From Bacteroidota bacterium (GTDB lineage Bacteria; Bacteroidota; Bacteroidia; JABEUT01): DNA of 59,115 nt. The notes under the pieces were generated by a model. It did not search any database. It saw nothing but the letters and a program-made list of their open reading frames with translations, and was not told the DNA's origin. The stretch lies in NCBI GenBank assembly GCA_013289475.1, contig JABCZW010000009.1, forward strand, positions 1 through 59,115, in the 5' to 3' direction. The number at the start of each line of letters is the position of its first letter. The first letter of the stretch is position 1. A program made the position numbers and the translations under genes. Positions 1 through 59,115 of this stretch are shown piece by piece.

Positions 1-116
1 CAAGGTTCCATAGCGGCGAATATAAATTTACTTATACCCAGGCCATGCGTGTAGATACGCTGGAGCAAATAATGGATGTTGGACTCAGGATAGAAAAGGA
101 ACAGGCTCAAAATTAA
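1..116 (+). CDS. 3' end of an unidentified gene (cut by left edge)
   Basis: An open frame enters from the left edge and ends at a TAA at 114-116. The visible 37 residues end in MDVGLRIEKEQAQN and contain the stretch TYTQAMRVDTLEQ. The tail is charged and ends 17 bp before metF on the same strand, so the two may be co-transcribed. In many Bacteroidota metF follows methionine synthase genes, but this tail does not resemble the C-terminus of MetH that I know, so no function is given. Confidence 0.55.
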   Translation, partial: RFHSGEYKFTYTQAMRVDTLEQIMDVGLRIEKEQAQN

Positions 117-133
117 ATGAACTTACAGAAAAT

Positions 134-1090
134 ATGAAAGTAATAGACCATCTTAAAAAGTCAAAATCAACCTTATTCTCTTTCGAGATATTACCTCCTT
201 TAAAGGGCAAAAGCATTCAGTCGATAAACGAGAGTATTGATCCCTTGCTGGAATTCAATCCTTCATTTATTAATGTTACTTACCACCGCGAAGAATATAT
301 TTATAAAAAACGCGAGGGTGGTTATTTAGAAAGGATACCTGTACGTAAGCGTCCCGGAACAGTTGGTATTTGTGCTGCTATTATTAATAAATATAAAATA
401 GATACAGTGCCCCACCTTATTTGTGGCGGCTTTAGTAAGGAAGAAACCGAAAACGCACTTATTGACCTTCAATTTTTAGGTATTGATAATGTGCTTGCAT
501 TACGTGGAGATGCAGTGAAATCAGAGGCGCATTTTGTGCCTGAGCCGGGCGGCAACGAGCACGCTATTGACCTTGTAAAGCAAATTGTGGAACTGAATAA
601 AGGAAAGTACCTGAACGAAGAGGCATCGGAGGTTAACAGCCATCTCGATTTTTGTATTGGTGTGGCAGGATATCCGGAAAAACATTTTGAATGCCCGAAT
701 ATAAAGACTGACCTGAAGCACCTGAAAGCAAAGGTAGAGGCTGGCGCTGAATATATTGTTACACAGCTTTTTTATAATAACGAAAAGTATTTTGAATACC
801 TTAAGCTATGCAAAGAGCTTGGTATTAATGTGCCTATTATTCCTGGTGTGAAACCAATTTCAACAAAGAAACAATTGCAAAGCCTGCCTAAATTCTTCCA
901 TGTAGAAATACCTGAAGAATTTGCTGATTCTATTGAAAAATGCAAGAGCGATGCAGAAGCCAAAGAAATTGGTATAGAGTGGGGCATTAAGCAGTGTACA
1001 GAGCTTATTAAAGGTGGTGCACCTTGTATTCACTTTTATACAATGGGTAAATCAGAATCGGTGAAAAGGATAGCGAAAGCTATTTTTTAG
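134..1090 (+). CDS. metF: 5,10-methylenetetrahydrofolate reductase
   Basis: 318 residues, a flavoprotein of one-carbon metabolism that reduces 5,10-methylene-THF to 5-methyl-THF, the methyl donor for methionine synthesis. The TIM-barrel signature motifs are visible in order: SFEILPP at residues 16-22, NVTYHRE near 47-53, the HLICGG strand near 94-99, LALRGD at 121-126 (folate/FAD region) and IGVAGYPEKH at 175-184. Length is slightly above the E. coli enzyme (296). The start ATG fits the usual N-terminus just before the first barrel strand. It follows a gene of unknown identity by 17 bp and overlaps the convergent ribE by 11 bp. No methionine synthase is visible in the window. Confidence 0.93.
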   Translation: MKVIDHLKKSKSTLFSFEILPPLKGKSIQSINESIDPLLEFNPSFINVTYHREEYIYKKREGGYLERIPVRKRPGTVGICAAIINKYKIDTVPHLICGGFSKEETENALIDLQFLGIDNVLALRGDAVKSEAHFVPEPGGNEHAIDLVKQIVELNKGKYLNEEASEVNSHLDFCIGVAGYPEKHFECPNIKTDLKHLKAKVEAGAEYIVTQLFYNNEKYFEYLKLCKELGINVPIIPGVKPISTKKQLQSLPKFFHVEIPEEFADSIEKCKSDAEAKEIGIEWGIKQCTELIKGGAPCIHFYTMGKSESVKRIAKAIF

Positions 1091-1673
1091 ATTTTGACAT
1101 ATACTGTACCACGTATTTGCCAAGTATATCAAATTCAATATTTATTTCGTCTCCTGGTTTAATGCTTTCGAAGTTGGTATGAGCGAATGTATAGGGAATA
1201 ATAGCAACTGAGAAAGAAGTTGATGTAACATTTGCAATTGTAAGGCTTGCTCCGTTAAGGGCAACCGAACCTTTTTCTACAATATAGTTTCTGTCGCTCT
1301 TGCTGCATGAAAAAGTAAATACATGGCTGCCTTGCAGTTTTCTTACCGAAGTGCATTTTACAATACCATCTATATGCCCAAGCACAAAATGCCCATCAAC
1401 ATGGCCATTGGCAGCCATAGAGCGCTCCAGGTTTATTTTGCTGCCTTTCTTTAAATGTTTTATGTTGGTCCGTGCCAATGTTTCCTGCACCGCCATAACC
1501 TTGTATGTTTTCTTCGATTGAGGTATCACCGACAAGCATGCACCATTGTGTGCTACGCTCTCATTCAGCTTTAGTTTTGCCGCGAAAGATGCTTCCACAG
1601 TAATAACCATATTGCCTTTTTCTTTAGCAATATCTTTTACAATTCCCAGTTCTTCTATTATGCCGGTAAACAT
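1080..1673 (-). CDS. ribE: Riboflavin synthase, alpha subunit
   Basis: 197 residues. It catalyses dismutation of two 6,7-dimethyl-8-ribityllumazine molecules to riboflavin. The N-terminus MFTGIIEELG is diagnostic for the family. The protein is two tandem lumazine-binding barrels; the first carries GHVDGHFVLGHIDG (about 91-104), and the second the matching GSVALNGASLTI stretch. Length matches the family (about 200). It has its own promoter 21 bp upstream of the ATG and is divergent from the GT9 gene. Its 3' end overlaps metF by 11 bp in convergent orientation. Confidence 0.94.
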   Translation of the reverse strand: MFTGIIEELGIVKDIAKEKGNMVITVEASFAAKLKLNESVAHNGACLSVIPQSKKTYKVMAVQETLARTNIKHLKKGSKINLERSMAANGHVDGHFVLGHIDGIVKCTSVRKLQGSHVFTFSCSKSDRNYIVEKGSVALNGASLTIANVTSTSFSVAIIPYTFAHTNFESIKPGDEINIEFDILGKYVVQYMSKSKK

Positions 1674-1693
1674 GTTAAATACTTTTCTGCTTG

Positions 1694-1725
1694 CAAAAAT
1701 AGGGTTTTAAAACAGCATTAGGCAA
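1694..1725 (-). promoter_or_regulatory. Bacteroidota-type promoter of ribE
   Basis: Read on the minus strand: TTG (plus 1723-1725), 21-bp spacer, TATTTTTG (plus 1694-1701). This fits the TTG-N(17-23)-TAnnTTTG consensus of the primary sigma factor of this phylum. It lies 21 bp before the ribE ATG. Confidence 0.7.
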
Positions 1726-1746
1726 GCCTATGAAAAGGATTACTGC

Positions 1747-1754
1747 TATTTTTG
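1747..1754 (+). promoter_or_regulatory. -7 box for the GT9 gene
   Basis: TATTTTTG, a perfect TAnnTTTG. No clear TTG at the usual distance. The TTG at 1752 that would give the longest reading frame of the next gene is part of this box, which argues for the downstream TTG start at 1776. Confidence 0.6.
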
Positions 1755-1775
1755 AAAGGAAATACAAATAAAAAC

Positions 1776-2744
1776 TTGTCCAAACTACTTGTTATACGTT
1801 TCAGTTCCATTGGCGATATTGTGCTTACAAGCCCTGTATTAAGAGCCATAAAAAAGCAAATGCCTGTTTTTGAAGTACATTATCTTACCAAGAAAATGTA
1901 TTTGCCTGTTGTACAGGCTAACCCGAACATAGATAAGATATATACTATTGAAAACGATGTATCGGAAGTAATAGATGCATTAAAGAAGGAGAATTACGAT
2001 TTCATAGTCGACTTGCATCATAACCTGCGTTCAATGCAAGTTAAACAGGGCTTAGGGAAGCCATCGAAAAGCGTTAATAAATTGAATATTGAGAAATGGC
2101 TTTTGGTAAACCTAAAAATAAATAGACTGCCCCATGTGCATATTGTTGACAGGTATTTCGGAGCGGTAAAAAGAATTAATGTATTGAATGACGGGGAAGG
2201 ATTAGAGTATTTCATTCCTCCTATAGATGAAGTGAATATTTCTACATTACCAGCATCTCACCAAAGCGGATATATAGGCTTTGTAATAGGGGCTAAGTTT
2301 TTTACCAAGCAATTTCCCGAGCATAAAATTATTTCAGTTTGCAAACAGATCAATTCTCCAATTGTGTTGCTCGGAGGGAAGGAAGATGTTGAAAAAGCAA
2401 AGCGTATTGAAGATGCCGTTGGTAGTAAAATATACAATGCCTGCGGAAAATATAACCTCAATCAATCTGCCTCCCTGGTAAAGCAGGCAAAAAAAATAAT
2501 TACCAACGATACCGGCTTAATGCACATTGCCGCTGCGTTTAAAAAAGATATCATTTCTCTCTGGGGTAATACCATACCTGAGTTTGGCATGTATCCTTAT
2601 AAAGCAGGAGCCAATTCACATATAATGGAAGTGAAGAACCTTAGTTGCCGACCGTGTACCAAGATTGGCTATAAAGCCTGCCCTAAGAAGCATTTTAAAT
2701 GCATGGAAGAGATAAACGAGCAGGAAATTGTCAAGTTTGTTTAA
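1776..2744 (+). CDS. Glycosyltransferase family 9 (ADP-heptose:LPS heptosyltransferase-like)
   Basis: 322 residues from TTG at 1776. It is expected to transfer a heptose (or related sugar) to the inner core of lipopolysaccharide on the cytoplasmic side of the inner membrane. The N-terminus LLVIRFSSIGDIVLTSPV is the GT9 Rossmann motif, with the aspartate and glycine typical of WaaC/WaaF/RfaQ enzymes. ITNDTGLMHIAAAF near the C-terminal third is the ADP-heptose binding loop. The cysteine-rich end (LSCRPCTK, KACPKKHFKC) is common in Bacteroidota members. The frame stays open up to a TTG at 1752, but that TTG sits inside the -7 promoter box and the extra residues are not family-like. Confidence 0.85.
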   Translation: MSKLLVIRFSSIGDIVLTSPVLRAIKKQMPVFEVHYLTKKMYLPVVQANPNIDKIYTIENDVSEVIDALKKENYDFIVDLHHNLRSMQVKQGLGKPSKSVNKLNIEKWLLVNLKINRLPHVHIVDRYFGAVKRINVLNDGEGLEYFIPPIDEVNISTLPASHQSGYIGFVIGAKFFTKQFPEHKIISVCKQINSPIVLLGGKEDVEKAKRIEDAVGSKIYNACGKYNLNQSASLVKQAKKIITNDTGLMHIAAAFKKDIISLWGNTIPEFGMYPYKAGANSHIMEVKNLSCRPCTKIGYKACPKKHFKCMEEINEQEIVKFV

Positions 2745-2752
2745 ATAACCTG

Positions 2753-2760
2753 TATCTTTT
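2753..2760 (+). promoter_or_regulatory. Probable -7 box of the YwqK-repeat protein gene
   Basis: TATCTTTT, 7 of 8 to TAnnTTTG, with a TTG at 2728-2730 (22-bp spacer). It lies 38 bp before the ATG at 2791 and right after the stop of the GT9 gene. Confidence 0.4.
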
Positions 2761-2790
2761 TGAGGCCACATGCATTATAGGAATAACAGC

Positions 2791-3837
2791 ATGAAGCAAT
2801 TATTTATTATAATACTATTCCTTTCATTTACTTTGACTGCCTTGGGGCAATTGCAAGATAGTCTCGGATTTACTGATTCTACAGAAGCAAAAAACCTATT
2901 AGTTAATGGTATAAAAGAAGGCAAATGGGTTGAACATATTGGATATGGTTATCATAAGGTTCCTGATACTACGATAGGGGATTCAAATGGAAATAGTTAT
3001 ACAGTACATGTATCGGCTTTTATTCCATATTATTCTTTAATAACGTATAAATCTAATGCCCCTTTTGGGGTAGTAAGAGATTATTATAAGGACGGGAAGT
3101 TAAAAAGTTTATTCCCTATCACTGATAGTTTAAAAAACGGAATAGAAAGAGACTATTATGAGGATGGAAAATTAATGGAAGAGACTCCTTATATTAAGGG
3201 CAAGAAAAATGGAATAGATAAATTCTATTATGATACTAATGATGTATTTAGTTGGTCTGAGACTCCTTTTGTTGGGGGCAGAGAAAATGGGGTATCAAAG
3301 CTTTATTGGGCAAATGGGAATTTATATGATGAAATTCCTTTTGCAAATGGCATGATGAATGGTGTTGAAAAGAAGTACTTTAAAAATGGAATTTTAGAAG
3401 AAGAGACATCTTTCTTAGATGATGAGATGAATGGTCTTGAAAAACATTATAATGAAGACAATGGGGCATTGTTCTCAGAAGCCCTTTGGGTTCATGGAAA
3501 TATTACCGGGATATATAAGAAATATTACGAAGATGGAAAATTAGAGAGTGAAAGCCCTATGATTGATGGTAAAGCTAATGGCATTGAAAAAGAATATTAT
3601 GAGAGCGGAAACATATTAACAGAAATACCTTATACTAATGGTAATAAAAATGGTGATGTAAAAGGGTATTATGAAGATGGGAAATTAGCATATATCCTCC
3701 CTTTTGTTAATGGTTATGCTAATGGCGCAGAAAAGGAATATTATAAAAGCGGAAAATTAAAGTGTGAAACTGTATACAAAAATGGTATAGTTAAAACAAC
3801 AAAGAAATATAGCAGAAGCACTAATAAGGTTAAATAA
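2791..3837 (+). CDS. Secreted YwqK/MORN-type repeat protein
   Basis: 348 residues from the ATG at 2791. The N-terminus MKQLFIIILFLSFTLTALGQ is a clear signal peptide, so the product is periplasmic, surface or secreted. From about residue 95 it is built of roughly ten units of 22-25 residues of the form YYEDGKLxxExPyxxGxxNGxxK, the toxin-antitoxin YwqK/MORN-variant repeat. Such repeats fold as a beta-hairpin ladder; the real function of exported members in Bacteroidota is not established. An in-frame ATG at 2770 is possible, but it would put seven residues ahead of the signal peptide. No partner toxin is visible next door. Confidence 0.8.
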   Translation: MKQLFIIILFLSFTLTALGQLQDSLGFTDSTEAKNLLVNGIKEGKWVEHIGYGYHKVPDTTIGDSNGNSYTVHVSAFIPYYSLITYKSNAPFGVVRDYYKDGKLKSLFPITDSLKNGIERDYYEDGKLMEETPYIKGKKNGIDKFYYDTNDVFSWSETPFVGGRENGVSKLYWANGNLYDEIPFANGMMNGVEKKYFKNGILEEETSFLDDEMNGLEKHYNEDNGALFSEALWVHGNITGIYKKYYEDGKLESESPMIDGKANGIEKEYYESGNILTEIPYTNGNKNGDVKGYYEDGKLAYILPFVNGYANGAEKEYYKSGKLKCETVYKNGIVKTTKKYSRSTNKVK

Positions 3838-3848
3838 TTAACCATTAA

Positions 3849-4910
3849 TTACGCCGCGTCTTTCACAGACTTACCACCAGCCTGCTTTTCCTTTATATAA
3901 GGCAAATAATACTTTTCGTAAAAAACTTGTTTAGAATTGTTGAAGGATTTTATGCCGCCAAGCATGTTCAGCAGGTAAACGTAGCACCATGCCAGATCTA
4001 CCTGGTGAGGTAAAAAACCTGCACGGGCACTGTTAGGGAAAAGGTGGTGGTTGTTGTGCCATTCGCCTGCTACATAGCCCGGCCAGTATTGATTAATGGA
4101 CATATCATCCCAGCAAAAGTCTACACCTTCCTGGCGCTTGTCCTTACCCTTACCATGCCCTTCGAAATTAAATGTACGCACGCCTACCGCCCACAAAACT
4201 GCCCAGCCAAATATGGTACAGGCCAGCGCATTGCCACCAATAAGGTAAAATGTTCCGTACCAAAATACCCAGTTAAGCAAGGTAGATGTTATAGTGCGGA
4301 AAGGGTTAGCAATAGTTCCCCATTTCTGATATTGTTCGTAGGTATTAGGGGTTACGCCTGTATGGTCAATAAATACTTTAATACGTTCGTAATCTTCCCT
4401 ACTCAGGTTTTTTGCAATGCTCTGGTGATTGGTGTCAGCTAAAAAGCAATACAGGAAACCACAATTGGCATTGTACGGGTCACCCGGCTGGTCCGATTTA
4501 CCATGGTGAACGTGGTGAGAAACAATATACATCTCTTCGGGTATAACCTTTATGACAAGGTTTTGGGTAATGAAGCGCCAGAATTTATTTTTAAAACTAT
4601 ATGCCCTGTGTGTGCCGTATCGATGATACCAAATGGTACCGTGGCTGCCCATAATAACCATACTATATATGAATCCTACAAGGCAAAGCCACCAGCTAAA
4701 ATATTTCACAAAAAACAGTACCAGGAACGGAGTCAGGCATATTACCCAAAACCAACCCAGGAAATTCATCCAGTTCTTTTTGGTTCGGAAAATATTCTGA
4801 CGGTAAAAGAATTCTTTAAGGATTTGCCTGTTGGTAGGCTTAATAAGGTTTCCATTTTCGTCTTGCCATCCGTAGCCGGGTGGCTCCAGAACTATGTCGA
4901 TAAATGCCAT
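3849..4910 (-). CDS. Acyl-CoA / fatty acid delta-9-type desaturase
   Basis: 353 residues, an integral-membrane di-iron desaturase that would introduce a cis double bond into acyl chains. All three histidine boxes are present: HRYGTH at 96-101, HHVHH at 132-136 and HNNHH near residue 285. Hydrophobic hairpins lie before the first box and between boxes two and three. The layout is that of stearoyl-CoA desaturases rather than of the sphingolipid enzyme at 13.9 kb. It is convergent to the YwqK-repeat gene and has the cleanest promoter of the window upstream. An electron donor (cytochrome b5 or ferredoxin reductase) is not encoded next to it. Confidence 0.88.
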   Translation of the reverse strand: MAFIDIVLEPPGYGWQDENGNLIKPTNRQILKEFFYRQNIFRTKKNWMNFLGWFWVICLTPFLVLFFVKYFSWWLCLVGFIYSMVIMGSHGTIWYHRYGTHRAYSFKNKFWRFITQNLVIKVIPEEMYIVSHHVHHGKSDQPGDPYNANCGFLYCFLADTNHQSIAKNLSREDYERIKVFIDHTGVTPNTYEQYQKWGTIANPFRTITSTLLNWVFWYGTFYLIGGNALACTIFGWAVLWAVGVRTFNFEGHGKGKDKRQEGVDFCWDDMSINQYWPGYVAGEWHNNHHLFPNSARAGFLPHQVDLAWCYVYLLNMLGGIKSFNNSKQVFYEKYYLPYIKEKQAGGKSVKDAA

Positions 4911-4931
4911 TTATTATGGATTTTAAGTGTG

Positions 4932-4961
4932 CAAAGGTATACTTTATTATAGTAACCTCAA
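4932..4961 (-). promoter_or_regulatory. Consensus Bacteroidota promoter of the desaturase
   Basis: On the minus strand TTG (plus 4959-4961), 19-bp spacer, TACCTTTG (plus 4932-4939). The ATG follows 21 bp later, giving a short leader. Confidence 0.75.
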
Positions 4962-5039
4962 AATATAGGCACTAGCTACCAATTTCACGAATATAATTAT
5001 TGACAATCAGTCAAATCAGTGTTATCCGTGTTCGATTTG

Positions 5040-5047
5040 TATCTTTG
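5040..5047 (+). promoter_or_regulatory. -7 box of the TauE-type exporter gene
   Basis: TATCTTTG, a perfect TAnnTTTG, 40 bp before the TTG start at 5088. The AAGGAG at 5077-5082, five bases before that TTG, is one of the few good Shine-Dalgarno sequences here and supports the TTG start. Confidence 0.55.
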
Positions 5048-5087
5048 GCCTATAAAATAAAGCACTATTAAAAAGCAAGGAGTTCTT

Positions 5088-5903
5088 TTGTATGTTTTCT
5101 TATTTGTTCTGCTGGTTGCTGCCGTTTGTCTGGGGAACTATTTTTCTCCTGTTGCATCCGAAAGTGGCAATACCGGTAAATGGGGCTATATGTTTATTGG
5201 CTTTATTGCCGAGGTGGTTAATGGTACTATAGGTATGGCTTATGGGGTTACTACAACCACCCTGTTGTTGGCATCGGGTGTAGCACCTGCTTTTACCGTT
5301 ATCATAGTTCATATTCTTGAGGTATTTACAGCAGGTGCAACAGGCTTGATCCATTTTAGAATGGGTAACGTAAATAAGAAACTTTTTAAAAACCTTTTAA
5401 TTCCCGGTATTATAGGTGCAATTATTGGCGCCTATGTTCTTTATTCGTTAAAGGATTACATACATATTATTAAACCCATAATATCAGGTTACATTTTAAT
5501 ACTTGGTGTTATCATCCTTTATCGTGCAGTAAGGAAAATAGCTAAAGGCAAAAAAATAAAATACTTATATCCGCTTGGTTTTATTGCCGGTTTTTTGGAT
5601 TCTATTGGCGGCGGCGGATGGGGAACCATTGTTTCTACCACGCTTATAGCAGGTGGAAGAAATGCCCGCTATACAATAGGCTCGGTTATTCTGTCAAGAT
5701 TTTTTGTTGCACTGGTTAGTTCAGCTACATTAATTACACTTATAGGTTTTACCAATTGGTATGTTGTGGCTTGGTTGGTAGCAGGTGGGTTGGCAGGCTC
5801 GCCCATAGGGCCATATCTGGCAAAGCATATACCGGTAAAAATTACCATGGTATTGGTAGCCATAGCAGTAATTCTCATCAGCTTAAAACAGATTTTCTTT
5901 TAA
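5088..5903 (+). CDS. TauE/SafE family sulfite/organosulfonate exporter-like permease
   Basis: 271 residues, an inner-membrane transporter of the TauE/SafE (DUF81) family with about eight hydrophobic segments. The duplicated family signature is visible: FIAEVVNGTIGMAYGVTTTT in the first half and FIAGFLDSIGGGGWGTIVST in the second, each at the start of an inverted-topology repeat. Members export sulfite, sulfoacetate or related anions, but the substrate cannot be read from sequence. The gene starts with TTG behind an AAGGAG. The sulfate-activation genes cysDN lie 30 kb away, so a sulfur link is only suggestive. Confidence 0.82.
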   Translation: MYVFLFVLLVAAVCLGNYFSPVASESGNTGKWGYMFIGFIAEVVNGTIGMAYGVTTTTLLLASGVAPAFTVIIVHILEVFTAGATGLIHFRMGNVNKKLFKNLLIPGIIGAIIGAYVLYSLKDYIHIIKPIISGYILILGVIILYRAVRKIAKGKKIKYLYPLGFIAGFLDSIGGGGWGTIVSTTLIAGGRNARYTIGSVILSRFFVALVSSATLITLIGFTNWYVVAWLVAGGLAGSPIGPYLAKHIPVKITMVLVAIAVILISLKQIFF

Positions 5904-5939
5904 TTTTTCTGTTTTAGTTTTTCAAATTCTCTTCTCTGC

Positions 5940-5947
5940 TATATTTG
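5940..5947 (+). promoter_or_regulatory. -7 box of lysS
   Basis: TATATTTG, a perfect TAnnTTTG, 37 bp before the lysS ATG. The -33 region is only TTT. Confidence 0.5.
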
Positions 5948-5984
5948 CTCACAATTAATATTATTATAAAAGGTATTCGCAAAC

Positions 5985-7493
5985 ATGGAACTATCAGAAC
6001 AGGAATTAGTAAGGCGCAATAAATTAGAGGAGATAAAAAAGCTCGGAATAGAGCCTTATCCTGCTGCGTTATTTGAAGTGAACGCCAATTCGGCTGATAT
6101 ACTTGAGCATTATGAGCGCGATAAACTGAACTATAAAAACATAAGCATGGCCGGCCGTATCATGAGCCTGCGCCAGATGGGCAATGCAGCTTTTGCAGAA
6201 ATACAGGATGCCCGTGGCCGTATGCAGATTTATGTAAAGCGTGATGAGATTTGTCCCGGAGAAGATAAGACCTTGTTTAATTCTGTCTTTAAAAAGCTTT
6301 TAGATATTGGAGATATTATTGGTGTGAAGGGATATGTATTTACTACTAATACCGGTACAATTTCAGTACACGTTACTTCATTGACACTTCTTACCAAATC
6401 GGTAAGGCCTTTGCCTGTGGTGAAGGTTGACAGCGAGGGTAAAGCACATGATGTGGTAAGCGACCCTGAACTACGTTACCGCCAGCGTTATGTAGATCTT
6501 ATTATCAATCCTGAGGTAAGAAATGTATTTGTTCAGCGTACTGTAATTATTAATTCCATGCGTAACTTTTTAAATGAAAGAGGTTACCTGGAAGTGGAAA
6601 CACCTATTCTGCAATCTATACCCGGTGGTGCTGCTGCAAGACCTTTTGTTACACACCACAATGCATTAGATATTCCTTTGTACCTGCGTATAGCAAACGA
6701 GCTTTATTTAAAGCGCCTTATTGTAGGTGGTTTTGATGCGGTTTATGAATTTGCGAAAGACTTCCGTAATGAAGGTATGGACAGAACACACAACCCGGAG
6801 TTTACCCAGATGGAACTTTATGTGGCATATAAAGATTACGAGTGGATGATGAGTTTGGTAGAAGAGATGCTGGAGAAAATAGCGATGGACTTATATAGCA
6901 CAACTAAGGTTGCAGCGGGAGAAAATACACTTGACTTTCATAGACCGTTTCAGCGTGTAAGACTTTTTGATGCTATTAAAGAACATGCCGGAGTTGACGT
7001 ATCAAACATGAGCGAAGAGGAATTGAGAAAGACCTGTAAAGAGTTGAAAATAGATGTTGCTCCATCGATGGGTAAAGGAAAGCTGATAGATGAGATATTT
7101 TCTGCGAAGGCGCAGCACCATTATATACAACCGACTTTCATTATGGATTACCCGGTTGAAATGTCGCCATTGTGTAAAAAGCACCGTACCATTCCCGGCC
7201 TGGTTGAGCGTTTTGAGCTTTTCATTAACGGAAAGGAATTGTGCAATGCTTATAGCGAGTTAAATGACCCGCTTGACCAGCGTGCACGTTTTGAAGACCA
7301 AATGAAATTGGCAGAACGTGGAGACGATGAGGCTATGACCATTGACAATGACTTTTTACGCGCCATTGAATATGGAATGCCTCCTACATCGGGTGTGGGT
7401 ATTGGTATTGACAGGCTAACTATGCTAATGACAAATTCTTCATCTATACAGGATGTGCTCTTCTTCCCTCAAATGAGGCCTGAAAGATTCTAA
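5985..7493 (+). CDS. lysS: Lysyl-tRNA synthetase, class II
   Basis: 502 residues, full length for bacterial LysS. An N-terminal OB-fold anticodon-binding domain (about 50-160, [20 protein letters not shown]) is followed by the class II catalytic core. Motif 2 is seen in [18 protein letters not shown] and motif 3 in [11 protein letters not shown]. An insert of about 60 residues near 330-390 ([18 protein letters not shown]) lies between motifs 2 and 3, as in other Bacteroidota enzymes. It charges tRNA-Lys in the cytoplasm. A membrane protein gene follows 18 bp later on the same strand. Confidence 0.95.
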
Positions 7494-7511
7494 CTATTAA
7501 AATTTAAGCTA

Positions 7512-8204
7512 ATGGTAAATTTACCAATATACATTAGCATAGTTTTTGCACTGACAACAATTTTAACTATCTGGCTTTTCTACAGGGCATCCGGCAATTC
7601 AAAACCTGCACTTATAGTTTTATTAATTTGGCTTGCGTTACAGGCCGGTATTAGCCTGTTTGGGTTTTATACTATAACTAATACTATTCCACCAAGGTTT
7701 GCTCTTTTAGTATTGCCACCCTTGCTTTTTATTATAACACTTTTTGCAACATCTAAAGGCAGGCAATTTATTGATGGCCTTGATGTGGGTAAATTAACCA
7801 TCCTGCATATTGTAAGAATACCTGTAGAATTGGTTTTATTATGGTTGTGCATGTACAAAGTGGTTCCCCAGCTTATGACTTTTGAAAGCCGAAATTTTGA
7901 TGTTTTATCGGGGCTTACGGCGCCAATCATATTTTATTTTGGGTTTGTAAAAAAGCAACTGGGGAGAAACATAAGTATTATTTGGAATTTTATCAGCCTG
8001 GGGCTTTTAATTAATATTGTTATTAACGCAATTCTTTCAGCACCATTTCCTTTTCAAAAATTTGCTTTTGACCAACCTAATATTGCATTACTCTATTTTC
8101 CGTTTGTCTGGCTGTATTGTGCCATTGGTTTTATTTTCACACTTAGCAACAATCAGGGAATTGCTATACGGGCAAAAGAAAAGCTCAGACTGAATTCCTT
8201 TTGA
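7512..8204 (+). CDS. Conserved polytopic membrane protein of unknown function
   Basis: 230 residues with about seven strongly hydrophobic segments spread over the full length and short connecting loops. The longest loops are near residues 80-95 and 165-185. There is no signal peptide, no catalytic motif I recognise and no soluble domain. The C-terminal tail is basic (RAKEKLRLNSF), which suggests a cytoplasmic end. It lies 18 bp behind lysS and 97 bp ahead of ppsA, so it may be read with lysS. Function unknown. Confidence 0.7.
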   Translation: MVNLPIYISIVFALTTILTIWLFYRASGNSKPALIVLLIWLALQAGISLFGFYTITNTIPPRFALLVLPPLLFIITLFATSKGRQFIDGLDVGKLTILHIVRIPVELVLLWLCMYKVVPQLMTFESRNFDVLSGLTAPIIFYFGFVKKQLGRNISIIWNFISLGLLINIVINAILSAPFPFQKFAFDQPNIALLYFPFVWLYCAIGFIFTLSNNQGIAIRAKEKLRLNSF

Positions 8205-8262
8205 TTAACAATTGTTATTCTTTTGTTCACAATTTTTTCATGTGAGCAAGAATGTGATTATA

Positions 8263-8270
8263 TAATTTTG
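8263..8270 (+). promoter_or_regulatory. -7 box of ppsA
   Basis: TAATTTTG, matching TAnnTTTG, 31 bp before the ppsA ATG. Confidence 0.5.
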
Positions 8271-8301
8271 GATTTAATCTAATCCTCCTGATCAAATCAA
8301 C

Positions 8302-10743
8302 ATGAAAACTGCAAATTACATTCTTAAATTGGAAGAAGTCGGCCATGCCGATGTTCCGATTGTGGGCGGCAAAAATGCTTCCCTTGGCGAAATGCTTCAA
8401 AACCTTACAGAGCTTGGTATTAATATCCCTGCCGGGTTTGTAGTGACTGTGGCTGCCTATAAAAAATTCATTGAGCATAATAATCTCGATGCAATTATAA
8501 AAGAGATTATCAATAAAATTGATTTGAATAATATTGAATCGCTCCGCAGGGGTGGCTTGCAGGTGCGTCAGTTAATTAAGAATGGGAAATTTCCGGATGA
8601 GATTGAAAAGCAAATTATAGAAGCATATTCCATATTATCGGCAAAATATAAACAGGATATTACCGATGTAGCGGTGCGTTCATCAGCAACTGCGGAAGAT
8701 CTTCCGGATGCTTCTTTTGCTGGCCAGCAGGAAACCTATTTGAACGTGCGTGGTCCTGAATCATTGATAAATGCGGTGCGGAACTGTTTCGCATCTCTCT
8801 TTACCGACAGGGCAATTAGCTACCGTCAGAATTTTGGATACGATCATTTTCAGGTAGGTTTATCGGTATGTGTGCAAAAAATGGTACGGTCTGACTTGGC
8901 TGCATCAGGTGTCGCCTTTTCCTTAGATACTGAAAGCGGGTTTAAAGATGTTGTTGTAATAAATGGCTCCTATGGACTAGGTGAAATGATTGTGCAGGGC
9001 TCTGTTTCGCCAGATGAGTATATAATATTCAAGCCAACGCTTGATGGTGTTCATACTCCCATTATTGAAAAGAAAATGGGCGTAAAGGACAAAAAAATGG
9101 TGTATGGCGATGACCCGGATGAGCGTGTGAAAATAATACCTATCGACAAGCAAGCGCAACAGAGTTTTTGTATTTCCGATGAACGCGCATTACAGTTGGC
9201 ACAATGGGTTGCCAGTATAGAAGCATATTATTCCAAGTTAAAAAGCAAATGGTGCCCCATGGACGTGGAGTGGGCGGTAGATGGTTTATCTAACGAGCTA
9301 TTTATTGTGCAGGCAAGGCCTGAAACAATACACTCGCAAAAAGATAATGGTAAAATAACGGAGTACAAAATTGATGATGAGAACCGTGCTGAAAAAGTAT
9401 TGCTGAAAGGAATTGCTGTTGGAGATAAAATAGCTGCCGGTAAAGTGAAAATAATGTATTCGCTCGACGGACGTGCTGGCGGATTGGATGGAAACGATTT
9501 TATGGCAGGAGATATCCTGGTGACTGATATGACCGACCCTGACTGGGAACCGATTATGAAAAAAGCTGCGGCCATTATTACCAATAAAGGCGGAAGAACA
9601 TGCCATGCTGCTATTGTGGCAAGAGAAATGGGTGTGCCTGCAATTGTAGGTTGCCGTAATGCCACCGAAATTTTAGCCGATGACCAATATGTAACAGTTT
9701 CGTGTGGGGAAGGTGACACAGGAATTATTTATGGTGGAAATATTGAATACAGGAAGATTGAAATAAACGTGAAGGATTTTCCGAAGACGAAAACTCCTAT
9801 TATGCTGAATGTGGCTTCTCCTGATATGGCTTTCCAGTTTTCACATATCCCTAATGCGGGTGTGGGCCTGGCCAGGGAGGAATTTATCATTAATAACTAT
9901 ATACAGGTGCACCCTATGGCTTTGTTAAGGCACCATCAATTGAATGATAAAGAATTGTCAGCCAGAATTGCGCAGATCATTGCGGGTTATGAGAATGAGG
10001 AAACTTTCTTCGTGAAGAAGCTATCATACGGCATAGCCAAAATAGCGAGCGCATTTTATCCGAATAAAGTAATTGTACGTTTCTCCGATTTTAAGAGCAA
10101 CGAGTATAAAAACCTGTTGGGTGGAAAATATTTTGAACCTGATGAAGAGAACCCGATGATAGGATGGAGAGGTGCTTCGCGTTATTATTCGAAAGATTAT
10201 AAAGAAGCATTTGGGTTGGAATGCAAAGCCATACGCAGGGTGCGTGAAAAAATGGGATTAAAGAATGTAGTGGTTATGGTTCCTTTCTGTCGCACGGTTG
10301 AAGAGCTTTTAAAAGTGCAGGAGGTAATGTCGGAATACGGACTGACACGAGGAGAGAACGGATTGGAAGTTTACCTGATGGCCGAAATACCTTCGAATAT
10401 TATACTGGCAAAGGAATTTGCAAAGCACATAGATGGATTTTCTATTGGCTCTAATGACCTTACACAGCTTACACTTGGCCTCGACAGAGATTCTTCATTA
10501 GTGGCACATTTATATGATGAACGTAACCCGGCAGTAAAAGCTATGTTGAGTATGCTTATAAAAACAGCCAAGAAGGCAAAAGTGAAAGTGGGTATTTGCG
10601 GACAAGGCCCGTCAGATTTCCCTGATTTTGCAGAATTTTTGGTGGAAGAAGGTATTGACAGTATTTCCGTTACACCAGATTCTGTATTCAAGACCATGAA
10701 AGCCATTAATGGTGTAGAAAAAAAAGACAAGGTTTTGGCTTAA
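8302..10743 (+). CDS. ppsA: Phosphoenolpyruvate synthase
   Basis: 813 residues. It converts pyruvate, ATP and water to PEP, AMP and Pi for gluconeogenesis. The N-terminal ATP-grasp domain shows GGKNASLGEML (about 22-32) and the nucleotide loop ATAEDLPDASFAGQQETYL. The central phosphohistidine domain has GGRTCHAAIVAREMG with the phosphorylated histidine at about residue 435. The C-terminal PEP/pyruvate barrel has GSNDLTQLTLGLDRDS and the catalytic-cysteine loop VGICGQGPSD. Length and motif order fit PpsA, not pyruvate phosphate dikinase. Together with pfkA at 27.6 kb it gives both directions of the glycolytic route. A hairpin-forming palindrome follows the gene. Confidence 0.95.
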   Translation: MKTANYILKLEEVGHADVPIVGGKNASLGEMLQNLTELGINIPAGFVVTVAAYKKFIEHNNLDAIIKEIINKIDLNNIESLRRGGLQVRQLIKNGKFPDEIEKQIIEAYSILSAKYKQDITDVAVRSSATAEDLPDASFAGQQETYLNVRGPESLINAVRNCFASLFTDRAISYRQNFGYDHFQVGLSVCVQKMVRSDLAASGVAFSLDTESGFKDVVVINGSYGLGEMIVQGSVSPDEYIIFKPTLDGVHTPIIEKKMGVKDKKMVYGDDPDERVKIIPIDKQAQQSFCISDERALQLAQWVASIEAYYSKLKSKWCPMDVEWAVDGLSNELFIVQARPETIHSQKDNGKITEYKIDDENRAEKVLLKGIAVGDKIAAGKVKIMYSLDGRAGGLDGNDFMAGDILVTDMTDPDWEPIMKKAAAIITNKGGRTCHAAIVAREMGVPAIVGCRNATEILADDQYVTVSCGEGDTGIIYGGNIEYRKIEINVKDFPKTKTPIMLNVASPDMAFQFSHIPNAGVGLAREEFIINNYIQVHPMALLRHHQLNDKELSARIAQIIAGYENEETFFVKKLSYGIAKIASAFYPNKVIVRFSDFKSNEYKNLLGGKYFEPDEENPMIGWRGASRYYSKDYKEAFGLECKAIRRVREKMGLKNVVVMVPFCRTVEELLKVQEVMSEYGLTRGENGLEVYLMAEIPSNIILAKEFAKHIDGFSIGSNDLTQLTLGLDRDSSLVAHLYDERNPAVKAMLSMLIKTAKKAKVKVGICGQGPSDFPDFAEFLVEEGIDSISVTPDSVFKTMKAINGVEKKDKVLA

Positions 10744-10773
10744 GCAGGTTCAAATAATTTTCAATAGATATTT

Positions 10774-10809
10774 CACCCTCTCCTTATTCAAGGAGAGGGC
10801 AGGGTGAGG
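10774..10809 (+). terminator. Palindrome / hairpin behind ppsA
   Basis: CCCTCTCCTT (10776-10785), ATTC loop, AAGGAGAGGG (10790-10799) form a perfect 10-bp stem, flanked by CACCCT and AGGGTG. There is no T-run right after it, so it may be a dispersed intergenic palindrome that also acts as a terminator or a 3' mRNA stabiliser. Confidence 0.5.
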
Positions 10810-10828
10810 TTTAACCTGAAATTTCTTA

Positions 10829-10836
10829 CCTTCGTT
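10829..10836 (+). promoter_or_regulatory. Near-consensus -7 box of the DUF5686 gene
   Basis: TACCTTCG, one mismatch to TAnnTTTG, 30 bp before the ATG at 10866. Confidence 0.4.
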
Positions 10837-10865
10837 GCAAGGTGATTCAGATTTATCGATTTAGC

Positions 10866-13310
10866 ATGAGGGTTATAAAACCACTATTCTTTCTTTTTGC
10901 CCTTTTTTTTGGCATATTCAAAACCTATGGCGCTAACCTTACGGGTAAAATAACAGACCAATCGGGGCAGACATTGCCTTTTGTTGTGGTGTATATAGAC
11001 GGCACTACCAATGGTACTACCGCCAACGTTGACGGAGAATATACTCTCGAACTTAAACCCGGCACATACACTATCGATTTCCAGCTCATAGGCTATACCC
11101 TGCGTAGAGAAACTGTAGAAATGGGCACTGCTAATATTATCCGTAACGTGCAATTAAAGACCGAGGGCATAAAAATAAACGAGGTAGTTGTAAATGGTAA
11201 TGGACGCGATCCCGCTTATGGAATTATTAGCCAGGCTATTGAAAAGAGAAAATTTTACCAGGAGCAGGTTGAATCTTATTCGTGCGATGTATATATAAAA
11301 GGTGTGCAGAAGATCACCAAACATCCGGATAAGATATTGGGCAGGGAAATACATTTTAACGAACTTGATTCAACTTCCGGCATTATATACTTGTCAGAAT
11401 CCGTATCGAAATTCAATTTCAAACAGCCTGATAAAATTCGTGAAGAGATGATATCATCGAAGGTGAGTGGTAATAACCAAGCCTTCAGTTATAACCAGGC
11501 ATCGGATATGCTGATTGACTTTTATAAAAACATAATACAGATAGATGAATTGAGTGAACGTGGTTTAGTATCGCCCATTGCTAATAATGCTATGTTCTTT
11601 TATAAATACCATTTAGCAGGTTCGTTTGTAGAAAATGGAAAGGTGATTGATAAAATTCAGGTTATGCCTAAACGTGAGAATGATCCTGTTTTCAGGGGAT
11701 ATATTTATATACAGGAAGATACCTGGCGCATACACAGCACCGACCTGTATTTATGTAAAGATGCCCAGATTCGTTTTCTCGACACACTTTTCATCAACCA
11801 GTCTTATTTACCTGTAACGCCCGATGTGTGGCTTCTTTTCTCGAACAAATACAAATTTATTTTTAATATTTTAGGTATATCAGGTAACGGTGTATATCTC
11901 TCAATCAATAAAAACTATGCTATTGATCCTGATTTTCCCAAGAACTTTTTCAATGGTGAACTCTTAAAAATAGATGATAATTCTAACAAAAAAGACAGCA
12001 CCTATTGGAATCAAACCCGTCCCGTACCGCTTACTAAAGAAGAGAACTTAGATTATACGCGGCGGGATAGTATACATGCCAAGCATGAAACAAAAGAATA
12101 TCTTGACTCGATTGATGCGAGGAGAAATAAATTCAAAATATCGGCATTGTATTTAGGCTACCGGTATTTTAACCGTTATAGAAAGCAGTTCTTCTTTATT
12201 AGCCCCGTAATACAAACAATAGGTTTTAATACTGTGCAGGGGCTTAATGGCGGTTTAACGATTGGATATACTAAGAATTATGAAGAGAGTAAACGGTTAT
12301 CAATCGTTGCATCAGGTGGTTATGGCTTTTCGAATGAACGGGGATATGGAGATGTAAATGTTACCTATTCATTTAATCCGGAGAAATTTTCATTCTTTAC
12401 AATTGGCGGTGGAGTGAAGCCGGTACAGTTTAATGGAGAGAATCCTATTACTCCTTTCCTGAATACACTTTACACCTTAATAGAAGACCAGAATTATATG
12501 AAGCTTTACCAGAAAGCAAGTGTACATGCAGGGTATACTACCGAGCTGGTGAATGGCTTATTATTTACTGCCGGAACTGAATATGCCGATAGGAACGCCT
12601 TAATGAATACCACCAATTATAAACTTTTTAAAGTGCCCGGCAGGGAATATACATCGAACAACCCGCAATATCCTCAGAATGATTCTGCTGTGGCATTCCC
12701 CGATAATAAATCATTAACGGTATCTGCGCAATTAAAAATCAGCTTCAGGCAGGAGTATTATACGTTGCCTCACCAAAAAATTATTGCCGATAATAAATAC
12801 CCTGTTCTTATTCTCGATTATAAAAAGGCTTTTGGCGGCTTTAATGCCAATTACGATCTTGCCAAAGTAACATTATCCGGTACTTTTAACTTAAAACTGT
12901 TGGGTAAAACAACTTATAGTGTTGTTGCAGGTAAATTCTTATCGCAAAATAATGTTGGCTTTATGGATTATTACCATTTTGCTGGAGACCAGATAATCTT
13001 TTCATCTTTTGGCCTGAATAGTTTCCATTTACTCGATTATTATAAATACAGTACTACCGGCCCTTTTACGGAAGGCCATATACAGCACAATTTCGAGGGC
13101 TTTATTTTGAATAAAATACCACTGCTTCGTAAACTGAAACTGGATGAATTGGTGGGGGCAAATTATATGAGAACCAATGAAATGCCGGGGGGCTATGTAG
13201 AGTTTTTTGCAGGAGTGCAAAAATTCCAGGCCTTTAGGATAGACTATGCAGTATCATTTTCTCAAAATGCAAGAGTGGGACAGGGAATTCGGATTGGGAT
13301 AGGGTTTTAA
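10866..13310 (+). CDS. Outer-membrane DUF5686 protein with CarboxypepD_reg-like domain
   Basis: 814 residues from the ATG at 10866. The signal peptide (MRVIKPLFFLFALFFGIFKTYG) is followed by a carboxypeptidase-regulatory-like beta-sandwich at about 20-105 (KITDQSGQTLPFVVVYIDG ... GTYTIDFQLIGYT). The rest is a large beta-rich region typical of DUF5686 outer-membrane proteins of Bacteroidota, ending in an aromatic-terminated barrel strand (GQGIRIGIGF). The role is unknown; the plug-like N-terminal sandwich recalls SusC-type receptors, but no TonB plug is seen. A GTG at 10842 in the same frame would put eight residues before the signal peptide and is less likely. Confidence 0.85.
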   Translation: MRVIKPLFFLFALFFGIFKTYGANLTGKITDQSGQTLPFVVVYIDGTTNGTTANVDGEYTLELKPGTYTIDFQLIGYTLRRETVEMGTANIIRNVQLKTEGIKINEVVVNGNGRDPAYGIISQAIEKRKFYQEQVESYSCDVYIKGVQKITKHPDKILGREIHFNELDSTSGIIYLSESVSKFNFKQPDKIREEMISSKVSGNNQAFSYNQASDMLIDFYKNIIQIDELSERGLVSPIANNAMFFYKYHLAGSFVENGKVIDKIQVMPKRENDPVFRGYIYIQEDTWRIHSTDLYLCKDAQIRFLDTLFINQSYLPVTPDVWLLFSNKYKFIFNILGISGNGVYLSINKNYAIDPDFPKNFFNGELLKIDDNSNKKDSTYWNQTRPVPLTKEENLDYTRRDSIHAKHETKEYLDSIDARRNKFKISALYLGYRYFNRYRKQFFFISPVIQTIGFNTVQGLNGGLTIGYTKNYEESKRLSIVASGGYGFSNERGYGDVNVTYSFNPEKFSFFTIGGGVKPVQFNGENPITPFLNTLYTLIEDQNYMKLYQKASVHAGYTTELVNGLLFTAGTEYADRNALMNTTNYKLFKVPGREYTSNNPQYPQNDSAVAFPDNKSLTVSAQLKISFRQEYYTLPHQKIIADNKYPVLILDYKKAFGGFNANYDLAKVTLSGTFNLKLLGKTTYSVVAGKFLSQNNVGFMDYYHFAGDQIIFSSFGLNSFHLLDYYKYSTTGPFTEGHIQHNFEGFILNKIPLLRKLKLDELVGANYMRTNEMPGGYVEFFAGVQKFQAFRIDYAVSFSQNARVGQGIRIGIGF

Positions 13311-13333
13311 ATCGGAATAGTAGTTTCTTTAAT

Positions 13334-13726
13334 TTACTTAATATTTATAAGACTCTTTGCAGGGTTTCTGGATGAGTATTTAATAGAAATTATAGTTATT
13401 TGAGAATGATAAATACTATCTAAGAATGGTCGATTCCTCCCGTCATATGGGACTATTTCTACATTGGAATAAGCTACTGTATCAATGATATATTTATAAT
13501 TTATAACCATATTGAGGGTGTAAAGACCACTACGCCCTCTAAAAGTATTATCTCTACAACTAGTTATTGTTGCAGTTGTCGTCATGTCAAGAGTTTTTTC
13601 TTTGAAATGCCTATATACATTCGGGCCAAATACAAACAAAAGAATTATTAGAAAAAAGCCACTAACAAAAAGTATCGTTTGTAAAATGGTCTTTTTATCC
13701 CAAAAATCCCAGGAATGTATTTTCAT
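13334..13726 (-). CDS. Small membrane protein, DUF3592-like
   Basis: 130 residues from the ATG at 13726. One hydrophobic segment near residues 15-40 (TILQTILFVSGFFLIILLFV) is followed by a soluble beta-rich part with TATITSCRDNTFRGRSG, a pattern seen in DUF3592-type proteins. The function is unknown. A TTG at 13756 keeps the frame open, but it lies within the -7 box, so the inner ATG is chosen. It is convergent with the DUF5686 gene, 23 bp away. Confidence 0.55.
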   Translation of the reverse strand: MKIHSWDFWDKKTILQTILFVSGFFLIILLFVFGPNVYRHFKEKTLDMTTTATITSCRDNTFRGRSGLYTLNMVINYKYIIDTVAYSNVEIVPYDGRNRPFLDSIYHSQITIISIKYSSRNPAKSLINIK

Positions 13727-13753
13727 TAGTAATAAGTGATTGCACTGATGTAT

Positions 13754-13761
13754 CAAATTTA
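13754..13761 (-). promoter_or_regulatory. -7 box of the DUF3592-like gene
   Basis: On the minus strand TAAATTTG, a perfect TAnnTTTG, 27 bp before the ATG at 13726. Confidence 0.5.
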
Positions 13762-13840
13762 TAAATAAATAGTGCTTTTACGCTAAAGCAGTGAGAAATC
13801 TCACAAATTCCCTCAAAAACAGCTGTTTTTTTATAAAGCG

Positions 13841-13848
13841 TATCTTTG
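13841..13848 (+). promoter_or_regulatory. -7 box of the sphingolipid-type desaturase
   Basis: TATCTTTG, a perfect TAnnTTTG, 17 bp before the ATG at 13866. It lies inside the longest open frame (GTG at 13791), which rules that upstream start out. Confidence 0.6.
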
Positions 13849-13865
13849 CAGCCATTTTAAATGAC

Positions 13866-14837
13866 ATGACTAAAAAAACGGACTTCTTCTATACCAACGA
13901 AAAGGATATTCACTTTATCCGCCCAATTGAAATAATCAAGGAGCATCCTGAGGTTAGGGAGCTTATTGGCAGGAATCCTTATACCATTTTTGCTATCATA
14001 GGCCTTATATCAATTCATGCCGGCCTGGCCTATCTTTCTTACAGGCTTAATTTATGGTGGATGGTATTTGTATTGGCTTATTTCGGAGGCGCATTCTTAG
14101 TGCATGCGTTATTTGTAATGGTTCACGAGTGTTCGCACAACCTGTTGTTCCAGAAGAAACAAAACAACATGCTTGCCGGTATATTGGCAAACACCGTTAT
14201 GTTCTTCCCCAGTTCAGTATCATTCCAGCGTTATCACTTAAAGCACCATGCTCACCAGGGCATACCTGAATATGATGGCGATCTTCCATCGGAATGGGAA
14301 GCGAAGCTTTTCAACAGCAGTTTCTTCGGTAAAGCAATCTGGTTACTTATATATCCTATTGTTCAAACCTTACGTATACCCCGTTTACGGGATATAAAAC
14401 CTTTCGACAAATGGGTTGCACTTAACCTTATTGTCGTAATTGGTGTTGATGTGGCAGCATGGTATTTCTTCGGCCCTATGGCTTTTGTTTACCTGTTCGC
14501 TTCTATGTTCTTCTCGGTGGGTCTTCACCCATTGGGTGCTCGTTGGGTACAAGAGCATTACTTAACCAGCGACGATGTACAGGAAACCCATAGCTATTAT
14601 GGCCCATTAAACACTATAGCTTTTAACGTAGGCTATCATAACGAACATCACGATTTTCCTTCCATTCCCTGGAACAACTTACCAAAAGTGCGTAAGGCAG
14701 GGGCTAAATGGTACAATGCTATTGCATATCATAACTCCTGGACCTTGCTCTGGATTCGTTTTCTCTTCGACAAGAACATTTCAATATACTCCCGTATGTT
14801 GCGTAAGAGGCACGATAAACCTGTAAAGCAATCGTAA
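13866..14837 (+). CDS. Sphingolipid delta-4 desaturase-like (DEGS/DES1 family) membrane desaturase
   Basis: 323 residues. The N-terminus (FFYTNEKDIHFIRPIEIIK ... HPEVRELIGRNP) matches the pattern of the short Lipid_DES domain of eukaryotic dihydroceramide delta-4 desaturases, in which a YTD/YTN motif is followed by KYPEIKxLxxxDP. The three histidine boxes are HECSH (87-91), HLKHHAH (124-130) and HNEHH (258-262). Around the last box, SYYGPLN and FNVGYHNEHHDFPSIP are almost the wording I recall for human DEGS1, and SLGLHP/SVGLHP and the C-terminal SxYSRM also agree. In eukaryotes the enzyme makes the 4,5-trans double bond of ceramide. Many Bacteroidota make dihydroceramides, so a lipid substrate of that class is likely, but it is inferred. 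gpsA starts four bases after the stop, and a methyltransferase and thioesterase follow. Confidence 0.85.
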   Translation: MTKKTDFFYTNEKDIHFIRPIEIIKEHPEVRELIGRNPYTIFAIIGLISIHAGLAYLSYRLNLWWMVFVLAYFGGAFLVHALFVMVHECSHNLLFQKKQNNMLAGILANTVMFFPSSVSFQRYHLKHHAHQGIPEYDGDLPSEWEAKLFNSSFFGKAIWLLIYPIVQTLRIPRLRDIKPFDKWVALNLIVVIGVDVAAWYFFGPMAFVYLFASMFFSVGLHPLGARWVQEHYLTSDDVQETHSYYGPLNTIAFNVGYHNEHHDFPSIPWNNLPKVRKAGAKWYNAIAYHNSWTLLWIRFLFDKNISIYSRMLRKRHDKPVKQS

Positions 14838-14841
14838 AGGA

Positions 14842-15837
14842 ATGGCGGAAAATAAAATAGCCATACTCGGAGCCGGTAGCTGGGCTACTGCTTTAGTCAA
14901 GATACTTTCTAATAATGACCTGCAGATCAACTGGTGGGTAAGGAAGAAGGATAATATTGAGTACATTAAAAAGTACAAGCACAATCCCACCTATTTAACC
15001 GAAATTGAAATTGACCTGAGCAAAGTAACCATGCACACTGGTTTAAGGGAAACCGTTGCTACTGCGGACAGACTTATAATGGCAGTACCATCGGCGTTTA
15101 TGAGTGAAGCATTTGCAGGATTAAAGAAAGAAGATTTAAAAGGCAAAACAATATTTTCTGCTGTAAAAGGAACATTGCCCGATAAAAAGATGATGGTAAG
15201 TGGTTACCTGAATGAACAGTTTGGTGTATCTATTTCCTCAATTGGTATAATTGCCGGCCCATGCCATGCGGAAGAGGTAGCGATGGAAAAATTATCGTAC
15301 CTGACTGTCGGTTGTGCTAATGTAAACGAAGCAGACTGGATGGCGGAGATGCTTACATGCCGTTATATTAAAGCCGGTACTTCACCCGATATGCAGGGCA
15401 TAGAATATGCTGCTGCACTAAAAAATATTTTTGCAATCGCAAGTGGTATTTGCCACGGACTTGGTTACGGAGATAACTTCCAGGCGGTGCTTGTTGCCAA
15501 TGCCATACAGGAAATAAAACGGTTTATTGACCATATTAATCCTGTTCAAAGAGATACCAATGCATCTGCGTATTTAGGAGATTTGTTGGTAACAGCGTAT
15601 TCACAGTTCAGCCGTAACCGCACATTGGGTAGTATGGTGGGTAAAGGCTATTCGGTAAAATATGCGCAGTTAGAAATGAACATGGTGGCAGAAGGATATT
15701 ACGCTGTTAAAACTATCTATAACATTAACCAGGAGCAGAAAGTTGATATGCCTATAACCGAAGCAGTATATCGTATATTATACGAACAAATGTCGCCGGC
15801 AGTAGAGATCCGTTTACTTGCCTCAAAGCTTGCCTGA
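14842..15837 (+). CDS. gpsA: NAD(P)-dependent glycerol-3-phosphate dehydrogenase
   Basis: 331 residues, cytoplasmic, makes sn-glycerol-3-phosphate from DHAP for phospholipid synthesis. The Rossmann motif ILGAGSWATAL is at the N-terminus, FSAVKGTLPD and IIAGPCHAEEVA are in the middle, and the catalytic lysine region is EYAAALKNIFAIASG. GDLLVTAYSQFSRNRTLG is the conserved C-terminal substrate-domain motif. The gene starts four bases after the sphingolipid-type desaturase stop and shares one base with the next ATG (TGATG), so desaturase, gpsA and methyltransferase form one transcription unit. Confidence 0.93.
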   Translation: MAENKIAILGAGSWATALVKILSNNDLQINWWVRKKDNIEYIKKYKHNPTYLTEIEIDLSKVTMHTGLRETVATADRLIMAVPSAFMSEAFAGLKKEDLKGKTIFSAVKGTLPDKKMMVSGYLNEQFGVSISSIGIIAGPCHAEEVAMEKLSYLTVGCANVNEADWMAEMLTCRYIKAGTSPDMQGIEYAAALKNIFAIASGICHGLGYGDNFQAVLVANAIQEIKRFIDHINPVQRDTNASAYLGDLLVTAYSQFSRNRTLGSMVGKGYSVKYAQLEMNMVAEGYYAVKTIYNINQEQKVDMPITEAVYRILYEQMSPAVEIRLLASKLA

Positions 15838-16727
15838 TGGAAACCCTTACTAATTGTCCTGTTTGTAACTCTTCGTCTTTCACTCCTTTTGTGGAGTGCA
15901 CCGATTATACCGTTAGTAAGGATAAATTTAAAATAGTGCAATGCACCTGTGGTTTTAGGTTTACCAACCCAAGGCCCGAAGAAGCCGAAGCCGGAAAATA
16001 TTACCAGTCTGAAGATTATATATCACATTCTAATACCAAGAAGGGAATTGTCAATAGCCTTTACCAGGTTGCACGTAAATTTACCCTGAAGCGTAAATTA
16101 AAGCTTGTTACTAAAGTAAGCGGTAAACAAAGTGGCGATTTACTTGACTTGGGTTGTGGCACAGGTGAGTTTTTAAATACCTGTAAAGAAAATGGCTGGA
16201 ATGTGCAGGGGATAGAACCTTCGCCCGATGCGCGCGCTTTTGCATCAAAACAATATGGATTAACGGTTCACGAAGTAAATAAGTGGGACCAGTTCAATGA
16301 TAAATTATTTGATGTGGTTAGCGCATGGCATGTATTAGAACACGTGTATCAATTGGAAGAAACTGCAAAACAGGTTAAAAGAATTTTAAAACCTGATGGT
16401 ACATTTATTGTTGCATTACCAAATTGCAGTTCTGCCGATGCCGATTTTTACAAGCAATTTTGGGCAGCGTATGATGTACCCCGCCACATATGGCATTTTA
16501 CGCCTGCCGATGTAAAAAGATTCTTTGAAAAGCAAGGATTTTTATTGAAAGAAGTATTACCTATGTCATTGGATGCCTATTATATATGTATGCTGAGTGA
16601 AAAGTATAAGGGCGGTAATATCAATTATGGAAGGGCTGCCATACATGGCTGGGCATCGAACAGCCAGGCAGCTAAAACAGGCACTACTTTCTCGAGCCAG
16701 ATATATATACTTAAGCCTGTCGCATAA
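15837..16727 (+). CDS. Class I SAM-dependent methyltransferase with N-terminal zinc-ribbon-like segment
   Basis: 296 residues. The N-terminus has CPVCNSSSF and, about 25 residues later, QCTCGFRF, a possible Cys4 metal site. Methyltransferase motif I is DLLDLGCGTGEFL (about 100-112), followed by GIEPSPDARAFA as the SAM acidic loop and VVSAWHVLEHV as post-motif I, the Methyltransf_23 arrangement. The substrate is unknown; proteins of this design often act on lipids or polysaccharides, and overlap with gpsA by one base fits a membrane-lipid or envelope role. Confidence 0.8.
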   Translation: METLTNCPVCNSSSFTPFVECTDYTVSKDKFKIVQCTCGFRFTNPRPEEAEAGKYYQSEDYISHSNTKKGIVNSLYQVARKFTLKRKLKLVTKVSGKQSGDLLDLGCGTGEFLNTCKENGWNVQGIEPSPDARAFASKQYGLTVHEVNKWDQFNDKLFDVVSAWHVLEHVYQLEETAKQVKRILKPDGTFIVALPNCSSADADFYKQFWAAYDVPRHIWHFTPADVKRFFEKQGFLLKEVLPMSLDAYYICMLSEKYKGGNINYGRAAIHGWASNSQAAKTGTTFSSQIYILKPVA

Positions 16728-16733
16728 GGTTAT

Positions 16734-16741
16734 TATATTTG
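16734..16741 (+). promoter_or_regulatory. -7 box of the thioesterase gene
   Basis: TATATTTG, a perfect TAnnTTTG, seven bases after the methyltransferase stop and 28 bp before the next ATG. It starts a new transcription unit. Confidence 0.5.
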
Positions 16742-16769
16742 CTATATCGTATTCAGCAAATAAATCCTT

Positions 16770-17291
16770 ATGAAAAGTAAAACACCAAAAGAAAGTTACG
16801 CAATATCAACTCACTTAGTACTGCCAAACGAAACCAATTTGCTTGGAAACCTTATGGGTGGCAGGTTATTGCATTGGATGGATATTACTGCAGCCATTGC
16901 AGCACACCGCCATTCCCAGCGTGTGGTGGTTACCGCTTCGGTTAACCACGTATCGTTCGAGCGTGCTATTCGTTTAGGTGATTATGTAACTATAGAAGCT
17001 AAAGTATCCAGGGCTTTCAATACATCTATGGAAGTATTTATAGATGTAACCGTGGAAACTGGCTTTACCGGTGAAAGGATAAAATCAAACGATGCTACTT
17101 ATGTATTTGTTGCTGTTGACCAGGTTGGTAAACCAATTGAAATACCTCAGTTGACACCTGAAACCGATTTGGAGAAAGAGCGCTATAATACCGCTTTGCA
17201 AAGAAGGCAACTGAGTCTTTTATTGTCGGGTAAATTAAGCCCCGATGATGCACCTGAACTTAGGGAGCTTTTTATGGGTAAGAAAAAATAA
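16770..17291 (+). CDS. Acyl-CoA thioesterase (hotdog fold, YciA/BFIT-like)
   Basis: 173 residues, cytoplasmic hydrolase of acyl-CoA thioesters. The single hotdog domain begins with the family motif LPNETNLLGNLMGGRLLHWMD, here with the usual asparagine and the aspartate that serves as catalytic acid. SVNHVSFERAIRLGDYV is the second conserved strand. The C-terminal 40 residues are charged and helical, typical of the Acot/YciA branch. The cobalamin adenosyltransferase gene starts three bases after its stop. Confidence 0.85.
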   Translation: MKSKTPKESYAISTHLVLPNETNLLGNLMGGRLLHWMDITAAIAAHRHSQRVVVTASVNHVSFERAIRLGDYVTIEAKVSRAFNTSMEVFIDVTVETGFTGERIKSNDATYVFVAVDQVGKPIEIPQLTPETDLEKERYNTALQRRQLSLLLSGKLSPDDAPELRELFMGKKK

Positions 17292-17294
17292 AAC

Positions 17295-17855
17295 ATGGCA
17301 CTTAAGATATATACGAAGACCGGCGACAAGGGACAAACCTCTCTATTAGGCGGAACACGTGTACGTAAGCATCACATGCGTATTGAAGCATACGGTACAG
17401 TTGATGAGCTTAATTCCTGGATCGGCCTTTTGCGCGATTCAGTTACCGATGAGCATACCAAAACAATTTTGGTTGAAGTGCAGGACAGGCTTTTTACCAT
17501 GGGCTCTTCACTGGCATCTGATCCGGTAAAATCGAAAGTTAAAATACCACACTTAAGCGAAGCTGATATAACAGTTTTTGAAAAAGAGATTGATGCCATG
17601 GATGCGCAACTGCCACCCATGAAGAACTTTGTACTGCCCGGCGGACATATAACTGTATCTCACTGCCATATTACACGTTGTGTTTGCCGCAGGGCTGAGC
17701 GCAGGGTGATTCACTTAGCTGAAAACGAACCGGTAGATGAATTAGTTATAAAATACCTTAACCGCCTTTCTGACTATTTATTTATGCTTGCCCGCAAACT
17801 CACACAAGATCTAAAGGCCACCGAAGTTCCATGGAAGCCTAAAATGGGCGAATAG
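17295..17855 (+). CDS. Cob(I)alamin adenosyltransferase, PduO/MMAB type
   Basis: 186 residues. It transfers the 5'-deoxyadenosyl group of ATP to cob(I)alamin to make adenosylcobalamin. The N-terminal ATP loop KIYTKTGDKGQTSLLGG is diagnostic; GTVDELNSWIGLLRD and the helix CRRAERRVIHLA followed by LNRLSDYLFMLAR carry the conserved active-site arginines and aspartate. Adenosylcobalamin is the cofactor of the IcmF mutase at 43-46 kb, which is the likely client. It sits three bases behind the thioesterase and 14 bases before ppx. Confidence 0.93.
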   Translation: MALKIYTKTGDKGQTSLLGGTRVRKHHMRIEAYGTVDELNSWIGLLRDSVTDEHTKTILVEVQDRLFTMGSSLASDPVKSKVKIPHLSEADITVFEKEIDAMDAQLPPMKNFVLPGGHITVSHCHITRCVCRRAERRVIHLAENEPVDELVIKYLNRLSDYLFMLARKLTQDLKATEVPWKPKMGE

Positions 17856-17869
17856 ATTCTTTAATTCGT

Positions 17870-18790
17870 ATGCCGCATATTGCAATCCTCGACCTTGGCA
17901 CGAACACTTTTAACCTGCTGATAGCAGAAAAAGGCAAGGATGGCAACCCCGTATTTATCTATTCAAAAGAACTGCCTGTTGAGATTGGTAAAGGAGGAAT
18001 ACACAAAGCATATATAACACCTGAAGCAACCGAGAGGGCCGTAAATGCTTTGCACATACACAACAAGACAATTGCCGAACACAATATAAAAGATGTGTAT
18101 GCTTTTGCTACATCAGCGGTGCGTGGAGCAGAAAATAAAAAAGAGTTTACAGAAAGAATTAAGAACGAAACAGGAATAGATATACATATATTATCGGGGG
18201 AAGAAGAAGCTCAATGGATATATGAAGGTGTTAAGCATGCATCGGTATTAGGCGACCACGTGTCAGTAATAATGGATATTGGCGGAGGAAGTACGGAATT
18301 TATTATTGCCAATAACAAAGAGATGCTTTGGAAGAAGAGTTACCAATTAGGTGTAACGAGGTTATATGAAATGTTTAACCGCACCGATAAATTATTGGAG
18401 AAACAATCGGAAGTAGAGAAACATATTACGGACTTAATTCCGGACTTAATTGAAGCAGGCAAGAAGTATAAACCCATTGAATTGATTGGTTCTTCGGGTT
18501 CGTTTGAGAGTTTTGCGCAAATACTTCTGACACGTGCTGGTAGCAATATTAAACCTGATAATGGGTATAACTTCTCAATGAATGAATTTGATAAGCTGTA
18601 TAGCGAGTTAATGGAGTCTACTTTGGAAGAACGATTGCAAATACCCGGACTTATTAAAATGCGTGCACATATGTTTGCTTACTCGGGCATACTTACCAAA
18701 TTAGTGTTGACTAAGCTTGGTATTGAAAAAATGAAATTATCTCACTATGCCCTGAAAGAAGGTATTGCAGGGCACTTGTTAAATAAATAA
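17870..18790 (+). CDS. Ppx/GppA family phosphatase (exopolyphosphatase)
   Basis: 306 residues, a compact Ppx/GppA protein with the ASKHA actin-like fold. AILDLGTNTFNLLIAEK is phosphate loop 1, FATSAVRGAENK the middle motif and IMDIGGGSTEFII phosphate loop 2. It lacks the extra C-terminal domains of E. coli Ppx, as is usual in this phylum. It removes terminal phosphate from polyphosphate and/or pppGpp; which of the two cannot be decided here. Convergent with the heme ATPase gene, six bases away. Confidence 0.88.
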   Translation: MPHIAILDLGTNTFNLLIAEKGKDGNPVFIYSKELPVEIGKGGIHKAYITPEATERAVNALHIHNKTIAEHNIKDVYAFATSAVRGAENKKEFTERIKNETGIDIHILSGEEEAQWIYEGVKHASVLGDHVSVIMDIGGGSTEFIIANNKEMLWKKSYQLGVTRLYEMFNRTDKLLEKQSEVEKHITDLIPDLIEAGKKYKPIELIGSSGSFESFAQILLTRAGSNIKPDNGYNFSMNEFDKLYSELMESTLEERLQIPGLIKMRAHMFAYSGILTKLVLTKLGIEKMKLSHYALKEGIAGHLLNK

Positions 18791-18796
18791 TAGAAG

Positions 18797-19576
18797 CTAT
18801 TCCACTACAAAATGCGGAAATGATGAGCCGGGGTCCTTTATCACTCTGCATTTCAACCCATATACTTTAAATAGATTATCTGCAGTTATTACCTCACTCG
18901 GAGGGCCATTGGCAATAACGCTACCATTGTTTATTAATAATACTGAGTCGGCATATTGTAACGCGAGGTTAATGTCATGTATTACCGCAACCGTAACTGT
19001 GTTTTGTTTTGCTATCTCTTTTGTTATTCTTAAGAATTCATGCTGATAGTTAAGATCGAGGGAGGCTATGGGCTCATCTAATAAAAAATATCTGTACTTA
19101 TCCTTAGGTTGTTCCCATATTTGCGACATTACTCTTGCAAAGTGTACACGCTGTTTTTCACCGCCTGAAAGAGTCAGGTAATTCCGTTCTGAAAAATCTG
19201 CCATGTTCATTCTTTTTAATGCCTGCTTGCATATATCCATGTCTTTTGCCGCTGGCTTGAAATCGAAATGCGGATACCTGCCCATCATTACCACCTCCTC
19301 TACTGATAAAGGAAAGGATAACTCAGATTCCTGAGATAGTACAGCCCTTACTTTTGAAATAGTACGCTTGTCTTTTTTAGTCAGCAATATTTTATCATAA
19401 CGTACGCTGCCATAATATTTATTTATCTCGTTACTTATTATTTTCAAAAGAGTTGATTTTCCTGAACCGTTAGGGCCAATTATCATAGCCAGCTTACCGG
19501 GCTCGAATGATACTGAAACATTGTTGAGTATCTTTTGTTTCCCGATACTATAGCTTATGTCTTTTACCTCAAGCAT
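18797..19576 (-). CDS. hmuV: Heme/iron-siderophore ABC transporter ATP-binding protein
   Basis: 259 residues. Walker A is GPNGSGKST, the signature is LSGGEKQRVHFAR and Walker B is YFLLDEPIASLD, followed by the switch histidine in VIHDIN. The close match to HmuV is the HFARVM stretch after the signature. It powers the permease encoded just upstream, with which it overlaps by eight bases. Last gene of the receptor-lipoprotein-permease-ATPase run. Confidence 0.87.
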   Translation of the reverse strand: MLEVKDISYSIGKQKILNNVSVSFEPGKLAMIIGPNGSGKSTLLKIISNEINKYYGSVRYDKILLTKKDKRTISKVRAVLSQESELSFPLSVEEVVMMGRYPHFDFKPAAKDMDICKQALKRMNMADFSERNYLTLSGGEKQRVHFARVMSQIWEQPKDKYRYFLLDEPIASLDLNYQHEFLRITKEIAKQNTVTVAVIHDINLALQYADSVLLINNGSVIANGPPSEVITADNLFKVYGLKCRVIKDPGSSFPHFVVE

Positions 19577-20639
19577 AGTAGCCTCCTTTTCCGTGTATTC
19601 CTTTTTGCCTCCTTAATATCCAGATAAATACGGGTGCTCCTACAAATGATGTTACAATACCAATAGGCAATTCAGCAGGAGCAATTATAACCCGCGAAAC
19701 CATATCAGCTACATTCATAATTATAGCACCTACCAGTGCTGAACCAATAATCAAAAAGCGGTTATCAGAACCTTTTATCATACGTAACAGGTGAGGAACG
19801 ATAAGCCCAACAAAACCTATTACACCTACTGCAGATGTACCCACTGCAACAATAAGAGTATTCAATATAATTATTTTCGTCTTTAGCTTCTCTGTGTCTA
19901 TGCCCAGGTATCCTGCCTCCGATTCACCTAGTAATAAAGCATTTAAAGCTTTAGAATAGCGAAGGACGAAAAATATCGATGGTATAGTAACCACGTAAAC
20001 CAAGCAAACGGAGTTCCAGTTAGCGCCCGAGAATGTGCCTAAATTCCAAAATGTGATTGACCTTGCCTGTGGGTCTCTCGCTATATAAGAAAGGAACCCG
20101 GTGCAACTTGCGGCTATGGCATTTATAGCTACACCTACCAATATCATAACAGTAACCGTTACTTTACCGAATGATGATGAAAGCTTATAAACCAGCATTG
20201 TTGCAATAAACGAAAAGGTAAATGCTGAAAGTGGAAGTATCATTGTTCCCAACAAAGTGCTGTATTGTGCAAAAAAACTTTTACCAACTACAAATATTAG
20301 GGCTGCTCCGAAAGCGGCACCCGAAGATGTACCTATTAACCCCGGCTCAACAATTGGGTTACGGAAAAGTCCCTGCATTAATGCACCAGAAACAGAAAGC
20401 CCCGCGCCTATAATCACGCAGAGTAATACACGTGGCAAGCGTATGTACATAAATAGGCCCTCCTGTATGCGTTCTACTTGCCCTTCCGGGTGTAAGCCCA
20501 TTGCTTTAGCAAGGCTTATAAATATTTCTCTGTATGTAATGCTTACTGCACCGGTGCGTATTGCAAGCGACATAGTAATAACCAGCAATATGCTGAATAA
20601 TAAGTAGAGAGTACTGTATTTGAGGCGCGAAATCTTCAC
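19569..20639 (-). CDS. hmuU: FecCD-family iron/heme ABC transporter permease
   Basis: 356 residues, about ten membrane helices. Family motifs visible are RLPRVLLCVIIGAGLSVSGA, LMQGLFRNPIVEPGLIGTSS near residues 85-115, and GVIGFVGLIVPHLLRM near the C-terminus (the ATPase coupling region). The gene starts one base before the end of the binding-protein gene (20640) and overlaps the ATPase gene, so translation is probably coupled. Confidence 0.88.
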   Translation of the reverse strand: MKISRLKYSTLYLLFSILLVITMSLAIRTGAVSITYREIFISLAKAMGLHPEGQVERIQEGLFMYIRLPRVLLCVIIGAGLSVSGALMQGLFRNPIVEPGLIGTSSGAAFGAALIFVVGKSFFAQYSTLLGTMILPLSAFTFSFIATMLVYKLSSSFGKVTVTVMILVGVAINAIAASCTGFLSYIARDPQARSITFWNLGTFSGANWNSVCLVYVVTIPSIFFVLRYSKALNALLLGESEAGYLGIDTEKLKTKIIILNTLIVAVGTSAVGVIGFVGLIVPHLLRMIKGSDNRFLIIGSALVGAIIMNVADMVSRVIIAPAELPIGIVTSFVGAPVFIWILRRQKGIHGKGGYYA

Positions 20640-21539
20640 CTATTTCTTGTGAATTAGCTCCATCAGTTTCAGAATATTTTCTCCTGTGCGGGGCCCCAAG
20701 TACAGTAGGTCATGCTCTTCAAACCTGTATATATGGTCATCTTTTGCAGCAGGCGATAAAGCTATGCCAGGTAATTCTTTGAACTTCTCTAATCCTCCGA
20801 GCCTGTCGAACCCGAAATCAGTTGCTATAATTACCTGTGGCTGAAATTTTGCAATCACTTCAGCGCTCAGCATCCTGAATTTTGTGGCTGTGTCAACTGC
20901 ATTTACGCCACCCGCCTGCTGAATCATAAAATTGGCTGCACCCCATGGTCCAAATGGAAAATAGACATTATTCGCCCTGCCAAAATGAACTATCATTACT
21001 GTTGGTGCATCGGTATATTGTTTTCTTTTTTCTTCCACCAGTTTCATATCCGCATCAAGCTTATTGCACAATGAATCGGCTTTTTTGGGCACATTAAAAT
21101 ATACTCCAAGGTCTTTTATCAATGCCTTAGTATCTTCAATGCTCTCCGCACTACGGAATTGTGTTACAGTTATACCAACTTGTTTTAATTGTGGCAGTAC
21201 ATTATCGGGACCAATGGCATTATCGGCGCCACCGTTATAAAAAACGGCTGTTGGCTTTAATGAAATAATGCCTTCTGCACTTAACATGCGGTGGTAACCA
21301 ACGGTGGTAATTTTTTTTGTTTCAGGCGGATAGGTGCTTGAAAGGTCAACACCAACAATTTTATCACCTTGACCTAAAGCAAATAAAAGCTCAGTGAGTT
21401 GTTTTGACACGCAAACAATGCGTACAGTATCTTTTTTAGTTGTTTCGCTCCCTTTGCTTCCAAAACGGTCGCAGGAAGAGAAAAGCAAAGTGGTTGAGAG
21501 TAAGCCAAGAATAGTTGTGTTAAGAATGGAAATCTTCAT
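20640..21539 (-). CDS. hmuT: Heme/iron ABC transporter substrate-binding lipoprotein
   Basis: 299 residues from the ATG at 21539. The N-terminus MKISILNTTILGLLSTTLLFSSC is a lipoprotein signal with the cysteine at residue 23. The periplasmic-binding fold of the TroA/BtuF superfamily follows (VSKQLTELLFALGQGDKIVGVD; QPQVIIATDFG). HmuT-like features include the conserved YHRMLSAEGIISLKP stretch. An upstream in-frame ATG at 21590 lies inside the intergenic hairpin arm and would put 17 residues before the signal peptide, so it was rejected. It delivers heme or iron chelate to the permease. Confidence 0.85.
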   Translation of the reverse strand: MKISILNTTILGLLSTTLLFSSCDRFGSKGSETTKKDTVRIVCVSKQLTELLFALGQGDKIVGVDLSSTYPPETKKITTVGYHRMLSAEGIISLKPTAVFYNGGADNAIGPDNVLPQLKQVGITVTQFRSAESIEDTKALIKDLGVYFNVPKKADSLCNKLDADMKLVEEKRKQYTDAPTVMIVHFGRANNVYFPFGPWGAANFMIQQAGGVNAVDTATKFRMLSAEVIAKFQPQVIIATDFGFDRLGGLEKFKELPGIALSPAAKDDHIYRFEEHDLLYLGPRTGENILKLMELIHKK

Positions 21540-21558
21540 AAAAATCAATTTTATTAAA

Positions 21559-21592
21559 CTTTGCGGGGGAGCTTCAGGCTCCCCCGACAAAG
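21559..21592 (-). terminator. GC-rich hairpin between the TonB receptor and hmuT
   Basis: CGGGGGAGC (21564-21572), TTCAG loop, GCTCCCCCG (21578-21586) is a perfect 9-bp GC stem. CTTTG/CAAAG extends it with one bulged A. Reading the minus strand it lies 17 bp after the receptor stop. A rich-in-T but interrupted stretch follows, so partial termination, setting the ratio of receptor to transporter mRNA, is more likely than a full stop. Confidence 0.65.
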
Positions 21593-21608
21593 AATAATCG
21601 TTAAAATA

Positions 21609-24029
21609 CTAGAACGTGTACTTAAGTGTTAAACCACCGTAATATGTTGATAAAAAAGGAGCAGGCAAAATATAACCATCTCCACTACCACCATCAGGTG
21701 TTTGCGCCAATGACTTAATATTAGCACCATAGAACAGGAAAGTGTAGTATGTGCTGTTTGTTAAGTTATCTGCCCCAACAAAAGCATCTACGCTAAAATG
21801 AGTGCCAATCTTCTTCATATATCCAATTTTTGCGCCAAGTAGGCTATATGCTTCTGCTGAACTTCCATTGTCGAAAGTAACGGGGACTTTATCAACGTAT
21901 TGGAACTTTACATTAACATAAAAACCGGCTTTGGTTGCAAAATCAATCCCTAAGTTGAAGACATTAGGCGCTACACCAACAGCTTTATTGCCTGAATAAT
22001 CATTCAGTACGGTATCGCCACCTGATTTACTTGCTCCGTAAACTTTAAAGTCTACATACTTAAAGTTTGAATAAGTATAACTGATCCAAGGGCGTAACAT
22101 GGTAATTGCACCGTCTTTATTATTAATAGCATTAAAAGCCAAATAAAGTTCGGCGCCAATATTGCGTTGCTCCCCTGCATTTGTATAAAAGGATATTCCA
22201 TTGTTATTTTCCTGTATCAACCTGTTGGTTATATCCATATCGAACAATGCCAACTGGTATGAAAGTTTGTGATTCATTACTGTACCCTTAGTGCCTATTT
22301 CATATTGCATGGCGCTTTCAGGTTTCAATGCTGAATCTACTTTCCCTAGTGAGTTTGTCATTTCACTTATCAATGCTGGTGAATAACCTTCGCTTACACT
22401 TGCATATACCGAAACATTATCACTAAATACTTTTATAACAGACGCACTTGGTGTAAATACCGGCGCAAATGGTTTTGTAAACTGAGGGTAGTTCAGGTAA
22501 ACGCCATTCGAAGTAAATGGAAGAAACCCGGGGTTACCCGTATATTGCGAGAAGGCCGAGGTATAATAATTCTGTGTGCCAAATTCCTGGAAGTTAAGAC
22601 TGCCACCTAAAGTAAAGGTAATTTGTGAAGGCAGTTTAAAATTCCAATTGGTAAATATGGCATAATTCATAGCATAGTTCTGCGCATCCGATGGAATCAT
22701 GCCTCCTGTGCTGCTGGTAAAAGGAGAGTTTGCTATGAATGGAAGAATAAAGTCGCCTTGTATCATCTGGTTTGTTTTCTCAAATGAAAAACCTAGGGTA
22801 CCATCCACTGTAAGTTTATCGCTAACATTTTCATACATAAAGGCAGTTCTTCCGCCAAAACTCAGGTTTATATCCTTGGTAAACCCGTGTGCAAAAGGTT
22901 GGTTTAAGGTATTGCTTGTTGTAAATAAAGTACTTTGGTTACTAAACCCTTTGCAGAACTGAAACTTATCAGTAACACCTGCACGGAAACTCTCAATTTC
23001 TACCATTGAGGTATTAAGCGCGTAAAAGGAATTGTTAACCGAATCAATGTTACGTTTATAGAATGCTGCGCTGTCTATTTCACCTGCTAAATGTTCAACA
23101 GAATGGCTATAAGAAATAAATGTTGAAACGCTTTGTTTGCTGCTTGGTTTGAACTGCCCTGCGAAAGTTATAAAATCCTTCAGAGAGTTATCATTCATTC
23201 TGAAACCTCCATAGGTTTGGTGGCCGTAATTAATATAGATACCTGAATTTGTGCCGGCAACATTTATTGTTGTATTAGTACGAAATAAGCCATAGCTTCC
23301 GCCTATTGCCTGTTCCTGAATACTGGTTTCGTTAACAACAGGAGTATATAAATTTACTGCCCCTGCTATGTAGCTACCGTATAACGGAGTTGGCCCTTTA
23401 TATATTTCTACTTTACCTAAAGTGCTGAAATCTATATCATCCATTACGGTCATGCCTGTGGCATCGGTCACCGGAATGTTATCTATATACATTTGGTAAC
23501 CCAAGCCGTTAAAGTTCATGCTTAGCCCTACATTCGGTATATACCCGCGAATGGTAATACGTTGCCCTCCCCATTGTGTGCGTGCCTGCATATCGACTCC
23601 CGGAACATCATTCAAAGCATCCTGTAGCTTTAAGCCTGAAGTTCGGTTTAAATCGGCCTGGGTTAGGGTATTAACTGTTTGGGCCTTTTTTATTCCTAAT
23701 ACCTGGGCTTCACTAAGTTCATTACTCGATACTTTGAGCATTACGGTAATGGATTGTGATTTATCGCCAACAGCAATTGTTTGTGCAGCATAACCTATGC
23801 TTGTTATACTTATGCTGTCAAAATTAGCTGGGCTTTGCAAGGTAAACATACCCTGTGCATCGGCGCTGGTTGCAATAGTTGTATGTGGTACCGATACTGC
23901 AGCACCAGGAATGGGTTGGCTGGTTTCATTGTCTTTTACCGTGCCCTTTACTGTATACTGGGCATTGGCAAATTGCAATGATATAATAAGTGCGGCCGAA
24001 GCCGATAAAATTCGTTTTATTGTTTTCAT
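21609..24029 (-). CDS. TonB-dependent outer-membrane receptor (heme/iron type by context)
   Basis: 806 residues. The signal peptide (MKTIKRILSASAALIISLQFANAQ) is followed by a CarboxypepD_reg beta-sandwich (about 27-110, VKGTVKDNETSQPIPGAAV), a plug domain (about 120-230, LQDALNDVPGVDMQAR ... GGQRITIRGYIPN) and a 22-strand barrel ending in LTLKYTF. It would move a large chelate across the outer membrane using TonB energy. The ABC genes that follow on the same strand make heme or a siderophore the probable ligand. It is preceded by an imperfect inverted repeat and by one of two paralogous membrane proteins. Confidence 0.9.
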   Translation of the reverse strand: MKTIKRILSASAALIISLQFANAQYTVKGTVKDNETSQPIPGAAVSVPHTTIATSADAQGMFTLQSPANFDSISITSIGYAAQTIAVGDKSQSITVMLKVSSNELSEAQVLGIKKAQTVNTLTQADLNRTSGLKLQDALNDVPGVDMQARTQWGGQRITIRGYIPNVGLSMNFNGLGYQMYIDNIPVTDATGMTVMDDIDFSTLGKVEIYKGPTPLYGSYIAGAVNLYTPVVNETSIQEQAIGGSYGLFRTNTTINVAGTNSGIYINYGHQTYGGFRMNDNSLKDFITFAGQFKPSSKQSVSTFISYSHSVEHLAGEIDSAAFYKRNIDSVNNSFYALNTSMVEIESFRAGVTDKFQFCKGFSNQSTLFTTSNTLNQPFAHGFTKDINLSFGGRTAFMYENVSDKLTVDGTLGFSFEKTNQMIQGDFILPFIANSPFTSSTGGMIPSDAQNYAMNYAIFTNWNFKLPSQITFTLGGSLNFQEFGTQNYYTSAFSQYTGNPGFLPFTSNGVYLNYPQFTKPFAPVFTPSASVIKVFSDNVSVYASVSEGYSPALISEMTNSLGKVDSALKPESAMQYEIGTKGTVMNHKLSYQLALFDMDITNRLIQENNNGISFYTNAGEQRNIGAELYLAFNAINNKDGAITMLRPWISYTYSNFKYVDFKVYGASKSGGDTVLNDYSGNKAVGVAPNVFNLGIDFATKAGFYVNVKFQYVDKVPVTFDNGSSAEAYSLLGAKIGYMKKIGTHFSVDAFVGADNLTNSTYYTFLFYGANIKSLAQTPDGGSGDGYILPAPFLSTYYGGLTLKYTF

Positions 24030-24049
24030 ATATAAATATTGAAATGTGA

Positions 24050-24082
24050 ATACTCAGAGCATTAATCAAGTGCTATGAGTAT
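24050..24082 (-). promoter_or_regulatory. Imperfect inverted repeat ahead of the TonB receptor
   Basis: ATACTCAGAGCA (24050-24061), nine-base spacer, TGCTATGAGTAT (24071-24082): arms pair at 11 of 12 positions. It ends 21 bp before the receptor ATG, in the 114-bp gap, where no perfect TAnnTTTG is seen. It could be an operator or a leader hairpin; it does not read as a classical Fur box. Confidence 0.5.
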
Positions 24083-24143
24083 CTGTTCCTATACTATTTG
24101 CATAGAATACAGAAATTAAAAAAAACTGGTGTTTTATTCCTTG

Positions 24144-24677
24144 TTAGGCCATTGATGGCGGGTGCCATATATCGGCTATCAAAGCATAATGGTTAACCAA
24201 AACACAATTTGCGCTGATAGTTGTTATTGCATGAAAAAAGAAAGAAGGGGAAATATTTTCTTTCGACAGATATTCTTTGAATATTTTACCGGCGAGGTCA
24301 TCATTGCTATTGCTCGATGACTGGCTCTGCGCAAACATTTTTTTCATAAACCCCGTAAATTCAGCTACCAGGTTTGTTTCTTTACTGTCGTCAAAGCAAA
24401 CAACCTTTATTTCGTCCGAATAAAATTCTAGACTGATAATGTCAAAATGCTTTCCATTGTATGTAAATTCTTTATTCCTTTCTGACCAATTTAGGTCGGA
24501 ATACTGGGTTGGAGTAAATGAAAAACTACAAGTATTGTTCAGAGAAACTTTATGCATATTTATCAAATCAGCCGATTGTTTTTTAACAGTCCCCATTTTC
24601 AGAGAATATAACACCTGTATACCGCCGAGATAGATAAGGAAAATAAAAGCAAGAGTTATCCCTGTAGCTCTTTTCAT
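24144..24677 (-). CDS. Small membrane-anchored protein, paralogue of the 26.2-26.8 kb gene
   Basis: 177 residues from the ATG at 24677. One N-terminal hydrophobic segment (TGITLAFIFLIYLGGIQVLY) is probably a signal anchor; the rest is soluble. The middle (FSFTPTQYSDLNW, EFTYNGKHFDI) and the extreme C-terminus ADIWHPPS match the protein at 26232-26765 residue by residue, and lengths are the same. The Ser/Asn-rich stretch SQSSSNSNDD before KIFKEYL also corresponds. I do not recognise the family. A TTG at 24719 extends the frame, but it lies in the loop of the terminator hairpin. It stands 114 bp upstream of the TonB receptor on the same strand. Confidence 0.65.
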   Translation of the reverse strand: MKRATGITLAFIFLIYLGGIQVLYSLKMGTVKKQSADLINMHKVSLNNTCSFSFTPTQYSDLNWSERNKEFTYNGKHFDIISLEFYSDEIKVVCFDDSKETNLVAEFTGFMKKMFAQSQSSSNSNDDLAGKIFKEYLSKENISPSFFFHAITTISANCVLVNHYALIADIWHPPSMA

Positions 24678-24706
24678 TCGTGACACAATTTTAAAAAAGA
24701 GATAAT

Positions 24707-24734
24707 CCTTGCCCCGCAATATTTCGGGGCAAGG
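24707..24734 (-). terminator. Intrinsic terminator of the triple-HTH gene
   Basis: On the minus strand a 10-bp perfect stem CCTTGCCCCG / CGGGGCAAGG with an eight-base loop, 45 bp after the stop of the 24780-26096 gene. It is followed by a CTCTTTTTT run. Confidence 0.75.
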
Positions 24735-24779
24735 GTCTCAAAACACATCTTACATCTCCTCATCTCTCAGCAAAAAATA

Positions 24780-26096
24780 TTAAGCAACCTTGCTTAAGGT
24801 GTTATTATCAGTCATTCTTCCGTTTGGGTTTAAGTTAGGAGCCACGTTAAAATGCCTCCTCACATATCTATACAATTTATTGTATGTCATGCCTTGCTTG
24901 TAAAACGATGTAACCCAATCATGTAATTCGGTGATATTCATATCGGGACTGTGTCTTATTTTTTTTGCAATCATACTGTGTACTTCTGTAGGCAGTTGAA
25001 GCCTTTTTCTGCCTCTTACTTTCATTTCCAGCATACTGTTAAGGCCACAATCTTTATATAGCCTGCACCACCGGTGAATACTACCTACTGCCACACCTGC
25101 CAAGTTGGCTAACTCCATTTTGGTATAGCTGGGGTTAGCCTTCAACAGCATCAACATTCTTATTCTCTGCTTCCTTTCTGCGGAACACTTACTATACATG
25201 TCCTGTAAGTTCTGCACTGTTTCTTTAATAGGCATGTTCAATGCTTTCGCTGCATCAAGCTCACCTTTAAAATGCCTGTGCACGTAGCGGTGCAGGGTGT
25301 AGTACTTTATATTGGGTAAATAATTTTTACTTACCTTTCGATAAAGTTCTGAGAAGTTTTGAAATTTGTTTTGCTCGAACTGTTTTTCAATAAAGGTGAA
25401 TACCTCAGGTGTAATTACAAGTGTAAGTTTATATTCCAACAATTTCTCCAGGCCGCCTTCTCTATAAATGCCCGACCATTTAATTATACTCCCATAACTA
25501 ACATTTAATTTATTGGCCAGATCAAGTCGAGACATTTTATCATTTTGCTTCAATGTCATCAGCATTTCTATTCTGGGTTTGATCCTTGGCAGGCAACGTG
25601 CGTGTATCGTCTGTAAATCAGTAATTGATTCTTTTATAGGTAATTCTAATATCCTGGTTACAGTGAGAGTTTCGCCAAAATACATCCCCAGGTATTTAAT
25701 TAAGGTGGAGTATTTAATGCCCGGCAAGTGGTTATCCTTAACCCACGCATGCAGTTCGACATAGCTCTGGAAAGGCTCAATTTTATGCCTTCTTTCAATA
25801 GCATTATATATATCGGGCGAAAAACCAATGGCGTTTCCGTTCCTGTTTCTGTATTTTCCACGTTTAACTTCCATGAGTTTCCCTATGCCGCCATTTGCAT
25901 ATAGTTCATACCATTTGCTAATACTATTGTATGCGACATCAAGCCTGCGTGCAAGTTGAGATTTCGTAATAACAGGTTCTTCTGAAAGTATAATGAACAT
26001 TTGAATACGTGGCTTTAAAAAAGAAGAACAGTTTTTATGGATTGACTCTAATTCGTTAAGCGATTCCTTAATAGGCAATTGTTTAATTGGTTTCAT
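24780..26096 (-). CDS. Triple-repeat transposase-type helix-turn-helix protein, no catalytic domain
   Basis: 438 residues from the ATG at 26096. The whole protein is three copies of a 135-145-residue module starting at residues 7, 152 and 288. Each begins with (L/M)PIKE(S/T), then a conserved cysteine (23, 168, 304), KPRI or KQRI, an HTH of the form LAxxLxVxxxSIxKWxxxYxxGG (about 48-70, 193-215, 329-351), a basic linker and a second helical part ending in KYxxLxRYVxRHF. The design is that of IS630/paired-type transposase DNA-binding regions (HTH_29 plus winged HTH), but no DDE domain follows any copy. It is probably a DNA-binding regulator recruited from a transposase. It is flanked by two paralogous membrane proteins. 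An in-frame start at 26171 gives 25 extra residues of no clear character. Confidence 0.75.
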   Translation of the reverse strand: MKPIKQLPIKESLNELESIHKNCSSFLKPRIQMFIILSEEPVITKSQLARRLDVAYNSISKWYELYANGGIGKLMEVKRGKYRNRNGNAIGFSPDIYNAIERRHKIEPFQSYVELHAWVKDNHLPGIKYSTLIKYLGMYFGETLTVTRILELPIKESITDLQTIHARCLPRIKPRIEMLMTLKQNDKMSRLDLANKLNVSYGSIIKWSGIYREGGLEKLLEYKLTLVITPEVFTFIEKQFEQNKFQNFSELYRKVSKNYLPNIKYYTLHRYVHRHFKGELDAAKALNMPIKETVQNLQDMYSKCSAERKQRIRMLMLLKANPSYTKMELANLAGVAVGSIHRWCRLYKDCGLNSMLEMKVRGRKRLQLPTEVHSMIAKKIRHSPDMNITELHDWVTSFYKQGMTYNKLYRYVRRHFNVAPNLNPNGRMTDNNTLSKVA

Positions 26097-26189
26097 GATA
26101 TTAGTATTTAAATCATTGTTCTTACTAAACTTATGTAGATTGTATTTCTTCTGATTACCGATAGGTATCAAATAAATACGGTGTAACAG

Positions 26190-26208
26190 AATAACGGTAA
26201 GCGTTATT
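26190..26208. repeat. 7-bp inverted repeat upstream of the triple-HTH gene
   Basis: AATAACG (26190-26196), GTAAG, CGTTATT (26202-26208), in the 135-bp gap between the first paralogue and the triple-HTH gene. A short operator candidate; no T-run follows, so a terminator is less likely. Confidence 0.35.
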
Positions 26209-26231
26209 TCTTAAAATCCGTTACAATTAAT

Positions 26232-26765
26232 TTAGCAAATGGACGGCGGATGCCAGATATCGGCGGTGAGTAAAGAAAGAGTAGGGGTATTTTCTTTAGT
26301 AATGATTGAAATAGATTTTTCTATTTTAGGTTGGACCAAAACCGGATTGAGAGGTAAATATTCCTTAGTTATCTTACTTAAAACGTCATTATCGCTACTG
26401 TTTGATTGCTGATGAGTAGAGAATAGCTTATTTGAGAATTTTTGAAAGGCATTTGCAATTTCAGTTTCCTCATTATCATTATAACATGAAACTTTTATGC
26501 TTCCAGACAAATATTCTATACCCGCAATATCGTAATGTTGCCCATCAAAAATAAACTCTTTATTCTTATCTAACCAGCTTAATGAATTGTATTGAGAAGT
26601 TGTAAAAGAAAAGTCTTTGGTGTCTACTGCTTTAGCGCTATGTCTCAATATAGTAGCGGTGGCATCACGTTTTGCATTATCAATTTTGACCCAATACATT
26701 AACTGCATACCACCTAAGTAAAGTACAAATGTTAGAGTAAGAAATATAGCAGCAATTCTATTCAT
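26232..26765 (-). CDS. Small membrane-anchored protein, paralogue of the 24.1-24.7 kb gene
   Basis: 177 residues. The N-terminal hydrophobic anchor (IFLTLTFVLYLGGMQLMYW) is followed by a soluble domain. Matches to the 24144-24677 product include YLGGxQ, FSFTxxQYxxLxW, NKEFxxxGxHxDI, a Ser/Asn-rich stretch followed by KEYL, and the last residues ADIWHPPS. It is the first gene of the minus-strand run that leads to the TonB receptor and has a consensus promoter. The shared C-terminal His-Pro-Pro tail could bind a metal or be an interaction peptide; this is a guess. Family not recognised. Confidence 0.65.
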   Translation of the reverse strand: MNRIAAIFLTLTFVLYLGGMQLMYWVKIDNAKRDATATILRHSAKAVDTKDFSFTTSQYNSLSWLDKNKEFIFDGQHYDIAGIEYLSGSIKVSCYNDNEETEIANAFQKFSNKLFSTHQQSNSSDNDVLSKITKEYLPLNPVLVQPKIEKSISIITKENTPTLSLLTADIWHPPSIC

Positions 26766-26772
26766 TGAATTA

Positions 26773-26801
26773 CAAATGTAGGTAATTCAAATACAAAACA
26801 A
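26773..26801 (-). promoter_or_regulatory. Consensus promoter of the first paralogue
   Basis: On the minus strand TTG (plus 26799-26801), 18-bp spacer, TACATTTG (plus 26773-26780), eight bases before the ATG at 26765. The leader would be only a few bases long. Confidence 0.7.
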
Positions 26802-26806
26802 AAGCC

Positions 26807-27550
26807 TTATAATGTTTTATTAAGCAGCTTGGTAGAATTAAGCAATTTTTGAAAGTGCTTGTCCTTTAATGCAATTTTCATAAGCTCTATATGCTCCATA
26901 CGGTGGCAATCGGAGCCTACAAAACTTATTAAGTCTTTATCAATAAGCCACTGTGCTGCTTTACGGGTTTGTGCAGAATAGTGTCCTGTAATAGAGTTAA
27001 TATTCATTTGGAGCAATATACCCCTGTCAGAAAGCTCCTGGTATTTTTCAAAGTTATTCTGCCAGAAACCATAACGTTCAACGTGTGCCAGTATAGGCCT
27101 GTAGCCACGAGAAGCCATTTCAAAAACAATATCATTTATATTGTCAGGCGGGTTTATAAACGGTATTTCCCACAGTAAATATTTGGTTCCGAATGTGAGT
27201 ACATTTCCGTCTTTCAGTTTTTTCTCAAATTCATAATCGAGATAATATTCTGCCGCTGCCTCTATTTCTATATCAATCCCGGCTTCTTTTGCCGCCTGTC
27301 TTACTTTTTCTAATCCGCCTAATATTATTTCGGGTGTGTTGCGGTAGCCATCTGTCATTATATGCGGAGTGGTAACAACTTTTTTATATCCCAATTCCTG
27401 CATTCCTTTTAACATGGCCAATGAATCCTCCATAGTTTGGGCTCCGTCATCAATACCCGGAATAAAATGAGAATGCATATCAGTGCGCAAGACCGAAAGA
27501 TCAAGCGTTGGCAGTTTGGGTTGTTTCTTTAAAAAATCAAATAGAGCCAT
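26807..27550 (-). CDS. PHP-type tyrosine-protein phosphatase (CpsB/YwqE family)
   Basis: 247 residues. Metal-dependent phosphotyrosine phosphatases of this type dephosphorylate the Wzc/CpsD kinase that drives capsule or exopolysaccharide export. PHP metal ligands are visible: DMHSHFIPGIDDGA near residues 24-37, TTPHI, AEYYLD, HVERYGFW and the late GSDCHRME. Length fits (about 245-255). It follows pfkA and a sugar epimerase by nine bases, which fits a polysaccharide cluster, though no kinase or polymerase is visible here. Confidence 0.87.
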   Translation of the reverse strand: MALFDFLKKQPKLPTLDLSVLRTDMHSHFIPGIDDGAQTMEDSLAMLKGMQELGYKKVVTTPHIMTDGYRNTPEIILGGLEKVRQAAKEAGIDIEIEAAAEYYLDYEFEKKLKDGNVLTFGTKYLLWEIPFINPPDNINDIVFEMASRGYRPILAHVERYGFWQNNFEKYQELSDRGILLQMNINSITGHYSAQTRKAAQWLIDKDLISFVGSDCHRMEHIELMKIALKDKHFQKLLNSTKLLNKTL

Positions 27551-27558
27551 GGAGTAAA

Positions 27559-28530
27559 TTAAGCGGATAAAATATGTGCGATCCTTAATAAGCCTTCATT
27601 AATATCTACATTGTGTTTTCGTGTCTGAGTGAAAGGGGTAAATACAATATGGTTATTTACAAGCCCAGCCATCTCATGAGTTTTGCCGTTTAGTAATCCT
27701 TCCAGTGCAGCTACTCCCAAGCGACTTGCCAATACGCGGTCGAAACAGGTTGGGGTGCCGCCACGCTGCATGTGGCCTATTACAGTAACACGTGTATCGT
27801 AGTGGTTGAATTTTTCTTTCACCTTCCTGGCTATTTCAAATGCTCCGCCTTCTTTATCTCCTTCTGCCACAATAATTATGCAGGATGATTTATGTCGCTT
27901 CCATCCTTCTTCCAGGCGGCGCGAAACTTCGTCAATATCTGTTTTGCTTTCGGGTATAAGTATATCTTCTGCTCCGCAACCAACGCCACCATTAAGAGCT
28001 ATGAAGCCTGCATCCCGTCCCATTACTTCAACAAAAAATAATCGATTGTGTGAAGCCGCAGTATCGCGTATTTTATCTACTGCATCTATAACTGTATTAA
28101 GTGCAGTATCGAAACCTATGGTATAATCAGTCCCGAAAAGATCATTATCAATAGTGCCGGGCACACCCATGCAAGGTATATTGGTAACCGTTGTAAAGGC
28201 TTGCGCACCCTTAAATGTTCCATCTCCGCCAATAAGCACAAGGCCATCTATATTGGCATCTTCTAATTTTTTCTTTGCCTGCAGCATACCTTCTTTTGTA
28301 CGGAAGCGTTCGCTGCGAGCAGTTTTAAGTATAGTACCGCCACGTTGTATGATGTTGCTTACCGAATGAGAATCCATAGGAAGGAAATTGCCTTCAATAA
28401 GGCCATCATAACCTTCGCGCACTCCAATCATTTCAATATTGTGAAACAAACCTGCCCGAACTACAGCACGAATGCAGGCATTCATGCCCGGTGCATCGCC
28501 ACCTGAAGTAAGTACAGCTATTTTTTTCAT
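27559..28530 (-). CDS. pfkA: ATP-dependent 6-phosphofructokinase
   Basis: 323 residues. TSGGDAPGMNACIRAVVR is the N-terminal ATP site, GGDGTFKGA the second glycine loop and PGTIDNDLFGTDYTIGFDTA the fructose-6-phosphate/catalytic region with the aspartate base. GGDGT rather than GGDD points to ATP, not pyrophosphate, as phosphoryl donor. MQRGGTPTCFDR is the C-terminal substrate motif. It overlaps the epimerase gene by four bases, an unusual partner for a glycolytic enzyme. Confidence 0.94.
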   Translation of the reverse strand: MKKIAVLTSGGDAPGMNACIRAVVRAGLFHNIEMIGVREGYDGLIEGNFLPMDSHSVSNIIQRGGTILKTARSERFRTKEGMLQAKKKLEDANIDGLVLIGGDGTFKGAQAFTTVTNIPCMGVPGTIDNDLFGTDYTIGFDTALNTVIDAVDKIRDTAASHNRLFFVEVMGRDAGFIALNGGVGCGAEDILIPESKTDIDEVSRRLEEGWKRHKSSCIIIVAEGDKEGGAFEIARKVKEKFNHYDTRVTVIGHMQRGGTPTCFDRVLASRLGVAALEGLLNGKTHEMAGLVNNHIVFTPFTQTRKHNVDINEGLLRIAHILSA

Positions 28531-29534
28531 GCCGTTGTGGCTTGCGGAATCTTATAGTTCTCTTTAAACCACTTCCAGGTGGTTGCTACACCTTCTTTAA
28601 AAAATACTTCAGGGGTATATCCTAACAGGTCTTTTGCTTTTTCAATGGCAGCCTTTGAATCTTTTACATCGCCGAGGCGTGATGGCTGATATGTAGGTGT
28701 AATCTTAGAATTGGCAAAACCTGCAAGCATTCCGAAAAGATCGTTCACACTTACCTGGTCACCGCAGGCTACATTAAATACTTGCCCGTTAACGGCAGAA
28801 CTTGCAAATAAAGCTTTGATATTTGCCTGTACTACGTTTTCAATAAAAGTAAAATCGCGGGTTTGAGAACCGTCGCCATAAATTACCGGTGCTTTGTTCT
28901 GCATAAGCGCCGTAACAAAAAGCGGAATGGCAGCAGCATATTGGCCAAAAGGATTTTGCCTTGGCCCGAAAATATTAAAGTAACGTAAACCTGCAAGGCT
29001 CATACCATAGTTGCGTGCAAATACTGAAGCATAAAGTTCATTACTGTATTTAGATACAGCATAAGGCGATAAAGGGCTTGGCTGGTCAGTTTCTTTTTTC
29101 GGTAATGATTTGCTGTCGCCGTAAACCGATGATGAACTTGCGTAGACCAATCGTTTTACACCTGCATCTCGTGCAGCCACTAATACATTTAAAAAGCCGG
29201 ATACATTTACATCGTGCGTGGCAATAGGGTTAGCAATTGAGCGTGGCACTGAGCAAAGCGCGGCCTCATGTAAAATATAATCAATGCCCTTAAAAGCTTT
29301 TTCGCATATTGCTTTTTCACAAATACTGCCTTGCATAAATTCAAAACCTTTATAACTTTCAAATGGTTTAAGGTTGTCAATGTTACCTGTAGAAAGGTCA
29401 TCCAGTACAACTATTTTCTTAGCATTATGACTTACTAAATAATCTACCAGATGTGAACCAATGAAGCCGGCACCACCCGTAACAACAAAGGAATGGTCAT
29501 TTAAATTGATGGAGTGAAATTTTTTACTGTACAC
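28527..29534 (-). CDS. NAD-dependent sugar-nucleotide epimerase (WbpP/GalE-like SDR)
   Basis: 335 residues. The Rossmann motif VVTGGAGFIGSHLVDYLV is at residues 17-34, the SDR active site is SSSVYGDS followed by YAVSKYSNELY (Tyr and Lys catalytic), and RYFNIFGPRQNP marks extended SDRs. The C-terminal RLGDVKDSKAAIEKAKDLLGY resembles UDP-GlcNAc 4-epimerases of the WbpP type. The substrate is likely a UDP-hexose or UDP-HexNAc, feeding surface polysaccharide. The next gene starts within its last four bases. Confidence 0.87.
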   Translation of the reverse strand: MYSKKFHSINLNDHSFVVTGGAGFIGSHLVDYLVSHNAKKIVVLDDLSTGNIDNLKPFESYKGFEFMQGSICEKAICEKAFKGIDYILHEAALCSVPRSIANPIATHDVNVSGFLNVLVAARDAGVKRLVYASSSSVYGDSKSLPKKETDQPSPLSPYAVSKYSNELYASVFARNYGMSLAGLRYFNIFGPRQNPFGQYAAAIPLFVTALMQNKAPVIYGDGSQTRDFTFIENVVQANIKALFASSAVNGQVFNVACGDQVSVNDLFGMLAGFANSKITPTYQPSRLGDVKDSKAAIEKAKDLLGYTPEVFFKEGVATTWKWFKENYKIPQATTA

Positions 29535-29540
29535 TTCTGA

Positions 29541-30032
29541 TTATGATTTTTGCAAAATATAATTTTGGTGCCAGCTGGTGGAAAGCGGAATCATCCAATT
29601 TTTTTCAAAATCGGATTTGGTGGCAACCAAATTATTGAACATTAAAGTATCCGGACTTATTTTCCCTTCTTCCGAAAGTTGTGCCAATTGATTTAAGTTG
29701 CACGAAAGTACTTTTCCCTCTTTCATGTATGCAACCAAACTCCGGTTAAGCATGCTTGTACCCATTTTGGTTTCAAGCTCTTTTATAAAGCGTACTGAAG
29801 AATCAACTGCTCTCCCGCACATAGCTTCACCGGCTTCATCAGCAAAAAAGACAATAAAGCGTTTGTGTAATACTTTAAAGTGGCCTTTAACCAAACTGCC
29901 GTGGCTCAACCAATTATTTACAAATGCCGTGAGGCTTTCGGTCAATGACTGAAGTTCTTCAGGTGTAAACTCACGTTCCGACTGAAATATCCAGACTTTT
30001 GAACTTGGTGCTAAATCTTCGTAGGCCGTCAT
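29541..30032 (-). CDS. Conserved Bacteroidota protein of unknown function
   Basis: 163 residues, soluble, no signal peptide and no membrane segment. It opens with SKVWIFQSEREFTPEE and has a conserved-looking core KVLHKRFIVFFADE and CGRAVDSSVRFIKELE. Proteins with this start are often labelled ABC transporter ATPase in databases, but there is no Walker A or B here, so that label is not supported. It sits six bases before the epimerase start, so it heads the epimerase-pfkA-phosphatase run. Confidence 0.7.
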   Translation of the reverse strand: MTAYEDLAPSSKVWIFQSEREFTPEELQSLTESLTAFVNNWLSHGSLVKGHFKVLHKRFIVFFADEAGEAMCGRAVDSSVRFIKELETKMGTSMLNRSLVAYMKEGKVLSCNLNQLAQLSEEGKISPDTLMFNNLVATKSDFEKNWMIPLSTSWHQNYILQKS

Positions 30033-30068
30033 TTTTATAGCGTTATAATCTAATACGAATTTACATAT

Positions 30069-30560
30069 TTATTTCGACATAACCTTTGCCACTGAGTAGG
30101 CGTCCTCGCATTCCAGCAGGAGTCGGGCAATATCTTTTTTTAACTTAGGATGAATAAAGCCGGGATTTATCTCTGCCAAAGGCTCCAATACAAATTTGCG
30201 TTGGTGTAAATAAGGGTGGGGGATGGTTAATTTATCAGATGAAATAATGGCATCGTTAAAGAAAAGAATATCAATATCAATTGCCCTCGATTCATATTTT
30301 GCTGATGTACGAACTCTGCCCATTTGTATTTCCGTTTCCAGCAATACATCCATCATTTTTTCAGCATTAAGATTTGTTTCTAATAAGATAACCTGGTTTA
30401 TAAAGCTTGTTGCATCATCCATCTTCCAGGGCTCGGTTTCATATAATGATGAAACTGCGATTACCTTGCCTGCTGTTTTATTGAGTAACTCTATGCTCTT
30501 TAGCAAGTTGGCTTCTCTGTTGCCAAGATTGCTTCCGAGCGATACATAAACACTATTCAT
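30069..30560 (-). CDS. folK: 2-amino-4-hydroxy-6-hydroxymethyldihydropteridine pyrophosphokinase (HPPK)
   Basis: 163 residues, folate biosynthesis. The N-terminus VYVSLGSNLGNREANL is diagnostic, SSLYETEPW follows, and the catalytic loop region reads YESRAIDIDILFFND with the two metal-binding aspartates, then LTIPHPYLHQRKFVLEPLAEI. Length matches monofunctional HPPK. A CACCTTTG (one mismatch to the -7 consensus) lies at 30565-30572 on the minus strand. The gap to the unknown gene downstream is 36 bases. Confidence 0.93.
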   Translation of the reverse strand: MNSVYVSLGSNLGNREANLLKSIELLNKTAGKVIAVSSLYETEPWKMDDATSFINQVILLETNLNAEKMMDVLLETEIQMGRVRTSAKYESRAIDIDILFFNDAIISSDKLTIPHPYLHQRKFVLEPLAEINPGFIHPKLKKDIARLLLECEDAYSVAKVMSK

Positions 30561-30599
30561 ATAACAAAGGTGAATAAAAATTGATTAAAGCGTAATAAC

Positions 30600-30980
30600 T
30601 TAATGAGTTTTTCGACCTGAACCTTTTAATTGCTGTTGAACATATTCTTTGCTCCCTTCAAAATGTTTCATACCGAATGAACCAACAGCATCAATAATAG
30701 GCTTTAACTCCAGCCCAAGTTTGGTTAACTTGTATCTTTTTCGTTTAGCAGTGCCTGTATAGCTAATTAAGCCTCTTTCAGTTAGCATAATTAACCTGTC
30801 GTTTAAAATATTCGTCGATATTTTTTCACCGGAGTCTAAAAATTCGTTGTAAGTACTTTTTTCAAAAAACAGCATATCCCTTATAATAAGCAATGACCAT
30901 TTATCACCTACTAATTCAAGTGTGCATGAAATTGGGCACATAGATCGTATTTCAGATTTTTTTATCCCCTTTTTTACCAT
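30600..30980 (-). CDS. HxlR-family winged-helix transcriptional regulator
   Basis: 126 residues. The MarR-like winged helix is visible: CPISCTLELVGDKWSLLIIRDM (a cysteine-containing N-terminal helix), EKISTNILNDRLIMLTERGL as the recognition region and KRKRYKLTKLGLEL as the wing. Many HxlR proteins sense electrophiles, disulfide stress or aldehydes through the cysteine next to the first helix. It is divergent from the small membrane protein and DinB genes across a perfect palindrome that looks like its operator. Confidence 0.88.
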   Translation of the reverse strand: MVKKGIKKSEIRSMCPISCTLELVGDKWSLLIIRDMLFFEKSTYNEFLDSGEKISTNILNDRLIMLTERGLISYTGTAKRKRYKLTKLGLELKPIIDAVGSFGMKHFEGSKEYVQQQLKGSGRKTH

Positions 30981-30987
30981 TCCATTA

Positions 30988-30995
30988 CAAAGTTA
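30988..30995 (-). promoter_or_regulatory. -7 box of the hxlR-type gene
   Basis: On the minus strand TAACTTTG, a perfect TAnnTTTG, eight bases before the ATG. A CAA (minus TTG) at 31020-31022 lies 24 bp further, inside the palindrome. Confidence 0.55.
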
Positions 30996-31007
30996 CATAA
31001 AGATAAC

Positions 31008-31038
31008 AAAATAAACTTGCAAAATGCAAGTTTATTTT
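31008..31038. promoter_or_regulatory. Perfect 14-bp palindrome, putative HxlR operator
   Basis: AAAATAAACTTGCA (31008-31021), AAA, TGCAAGTTTATTTT (31025-31038), no mismatches. It lies between the divergent HxlR and membrane-protein genes and covers the -33 region of the rightward promoter (TTG 31017-31019) and of the leftward one. Binding would therefore control both directions. Confidence 0.65.
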
Positions 31039-31048
31039 TTTATATTTG
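31017..31048 (+). promoter_or_regulatory. Promoter of the small membrane protein-DinB operon
   Basis: TTG (31017-31019), 21-bp spacer, TATATTTG (31041-31048). The TTG is within the palindrome. The ATG follows 43 bp later. Confidence 0.65.
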
Positions 31049-31091
31049 CTTATTAAAATTCAAATAAGCAAAACAACTAAAAAATAAAATC

Positions 31092-31355
31092 ATGAAAAAC
31101 CCTTGGATCGCAGCAATTCTGAATTTATTCCTCTTTGGTGGTGGCTACCTTTACAACGGTAAACGTAAAGGGCTTGGCGTGGCATTGATAATTGCCTGGG
31201 TGGTAATACGCTATGGCGAAATTTCCATTTTTCTCACTAATCTTGTGTTTGATAAATGGATAGTGTTATTCTTAGGCCTTGTGATTTTAATGTTTAGCCT
31301 GGCCGCCGATGCATATAGTGAAGCAAAACAAATAAATGAACAAACAAAAAAATAA
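31092..31355 (+). CDS. Small TM2-like membrane protein
   Basis: 87 residues with two to three hydrophobic segments. The start KNPWIAAILNLFLFGGGYLYNG is the pattern of TM2/pilin-like small membrane proteins in which a glycine-rich helix turns into YxYxGK. The end is charged (EAKQINEQTKK). No enzymatic motif. It is co-transcribed with the DinB gene 17 bases downstream and probably under HxlR control. Confidence 0.65.
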   Translation: MKNPWIAAILNLFLFGGGYLYNGKRKGLGVALIIAWVVIRYGEISIFLTNLVFDKWIVLFLGLVILMFSLAADAYSEAKQINEQTKK

Positions 31356-31372
31356 CCTTTAATAAAAAAAAC

Positions 31373-31858
31373 ATGTCAAACGAAAAACAATTAGCAGTTA
31401 AAATGGTTCTTGATCTATGGAATTCAAGACTAAAGGCGACAGATGAATTGATCAATGGTCTTACTGACGAACAGCTTTTAAAAGAAGTTTCTCCCGGCAG
31501 GAACAGAGGGATTTATTTATTAGGCCACCTTACGGCAGTGAACGATGCAATGCTTCCATTGCTTGGTTTTGAAAAATCATTGCACCCTCAATTAGCTGAA
31601 CCTTTCCTGGCTAAGCCTGATAAAACTGTGGCTGAATTGCCTTCGGTAAAAGAGTTGAGAGCAAATTGGAAAGAGATAAACTCGAAACTTTCGGAACATC
31701 TCAATAAACTGCAAGTTGATGAGTGGTTTCAAAAGCATACATCAGTTTCAGCAGAGGATTTTGCAAAAGAACCGCACAGGAACAGGTTAAATGTAGTTGC
31801 GGGTCGTACAGTCCATTTATCGAGCCATTTGGGACAATTAGTGTTCCTTAAGAATTAA
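31373..31858 (+). CDS. DinB-family protein
   Basis: 161 residues, a four-helix bundle of the DinB/YfiT superfamily. The metal-ligand histidines are expected in LLGHLTAVNDAM (about 52-63) and near the C-terminus in HLSSHLGQLVF. Members act as metal-dependent thiol transferases (bacillithiol-type) or have unknown roles. Regulation by HxlR fits a thiol or electrophile-stress job, but this is inference. An intrinsic terminator follows. Confidence 0.75.
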   Translation: MSNEKQLAVKMVLDLWNSRLKATDELINGLTDEQLLKEVSPGRNRGIYLLGHLTAVNDAMLPLLGFEKSLHPQLAEPFLAKPDKTVAELPSVKELRANWKEINSKLSEHLNKLQVDEWFQKHTSVSAEDFAKEPHRNRLNVVAGRTVHLSSHLGQLVFLKN

Positions 31859-31875
31859 TAAAAAAACAATTATAA

Positions 31876-31910
31876 AATTATAGCCCGCCTTGGCGGGCTA
31901 TAATTTTTTT
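31876..31910 (+). terminator. Strong intrinsic terminator after the DinB gene
   Basis: AATTATAGCCCGCC (31876-31889), TT, GGCGGGCTATAATT (31892-31905) is a perfect 14-bp stem with a tiny loop, followed by a T run to 31910. A-rich sequence precedes it, so it could also serve the minus-strand remnant. Confidence 0.85.
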
Positions 31911-32073
31911 ATTTGGGCAGAACGGCTAAAACTTCTTTTGCCTGTTCAAAATGCCTTTGCTCGTGGGTGGTAATAATATCAAATGCCATTTCAAGTTTGT
32001 AAACTATATTTTTATTGGCAGGCGATGATATTATAGTTCCCTTATCAAGCAAGTCGCTGCAACCGGCTATCAT
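31909..32073 (-). pseudogene. C-terminal remnant of a DinB-family gene
   Basis: A 54-residue minus-strand frame from an ATG at 32073 (open upstream to a TGA near 32140) ends ITTHEQRHFEQAKEVL...LPK. The HEQRHFEQA pattern is the typical last helix of DinB/YfiT proteins, carrying metal-ligand histidine. The N-terminal two thirds of the family are missing, and upstream sequence in this frame does not look like DinB. It is read as a decayed gene; it begins inside the T run of the terminator. Confidence 0.5.
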
Positions 32074-32281
32074 ATGTAAGGTAAAGAAATATCTTGGAAT
32101 TAGGGGTTTCAGCCCATCATCAATTGATTTTGAGGGAGTTCAGAGGTATGATAGAGATGAACACGATCCTATTATTATAAACTGTAGAAATGGGATTACC
32201 ATTTCTGTTGCTTACTCCATCGTGAAGAAAACAAAGGATGATTTCGCATCTTTTATGAGAGCAATTGATGCTATCCAGTAA
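32015..32281 (+). CDS. Uncertain open frame, possibly a gene fragment
   Basis: An 88-residue plus-strand frame. Its first 25-30 residues are antisense to the DinB remnant and look random. The second part (IIINCRNGITISVAYSIVKK, then DDFASFMRAIDAIQ) has the composition of a real protein. I cannot name a family. It may be the 3' end of a lost gene joined to the DinB remnant. Confidence 0.25.
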   Translation: MAGDDIIVPLSSKSLQPAIICKVKKYLGIRGFSPSSIDFEGVQRYDRDEHDPIIINCRNGITISVAYSIVKKTKDDFASFMRAIDAIQ

Positions 32282-32325
32282 TCGTTTTAGTTAATTTCTG
32301 AAAATTTATAAGAGATCGGGCTGGA

Positions 32326-32478
32326 ATGGTAAAAAAAACCATTTGGGTTCTAATTGTATGTAAATGCCAGGATTTTTATATGGAAGAAGAAAAATTACTC
32401 CAGAAAAAATACGGTGAAGAAAGGATGGTTCAAATTAAATCCATCTTAAAACAGATAAACCCGGAAATAGTTCACTAA
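32326..32478 (+). CDS. Possible small protein in the gene-poor stretch
   Basis: A 50-residue frame from ATG 32326 (or 32 residues from ATG 32380) ending at TAA 32476-32478. The second half is strongly charged (MEEEKLLQKKYGEERMVQIK) and looks coding. No promoter box or ribosome site is evident upstream. The stretch 32282-32638 otherwise shows nothing I can name. Confidence 0.25.
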   Translation: MVKKTIWVLIVCKCQDFYMEEEKLLQKKYGEERMVQIKSILKQINPEIVH

Positions 32479-32638
32479 AAAAAACCTATATTTATACTGA
32501 ATTCCTACCGGGGGTAACAGGGTGATTTTATCGTAAATACCTGTAATTTAAGTGGTTATACTTGATTGGTGTAAATAGGTATATTAATACCATTTTTCTT
32601 CTATTAAGACAGAGCTATGACAATAGGCGCATTTATAC

Positions 32639-32646
32639 TACCTTTG
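32639..32646 (+). promoter_or_regulatory. -7 box of trhO
   Basis: TACCTTTG, a perfect TAnnTTTG, 19 bp before the ATG at 32666. Confidence 0.6.
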
Positions 32647-32665
32647 CACTCCTTGTAAAATAACT

Positions 32666-33616
32666 ATGTTTCTATATAACAGGGTAAGTAAGAAAGAATT
32701 ACGCAAAAAAGTAGCGGCGGAGACGTTTAAGAGAATTACACTTTCCTTTTACAGGTATGTGTATATCGAAAACCCGGTAAAATTACGCGATGAGCTTTTT
32801 GCATACTGGCAGAGCCTTAATGTATTAGGTCGTATTTATGTGGCTAATGAAGGGATTAATGCTCAATTGAGTGTACCTGAAAGCAACTTTAAAGCCTTTA
32901 TTGAAAATATTCACCAAAATCCTCTTTTTGCGGAAGTACCTTTTAAATATGCTATAGAGGACGATAATAAATCATTCTTTGCGCTTATTATGAAGGTAAA
33001 GAAGAAGATTGTAGCAGATGGCCTAAAGGATAACGCTTTCGATACTGAAAACACAGGCCAACGATTGGATGCACTCACCTTCCACAAAATGGTTGATGAG
33101 CCGAATACGGTTGTGGTTGATATGCGTAACAATTACGAGAGCGAAGTGGGCAGGTTTTATAATGCCATATGCCCTGATGTTAAAACTTTCCGTGAAGAAT
33201 TGCCTAAGGTTTTAGATATTTTGGAAGATAAAATAGATAAGAATATATTGCTCTATTGCACCGGCGGAATACGTTGTGAGAAGGCAAGTGCATGGCTTAA
33301 ACATAATGGATATGAAAATGTATTTCAGTTAGATGGTGGCATAATTCAATATGTGCACCAGGTAAAGAAAGAAGGCCTGCAATCGAAATTTATTGGTAAG
33401 AATTTTGTGTTTGATGAGAGATTGTCGGAACGTGTTACAGAAGATGTATTAAGTAAGTGCCATTGTTGCGGAGAGGTTTCGGAAAGGCAGATCAATTGCT
33501 CGTATGAACCCTGCCATACCCTGCATATACAATGCGAAAAGTGCTCGGAGGATAGAAAAGGTTGCTGCGGTGATGAATGCCTGGACAAATACAACCAGGT
33601 TGTCGCTGCCCTTTAA
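32666..33616 (+). CDS. trhO: tRNA uridine(34) hydroxylase, rhodanese-domain (TrhO/YceA)
   Basis: 316 residues. The N-terminal acylphosphatase-like domain (GRIYVANEGINAQLSVPE) is followed by a rhodanese domain with VVDMRNNYESEVGRF and the active loop LLYCTGGIRCEKAS. The C-terminus has a cluster of paired cysteines (KCHCCGE, INCSYEPCH, QCEKCSEDRKGCCGDEC) typical of the long TrhO form and probably metal-binding. The enzyme makes 5-hydroxyuridine at the wobble position of tRNAs. recJ starts eight bases after its stop. Confidence 0.88.
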   Translation: MFLYNRVSKKELRKKVAAETFKRITLSFYRYVYIENPVKLRDELFAYWQSLNVLGRIYVANEGINAQLSVPESNFKAFIENIHQNPLFAEVPFKYAIEDDNKSFFALIMKVKKKIVADGLKDNAFDTENTGQRLDALTFHKMVDEPNTVVVDMRNNYESEVGRFYNAICPDVKTFREELPKVLDILEDKIDKNILLYCTGGIRCEKASAWLKHNGYENVFQLDGGIIQYVHQVKKEGLQSKFIGKNFVFDERLSERVTEDVLSKCHCCGEVSERQINCSYEPCHTLHIQCEKCSEDRKGCCGDECLDKYNQVVAAL

Positions 33617-33624
33617 TAATATTT

Positions 33625-35330
33625 ATGCAAAAACGCTGGAACGTTAAGGAACAGGCTCCTGAAGAGAAGGTGCGTAAGCTGGTTGAGGTTATACGTGTCA
33701 ACCCTGTTATTGCAAACCTGCTTGTGCAGCGTGGTATAGAAACTTATGACCAGGCTAAAGAATTTTTCCGCCCTGACCTTAAATCATTGCACGATCCGTA
33801 TCAAATGAAGGATATGGATAAAGCAGTAAAGCGTATTACTGACGGTGCCCTGAATCGTGAAAAGATATTGGTTTATGGTGACTATGATGTAGATGGCACT
33901 TCATCTGTAGCATTGGTTTATACTTTCTTAAAATTCCTGGGTTTGAACTGCGGGTATTATATACCTGACCGTTATGCTGAAGGGTATGGTATATCATTTA
34001 AGGGAGTTGATTATGCTGCTGAAAATGGATATAAACTCATTGTTGCACTAGATTGTGGTATTAAATCGCATGATAAAGTAACTTACGCAAAAGAAAAAGG
34101 TATTGATTTTATTATCTGCGATCATCACAAACCTGATAAGACATTACCCGACGCAGTTGCGATACTGAACCCGAAAAGAGAAGATTGCGAATACCCGTAT
34201 AAAGAATTACCCGGTTGCGGGATTGGTTTTAAACTTGTGCAGGCACTTGCCATACATTTTGATATGCCTTTTGATATGCTGGAGCAATACCTCGACCTGG
34301 TTGGCTTAAGTATAGCATCAGATATTGTACCTATTACAGGTGAAAATCGCACGCTTACCTTTCATGGTTTAAAGAGAATAAACAGTGCGCCCCGAGCAGG
34401 ATTTAAAGCCATTATAGACCTGGTGCAACTGCAAAAACAAATCACAGTAAACGATCTGGTGTTTGTTTTTGGCCCGCGTATTAATTCTGCGGGGAGGATT
34501 GAAACCGGAAAAAATGCAGTTGAGCTATTGATAGCCGATAACCCTGAAAAAGCAAAATTTTCGAGCGACTCTGTGAACAAAACAAACTTTGAGAGAAGGG
34601 ATGTTGATAGCATGATTACTCAAGAGGCTGTCGCTATGATTGCCGGTGATGAAAAACTGAAAAAGAAAAAAACAACTGTTTTATATAACCCTGAATGGCA
34701 TAAAGGTGTAATTGGTATAGTAGCATCTCGCCTTATTGAAAAACATTATTATCGTCCTACAATTATTCTTACCCTTTCCAATGGAAAGATCACCGGCTCT
34801 GCCCGTTCTGTAAGGGACTTTGATCTATACGAGGCAATTGATGCCTGTTCGCATTTATTAGAACAATTCGGTGGGCATAAATATGCAGCAGGTTTAACTA
34901 TGAAGGAAGAAAACCTGCAGGCATTTATTGAATTATTTGAAAAAGTAGTTAGTGATAGTATACCTGAAGAATTGCTCCGCCCCGTTGTAGAAATTGATGC
35001 TCCGATTGCGTTTTCATCTATAAATGAAAGTATGTATAACATACTTAAACAACTTGCACCATTTGGGCCGGGAAACATGGCTCCTGTTTTTTATTCAGAA
35101 AATGTAATTACCAAACGTGAACCACAGGTAGTTGGTAGCAACCACTTGCGCATGACCGTTGCCCAGGCCGATAACCCGAATGTTTTTTTAATGTTATTGG
35201 TTTTGATATGGGGGAACACATGAAAATAGTGGCTTCGGGCAAGCCTTTTAAAATAAGTTATAGTTTACGGGAAAACGAATGGAACAATATTAAAAGCATA
35301 GAACTTAACCTGAAAGACGTTAAGGCTTAG
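33625..35330 (+). CDS. recJ: Single-stranded-DNA exonuclease RecJ, apparent frameshift near the 3' end
   Basis: The continuous frame from ATG 33625 stops at 35223 (532 residues), but the RecJ sequence continues in another frame to the TAG at 35328-35330. DHH-domain motifs are intact: YGDYDVDGTSSVAL, VALDCGIKS and IICDHHKPDK; DHHA1 shows FGGHKYAAGLTM; the OB-fold domain is cut. The switch is at a run of seven T (35183-35189): before it the frame reads ADNPNVF, after it, one base off, VIGFDMGEHMKIV and a proper RecJ end. One more T would restore the frame. A sequencing or assembly error is the simplest reading; a real mutation or slippage is possible. Confidence 0.85.
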
Positions 35331-35339
35331 GCTATTCAT

Positions 35340-35347
35340 TATATTTG
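35340..35347 (+). promoter_or_regulatory. -7 box of cysD, almost touching the ATG
   Basis: TATATTTG, a perfect TAnnTTTG, with only seven bases between it and the cysD ATG at 35355. The transcript would have a leader of a few bases. Confidence 0.6.
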
Positions 35348-35354
35348 CAACAAT

Positions 35355-36257
35355 ATGCACGCGAATACACATCACCTGGAAGAACTTGAATCGGAGTCAA
35401 TTTACGTTTTACGTGAAGTGGCTGCCCAGTTCGAGAAAACTGCTTTGCTTTTTTCTGGCGGAAAGGATTCGATTGTGGTAAGCTATCTGGCACGTAAAGC
35501 TTTTTGGCCTGCAAAGATTCCTTTTGCATTAATGCATATTGATACAGGCCACAATTTTGAAGAGACTATTGTTTACCGCGATGAGTGGGTTAAGAAAATA
35601 GATGCGCGCCTTATCGTTAAGTACGTGCAAGATTCTATTGATAAAGGCCGTGTTAAGGAAGAAACCGGCTATAATGCCAGCCGTAATTTATTACAAACAG
35701 TAACATTACTTGATGCAATTGAAGAATTAAAACTGGATGCATGCATTGGTGGAGCGCGCAGAGATGAGGAGAAAGCAAGGGCTAAAGAAAGATTCTTTTC
35801 TCACCGTGATGAATTTGGGCAATGGAACCCTAAGAACCAACGTCCTGAGTTGTGGGATCTGTTCAATGGCAAGAAAAATATTGGAGAGCATTTCCGTGTT
35901 TTCCCTCTCAGTAACTGGACTGAATTAGACGTTTGGCAATATATTAAAGATGAAGAAATTCCGCTCCCGTCTATTTACTTTTCACACAAACGCGAATGCT
36001 TGAGCAGAGATGGACAATTATTGGCAAAATCGCCATTTTTAAAATTGAAGGATAATGAAAAGTATGAGGAACGTATCATACGTTTCCGTACCATTGGAGA
36101 TATGTCATGTACAGGAGCGGTAGAATCTACTGCATCGAATATTGATGAAGTTATTGAAGAAATTGCCGCATCGAGAGTTACTGAAAGAGGTACACGTGCA
36201 GATGATAAGCGCTCGGAAGCAGCTATGGAAGACCGTAAAAAAGCCGGTTATTTTTGA
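35355..36257 (+). CDS. cysD: Sulfate adenylyltransferase subunit 2
   Basis: 300 residues, PAPS-reductase-like ATP pyrophosphatase fold. With CysN it makes adenylylsulfate (APS) from sulfate and ATP. The PP-motif is LLFSGGKDSIV (about 30-40), then GGARRDEEKARAKERFFS, PLSNWTELDVWQYI and the C-terminal VESTASNIDEVIEEI ... DRKKAGYF, all typical of CysD. The N-terminus HHLEELESESIYVLREVAAQ aligns with E. coli CysD, so the ATG next to the -7 box is the real start. cysN follows four bases later. Confidence 0.95.
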   Translation: MHANTHHLEELESESIYVLREVAAQFEKTALLFSGGKDSIVVSYLARKAFWPAKIPFALMHIDTGHNFEETIVYRDEWVKKIDARLIVKYVQDSIDKGRVKEETGYNASRNLLQTVTLLDAIEELKLDACIGGARRDEEKARAKERFFSHRDEFGQWNPKNQRPELWDLFNGKKNIGEHFRVFPLSNWTELDVWQYIKDEEIPLPSIYFSHKRECLSRDGQLLAKSPFLKLKDNEKYEERIIRFRTIGDMSCTGAVESTASNIDEVIEEIAASRVTERGTRADDKRSEAAMEDRKKAGYF

Positions 36258-36261
36258 TTGT

Positions 36262-37545
36262 ATGAAAGATTCTAACGGACATAAACCTTTAGTTCCTACC
36301 ACACGTGGGCTGTTACGTTTTTTTACAGCCGGCAGTGTTGATGATGGAAAGAGCACGTTAATTGGTCGTTTGCTTTATGACAGTAAATCGATATTTGAGG
36401 ACCAGTATGAAGCTATTAAACGCACCAGCGAATTACGTGGTGAGGAGCAGGTAAATCTTGCATTGCTTACCGATGGCCTCAGGGCAGAACGTGAACAAGG
36501 TATTACCATTGATGTTGCCTACCGTTATTTTTCTACTCCACGCCGTAAATTTATTATTGCCGATACTCCGGGGCATATACAATACACTCGTAACATGGTT
36601 ACCGGTTCATCTACCGCTAACCTGGCTATTATTATGATAGATGCCCGCAATGGTATAACTGAGCAGACCTGCAGGCATACACTTATTACTTCTTTAATTG
36701 GTATCAGGCATATTATAGTGTGCATAAATAAAATGGACCTTGTAGGATATAAAGAGGAAGTCTTTGAAAGGATAAGATCGGAGTATGAAAAGTTCTCATC
36801 GAAACTGGAAGTGGTGGATGTACAGTTTATACCAATTGCAGCACTTACCGGAGACAATGTTGTAGATAAGTCAAAAAATATGCCATGGTATGCAGGCAGT
36901 ACATTATTGTACCTGCTCGAAAATATTCACGTGGCAAGCGATGAGAATCTTATTGACTGCCGCTTTCCTGTTCAATATGTTATACGCCCCCAGTCTGATG
37001 AATACCATGACTACCGTGGTTATGCCGGTAAAGTAGCAGGCGGTATATTTAAAAAAGGCGATAAGGTAATGGCTTTGCCTTCGGGTACAATGAGCAAAAT
37101 AAAAGCTATTGACACCTACGATGGGCCTATTGAAGAAGCTTATCCGGGCATGTCAGTTACTATGTTGCTGGAAGATGATATTGATCTGAGCCGTGGCGAT
37201 ATGTTGGTGCGGGAGCATAACCAACCCAAGGTTGAACAGGATATTGATATGATGATATGCTGGTTGAATGAAAGGAAATTAGTTGCAGGTGGCAAGTATC
37301 TTATAAAGCATTCTATACAAGATGCAAAATGCATTGTAAAAGATGTGCAATACAAAATAAACATCAATACACTACACCGTATTGAAGACGATAAGGAAGT
37401 AAAATTGAATGACGTTGCCCGTATATCTATACGCACGACCAAGCCATTATTTTTCGATAGTTACCGGAAGAACCGCCGCACAGGCAGCATGATACTTATT
37501 GATGAAGCCACCAACGAAACTGTTGGTGCGGGAATGATTCTTTAA
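36262..37545 (+). CDS. cysN: Sulfate adenylyltransferase subunit 1 (GTPase)
   Basis: 427 residues from ATG 36262. An EF-Tu-like GTPase that drives APS formation. G1 is AGSVDDGKSTLIGR, G3 DTPGHIQYTRNM, and G4 CINKMD. The effector stretch is EREQGITIDVAYRYF. Domains 2 and 3 follow (FPVQYVIRP; ARISIRTTKPLFFD). No CysC kinase domain is fused, so this is the stand-alone CysN. Frame is open upstream into cysD, but the ATG four bases after the cysD stop fits the family. APS reductase and sulfite reductase genes are not in the window. Confidence 0.95.
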   Translation: MKDSNGHKPLVPTTRGLLRFFTAGSVDDGKSTLIGRLLYDSKSIFEDQYEAIKRTSELRGEEQVNLALLTDGLRAEREQGITIDVAYRYFSTPRRKFIIADTPGHIQYTRNMVTGSSTANLAIIMIDARNGITEQTCRHTLITSLIGIRHIIVCINKMDLVGYKEEVFERIRSEYEKFSSKLEVVDVQFIPIAALTGDNVVDKSKNMPWYAGSTLLYLLENIHVASDENLIDCRFPVQYVIRPQSDEYHDYRGYAGKVAGGIFKKGDKVMALPSGTMSKIKAIDTYDGPIEEAYPGMSVTMLLEDDIDLSRGDMLVREHNQPKVEQDIDMMICWLNERKLVAGGKYLIKHSIQDAKCIVKDVQYKININTLHRIEDDKEVKLNDVARISIRTTKPLFFDSYRKNRRTGSMILIDEATNETVGAGMIL

Positions 37546-38016
37546 TTACTTCAATCCTTCCAGCGTCTTTTTTATTCCATCAAAATCAGGGTAATCGCCT
37601 GCTACTTCAAGTATTTGTGCAAAACGAATAACACCTTCCTTGTCTATTACAAAGGATGAACGCTTTGCAACGCCTTTCAATCCTGCAATCCACGTATCAT
37701 ATTTACAGCCATAAGCAGTAATTGCTTCTTTATTAAAATCTGAAAGGAGAGGAAAATTCAATTGATTATCTGCTTTATATTTTGCCAACGTAAATGGCAT
37801 ATCAACCGAAATACCGAAAACCTCCGCGTTCATTCCGTTGAAATACGAAAGTTCATCGCGGGTCTGGCACATTTCCTTGGTGCAGGTGCTGGTAAATGCA
37901 GCTGGAAAGAAAAGAAGAATCACGTTTTTTCCTTTCAATGATTCGAGATTAACCATTTTTTTATCCTGGTCGGGGAGTTCAAAATTTGGAGCTTTTTGGC
38001 CTACTGTTACTGACAT
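37546..38016 (-). CDS. Peroxiredoxin (AhpC/TSA-Redoxin family)
   Basis: 156 residues, thioredoxin fold. The peroxidatic cysteine is in FPAAFTSTCTKEMC (about residue 46), within the P-xx-TxxC pattern; a second cysteine five positions later (CTKEMC) resembles the Bcp/PrxQ arrangement. FVIDKEGVIRFAQIL near the C-terminus is the usual family strand. It reduces hydrogen or organic peroxides. Its stop abuts the convergent cysN stop directly (37545/37546). Confidence 0.85.
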   Translation of the reverse strand: MSVTVGQKAPNFELPDQDKKMVNLESLKGKNVILLFFPAAFTSTCTKEMCQTRDELSYFNGMNAEVFGISVDMPFTLAKYKADNQLNFPLLSDFNKEAITAYGCKYDTWIAGLKGVAKRSSFVIDKEGVIRFAQILEVAGDYPDFDGIKKTLEGLK

Positions 38017-38123
38017 ATTTTATTTTTATTTAGTTAATAACCTTGTTAGAAAATTCAAGGTGCAATATTACACATATTACAAAACAAGGACTATTTTTAC
38101 TTAAACTAAAACTTTATATCCCC

Positions 38124-38744
38124 ATGAAAAATTATCTAGTAGAATTTATAGGAACTTTCTTTCTTGTATTTGTAATAGGCTTAAGCGGTAACCCACTTGC
38201 AATAGGCGCTATATTAATGGTTATGGTATATATGGGCGGGCATGTTTCAGGCGCTCACTACAATCCTGCCGTAACACTTGCTGTTTTAATGCGTGGTAAA
38301 ATAAAAATGAATGATGCACTTGTTTATATAGTGGTACAAATAATTGGAGCAATGGTTGCTGCTTTTACCGTTTATAAAATAATGGGACACACTTTTGCAC
38401 CAGCACCTGCAGCCGGAATAAATATTCTTAAGCCATTACTTATTGAAGCAGCTTTTACTTTCGCATTGGCAAGTGTAGTGTTGAATGTGGCTACATCCAA
38501 AAACACTGCAGGTAATTCATTTTACGGACTGGCAATTGGCTTTACAGTTTTAGCAGGAGCCATTGCAGGTGGGCCAATTTCAGGCGGAGCATTTAACCCT
38601 GCAGTTGGTACGGGACCAATTTTAATTGATGCTTTATGTGGTCACCATTCCATGCAATACTTATGGATATACCTGGTAGGCCCTTTTGCAGGTGGAGCCA
38701 TTGCAGCAATGGTATTCAAGTTCTTAAACCCCGATGACCTTTAG
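38124..38744 (+). CDS. MIP-family aquaporin with altered selectivity filter
   Basis: 206 residues from ATG 38124, six membrane helices and two half-helix loops. NPA boxes are at 47-49 (HYNPAVT) and 158-160 (AFNPAVG). In canonical aquaporins and GlpF the second box is followed by arginine (NPAR), the ar/R filter residue; here it is valine 161. The short length and lack of extra loops point to a water- rather than glycerol-channel size, but selectivity cannot be assigned. An upstream in-frame start (38043) would add 27 non-helical residues and is not favoured. Confidence 0.85.
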   Translation: MKNYLVEFIGTFFLVFVIGLSGNPLAIGAILMVMVYMGGHVSGAHYNPAVTLAVLMRGKIKMNDALVYIVVQIIGAMVAAFTVYKIMGHTFAPAPAAGINILKPLLIEAAFTFALASVVLNVATSKNTAGNSFYGLAIGFTVLAGAIAGGPISGGAFNPAVGTGPILIDALCGHHSMQYLWIYLVGPFAGGAIAAMVFKFLNPDDL

Positions 38745-38754
38745 GAATTAGGAT

Positions 38755-41700
38755 TTACCTGTTCAGGATAACTACCTTCTTAACTATTATTCCTTCGTCC
38801 GTTGTCAAACGCAGTGAGTAGATTCCTTGTGCCAAATCTTGCACATTAACAGATTGCCTTAATGTACCGGTATGCTGGCTTAATAATTGTTTGGTGTAAA
38901 CTACCTGGCCAAGTTCATCAATCAACGTAATGTCTACATTCTCGTCTTTCAATAAGCTGTAGCTTATATTAAATTGGCCTTTAGCTGGGTTAGGGCTTAT
39001 TACAAGAGAATTGGAGTTTGCAATATTATTAATACCCAATGGGCCTATTGGCAGAGTAATATTTGAAAAGGAAACTGATGTAATAAGACTACCCGCATGT
39101 GTTGGCCTATGTGTAATAGTACAACCACCCGATGGATTTACAGCCTCGATCATATACATAGAACCACCCGGAGGCGATAGATCAACATAGTTAGTAACAC
39201 CTGCCGAAACAGAATCAATTACTGAAAGTGAATTTGAACTAGCCCCGCGGTATATCTTATACTTTGTTGGGGCAAAACCAGTATATGGGGTCCAGTTAAG
39301 GCTATCGCCGGTAACTACAGCACTTGCCTGCAGGTAAATAGTACTGTTGGTAATACTCAAGGCAGATTCTCCGCAGGAATCAAATGTTGAGATACGGTAA
39401 CTATATGCTTGTGAATTTGGATTAGATGCGTTATCAATATAGTCACTCAATGCAGTATCTGGCACGGTTCCAATTTGTGTCCAGCCCGATGATGTTGAAT
39501 CATAGATATAAAATGAGCCATCTGGAGGAGAATTATTCCTTCCCCAAATTATTACATTTTTATTAATGGCTGTGTCGTTGGTTACAATACAAACTGACTG
39601 ATTGAACTTATTGGCACATGCCATAAATACGGTTACAGTATCGGTTAGTATTCCGCAAGGACTTGTTAATGTTAGAGTATAAGTTGTAGTAGTCTTAGGA
39701 TGCGCGTATGTATGTATTGAATCGGGATAGGTAACTGAAGCTGCAGGTGACCATGCAACGGTAGCCATCGGGTCGTTATCAACCGCATACAAATAAGCAC
39801 TGTCGAAAAGTGTTACAGCTTTCGGTATTGCATTTACAGAAAGTGATAGCGAACCGGAAGAAATGGTAACTGAATTAGTGACATTACATCCATTAACATC
39901 TTGCACTGTAACAGAATAACTTCCAACATTTAATCCTGTAATACCTTGTGTGGTTTGCCCGGCTGGTGACCATGTATAAGTATATGGAGCTACTCCATCC
40001 TGCGGGAATGCAGTTGCAGTACCTCCATTTGAAGGACAAATATACGGGCTGGAATTTATACCAATGGTAGAAAAGGTGCATCCCATGAATATGGTTATGG
40101 TATCAGTAACCGGGCCGCAAGGGGCACTAATAGTTACTGTGTATGTAGTTTTAACTGTTGGATAAACATAAGTTCCTATTGCATTAGGATTTCTCACAGA
40201 TGTCGAAGGTGCCCATGAAACAGGATAAGAAGTAGAATCGATAAGATGTAAAAAAACACTGTCTCCGGCCTCCACAGTTGTTGCGGACGCTTGTATATGG
40301 GATGTAATATTGTTGATTGAGAAGGTATCAGTAACATTGCAGCCATGGAAATCGGTTACAGTTAATGTATAGCTTCCGGTATTCAAACCCGAAATACTAT
40401 CGGTAGTTTGCCCGCCCGGCGACCATGAATAACTATATGGGGCTATACCATTAATTACATTTGCTTTAGCAGTTCCTTTAGTTGATGAACAATAGAAAGG
40501 TGTAGTTGATACTGATGCAGAAACCGAACACCCGGTAAAAATAGTTACGGTATCTGTCAATACTCCGCATGAAGTAGTGGCTGTAACTGTATATGTAGTA
40601 GTTGTTGTAGGGTGTGCATATGTAAATGCCGAATTCGGATTTGTAACCGATGCAGAAGGCTTCCACGATATAGCAGTTAACGTATCTGAAGAATAAATAT
40701 TTAAAAATACACTGTCGCCCGGTTCTATGGTTGTAGGATTTGCATAGATTGAGAATGTTGAAGGACTGACGTTAATAGAAAATGGATCGGTAGCACCACA
40801 GCCGTATAAATCGTTTACGGTTACGGTGTAATTTCCTAAAGCCAACCCGGTAACAGTTGATGTGGTCTGTCCGCTGCTCCAGGCATACGTATACGGAGAG
40901 AAGCCTCCACTCGCATTAACTGTAACTGTATCTCCGCCAGATGGACAGTGATAATATGTGGTTAACAAATTTGCAGTAATAGAACAATTAACATGAACTG
41001 TAACGGTATCAGTCAATACTCCACATGGGGTTGAAACGGTAACTGTATATTGGGTTGTTGATAAGGGCTTAGCAGTAGTGTTCTGCGAATTAGGATAGGT
41101 AACTGATGCAGAAGGTGCCCATGAATACGTATATGTATAAGAAGAAACGGAATCTGCTAAAAAGGCGGATAACTTAGTGAGACTGCCCTTCTCGATACTG
41201 GTTTGACTTGCTGATATGCTTAATAACGGAGGACCTGTAGAAATATGGAATGTATCTGTTACGCTGCATCCGTTTGAATCTTGTACCGTGACTGTAGAAC
41301 TTCCAACACTCAGGTTGGTAGCCTCTGCTGTGGTTTCTCCGTCACTCCATGTATAAATATAAGGCGCTCTTCCATTCGCAATTGATACAGAAGCTGTCCC
41401 TTTTTCTCCTCCGCAAAAATATGGAGTAGTCTGGGTAGTTGCTGAAATAGTACAGCCTACAAATACAGTTACAGTATCTGTATAAGTAGCGCAAGGAGTT
41501 GTTATTGTAACGGTGTATGTTGTTGTGGTTTTAGGGTAAGCTGTGGTAATTGCTTTATTGGTGTTTGTAACCGATGCTGCCGGTGCCCATTTGTAAGTAT
41601 ATGAAGGCAAAGCTGAATCTATATAGGCGGTTAAGGTGGTGCCATTTCCTGCTTCTACAGTAACAGGGCTTGCAGATGCACTGCTGTTGAAAGTTGCCTG

Positions 41701-42708
41701 ATGAATAGAGAACGTATCTAGTACACTGCATCCATTTTTGTCATGAACTGTTACAGAGTAACTTCCAATTGCCAGGCCATTAATACTGGATGAAGTCTGC
41801 CCTGTTGACCATGAATAAGTATAAGGCGCTACCCCAACCGGATGCGCTGCCGCTGTACCTTTTTGGCCTGTACAGTAATAGGATGTTTTTGTAATGTTTG
41901 CATATAAAGTGCAGCCTACAAAAACTGTAACCGTATCGGTTAATGTCCCGCAGGGAGTAGTAACTGTAACCGTGTATTGGGTAGTTGTAGTGGGGTGAGC
42001 CTTTGTGTTTGGTGAAGTGGGGGCGTTGACTGAAGCTGCCGGTGCCCATGAATAAGTATAGGTAGCCGGGCCTGATGCGACTGTCTCACTCAGTTGGCTA
42101 AGATTACCTGATTCAATAAGATTAGGGGTGGCAGATATGCTGTGTGTTAAAGGAGTTGCTGAAATTGAGGTGGAATCGGAAGTATGGCATCCGTTAACAT
42201 CGGTAATAGTAACTGAATAAGTCCCCACATTTAATGCCGAAGCAGTTGATGTAGTTTGCCCGTTGCTCCATGCATAAGTATAAGGAGATACACCGTTGGC
42301 ATAAGTTGTTGCGGTGCCTTGATAAGCCGAACAATAGTAAGGAGTATTGGAAGTTGAAGTACTTAATGTGCATCCTATGTGAACAGTTACCGTATCGGTT
42401 TGGGTTCCGCATGGACCGGTTAAAGTAACTGTATAGGTTGTAGTAACGGTAGGATGCACGTATGTATATGCAGCCGTTGGGTTGGTGACTGATGCCGCCG
42501 GTGTCCAGGCAACGGTATATGCAGAATCATCAGTAATTACGTATACATTACTGCTGGCACCTGCTTCAATAGTAGAGGCTGTTGTATAAGCAGCAATATC
42601 GCATTGATATTGACCATGTGGTTTTTTGCTTTTGTATTTTCCCTGTCCCCAAACTGAGACTGTGGTTAATATTATGCAAAGAGATAGGAGTATTCTTTTT
42701 GTATTCAT
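38755..42708 (-). CDS. Giant SprB-repeat protein with T9SS C-terminal sorting domain
   Basis: 1317 residues from ATG 42708. A signal peptide (MNTKRILLSLCIILTTVSVWG) leads to about seven copies of an Ig/PKD-like unit containing W(A/S)PxASVTxPxxxxTxAHP and CGxxTDTVTV. These alternate with six SprB-type repeats of the form PYxYxWSxGQTTxxxxxLxxGxYxVTVxDxNGC, each containing one or more cysteines. A fibronectin-like part follows, and the last about 80 residues (ISPNPAKGQFNI ... QGIYSLRLTTDEGIIVKKVVI) form the type A sorting domain recognised by the type IX secretion system. The product is therefore exported and attached or released at the surface. A role in adhesion or gliding is possible from SprB analogy only. 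A TTG at 42747 opens the frame earlier but precedes the promoter box. Confidence 0.88.
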   Translation of the reverse strand: MNTKRILLSLCIILTTVSVWGQGKYKSKKPHGQYQCDIAAYTTASTIEAGASSNVYVITDDSAYTVAWTPAASVTNPTAAYTYVHPTVTTTYTVTLTGPCGTQTDTVTVHIGCTLSTSTSNTPYYCSAYQGTATTYANGVSPYTYAWSNGQTTSTASALNVGTYSVTITDVNGCHTSDSTSISATPLTHSISATPNLIESGNLSQLSETVASGPATYTYSWAPAASVNAPTSPNTKAHPTTTTQYTVTVTTPCGTLTDTVTVFVGCTLYANITKTSYYCTGQKGTAAAHPVGVAPYTYSWSTGQTSSSINGLAIGSYSVTVHDKNGCSVLDTFSIHQATFNSSASASPVTVEAGNGTTLTAYIDSALPSYTYKWAPAASVTNTNKAITTAYPKTTTTYTVTITTPCATYTDTVTVFVGCTISATTQTTPYFCGGEKGTASVSIANGRAPYIYTWSDGETTAEATNLSVGSSTVTVQDSNGCSVTDTFHISTGPPLLSISASQTSIEKGSLTKLSAFLADSVSSYTYTYSWAPSASVTYPNSQNTTAKPLSTTQYTVTVSTPCGVLTDTVTVHVNCSITANLLTTYYHCPSGGDTVTVNASGGFSPYTYAWSSGQTTSTVTGLALGNYTVTVNDLYGCGATDPFSINVSPSTFSIYANPTTIEPGDSVFLNIYSSDTLTAISWKPSASVTNPNSAFTYAHPTTTTTYTVTATTSCGVLTDTVTIFTGCSVSASVSTTPFYCSSTKGTAKANVINGIAPYSYSWSPGGQTTDSISGLNTGSYTLTVTDFHGCNVTDTFSINNITSHIQASATTVEAGDSVFLHLIDSTSYPVSWAPSTSVRNPNAIGTYVYPTVKTTYTVTISAPCGPVTDTITIFMGCTFSTIGINSSPYICPSNGGTATAFPQDGVAPYTYTWSPAGQTTQGITGLNVGSYSVTVQDVNGCNVTNSVTISSGSLSLSVNAIPKAVTLFDSAYLYAVDNDPMATVAWSPAASVTYPDSIHTYAHPKTTTTYTLTLTSPCGILTDTVTVFMACANKFNQSVCIVTNDTAINKNVIIWGRNNSPPDGSFYIYDSTSSGWTQIGTVPDTALSDYIDNASNPNSQAYSYRISTFDSCGESALSITNSTIYLQASAVVTGDSLNWTPYTGFAPTKYKIYRGASSNSLSVIDSVSAGVTNYVDLSPPGGSMYMIEAVNPSGGCTITHRPTHAGSLITSVSFSNITLPIGPLGINNIANSNSLVISPNPAKGQFNISYSLLKDENVDITLIDELGQVVYTKQLLSQHTGTLRQSVNVQDLAQGIYSLRLTTDEGIIVKKVVILNR

Positions 42709-42733
42709 GATGAGGACTTTAGACCTTATAACA

Positions 42734-42764
42734 CAAATGTATTGCAATTCCTGCTATTTCCCAA
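42734..42764 (-). promoter_or_regulatory. Consensus promoter of the SprB-repeat gene
   Basis: On the minus strand TTG (plus 42762-42764), 20-bp spacer, TACATTTG (plus 42734-42741), 25 bp before the ATG at 42708. The 298-bp gap up to 43007 otherwise holds only a short AT palindrome (42959-42974) after icmF. Confidence 0.7.
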
Positions 42765-43006
42765 AATCATTCGATAAACGTTAATTATCGCACTTCAAAA
42801 GCAACTTAAAGCATTTTAAATGATGACAGAAGTATAATATGTTTTTTTATTTTGGATAATGCCGCCGGGTTATTAATTTTTGCCTTCTTAAAATGCAAAG
42901 ATGGCCTCATTAACCGGGCAGGATCTTACAGGAATTTAAGTTAGAGTTATATCCTTCACATATTTTAGAATATGCATTGTACCTAAACTTGAGAACAGAG
43001 ATAAAA

Positions 43007-46000
43007 TTACATGTTCCGCCTGTACTGACCGCCAACTTCAAAAAGAGCATTGGTAATTTGCCCCAGTGAACAATACTGAACAGACTGCATTAGTTTTTCG
43101 AACAGGTTTTCATTATGTATAGCTGCTAGTTGCAATTCCTTTAATAGCTTAGGGCCTTTCTCAGTATTTGCTTTTTGCAGAGTGTGAATCATGCTTATCT
43201 GGTACTCCTTTTCTTCCTTAGTAGAACGTATTACTTCTCTTGGTATAATACTGGGTGAGCCTTTTGATGAAAGGAATGTATTTACTCCTACAATAGGATA
43301 CTCACCCGTATGTTTAAGGCGTTCGTAGTACAAGCTTTCTTCCTGAATTTTACCGCGTTGGTACATGGTTTCCATAGCACCCAATACACCACCACGTTCA
43401 TTTATACGGTCAAACTCAACCATAATGGCTTCTTCCACCAGGTCGGTAAGTTCTTCAATAATGAATGAACCCTGTAACGGATTTTCATTTTTAGCCAAAC
43501 CTAATTCCCTGTTAATGATTAACTGAATGGCAATAGCACGGCGCACACTTTCCTCGGTAGGAGTGGTTATGGCTTCATCGTATGCATTAGTATGTAATGA
43601 ATTACAGTTGTCATATATGGCATACAATGCCTGTAATGTAGTGCGGATATCATTAAAATCAATTTCCTGAGCATGCAATGAACGGCCCGATGTTTGAATA
43701 TGATACTTTAACATCTGCGAACGCTCATCAGCGCCATATTTCAATTTCATGGCCTTTGCCCAAATACGGCGTGCTACCCTTCCTATTACTGCATACTCAG
43801 GGTCAATGCCGTTTGAGAAGAAGAAGGAAAGGTTAGGTGCAAAGTCATTAATATTCATTCCCCGAGAGAGGTAGTATTCTACAAAAGTAAATCCGTTGGC
43901 AATGGTAAATGCAACTTGCGAAATAGGATTAGCGCCTGCTTCAGCAATATGGTAGCCCGATATAGATACAGAATAAAAATTACGAACCTTATTATTGATA
44001 AAATATTGCTGCACATCACCCATTAAGCGGAGTGAGAATTCAGTGGAGAATATGCATGTATTTTGTGCCTGGTCTTCTTTTAAAATATCGGCCTGCACAG
44101 TACCGCGTACTTGCGAAAGTGCAAAGGCTTTAATTTTTTCATATACATCTTTTGGCAGAACCTGTTCTCCGGTAATTCCTAATAACATTAGGCCAAGGCC
44201 ATCATTACCTTTTGGTAACGCACCTTGATATGCAGGGCGTTTTACGCCCTTCTTTTTATAAATATCATCAATCTTTTTCTGAACCTGTTTTTCAAGCTTA
44301 TGTTCTTTAATATACAACTCGCACTGCTGGTCAATAGCAGCATTCATAAAGAAGGCTGCAATGATTGAAGCAGGCCCGTTTATCGTCATCGATACCGATG
44401 TCTTGGGGTCGCATAGGTTAAAACCTGAATACAACTTCTTGGCATCATCAAGGCAGCAGATAGACACACCCGAGTTGCCTATCTTTCCATAAATATCAGG
44501 GCGATGGTCAGGGTCACGACCATATAGTGTAACCGAATCGAATGCAGTAGAAAGCCTTTTTGCAGGCATACCTGCGCTTACATAGTGGAAACGTTTATTG
44601 GTACGTTCAGGCCCGCCTTCACCTGCAAACATACGTGTAGGATCTTCTTCCGAACGCTTGAAAGGATAAACACCTGCAGTATATGGGAACTTACCCGGAA
44701 AGTTTTCCTGCAATACCCAATGCAATATCTCTCCCCATGCACGGTAACGAGGCACAGCAATTTTTGATATTAGTGTATGCGAGAGTGATTCAGTATGCGT
44801 TTTTACTTTTATGTCTTTTCCGCGAACATTGTAAACAAAATACTCGTCGGTGTATTGTTTTACTTCTTTCTCCCAGCCTTCCAGTATTTTTTTGTTGGCA
44901 GGAGTAAGTTGTTCTTCCAGTTCTTTTTTCTTCTTGGTTATTTCAGGTTTGCTGCCAAGCATTTCTTCAGCCCTGTGCAAAGCATATAGTTTCTCCGCAA
45001 TCTCCGACTGGCTGATGGCCCATTTGCCGTATCCTCTAACTGTCTCTGTTATCTCCGATAAATAACGAACCCTATCCGGTGGAATGATGAATATTTTCTG
45101 AGATTGTTCTTCGGCATGTTTGTATGATGAATGCAGATCGGCTTTTGTTTTTGCTGCCACGGTATCAATTACAGTTTTGTATAAACTGTTCATACCCGGG
45201 TCATTGAACTGCGATGCTATGGTACCAAAAACAGGCAGTTCACTATCTTTTGCCGTAAACAAATTATGGTTGCGCTTGAACTGTTTTTTTACATCTCTCA
45301 GTGCATCCTGTGCTCCGCGTTTATCGAATTTATTTATAGCAATAACATCGGCAAAGTCGAGCATGTCAATTTTCTCTAACTGCGTAGCAGCACCATATTC
45401 CGGTGTCATTACATAGAGCGATACATCTGAACAATCTACCACTTCGGTATCTGATTGACCTATACCCGATGTTTCCAATAATATTAAATCGAAGTTGCAA
45501 GCTTTAAGAATATCTACCGCTTTATTAATGCTTTGCGATAATGCTAAATGGCTTTGGCGCGTAGCCAATGAACGCATATACACACGGGTATTGCCCAATG
45601 CATTCATACGTATCCTGTCACCTAATAATGCTCCACCTGTTTTACGTTTCGATGGGTCGACGCATAAAATAGCAATGGTTTTGCCTTCTTCTATTTTTCC
45701 TTTGGCAGAAAAATCAATTAAATAACGGCGTAATAACTCATCTATTAATGATGATTTACCTGCACCACCAACACCGGTGATACCTAATACAGGTATTACC
45801 TTTTTACCCGATAAGCCTTGAATCTTTTTATGGACTTCTTTGGCTTTATCGGGGAAATCTTCTACCAATGATATAAGGGCAGCAATAGATTTTGCATCCC
45901 TGTTCTTGAGCCCTTTAATATGCTTATCAATATCGGTAATCTTGGGGGCTTCATCACATTTTTGTAGTATATCGTTTATCATCCCCTGCAGGCCCATTTT

Positions 46001-46387
46001 ACGGCCATCGTCTGGTGAATAGATGCGGGTAATACCATATTTATGCAAGTCCTTTATCTCATCGGGAAGGATAACGCCACCACCACCGGCAAATATTTTA
46101 ATATGCCCACAGCCTTGTTCTTTGAGCAGGTCGAGCATGTATTTTAAATACTCATTATGCCCGCCCTGGTATGATGTCATAGCAATAGCATTGGCATCTT
46201 CCTGTATGGCACAATTTACCACATCAAGGGCGCTGCGATCGTGCCCAAGGTGTATTACCTCAGCGCCGCTGGCCTGCATAATACGCCTCATAATATTTAT
46301 GGCCGCATCATGCCCGTCGAAGAGCGAAGCGGCGGTTACAATACGTATCTTATTCTTTGGGATATATGGTGTTACTTCAGCTTGCAT
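43007..46387 (-). CDS. icmF: Fused isobutyryl-CoA mutase / GTPase (IcmF)
   Basis: 1126 residues, the three-part IcmF layout. The B12-binding domain comes first: [14 protein letters not shown], with His26 as likely lower cobalt ligand, and the GGGGVI loop near 101. The MeaB-type G-protein chaperone is next, with Walker [13 protein letters not shown] (about 205-216) and NKFDKRG. The mutase barrel is C-terminal, with [12 protein letters not shown] and RMFAGEG. A separate methylmalonyl-CoA mutase would lack the built-in GTPase. It interconverts isobutyryl- and n-butyryl-CoA or similar branched acyl-CoAs using adenosylcobalamin, which the PduO-type transferase at 17.3 kb can supply. Confidence 0.93.
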
Positions 46388-46404
46388 ACTTGTCTATTAT
46401 TTTG

Positions 46405-46435
46405 CAAATGTATGGGTAAATAACTTTCTTGCCAA
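46405..46435 (-). promoter_or_regulatory. Consensus promoter of icmF
   Basis: On the minus strand TTG (plus 46433-46435), 20-bp spacer, TACATTTG (plus 46405-46412), 17 bp before the ATG at 46387. Confidence 0.7.
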
Positions 46436-46495
46436 TTGCTAAGGTTTTCATCCTGCTAAAAGTACTATTTTTACCTCAATTTAAGGTACAGGGCA

Positions 46496-46951
46496 ATGAA
46501 AGATATTATTGAAAGCTGGAACATACATAACCGTATAAATTTGTACCTGCTCGACGCTATAGAGGAAGGCCATTTAGGTTCTGTATCCTCATCAAAAGGC
46601 AGGAATGTTGGGGAGCAATTTGCCCATATGCATAACGTAAGGCTTATGTGGTTAAAAGTTGCTGAACCCGATTTGCTTAAAGGGATCGATAAAATTGAGA
46701 AGGATACGATCACTAAGAAGCATTTGCAGGCTGGCTTGGAGAGAAGTGCGAAAGCTATTTCTACCTTATTTGAACATGCTGCCAAGACTAATAAAATAAA
46801 AAGTTTTAAGCCTCATCCTGCTGCTTTTCTAGGGTATTTAGTTTCACACGAAAGCCACCACCGCGGACAAATTATGCTTGCCTTAAAACAATCGGGCCAC
46901 CCGGTTGATCAAAAGATCCAATACGGTATTTGGGAATGGGGTGTGAGATAA
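46496..46951 (+). CDS. DinB-family protein
   Basis: 151 residues. Four-helix bundle with candidate metal histidines in VGEQFAHMHNVRLMWL (about 38-53) and in SHESHHRGQIMLAL near residue 120. The C-terminal helix pair matches the DinB/YfiT fold better than the protein at 31.4 kb does. Function unknown beyond a probable metal-dependent enzyme. Divergent from icmF; a TATTTTTA at 46466-46473 (7 of 8 to the -7 box) may be its promoter. Confidence 0.78.
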   Translation: MKDIIESWNIHNRINLYLLDAIEEGHLGSVSSSKGRNVGEQFAHMHNVRLMWLKVAEPDLLKGIDKIEKDTITKKHLQAGLERSAKAISTLFEHAAKTNKIKSFKPHPAAFLGYLVSHESHHRGQIMLALKQSGHPVDQKIQYGIWEWGVR

Positions 46952-47025
46952 TAATGTTAAGTAATTTAGAGAAAAGTATTTGATTCAATAATTTAAAATT
47001 CAGCATTCAAAATTCATAATTACCT

Positions 47026-47877
47026 ATGCTCACAATTGCTCCTAAAGACACACCTTTAAAAGACCTGCACCAATACCTGCTGGGGGCAGTGGCGCCTCGC
47101 CCGATATGCTTTGCCAGCACAATTGATGAAAACGGCAACCCTAATCTTAGTCCGTTCAGCTTCTTTAACATATTTGGCTCCAATCCGCCTATCGCTATAT
47201 TCTCTCCTGCGCGTTCAGGCAGGACCAAACAGACAAAACACACGCACCAGAATGTGCTACAGGTGCCTGAAGTAGTCATTAATGTGGTAAACTATAATAT
47301 GGTGCAGCAGGCATCGGTAGCAAGTGGTGAGTACGACAAAGAAGTGAATGAGTTTGTGAAATCGGGTTTTACTCCCATAAAATCTAAAATAGTGAGGCCA
47401 TACCGGGTAAAAGAATCGCCTGTGCAGATGGAATGCGAAGTATTGGGAGTGAAAGAAACAGGAGACGAAGGTGGTGCAGGAAATCTTATCATTTGTGAAA
47501 TATTGCTCATTCATATTAATGAAGACGTGCTGAATGAAGAGAAAAGAATTGACCCTAATAAAATAGACCTGGTGGGCCGTATGATGGGTAACTGGTACTG
47601 CAGGGCAAGCGGTAGTGCATTGTTTGAAGTGGTACAGCCGGGGCATCACCTTGGCATAGGCATAGATTCTATGCCCTTAAGTATAAAAGCCAGTAAGGTG
47701 TTAACGGGCAATAACCTGGGGCAATTAGCCAGCATAACAGTCCTGCCTGATATGCAAGGTTATGTTTCTTCTGAAAAATTCAGCGATGAAGAGAGCCTGC
47801 ACAAGGCTGCAAAACAACTTTTAGATAATGGCAAAATTGAGGATGCCTGGAAACTATTATTAGCTAACTCAAAATAA
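47026..47877 (+). CDS. Flavin reductase-like, FMN-binding split-barrel protein
   Basis: 283 residues. The N-terminal half is a flavin-reductase split barrel: LLGAVAPRPICFASTIDENG, LSPFSFFNIFGSNPP and VNVVNYNMVQQASVASGEY are the family strands binding FMN. A C-terminal extension of about 80 residues has no assigned fold. Such proteins reduce FMN or act as flavin-dependent oxidoreductases with unknown partners. The gap before it contains AT-rich direct repeats of ATTCA type. Confidence 0.82.
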   Translation: MLTIAPKDTPLKDLHQYLLGAVAPRPICFASTIDENGNPNLSPFSFFNIFGSNPPIAIFSPARSGRTKQTKHTHQNVLQVPEVVINVVNYNMVQQASVASGEYDKEVNEFVKSGFTPIKSKIVRPYRVKESPVQMECEVLGVKETGDEGGAGNLIICEILLIHINEDVLNEEKRIDPNKIDLVGRMMGNWYCRASGSALFEVVQPGHHLGIGIDSMPLSIKASKVLTGNNLGQLASITVLPDMQGYVSSEKFSDEESLHKAAKQLLDNGKIEDAWKLLLANSK

Positions 47878-47878
47878 A

Positions 47879-47909
47879 TTGTAACAAAATGTGGTGGTTG
47901 TTCGTCTTA
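47879..47909 (+). promoter_or_regulatory. ECF-sigma-like promoter of the head-GIN lipoprotein
   Basis: TTGTAAC (47879-47885) with 17 bp to CGTCTTA (47903-47909). GTAAC/CGTC is the bipartite pattern of extracytoplasmic-function sigma promoters and unlike the TAnnTTTG boxes elsewhere. It overlaps the stop region of the flavin reductase gene, ends 17 bp before ATG 47927, and excludes the upstream GTG at 47891 as a start. Confidence 0.5.
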
Positions 47910-47926
47910 CGACAAAATCACATATC

Positions 47927-48652
47927 ATGAAACCTAAAACTATGAAGAAGATCATCTATTTAGCTGCCCTTATCCTGGTTGGCTGTGTTATTAGCGATGC
48001 CTCATCAAAAGGTGATAAACTGCCTGCTGAAGGTAAAACCATTGATGTAAAATCATTTAAAGCTATTCACGCTGATGGGGTGTTTAATGTTTACCTTAGC
48101 CAGGGAAGTAAAGAAAGTGTAGTAGTAAAAGGATATTATCCTAAGAATTTGGTGATAAGCAATGAAGGTGATACATTATCTATACATGATTCATCGGGTA
48201 CTCATACAAGCAATTGGAGTATAAAGACCGATATTTATATTACCCTTACCAATATTACGTCAATGGAAATTGCTTCGGTTGGAGAAACCAAATGCACCGA
48301 TACCTTAAAACTAAAGAGTCTTGATTTTTCTTCAGAAGGAGTTGGTAAATTATCACTACTGTTAAACGCCGATACTGTAAGAGGTTCTGAAGATGGTGTG
48401 GGCAAAATGAAACTAGCGGGTAAAGCAACGTATGCCGAAATAGCCGATAACGGAGTAGGCACCCTTGAGTGTGATAATTTTATTGTGGATGTATTGCATG
48501 TTGATGTAAATGGAGTTGGCTCTGCCAGTGTGTATGCAGTAAAAGAAATATATGTGCAATCATCGGGTGTGGGCGGAGTAACATATCATGGTCCTGCCAA
48601 GATTATGCAGAGCGAAAGCGACGGTATTGGCGGTGTAAAGCATTCGGACTAA
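47927..48652 (+). CDS. Head-GIN-domain (DUF2807) putative lipoprotein
   Basis: 241 residues from ATG 47927; ATG 47942 is an equally good start (MKKIIYLAALILVGC). The lipobox cysteine follows LILVG. The DUF2807 auto-transporter-adhesin head domain is seen as ADGVFNVYLSQGSKESVVV and then a right-handed beta-helix ladder with evenly spaced GVG or GIG turns (EGVGKLSL, EDGVGKMKL, NGVGTLEC, NGVGSASV, SGVGGV, DGIGGV). Probably periplasmic or surface-attached. In this phylum such genes are often tied to sigma/anti-sigma stress systems, which fits the ECF-like promoter, although no sigma gene is nearby. Confidence 0.82.
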   Translation: MKPKTMKKIIYLAALILVGCVISDASSKGDKLPAEGKTIDVKSFKAIHADGVFNVYLSQGSKESVVVKGYYPKNLVISNEGDTLSIHDSSGTHTSNWSIKTDIYITLTNITSMEIASVGETKCTDTLKLKSLDFSSEGVGKLSLLLNADTVRGSEDGVGKMKLAGKATYAEIADNGVGTLECDNFIVDVLHVDVNGVGSASVYAVKEIYVQSSGVGGVTYHGPAKIMQSESDGIGGVKHSD

Positions 48653-48703
48653 GGCAATAAAGTTGGTTGGGAGTCGTTATTATGCTTACCAATCACAATC
48701 AAC

Positions 48704-49933
48704 GTGCCAGTATCATTCAAGAAAAGATTTAATTCAATCGGTGTTCTATTGTTGCTATCTATAAGTTATTGTAATGCTCAAAACCATAATATTTTAGGGC
48801 AACAAATAGCAAGCAATATAAACTTGCCATACGCTGCTCCGTTATTTCTACTTATTCCCCCCGACGCCCATTCAGCAGGATTAGGAGATGCGGGAGTTGC
48901 CTCCGAGCCTGACATAAATTCTGTTTATTGGAACCCTGCCAAATTGGCTTTTGTAAAAGATACGTTTGGATTCTCAGTATCTTATACTCCATGGCTAAGG
49001 CAACTGGTACCCGATATTAATTTTAGTGATATTTCAGCATTTTTCAAGATAAGTAACCATCAAACTATTGGAGCATCTTTGCGTTATTTCTCATATGAAA
49101 ATATTCAATTTAATAATAATAACGGGGTTATTATAGGCAATTACAACCCCAAAGAATATGCAATAGACCTATGCTATTCCGGCAAATTATCCGATAATTG
49201 GTCGGCAGGCTTTACAGGGCGGTATATTTATTCAAATTTAAATGGTTCATCAACTGTACAGGGACAATATTCACATGCGGGGAAAGATATAAGTGTTGAT
49301 GTTTCGGCCTATCATACACACGATGAAATAAATATCCTGGGAATGCCAAGTATGGCTTCTGAAGGTGTTTGTATTTCAAATATGGGTCCCCAAATAAATT
49401 ATAATAACCCAGGTGATGCTTCATTTCTTCCAACTAATTTAAGGATAGGTGCAGCCCAGGCAATTAATTTGAATAAAGAAAATAAAGTAACAATAATGGA
49501 AGATGCGAATAAATTGCTCGTTCCTACTCCGCCTGTATATGCACAAACTTCAACTGGTATTAATAATAATCCCGTAATTCTTGCCGGTATGAACCCTAAT
49601 GTTACACCAGTGCAGGGTATGATACAGTCATTTTATGATGCTCCTGGTGGCGCATCGGAACAATGGCATGAAATTACATGGTCATTTGGCATGGAATATA
49701 ATTACAACAATCAATTTGCTGCCCGTGCAGGTTATTTTTATGAGAACCCTACTAAAGGCGGAAGAGAATTTTATACTTTGGGTGTAGGGTTTACCTTGAC
49801 AAGTTTACATATAGATGCTGCCTACCTGCTATCTGTTTCACAACAAAACCCATTACAAAACACTTTATATATTTCACTCAGCTTCACTTTTCCGCAAAAG
49901 AAATATTCGGGGAACTCTGTGAAAACTTCCTGA
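48704..49933 (+). CDS. porV: Type IX secretion system outer-membrane protein PorV
   Basis: 409 residues from a GTG. A signal peptide (FKKRFNSIGVLLLLSISYCNA) precedes the FadL-like 14-strand barrel. The family start reads APLFLLIPPDAHSAGLGDAGVASEPDINSVYWNPAKLAF, with the conserved DAGVA and WNPAK. The C-terminus ends in LYISLSFTFP. PorV (LptO) shuttles cargo from the translocon and is needed for sorting-domain proteins such as the one at 38.8-42.7 kb. No in-frame ATG gives a signal peptide, so GTG at 48704 is taken as start. The partner PorU is not in the window. Confidence 0.88.
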   Translation: MPVSFKKRFNSIGVLLLLSISYCNAQNHNILGQQIASNINLPYAAPLFLLIPPDAHSAGLGDAGVASEPDINSVYWNPAKLAFVKDTFGFSVSYTPWLRQLVPDINFSDISAFFKISNHQTIGASLRYFSYENIQFNNNNGVIIGNYNPKEYAIDLCYSGKLSDNWSAGFTGRYIYSNLNGSSTVQGQYSHAGKDISVDVSAYHTHDEINILGMPSMASEGVCISNMGPQINYNNPGDASFLPTNLRIGAAQAINLNKENKVTIMEDANKLLVPTPPVYAQTSTGINNNPVILAGMNPNVTPVQGMIQSFYDAPGGASEQWHEITWSFGMEYNYNNQFAARAGYFYENPTKGGREFYTLGVGFTLTSLHIDAAYLLSVSQQNPLQNTLYISLSFTFPQKKYSGNSVKTS

Positions 49934-49965
49934 TAAAATGGCAACAATTCTCTTCTGAAAACCCA

Positions 49966-49973
49966 TACCTTTG
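49966..49973 (+). promoter_or_regulatory. -7 box of the 50 kb outer-membrane protein
   Basis: TACCTTTG, a perfect TAnnTTTG, ten bases before the ATG at 49984, so the leader is very short. Confidence 0.6.
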
Positions 49974-49983
49974 ACAAGAGTAT

Positions 49984-50637
49984 ATGAAGAAGTTTTTTAT
50001 CATTGTTTTATTCTGTTGTTTGGGCCTATTTGCCAGGGCCCAGTTTATTGACACTATACAAAATGTCATTGACCGCAAGGGCTCATTCTCATTCAGCTTT
50101 ACCTCCCGCAATTCTTTTATAACCAATTACACTGCTTATATTTTTGGCTATTCGGTAGGTGTAACTTTAGGTAAAAAACTAACCATTGGCGGGGGCTTTA
50201 ATGCACTTAACAGTATTATAAACAAGAAAAAGATAATTGGATCGGATACCATTAATGAGCAATTGAATTTTGTCTATTTCTCTTATTATGTACAATATAT
50301 AATGAGCCTTAGTAAGCATTGGAAGCTTTACCTGACACCAATTTCATTTGGCTTGGGCAGTTCGAGTTATCAGTATAATTATAAGGGGGTTGCTACTACA
50401 GAGTCATCATATACTGTAATTCCTTATGAACCAAGCATTGAACTCGATTACAACTTTTTTAAATGGCTGGGACTATACACACAGGTCGGCTACCGGCTAA
50501 TGATAATTAATAACCCTGCCATTGAACAAAATTTTAATTCTCCCACCTATTCTTATGGCGTGCTCATATCTCCATTCGAATTATATGCAGCTATTTTTCC
50601 ACGCACCAAACTCGCTAAAATCATAGAAGCTCCTTAG
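49984..50637 (+). CDS. Small outer-membrane beta-barrel protein, unknown
   Basis: 217 residues. Signal peptide (MKKFFIIVLFCCLGLFARAQ) followed by alternating amphipathic strands rich in Tyr, Phe and Gly (GYSVGVTLGKKLTIGGGF, WLGLYTQVGYRLMI). The barrel is probably eight-stranded. No family motif recognised. It follows PorV by 50 bp but has its own promoter. Confidence 0.6.
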   Translation: MKKFFIIVLFCCLGLFARAQFIDTIQNVIDRKGSFSFSFTSRNSFITNYTAYIFGYSVGVTLGKKLTIGGGFNALNSIINKKKIIGSDTINEQLNFVYFSYYVQYIMSLSKHWKLYLTPISFGLGSSSYQYNYKGVATTESSYTVIPYEPSIELDYNFFKWLGLYTQVGYRLMIINNPAIEQNFNSPTYSYGVLISPFELYAAIFPRTKLAKIIEAP

Positions 50638-50657
50638 TCAAAGCCGAATTAATTTAA

Positions 50658-50665
50658 TACTTTTG
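50658..50665 (+). promoter_or_regulatory. -7 box of ruvB
   Basis: TACTTTTG, a perfect TAnnTTTG, 19 bp before the ruvB ATG at 50685. Confidence 0.55.
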
Positions 50666-50684
50666 CTTATTCACAAAATTGCAC

Positions 50685-51704
50685 ATGAACGAAAACCTGG
50701 ACGCGGAAAGCGAACATTTAAGCTCGGCCGAAAAAGAAGTTGAAAAAGTACTTCGCCCGAAAGAGTTTGCTGATTTCTCGGGCCAGGAAAAGGTGGTTGA
50801 GAACCTCCGCATTTTTGTGCAGGCAACCAAACAAAGACAGGAAGCCCTTGACCATGTTCTGTTGCATGGCCCTCCGGGATTAGGAAAGACTACACTTGCC
50901 AATATTATAGCAGCGGAACTGGATGTGAACATTCGTATTACCTCGGGCCCGGTACTTGAAAAGCCGGGTGATCTGGCAGGCTTGCTTACTAACCTTGGTA
51001 TGTACGATGTATTGTTTATTGACGAAATACATCGCCTCAGCCCTGTAGTGGAAGAGTATTTATACTCAGCCATGGAAGACTACCGTATAGATATTATGAT
51101 CGATTCCGGCCCCAATGCGCGCAGTGTACAATTAAAGCTGAACCCCTTTACCCTTATTGGCGCTACAACCCGGTCGGGCTTGCTTACTTCTCCCTTAAGG
51201 GCGCGTTTTGGTATCAATTTCAGGCTCGATTACTATACATCAGATTTACTTCAGAAAATTATAGAACGGTCTTCAGATATTTTAAATATTTCTATTACTC
51301 CTGAAGCATCGCACGAAATTGCCCGTCGTAGCCGTGGTACGCCACGTATTGCAAATTCGTTGTTACGCAGGGTACGTGATTTTGCTCAGATAAAAGATCA
51401 GGGCATAGATTTAGCTGTTACTCAATATGCACTAAAGGCATTAAATGTAGATGAGAATGGCCTTGATGAAATGGATAATCGCATTTTAACTGCCATTATA
51501 GATAAGTTTAAGGGTGGCCCTGTAGGTATATCTACCATTGCCATAGCAGTTGGCGAACAAGCAGGAACTATAGAAGAAGTTTATGAGCCCTTCCTGATAC
51601 AAGAGGGTTATTTGGCCCGTACACCCCGTGGCAGAGAAGCTACCGACAAAACATACAAGCACCTTAAAAAGATCAGGCATAATACACCCAACAGATTATT
51701 CTAA
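50685..51704 (+). CDS. ruvB: Holliday junction branch-migration ATPase RuvB
   Basis: 339 residues from ATG 50685. AAA+ motor of the RuvABC resolvasome. Walker A is [15 protein letters not shown], Walker [10 protein letters not shown], sensor 1 GATTRSG followed by SPLRARFG, and the winged-helix domain ends [19 protein letters not shown]. Length matches the family. queG begins directly after its stop codon, so the two are co-transcribed. Confidence 0.96.
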
Positions 51705-52625
51705 ATGAATACGGAGAGCTATTCGGCTTTTATAAAGCAGGAAGCCAAACGACTGGGATTTGAGTATTGTGGTTTTTCAAAAGCAGAATTTTTAGAAGAA
51801 GAAGCGCCAAGGTTTGACAAATGGCTGCACCAGAACATGCAGGGTCAGATGGATTATATGGCCAATTACCATGACATGCGCCTTGATCCTCGTTTGTTAG
51901 TCCCCGGGGCCAAATCAGTAATTTCTTTAATGCTGAATTATTTTCCTGAAGAGAAGCAAAATGAAAGTGCACCTAAAATATCGAAGTATGCGTACGGCAA
52001 AGATTACCATTATGTGATAAAAGATAAGCTGAAAGAGTTGTTGGCAAATATTCGGGAACATGTTGGAGAAATAAACGGCAGGGCATTTGTAGATTCGGCC
52101 CCTGTGCTGGAACGTGCATGGGCAGCTAAAAGCGGCTTGGGCTGGATAGGCAAAAATGCACAACTTATTCGCCCGGGTAGTGGCTCATTCTTTTTTCTGG
52201 CTGAATTAATTATTGATATTGAACTGGAATATGACGGACCGATAAAAGATTACTGCGGCTCTTGTACTCGTTGTATAGATGCATGCCCGACGCAAGCAAT
52301 AGTAGGACCTAATGTGGTCGATGGCAGTAAGTGTATTTCGTATTTTACCATTGAGTTGGAAGAAGCCATACCTATTGAAATGAAAGGCAAAATGGATGAC
52401 TGGATGTTTGGCTGTGATGTTTGCCAGGATGTATGCCCATGGAACAGGTTCTCACATCCTCACACAGAACAAAAACTTAAAGCAAATCCTGCTTTACTGG
52501 AAATGAGTAAAAAAGACTGGGAAGAAATAACCGAAGAGGTTTTCAAAAAGACTTTTGCAGGCTCGCCATTAAAGCGTGCGGGATACGAAGGAATAAAGAG
52601 AAACCTGGCCTTTGTTACATCTTAG
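51705..52625 (+). CDS. queG: Epoxyqueuosine reductase
   Basis: 306 residues. A cobalamin- and iron-sulfur-dependent enzyme that makes queuosine from epoxyqueuosine in tRNA anticodons. Two 4Fe-4S clusters are visible as [12 protein letters not shown] and [11 protein letters not shown] with the remaining cysteine earlier in [29 protein letters not shown] is the conserved active-site stretch. It is shorter than the E. coli enzyme (379) because it lacks the C-terminal HEAT-like repeat region, as is usual in Bacteroidota. It is the second B12-dependent enzyme of the window. Confidence 0.92.
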
Positions 52626-52809
52626 CTACGCCACGGAACACATCAAGAATAACATCTTTATACATGTGGCCAAAAGTAGACAGGCACCAAACCTGTAATA
52701 ATAATTTCTCGTCGGGTTTAAGCCAGTGAATGGCTTTCATCAGTTCTTTACGGAATAACACCCTATCGAAACTGACTCTTTCTAATATTTTTTTGCTTAA
52801 CTCAAACAT
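52615..52809 (-). CDS. Small conserved Bacteroidota protein, unknown
   Basis: 64 residues, soluble, helical ([25 protein letters not shown] ... [12 protein letters not shown]). I recall similar short proteins across the phylum but no function. Its stop overlaps the end of queG by 11 bp in convergent orientation. Confidence 0.6.
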
Positions 52810-52933
52810 GCGGGTCCAATTTTATAAAGCTAACTTAATAATTATAAAAGCCTTTTCCAAGTTTTTAGTGGCTTTTTTTTTCACTTTAAGATTAATTAAC
52901 CTAAACGTACACTTTTAATGACGAATGGTTAAC

Positions 52934-54673
52934 CTATTTACCTTGATTTGAAGATGGCCAGGTTTTTAGTGCGGGATTAAGAAACGGGTGTTTTGACGGA
53001 GCAATAGTTATAAGTACAGAGTCGTATACCGCTGTATTATTAAGCATTTGTATGCCCTTTTTTACTTGCTCGTCATTTTTCAGACTGGTTTGTATCCGTC
53101 CCTTTTGGTAATAATAGCGCGAAGCTATTTCTTCTTCCAGCCTGAGTTTTATTTCAGCTTTATATTTAATTAAATCATTTTTCTTGGCTTCATCCATGTC
53201 CTTTTCAATCTTATCGTACGAAGCTTTAAGGTCTCCCTCATATTTTTCATTCTCGGTAGCTTCTTTTAATTCTTTCAATAAGGCATCGCTCTTGGTACTG
53301 TATTTAAAATTATGAGCCTTTACAAATTCTACAAACTTGTTATACTCTGCGTCACTTAGGGAAAAACTATCTGCAGCAGCTATAGAAGTATGGTTTATTC
53401 TGTATAAGGTGGCATAGTTGAAAATAAAGAACTGCGTTTCCAGGTTAATAGTAACCGGACTGATCTTAGATTGTTCCATGTTAATATCGGGTGCAATACC
53501 ACCGCCATCATAAACAACACGGCCGTGCTTTGTCCTGAATGCAGATTTAAGCGAATCAGGTACTTTATTTACGGTACCATCGGCGCTGCGGTGGCTATAG
53601 TCGAGTGCCTGTATACATCTTCCACTGGGGGTATAGTATTTGGCTATAGTAAACTTAAGTTGAGAATTGTAGCTAAGCGGATGGGTTTGCTGCACCAGCC
53701 CTTTACCGAATGTGCGCGTTCCTATTACAACACCCCTGTCCAGATCTTGTATAGTGCCTGTTACAATTTCAGATGCTGAAGCAGAACCACCGTTAACCAC
53801 TACTGCAACACGAATATTAGTATCAACAGGGTCTCCATTAGTAAAATCGGGGCGGTTCCATTCTTTACTACGGCCGCGTGTATTAACCACCAATTGCCCT
53901 TTGGGTTCAAATATATTTACGATTTTAACTGCTTCATTAAGTAAGCCACCAGGGTTGTTTCTTAAATCGAGTATTACTCCTTTTAAATGGTGGTTCTTTT
54001 TTAATTCAACCAACGCATCTCTCACATGGTTGCTTGCCTCCTGGGTAAATTCTGTAAGTTTTATATAACCAATATCATCCGATACCATTCCATAATAAGG
54101 TACATTACTTACTTTAATGTCTTCACGGGTAATAATTTTCTCTACTTGTGTAGTTTCATTCGGGTGAAGTATCATAAGTTTAACCGTTGTACCTGCCTGA
54201 CCTTTTAAAAGTTTGCCAACATCATCAGTGTTTTTTCCTTCTGTAGAAATACCGTCGATGCTCATAATTCTGTCGCCTGCATTAAGCCCGGCTTTAGATG
54301 CAGGTGAGCCAAGATAGGGTTCTGCAATTTCAATTCCGTTACTATCGCGTTGTACTATAGCACCGATGCCTCCATATTCTCCCGTAGTCATAAATCTGTA
54401 ATCTTCAATTTCCGATTCGGGTATATAATCTGTATATGGGTCAAGGGTAGCGAGCATGGCGTCAATACTTGTCTTTACCAATTCACCTGGATTTATGCTA
54501 TCTACATAATACAGATCTAGCTCCTTTAAGGTGGTAGAATAAATATCAAGGCTCTTTGAAATTTCAAAATAATTGTCCGTGAAGCTATATGAAAGAAAGG
54601 CGTAGGTTCCTATGGCTAAAACCACCAATAGAAGACGAAATTTCTTTGCCTTTTTTAAAAATTGTGAGATCAT
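52934..54673 (-). CDS. S41 family C-terminal processing peptidase
   Basis: 579 residues. A signal anchor (LLLVVLAIGTYAFLSYSF) places it in the periplasm. A PDZ domain (about 95-175, EYGGIGAIVQRDSNG, GDRIMSIDGIS) precedes the S41 catalytic core with nucleophile in NGGSASASEIVTG and lysine in TFGKGLVQQTHPL. The C-terminal 150 residues are charged and helical. Ctp proteases trim or destroy periplasmic proteins. It follows yidD by 15 bases on the same strand, at the end of the radA-to-Ctp run. Confidence 0.9.
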   Translation of the reverse strand: MISQFLKKAKKFRLLLVVLAIGTYAFLSYSFTDNYFEISKSLDIYSTTLKELDLYYVDSINPGELVKTSIDAMLATLDPYTDYIPESEIEDYRFMTTGEYGGIGAIVQRDSNGIEIAEPYLGSPASKAGLNAGDRIMSIDGISTEGKNTDDVGKLLKGQAGTTVKLMILHPNETTQVEKIITREDIKVSNVPYYGMVSDDIGYIKLTEFTQEASNHVRDALVELKKNHHLKGVILDLRNNPGGLLNEAVKIVNIFEPKGQLVVNTRGRSKEWNRPDFTNGDPVDTNIRVAVVVNGGSASASEIVTGTIQDLDRGVVIGTRTFGKGLVQQTHPLSYNSQLKFTIAKYYTPSGRCIQALDYSHRSADGTVNKVPDSLKSAFRTKHGRVVYDGGGIAPDINMEQSKISPVTINLETQFFIFNYATLYRINHTSIAAADSFSLSDAEYNKFVEFVKAHNFKYSTKSDALLKELKEATENEKYEGDLKASYDKIEKDMDEAKKNDLIKYKAEIKLRLEEEIASRYYYQKGRIQTSLKNDEQVKKGIQMLNNTAVYDSVLITIAPSKHPFLNPALKTWPSSNQGK

Positions 54674-54688
54674 AATTATAGTATGTTA

Positions 54689-54904
54689 TTAAGGTACAGG
54701 GTCGTACCCGTGTTTATGGCTGAATGGCTGACAAGACAAAAAACGCTTCACTGATAAATATCCTCCTTTAAATGCTCCGTATTTTTTTAAGGCTTCAATA
54801 CTATATTGTGAACAGGTAGGGGTAAACCGACAGGCTGGCATAAGCCAGGGAGATATGGCTCCCTGGTAAAATCGAATAAGCAATATTAAAAACTTACTTG
54901 CCAT
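54689..54904 (-). CDS. yidD: Membrane protein insertion efficiency factor YidD
   Basis: 71 residues. A single amphipathic N-terminal helix ([17 protein letters not shown]) and the family signature [20 protein letters not shown], with paired cysteines. It helps YidC insert inner-membrane proteins. The gene overlaps rnpA by 11 bases, the classic arrangement, though yidC and rpmH are not here. Confidence 0.95.
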
Positions 54905-55295
54905 TGGTTTTATCTGCTATGCGTTGTAAAGTTAGCACTATTTTAGATTCAATTTCGGCGTATAAGGCCTTGTCTTTAGCAGTATAAACGAACATAAGGT
55001 GATAATGTTTCATTGCTGTTTCAGCAGCACCGTATAGTATATACTTATTCTTCCTATAAGCTTCGCGCATCCTTCTTTTAAGCAGGTTGCGGTCAACAGC
55101 TTTTTTAAAACTGCGACGTGGGACGGTAAATGCCACTTTTACAGGCAGTTCCGATGCTCCTTCATAAACATTCCAAAGTAAACGTACGGGTGATAAACTG
55201 ACTGTTTTCCCAGTCTCAAATAAGGTTTCAATAGCTTTCTTTTCGTAAAGATGCTCGTTTTTTCGCAGGGTTTGTCTGCGTGGCTTAGTTACCAT
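54894..55295 (-). CDS. rnpA: Ribonuclease P protein component
   Basis: 133 residues. The RNR-like basic motif is clear: [29 protein letters not shown], here [10 protein letters not shown]. It binds the catalytic P RNA for tRNA 5' maturation. Length is typical. It sits between hemD (15 bases upstream) and yidD (overlap 11 bases). Confidence 0.94.
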
Positions 55296-55310
55296 AATAA
55301 AGAGGGTAAA

Positions 55311-56468
55311 CTATCTTTTACGTTTTGCAGGCTTCGCCTTTTTCTTTGCAGGGGCCTTGGCTTTTTTTGCAAGAGGCTTTTTAGTTTTTACCACCTTTGC
55401 TACCTTTTTTGGAGCAGGTTTTTTAGCTGAAGGTTTTGGCTTGCTTACTTTTTTTGCAACAGGTTTACTTACCTTCTTAGCAACTGGCTTAGTTACCTTT
55501 TTAGTAGCAGGCTTAACTTTTTTTGCAGCCGGTTTTGGCTTATCCTTAACAATTGCTTTAGCAGCAGGCTTAGCAGCAATAACTTTCTTTTCAATAACTG
55601 CTGCAACAGGTGCCGCTTTAGGCTTGGCAACTGAACGAACATTTCGTTTCGGTGGCATTTTCTTTTCGGGAGTCATGTCCTCAATATTCTGTATTGAAAG
55701 ACTGGCAGGTTCCCATTGTTTTCCTTTCTGCTCACCTTTTAAAAACTGTTCCAATGCCATTGCCATTGAAGGGGCTTGTGGCTGCGGGGCATGAATATGT
55801 AATTTAAGGCCTGCATGTATTACCGCTTTAGCTGTTTGTTCTCCAAAAGCAGCTATAAGGGTATGATGTTGCTTAAAGTCAGGGAAATTATTTAATAAAG
55901 ATGTTATACCTGCCGAACTGAACAATACCAACATATCATATTGCGACATATTAATATCGGTAAGGTTACTGTAAACCGCTTTATACAAAGGCGCTTTTAC
56001 ATAACGTATACCTTCTCTGTCAAGCAAATCAGTGTATTCGTCATTAGGCACATCAGTGCAGGGCAATAAAAACTTTTCTTCTTTATGCTTTTTCTTGATT
56101 ATCTCAACTAAGTCGGCAAAAGAGAAATTGCTGAAAAATATTTTACGTTTTCTGAACTGTATATACTTCTGCAGGTAATAAGCAGTAGCTTCTGAAATAC
56201 AGAAATATTTCATTGTTTCAGGAACAATAATGCGCATTTCATTACATATCCTGAAGTAGTTGTCTACCGCATTTTTGCTGGTCATTATAACCGCGTTATA
56301 AGACAATACATCAATGCGTTGCTTACGAAATTCTTTAGCGGGTACACCTTCAATTTGTATAAATGGCCTGAAATCAACCTCCACGTTAAAGTTCCTTGCT
56401 ATTTCAAAATAGGGGGAACGTTCAATTTCGGGGCGGGGTTGCGATATGAGTATTTTTTTTATCTTCAT
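55311..56468 (-). CDS. hemD: Uroporphyrinogen-III synthase with a histone-H1-like C-terminal tail
   Basis: 385 residues. Residues 1-245 are the two-lobed HemD fold (ILISQPRPEIERSPYFEIA, then LFSSAGITSLLNNF and AFGEQTAKAVIHAG), which cyclises hydroxymethylbilane in heme synthesis. From about 265 onward the protein is almost only Lys, Ala, Pro and Val in repeats such as KPVAKKVSK, with no acidic residue after about 309. The tail resembles eukaryotic H1 and the bacterial AlgP/Hc1 class of DNA- or RNA-binding tails and is absent from ordinary HemD. The core assignment is firm; the tail's job is unknown. Confidence 0.82.
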   Translation of the reverse strand: MKIKKILISQPRPEIERSPYFEIARNFNVEVDFRPFIQIEGVPAKEFRKQRIDVLSYNAVIMTSKNAVDNYFRICNEMRIIVPETMKYFCISEATAYYLQKYIQFRKRKIFFSNFSFADLVEIIKKKHKEEKFLLPCTDVPNDEYTDLLDREGIRYVKAPLYKAVYSNLTDINMSQYDMLVLFSSAGITSLLNNFPDFKQHHTLIAAFGEQTAKAVIHAGLKLHIHAPQPQAPSMAMALEQFLKGEQKGKQWEPASLSIQNIEDMTPEKKMPPKRNVRSVAKPKAAPVAAVIEKKVIAAKPAAKAIVKDKPKPAAKKVKPATKKVTKPVAKKVSKPVAKKVSKPKPSAKKPAPKKVAKVVKTKKPLAKKAKAPAKKKAKPAKRKR

Positions 56469-56489
56469 TTCTTGTGGGTTCTATTTACC

Positions 56490-57164
56490 TTATATGCCTA
56501 GACTCATGTTCGCGTATTTATATAACAGAGCAAAAGGTAAAATTTCAAGGGCGCAAATATACAAAAATAAATACATCATACTTAAGCCTTTGTTTGTCAT
56601 TAAGATAAACATTTTTATCGTGCGATAAACAAACAACCCTCCAATGCCTATAAAAATAGCTTCTAAGACCTTAGGGCCGCTTATTTCAGGGGCATAGGTA
56701 ACAAGCAATGCCACAGGCAATAATACCATGCCTAAAAAATGGGCAAATACATATATTTCCGACAGGTATTCCCAGGCCCTTTCCTGTTGATCGAATACAA
56801 AACCTGTAAAAAGTATAATAAGGGTTTTGCCAATATATATAAGGAATAAAACCAGCGCCAGTGAGGCAAACTCCTTGCCGGCATTGTGAAACAGGTTCAG
56901 GTTTTTGAGCTGCATCAAATGCATGGCAAGTAACACTGAAGTACAGATGAAGATAACAAACATGCCAATTGATGCGGGATTTATGCCGCTATCGTCCTCA
57001 GGCAAGTTAGCAGTAAAAACTTCACGAAAAAGTAATGAGACTTTCTTAGGATAAGCCGCTTTAACCCATGCAAATAACAGGATGCACAAGAAAAGTAAAG
57101 CGGTAATCCAATACTCAGTTGTTGGAAAACGGAAATATGGGGCAATATGTTTTATGTAGTCCAT
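56490..57164 (-). CDS. DUF4271 membrane protein
   Basis: 224 residues with about six membrane helices. The N-terminal helix TALLFLCILLFAWVKAAYPKK and the middle YIGKTLIILFTGFVFDQQE and YLSEIYVFAHFLGMVLLP are the DUF4271 pattern seen next to hemD in Bacteroidota. The role is unknown. It begins 11 bases behind a TAACTTTG box (minus strand), so the leader is short. Confidence 0.82.
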   Translation of the reverse strand: MDYIKHIAPYFRFPTTEYWITALLFLCILLFAWVKAAYPKKVSLLFREVFTANLPEDDSGINPASIGMFVIFICTSVLLAMHLMQLKNLNLFHNAGKEFASLALVLFLIYIGKTLIILFTGFVFDQQERAWEYLSEIYVFAHFLGMVLLPVALLVTYAPEISGPKVLEAIFIGIGGLFVYRTIKMFILMTNKGLSMMYLFLYICALEILPFALLYKYANMSLGI

Positions 57165-57174
57165 ATATAGATTG

Positions 57175-57182
57175 CAAAGTTA
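57175..57182 (-). promoter_or_regulatory. -7 box of the DUF4271-hemD run
   Basis: On the minus strand TAACTTTG, a perfect TAnnTTTG, ten bases before the ATG at 57164. No TTG at the usual distance. Confidence 0.5.
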
Positions 57183-57208
57183 ATCCATATACTATTAAGG
57201 GCTATTAT

Positions 57209-58567
57209 TTAACCGAACAGTTTGCTGAAAAATTCTTCCATTTTGCCCACCGTTTGAACTTTAATGTGGCTGGTTTTGGGTATTTCTTTTTTGTTGTATT
57301 TAGAAATAAATATCTGCTCAAAACCCATTTTCTCAGCCTCTGAAATTCGCTGATCAATGCGGTTAACGGGCCGTATTTCGCCGGAAAGGCCAATTTCACC
57401 CGCAAAGCAATAACGTGGTGATATAGGTACTTCTTCGCCTGATGATAGAATGGCAGTTACGATTGCAAGGTCTGTTGCCGGATCTTCTACCTTAATACCA
57501 CCTGCAATATTCAAAAACACATCTTTTGAACCAAGCCTGAAGCCACAGCGCTTTTCTAAAACCGCTAATAGCATGGAAAGGCGACGTAGATCATATCCGG
57601 TTGATGAACGTTGCGGAGTACCGTAAGCCGCAGTACTAACCAATGCCTGGGTTTCTATCATCAATGGCCTTACACCTTCGGTAATGGCGGCAATAGCTAC
57701 TCCACTTACAGGTTCTTCGCGGGCAGTAATGAGTACTTCCGAAGGGTTGCTTACTTCGCGCAGGCCTGTGCCCGTCATTTCATAAATACCCAGTTCATTG
57801 GTTGAACCAAAACGGTTTTTAGTAGTGCGTAATAACCTGTATATATGGTGTGTATCTCCCTCAAACTGCAACACTGTGTCAACCATATGCTCCAATACCT
57901 TCGGCCCTGCAATAGAACCATCTTTTGTAATATGACCAATGATAAAAACAGGTACCTGGGTTGTTTTTGCATATCGCATCAGGTCAGCAGTACACTGGCG
58001 TATTTGAGATATGCTGCCCGGAGCAGAATCAATCAGGTTAGTATATAATGTTTGTATAGAATCTATAACTAACAATTGTGGTTGTATCTGTTCCAGTTGT
58101 TGGAATATATTCTGTATAGTAGTCTCTGTTAATATATAACAGTTCTTATTATTAATACCAATCCTTTCAGCACGCATGCGCAATTGTTCCTGGCTTTCTT
58201 CACCCGATACATAAAGTACTTTTAAATCACTGGCCGATAGGGCTATCTGTAGGAGTAAAGTAGATTTCCCAATTCCCGGTTCGCCACCAAATAATACCAG
58301 TGAGCCTTGTACCAATCCACCCCCTAATACTCTGTTCAACTCTTTATCTGGCAATGGAAAGCGAAGCGTATTACCCGGTACTATATCTGAAATAAGGTGC
58401 GGTTTATCGGAAGTAATGGAATAGGCCTGCTTGCTGTGTGATTGTTCTTTTTGAATTACTTCCTCGACATAAGTGTTCCACTCATTACAATTGGGGCATT
58501 TACCAATCCACTTGGCTGATTGGGCGCCACAATTCTGGCAGAAGAAAGATGTTTTGGTCTTTGCCAT
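57209..58567 (-). CDS. radA: DNA repair protein RadA
   Basis: 452 residues. An N-terminal Cys4 zinc finger (FFCQNCGAQ ... GKCPNCNEW) is followed by a RecA-like ATPase with Walker A GEPGIGKSTLLLQIA, the RadA signature KNRFGSTNELG and a C-terminal Lon-protease-like domain (FLNIAGGIKVEDPATDLA). It promotes branch migration in recombination. The downstream gene is separated by 44 bp including a promoter box. Confidence 0.95.
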   Translation of the reverse strand: MAKTKTSFFCQNCGAQSAKWIGKCPNCNEWNTYVEEVIQKEQSHSKQAYSITSDKPHLISDIVPGNTLRFPLPDKELNRVLGGGLVQGSLVLFGGEPGIGKSTLLLQIALSASDLKVLYVSGEESQEQLRMRAERIGINNKNCYILTETTIQNIFQQLEQIQPQLLVIDSIQTLYTNLIDSAPGSISQIRQCTADLMRYAKTTQVPVFIIGHITKDGSIAGPKVLEHMVDTVLQFEGDTHHIYRLLRTTKNRFGSTNELGIYEMTGTGLREVSNPSEVLITAREEPVSGVAIAAITEGVRPLMIETQALVSTAAYGTPQRSSTGYDLRRLSMLLAVLEKRCGFRLGSKDVFLNIAGGIKVEDPATDLAIVTAILSSGEEVPISPRYCFAGEIGLSGEIRPVNRIDQRISEAEKMGFEQIFISKYNKKEIPKTSHIKVQTVGKMEEFFSKLFG

Positions 58568-58571
58568 GGGC

Positions 58572-59115
58572 CTAGATAAACTTTATTTTGCGGGCGGCAA
58601 AAGCGCACATGCGCAATAATAAAAAGCCATGTTTAAAACGCGATATATTGGTAGTGCCATAGGTCCGTTCCTTATACCGGATAGGTACTTCAACCATTTT
58701 AAGATTAAGCTTATAAGCTCCAAAAAGCAGGTCGTAATCACCAAAAGGGTCAAATTCGCCAAAGAAGGTACGGTTTCGTTTCAAGCGGTCATAATCATCC
58801 CTGAAAATAACTTTTGTACCGCACAAAGTATCTTTAAAAGGCCTGTCGAGCAACCACGAAAAAGTTAAACTGAAAAACTTATTACCCAATAAATTCAAAA
58901 AGCGCATAGCCTCTTTATCCATAGGGTAAACTAAGCGTGAACCATTTATGAAATCGCCTTTCCCTTCAGCCATGGCATCATAAAATTTTACTAAGTCCTC
59001 AGGTGGCACAGTGAGGTCGGCATCCAGTATCATTAATATATCGCAAGTTGCCATATCAAATCCAACCCTAACAGCATCACCTTTGCCTTTGCCTTTTTGC
59101 TGGCCAATTTTAATG
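58572..59115 (-). CDS. Family 2 glycosyltransferase, polyprenol-phosphate mannosyltransferase-like (5' end beyond window)
   Basis: At least 181 residues; the frame runs through the right edge. GKGKGDAVRVGFDMA is the GT2 dolichol-phosphate-mannose-synthase-like substrate loop and ILDADLTVPPEDL the DxD metal site. TYGTTNISRFKHGFLLLRM near the C-terminus fits DPM1-like enzymes without the C-terminal membrane domain. It transfers a sugar from a nucleotide sugar to a lipid or polysaccharide acceptor. Four bases separate its start-proximal neighbour radA from its stop. Confidence 0.82.
   Translation of the reverse strand, partial: IKIGQQKGKGKGDAVRVGFDMATCDILMILDADLTVPPEDLVKFYDAMAEGKGDFINGSRLVYPMDKEAMRFLNLLGNKFFSLTFSWLLDRPFKDTLCGTKVIFRDDYDRLKRNRTFFGEFDPFGDYDLLFGAYKLNLKMVEVPIRYKERTYGTTNISRFKHGFLLLRMCAFAARKIKFI

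Follow-up and report, generated by a model that had tools for sequence, protein, structure and literature searches.

A bacterial member of the sphingolipid delta-4 desaturase family in a Bacteroidota genus, with sulfonolipids as its possible substrates

The window, by which we mean the whole 59,115-nucleotide stretch of Bacteroidota DNA that was analysed, carries at positions 13866-14837 of the forward strand a gene for a 323-residue membrane desaturase. Its membership of the DEGS (sphingolipid delta-4 desaturase) family is strongly supported by sequence profiles, by its histidine boxes and by its place in a phylogenetic tree. The same genome encodes SulA, and we put at roughly one in two the probability that the desaturase acts at C4-C5 of N-acylcapnine and yields a delta-4 unsaturated sulfonolipid, a reading in which we infer the chemistry, the position of the bond and the substrate. 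The delta-4 double bond is what separates ceramide from dihydroceramide, and forming it is a key step of sphingolipid signalling in animals. Most descriptions of bacterial sphingolipids are of saturated ones. The source organism is a soil bacterium, and its desaturase is closely related to the enzyme by which animals finish ceramide.

The open reading frame was found where it had been predicted, with an ATG at 13866, a stop codon that ends at 14837 and a product that begins MTKKTD. The longest open frame reaches back to a GTG at 13791. A Bacteroidota-type -7 promoter element, TATCTTTG, is located at 13841-13848 on the forward strand, 25 bp upstream of the ATG, and the same element stands between -22 and -27 at nine of the ten genus loci, the tenth having TATATTTG at -37; the background frequency is 0.39 per kb on the same strand. 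Because TATCTTTG sits 3' of the GTG and recurs across the genus loci, the start at 13866 is supported, and the gene is probably transcribed from a promoter of its own and begins there rather than at GTG 13791.

Both Pfam domains expected of a DEGS protein are present: Lipid_DES (PF08557) at residues 4-39, with 37.1 bits against a cut-off of 23 (E 2e-9), and FA_desaturase (PF00487) at residues 64-278, with 104.8 bits (E 9e-30), also above its cut-off. A chance match is excluded, since PF08557 matched none of 14 control genomes. The motifs quoted in the original prediction were all recovered, the three histidine boxes included. On the forward strand these are HECSH (residues 87-91, 14124-14138; H87 and H91 invariant), HLKHH (residues 124-128, 14235-14249; H124, H127 and H128 invariant), SYYGPLN (residues 243-249, 14592-14612; S243, Y244, Y245, G246 and N249 invariant) and HNEHH (residues 258-262, 14637-14651; H258, H261 and H262 invariant), to which are added FNVGYHNEHHDFPSIP and YSRM. 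None of the eight box histidines varies across 30 relatives, nor do SYYG and NEHHDF. The AlphaFold2 model of the protein has a pLDDT of 82, and Foldseek relates it to known catalytic folds among solved structures (stearoyl-CoA desaturase, probability 0.97; AlkB, 0.99); a search of solved structures by sequence gave no match to the protein. The NCBIfam near-matches CrtW, DesA, GntB and CrtR all fell far under their own cut-offs.

Eukaryotic DEGS1/DES1 has the same PF08557 plus PF00487 architecture and, in the human protein, the same length of 323 residues, with the Lipid_DES domain at the N-terminus, and its HExxH, HxxHH and HNEHH boxes are found in the window protein along with SYYGPLN and NEHHDF. 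Human DEGS1 aligns with the window protein over its full length at 37% identity (E 1e-68); the Pfam assignment is independent of this comparison. The two differ in that the window protein lacks an N-terminal Met-Gly, the myristoylation site, which is a trait of DEGS1 and does not define the family, and in that the genus of the window protein mostly lacks serine palmitoyltransferase (SPT). The membrane acyl-lipid and acyl-CoA desaturases of Bacteroidota have the PF00487 fold and di-iron histidine boxes in common with it but no PF08557 domain. The window itself encodes a second protein with an FA_desaturase domain, at 4032-4697 on the reverse strand (a 353-aa open frame, 47 bits), without Lipid_DES.

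The phylogeny that the original prediction called for included bacterial relatives, DEGS of human and fly, and five desaturases as outgroups. Four of these split off; the remaining one, a 222-aa fragment, has a very long branch and was misplaced. The outgroups are too distant to place the root, so the tree is silent on the direction of any transfer between bacteria and eukaryotes. Whether or not outgroups are included, the window protein falls in a fully supported clade of its genus, within a large bacterial DEGS-like family, and very long branches separate the DEGS-like proteins from the ordinary desaturases that these genomes also encode. The prediction of a bacterial DEGS homologue is therefore upheld by the two Pfam domains, the three histidine boxes and the position of the protein with DEGS and away from ordinary desaturases; an ordinary fatty-acid desaturase is ruled out by PF08557, the motifs and the tree. 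The animal sequences group, with 100/100 support, with four proteins from another class of the phylum, and this subclade nearest animal DEGS excludes the window protein. Class-level relatives of family code f51 (L014-L018) group with human and fly DEGS at 100/100; L014 has 49% identity to human DEGS1, and G227, one of the genomes concerned, holds two kinds of condensing enzyme, one of SulA type (Lys281) and one of SPT type (Ala281).

PF08557 was found in all 11 genomes of the genus that were examined, with one match per genome, and in 41 of 392 sampled Bacteroidota genomes (about 10%). Scanning GTDB genomes with a sequence pattern confirmed at least 580 loci; the best 80 of these all belong to Bacteroidota and include Mucilaginibacter, Chitinophaga, Puia, Ferruginibacter and Olivibacter. 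Viral contigs gave no relative. The desaturase is thus a regular and widespread bacterial branch, neither an orphan nor unusual for Bacteroidota. The bacterial family is apparently unstudied, and in our search of open-licence full text no paper turned up that describes a DEGS enzyme from bacteria or a sulfonolipid desaturase.

The desaturase is the first gene of a gpsA operon whose gene order is conserved within the genus only. The gap AGGA separates its stop codon from the ATG of gpsA (glycerol-3-phosphate dehydrogenase by Pfam/NCBIfam; 14842-15837, forward strand), in agreement with the four bases originally noted. In an order kept in the genus, a class I SAM methyltransferase gene (15837-16727, forward) and a 4HBT-family acyl-CoA thioesterase gene (16770-17291, forward) come next, and further operon genes, named by eye, encode a cobalamin adenosyltransferase and Ppx/GppA. 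The earlier description of a lipid-like operon holds insofar as the desaturase leads gpsA; it is weakened by the remaining genes, those for the methyltransferase, thioesterase, cobalamin adenosyltransferase and Ppx/GppA. Outside the genus, gpsA does not recur beside the desaturase in the 80 loci compared from named genomes, and none of these loci has a condensing enzyme near the desaturase. In one congener, G007, SulA and the desaturase share a contig and lie 9.4 kb apart, the single case of such linkage; within 12 kb this region (L209:4275-15911, G007:C180) holds SulA, sulfate-activation genes resembling cysN and cysD (named by eye) and the DEGS-like gene. In the window, the stretch 17295-24029 begins with the cobalamin adenosyltransferase-like gene and continues past ppx with an ABC ATPase, a permease, a binding protein and a TonB-dependent receptor (named by eye), a set that looks like B12 or iron-siderophore uptake.

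Which long-chain base the genus makes was read from its condensing enzymes. The alpha-oxoamine synthases of ordinary size in the window genome and in the congener G002 (98% complete) are Kbl, BioF and one third enzyme. The congener copy of the third enzyme scores 614 bits with A. finegoldii SulA (7u7h), 578 with CFAT (28eh) and 248 with SPT (3a2b), and the window genome's SulA is 84% identical to it. When aligned with A. finegoldii SulA, the proteins of the window genome, G002 and G007 have Lys281, where genuine SPTs have Ala; Lys281 is reported as the residue that separates SulA from SPT, and SulA as the enzyme that joins cysteate and acyl-ACP into 3-ketocapnine (PMC9304779). Judged by sequence, the third condensing enzyme of the genus is the cysteate acyl-ACP transferase, SulA/CFAT. 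It is present in 8 of 11 genus genomes, the remaining three being 60-68% complete.

We counted a protein as SPT at 640 bits or more on NF047600 with Ala at position 281. The SulA copies of the genus reach 284-316 bits on this model, have Lys281 where the position was read and fall outside that definition. No SPT over the cut-off was found in the near-complete congeners G002 (98%), G006 (96%) and G007 (99%), all of which carry the desaturase, or in the window's own genome, which is 57% complete; in G007 the condensing family consists of SulA and BioF only. The sole SPT over the cut-off in the genus (665 bits, G010:C242:807-1991) comes from G010, which is 84% complete; that assembly has 340 contigs and 2% contamination, and its SPT may be real or a stray contig. 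An archaeal-type cysteate synthase (TIGR03844) was looked for and not found; other routes to cysteate are reported for Bacteroidota (PMC10191378). In the sulfonolipid (capnine) pathway of SulA/CFAT/CapB and CapC/KCR, the genus SulA with Lys281 is the component identified, and the genus differs from the pathway as published in its desaturase, none being described there (PMC9304779, PMC11211663, PMC10191378). A separate 816-aa protein in G002 (L196:3433-5880, G002:C80), encoded 3' of ppx on the desaturase contig, fuses an alpha-oxoamine synthase to a GNAT-like C-terminal part, where Acetyltransf_6 scores just under its cut-off; the fusion occurs in 6 of 11 genus genomes, may combine a condensing enzyme with an N-acyltransferase, and might make another sphingoid base.

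In the reaction we propose, a di-iron membrane enzyme with eight conserved box histidines would, by homology, use O2 and reducing power. The di-iron centre would activate O2 and take hydrogen from C4 and then from C5, beside the C3 hydroxyl, and the family's known relatives suggest that a 4,5 double bond would form on the long-chain base. In the genus this base is most likely capnine, made via SulA/CFAT, the enzyme that commits cells to capnine and to sulfonolipids, which correspond to dihydroceramide with a sulfonate. Desaturation would then give a delta-4 unsaturated sulfonolipid, the sulfur analogue of ceramide. A possible lead is the halocapnine of Salinibacter ruber, in which a double bond adjoins a hydroxyl group. 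Capnine and sphinganine have the C2-C5 part in common and differ at C1, which bears a sulfonate in capnine in place of the hydroxyl (PMC3463246, PMC5591296).

If the enzyme were instead a true dihydroceramide delta-4 desaturase, it would make delta-4 unsaturated ceramides from SPT-derived bases, as membership of the DEGS family and the SPT of congener G010 would allow. Within the class, the desaturase is indeed commoner in SPT-positive genomes (8/18) than in the others (6/86; Fisher p 3e-4, kinship ignored), five of the eight SPT-positive carriers belonging to one genus. Carriers in sister classes lack SulA and have an SPT-like enzyme, which has Ala281, scores about 480-490 bits with the SPT model and matches SPT best among solved structures. 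Against this, the desaturase carriers G002, G006 and G007 lack an SPT over the cut-off, six sampled members of the class have desaturase and SulA with no SPT, and among SPT-positive class genomes the desaturase occurs in 8 of 11 with SulA and in 0 of 7 without it (p 0.004, kinship ignored). Anaerobic lineages, unable to use an O2-dependent enzyme, may confound these class statistics. Co-occurrence with SulA was itself dropped as evidence: nearly every genome of the class has SulA (97 of 104 sampled), so that its association with the desaturase does not discriminate (Fisher p 0.59). For this genus we consider a ceramide substrate unlikely, and on the sequence evidence less likely than a sulfonolipid one. 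Since the near-complete congeners have SulA/CFAT and no SPT over the cut-off, the delta-4 ceramides of the original prediction give way to its fallback, a related lipid, for which a sulfonolipid is the better fit.

A different chemistry or a different class of lipid is also conceivable, namely hydroxylation of the long-chain base at C4 or C5, or desaturation of ordinary acyl-lipids or N-acyl amino-acid lipids. The DEGS fold supports both desaturation and hydroxylation, since DEGS2 is named as a desaturase/C4-monooxygenase (PMC13161914), and RIF-1 has a 5-hydroxyl on its capnine base (PMC3463246); the desaturase is also in one operon with gpsA, a glycerophospholipid gene. That linkage, however, is limited to the genus, the protein has kept Lipid_DES at its N-terminus as well as SYYGPLN and NEHHDF, and the same genomes hold separate ordinary desaturases without a PF08557 match. 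We regard such an outcome as rather improbable.

The genus seems to make sulfonolipids rather than ceramide, and the desaturase therefore probably acts on sulfonolipids. The sister-class carriers with SPT-like enzymes and no SulA rule out a dependence of the whole family on SulA, and because of them the substrate probably varies from one lineage to another. It is simplest to suppose a single desaturase family that acts on whichever base a lineage produces, which in this genus points to the sulfonolipid. More tentatively, we suggest that the DEGS-family enzyme desaturates the capnine base and that, across Bacteroidota, it serves ceramide or sulfonolipid according to the presence of SPT or SulA.

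With hundreds of loci across Bacteroidota, the bacterial DEGS relatives point to unsaturated bacterial ceramides or sulfonolipids, which may have escaped notice in lipidomics. Choanoflagellates develop in response to sulfonolipids (PMC3463246), and gliding motility requires these lipids (PMC10191378); an extra double bond could therefore alter signalling or membrane behaviour. Because animal DEGS groups with one bacterial subclade, it becomes possible to test where the animal step came from. Carriers exist in culture (Mucilaginibacter, Chitinophaga, Puia, Ferruginibacter and Olivibacter), Chitinophaga rupis DSM 21039, Ferruginibacter paludis CECT 8366 and Puia dinghuensis being among those with the desaturase, and the case can be tested directly.

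Follow-up and report, generated by a model that had tools for sequence, protein, structure and literature searches.

The window analyzed here is the whole 59,115-nt stretch of contig JABCZW010000009.1 from a Bacteroidota bacterium (genome G000). On its minus strand lies a single-copy gene, hereafter the array gene, that encodes three consecutive modules with helix-turn-helix (HTH) motifs (Table 1). The gene belongs to a run of minus-strand genes that reads, from 29534 down to 18797, epimerase, phosphofructokinase, CpsB-like protein, 177-aa WHPP protein, array protein, a second WHPP protein and then a TonB receptor (PF00593), behind which follow a substrate-binding protein (PF01497), a permease and an ATPase; neighbors without a Pfam match were named by reading their sequence. 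The WHPP proteins (26232–26765 and 24144–24677 in the window; loci L051–L065) form a family of ~180 aa with an N-terminal hydrophobic segment and a C-terminal WHPP motif, often ending in Cys, and neither of the two window members matched Pfam or NCBIfam.

Table 1 Coordinates of the array gene, its modules, adjoining features and a reference IS630 element
Feature	Position	Strand	Basis or remark
Array gene, three paired-like (IS630 N-terminus type) modules, no DDE	24780..26096	minus	ORF, 438 aa, ATG start
Module 1, residues 7-140	25677..26078	minus	repeat alignment and model
Module 2, residues 152-276	25269..25643	minus	repeat alignment and model
Module 3, residues 288-416	24849..25235	minus	modeled alone with 27 sequences
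RGRKR, residues 361-365, between the two helical halves of module 3	25002..25016	minus	sequence
36-bp non-coding element, candidate operator or 3'UTR element	24736..24771	minus	28/36 identical in G005, corresponding place
Terminator-like hairpin, after the 36-bp element	24707..24734	minus	inverted repeat of different sequence there in G005 (by eye)
Upstream partner gene, 177 aa, N-terminal hydrophobic segment, C-terminal WHPP	26232..26765	minus	precedes array in G000, G005 and G009
Reference IS630 element	L042: ORF A 1447-1959, ORF B DDE_3 890-1324

The initial annotation had described the gene product as three tandem transposase-type DNA-binding modules, each with PIKE, a conserved Cys, a KPRI-like motif, an HTH and a second helical part. 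Local (Smith-Waterman) alignment of the modules against one another gave scores of 255, 200 and 227, compared with a mean of ~29 and a maximum of 60 for shuffled sequences (500 shuffles each), so that the internal repeat lies far beyond chance; the modules, of ~130 aa each, are clearly homologous. Taken together with the Pfam, NF033545 and hhalign results below, this bears out the tandem architecture within one ORF. The three modules start about where they had been placed (residues 7, 152 and 288), but PIKE itself is one residue off, at 8, 153 and 289. The KPRI-like motif (KPRI, KPRI and KQRI) and the HTH are present in every module, as described. The Cys is likewise found once per module in the window protein (Cys23, Cys168 and Cys304), but the G005 orthologue retains only Cys168 and otherwise has Ser and Asn at the aligned positions, so the conserved Cys fails as a property of the array family. 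Pfam families above their cut-offs were HTH_32, HTH_29, HTH_23, HTH_28 and HTH_Tnp_1. The chain is basic (72 K+R vs 40 D+E), its modules are separated by short linkers, and Pfam recognized no ligand-binding or dimerization domain in it.

Sequence profiles place the origin of the modules in IS630 transposases. The NCBIfam IS630 profile NF033545 aligned with the window protein in three stretches, the best covering profile positions 2–108 of 299, and three array proteins scored 71.9 (the window protein), 86.3 and 59 bits, all below the cut-off of 100; within an IS630 transposase, every module corresponds to the N-terminal third and to nothing beyond it. When a profile built from ten array modules was compared by hhalign with A6, an alignment of 13 single-module proteins (L041 included) that are nearly all IS630 ORF A, the probability was 99.9 and the E-value 1.2e-35 over 135 columns. 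Outside the genus, a DDE sequence adjoins the ORF in 12 of the 14 single-module loci examined (tblastn E <= 3e-5), the weakest such neighbor being a 22-residue match at L046; at the remaining two the sequence either ends 95 nt after the ORF (L041) or offers 1416 nt of room (L022). The single-module relatives are therefore ordinary parts (ORF A) of two-ORF IS630 elements. According to the initial annotation, homologues that proved to be plain transposase N-termini would have spoken against its reading, which is true of these single modules but not of the array. Like the two-ORF IS630 elements of Bacteroidota (NF033545), each module has a PIKES-type start, an HTH, a linker and a second helical half. 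Whereas those elements carry one module, a KVARKSHVKKD-like tail and an adjoining DDE ORF, the array has two or three modules and neither the tail nor a DDE domain. In a tree of the modules, 13 array modules fell on one side of a branch and 14 other rows on the other with moderate support (90/89), and the modules of G000 and G005 paired by position (support 99–100). A common array ancestor of the two- and three-module genes is no more than a possibility in this tree.

Two of the relatives deserve separate mention. Genome G688 harbors a two-ORF IS630-type element in several near-identical copies (L042, L048 and L050; eight module matches in the genome), with ends reading TAATACGATAGTGA and TAATACGATAATGA, and this extant element serves well as a reference for the ancestral module. 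The L022 locus (1501–1998; G216:C22) encodes one module standing alone, in a protein of 165 aa, and the next 1416 nt contain no DDE sequence. Its neighbors, named by their sequence, are a histidine kinase gene on one side and a MutS-like gene on the other; the protein has a long branch in the tree and is possibly a one-module domesticated form.

Modeled alone with 27 aligned sequences, module 3 reached a pLDDT of 88.3 and a pTM of 0.56 in AlphaFold2, with helices at 10–19, 22–36, 42–49 and 53–66 and then at 86–98, 104–114 and 121–132 (module numbering). The whole-protein model (pLDDT 70.9, pTM 0.28) repeats one helix pattern three times, module 1 having helices at 13–22, 25–39, 45–52 and 56–74 and then at 94–106, 112–122 and 129–139; confidence between modules is low and their arrangement is not fixed. 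The top three Foldseek matches of module 3 in the PDB, over 112–118 columns, were paired domains: Pax6 (6pax; probability 1.00, E 0.013, the best but a weak E-value), Pax5 (1k78; 1.00, E 0.017) and Prd (1pdn; 0.95). TnsB of the type V-K CAST came next (8ea3; 0.92), and the DNA-binding domains of SETMAR and Mos1 stood further down the list. Structure prediction, which the initial annotation had proposed as a check, thus returned two helical halves with paired domains as the best three matches. The rmsd to the paired domains is 9–11 Å across both halves, and therefore each half matches a paired domain on its own, whereas the two are placed differently relative to each other. In VIA-align, the paired domains scored Z 6.0–6.1, in a middling range around 6 and tied with many unrelated HTH proteins; two GATOR1 chains ranked first (Z 6.5–6.7 over 64 residues), so that Pax and TnsB stand at or just below these chains by Z and lead only in Foldseek. 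The likeness of the whole model to GATOR1, with which VIA-align led at an rmsd of 13 Å, was taken as a common helical arrangement. At the sequence level, a PDB profile search returned only weak wHTH matches (best AdcR, E 0.01), and PAX (PF00292) was not among the Pfam matches of the array protein at E <= 1.

Module 3 shows the two three-helix HTH halves and the linker by which paired domains are recognized, as judged from secondary structure, a pLDDT of this order and Foldseek, with the placement of the halves unsupported. Each module is, as modeled, a bipartite paired-like domain of two helix-turn-helix halves joined by a linker, and three bipartite modules amount to six potential DNA-contacting HTHs per 438-aa chain. 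IS630-Tc1-mariner transposases are described as having a paired domain, in which a GRPR-like motif separates two HTH motifs, and behind it a DDE domain (PMC8533490); the same layout is given for Sleeping Beauty (PMC7827188). RGRKR of module 3 resembles the GRPR type and sits at the position corresponding to that motif. Tandem helical DNA-binding halves are also shared with TnsB of type V-K CAST (8ea3, 7svw, 8aa5, 8rdu), where they read transposon ends, and with the transposase-derived DNA-binding domains of Mos1 and SETMAR (4u7b, 5hoo, 7s03); these entries come from transposases or, in the case of SETMAR, from a transposase-methylase fusion, whereas the array consists of binding modules only.

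Neither Pfam nor NCBIfam found a DDE match in the array protein. In tblastn searches with seven DDE ORF B proteins against the window and its flanks, the best window match had an E-value of 0.13 and lay far from the gene (53023–52958), and the only match within 2 kb of the array gene was a 16-residue ORF B segment at 27227 (E 7.7). IS630-type DDE_3 was detected in 0 of 11 genus genomes by a search whose control was positive in 3 of 14 known genomes. With no DDE near the gene and no DDE_3 across the genus, a nuclease partner of the IS630 type is not to be seen in these genomes, of which several are incomplete. The original statement that a nuclease domain is missing is upheld by these results, and a degenerate DDE domain was rejected after the Pfam, NCBIfam, ORF B and genus-wide DDE_3 searches yielded nothing. 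No long inverted pair starting with TA was seen around the array gene, which is a weak test only.

Two alternative readings turn on these observations. The two-ORF IS630 relatives encode their DNA-binding and DDE parts separately, which would suit a decaying transposase remnant or a subunit working with a DDE protein in trans. This reading is largely refuted and very improbable, given that DDE_3 is missing from the genus, the window holds no DDE relic, the gene is single-copy in its own genome, and the array is kept across species under strong purifying selection (see below). Alternatively, the array might silence transposons, competing for IS630 ends like a nuclease-less transposase fragment and so protecting the genome; its modules descend from IS630 DNA-binding parts, and the absence of DDE_3 from all 11 genomes is what successful protection would give. 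The five array-less genomes also have no DDE_3, however, so the array and the absence of DDE_3 do not go together, and living IS ORF A proteins are remote from the modules, with about 20–35% identity to module 3.

We searched the 11 genus genomes with the ten-module profile and found the array in six, as two full three-module genes (G000 and G005; orthologues 60% identical), one gene cut by a contig end after the first module of the three-module form (G009) and three two-module genes of 289 aa (G002, G003 and G006). The two forms never occur together in one genus genome. The profile found no array in G001, G004, G007, G008 and G010; completeness is high only for G007 among these (99%), and some of the absences may therefore reflect gaps in the assemblies. 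A sample of 395 genomes of the class contained frames with at least two modules only in G000, G002, G003, G005 and G006, and a sample of 395 from the phylum added a single further frame with several matches, in G269. With short peptide patterns, which can miss relatives, no relative was found in a viral contig collection, and a genome contig collection yielded none in a first scan and five loci, all from the genus, in a second. Two Rhodothermus plasmid records showed 28% identity to an annotated helix-turn-helix protein. The same architecture, which the initial annotation had suggested seeking in other Bacteroidota, thus exists in further genomes, all within the genus: as a three-module gene in G005, the start of one in G009 and two-module genes in G002, G003 and G006.

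In the two-module genes, NG86 estimates for three pairs gave dN of 0.037, 0.068 and 0.056 and dS of 0.91, 1.08 and 1.37 (dN/dS about 0.04, 0.06 and 0.04). The first 87 codons of G000 and G009 gave dN 0.151 and dS 1.81 (dN/dS about 0.08), and for the complete three-module genes of G000 and G005 dN was 0.291 with dS saturated. These substitution patterns indicate that the open array frame is kept by purifying selection. Lost catalysis with a reading frame preserved under purifying selection, the mark of a domesticated transposase, is what is found here.

The distribution also bears on whether the protein is a nucleoid-type or DNA-bridging structural protein, in which several HTH modules tie distant sites together, rather than a classical regulator. 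Six HTHs on a basic chain, with short inter-module linkers and no recognized ligand-binding or dimerization domain, would fit such a role; occurrence in 6 of 11 genus genomes, and in none of the sequence of the 99% complete G007, is patchy and unlike that of a core architectural protein.

A separate protein was found in G269, which belongs to another family of the phylum (L075 3125–4891; G269:C78). It comprises 588 aa with six IS630-kind HTH units (NF033545 in six stretches, 226.8 bits; HTH_23 in six stretches), no DDE match was listed for it, its gene start overlaps the end of a HerA-like (DUF87) gene, and 16 genomes of its family contained no other full-length match. The phylum therefore has another transposase-HTH array of different build; in the bolder, modular-reader version of the reading given below, it would point to more than one origin of such arrays.

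The genomic setting of the array varies. Nine of the 11 genus genomes contain a total of 15 WHPP genes, followed by a TonB receptor gene in 10 cases, by the array gene in three and by another gene in two (L055 and L062). G004 has a CpsB-WHPP-TonB stretch without the WHPP-array pair, and in G005 the pair is found elsewhere in the chromosome; the pair gives the impression of a unit that is gained and lost as a whole. Because it occupies two different chromosomal places (G000 and G009 vs G005), the regulated neighbor would not be constant. The G004 site is too diverged from G000 to fix the ends of the pair, and an excision footprint was set aside since the same divergence hides any target duplication. 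In each of its three genomes, the two-module gene stands in divergent orientation to an outer-membrane-type gene. A defense link was also discarded, PADLOC returning weak HTH matches only.

Short conserved elements accompany both forms of the gene. Just 3' of the three-module gene, between its stop codon and the terminator, the 36-bp element matches its G005 counterpart (L032 7325–7360) at a level beyond that of shuffled sequences (mean 18.1, maximum 25 identities; 1000 shuffles), and upstream of the gene the G000/G005 match did not rise above its shuffles. The element occurs once per carrier, in both complete three-module loci and in none of the other nine genus genomes; its pattern was written from G000 and G005 alone, and mismatches there are therefore zero by construction. 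In G002, G003 and G006, an identical 25-bp block, TTGGATATGAGCAATAAATGACAAA, lies 85–86 bp upstream of the two-module gene in the divergent intergenic region. A run of 25 invariant bp arose in 6 of 20000 column shuffles, and the block is present once in each of the three carriers and in none of the other eight genus genomes with up to three mismatches allowed. The two elements share the 11-mer ATGTGTTTTGA (L033 vs G000), a length reached in 3 of 5000 shuffles; this is a post hoc comparison, in which the word was noticed first and six pairs were compared, and in L034 and L035 the word shared with the 36-bp element is only 7–8 long.

By its position inside the transcript, between stop codon and terminator, the 36-bp element is odd for an operator, and it could be a tiny ORF or 3'UTR element rather than a protein-binding site. 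It holds an ATG that reads MR-C--CFE in both G000 and G005 (by eye). No Rfam match was obtained at E <= 0.1 in 24000–27600, and a promoter scan returned fewer sigma-70-like sites than shuffled sequences, the sigma-70 model being uninformative for Bacteroidota. For related IS elements, ends of the TAATACCAATTTG or TAATACGATAGTGA types were obtained, by aligning three copies of one IS and from inverted repeats; judged by eye, the conserved elements are unlike them, and a similarity to IS ends was dismissed. That the private elements look unlike the IS ends found also counts against a transposon silencer, which we consider improbable. The bridging protein appears to us equally improbable, as the private elements are single-copy and adjoin the array genes.

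The array is kept in the genus and its single-module relatives are IS630 parts; by this comparison of sequences the genus array is a transposase DNA-binding domain that was duplicated and has been retained under purifying selection. With the array conserved, under purifying selection and devoid of a nuclease, the domesticated transposase DNA-binding array proposed initially fits well; the regulator role and the long, tripartite operator of that proposal are putative, with the 36-bp and 25-bp elements as candidate sites. The protein is probably a sequence-specific, local regulator, for which we infer DNA binding, element binding and regulatory outcome alike. The reading we favor, with somewhat better than even confidence, is that the domesticated DNA-binding part of an IS630 transposase, present as a tandem array of two or three modules without DDE, binds one long local site and regulates itself and its neighbors. 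The IS630 DNA-binding part would have been duplicated in tandem, with the DDE nuclease lost or never present. The array would be made as the second gene of the WHPP unit or, in the two-module form, from a divergent promoter, would fold as two or three paired-like units, and would bind a single long and unique site near the gene that encodes it. Such binding may change transcription of the array gene and its neighbors; the targets in the window would be the WHPP gene and perhaps the following TonB receptor and ABC uptake genes.

A Pax protein has a single paired domain. The modules of the array are bipartite like those of Pax (6pax, 1k78, 1pdn) but differ in the placement of their halves and in having no Pfam PAX match. 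A bolder version of the favored reading, which we hold to be possible though rather unlikely, is a modular reader parallel to Pax, in which IS630 paired-like modules were added successively, each with its own specificity, to read a single genomic address of 25–60 bp. If this were true, the number of modules and the length of the address would change in step over evolution.

Eukaryotes are known to have derived transcription factors from the DNA-binding domains of transposases. Among bacterial cases, the array differs from TnpA-REP (RAYT), a transposase of another type (Y1 HUH), in keeping only DNA-binding modules. TnpA-REP is described as the first prokaryotic domesticated transposase, with a possible role in mobilizing REP sequences (PMC8266576); the likeness is that of a transposase taken over by its bacterial host. 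Animal transcription factors derived from transposons and F-box genes that captured HTH domains (PMC10027918 and PMC12062965) are eukaryotic cases in which, as in this bacterial array, transposase HTH domains are reused by hosts. A search of one open library, with a few word choices and texts available in part, turned up no bacterial tandem array of paired-like modules. To the known domesticated transposase DNA-binding domains, the array would add tandem paired-like modules in bacteria. Its two- and three-module versions, with their candidate sites, would offer a system for testing how a transposon-end reader becomes a long-site regulator; they would let one test whether module repeats extend the site, and the arrays might serve as natural long-address DNA-binding scaffolds.
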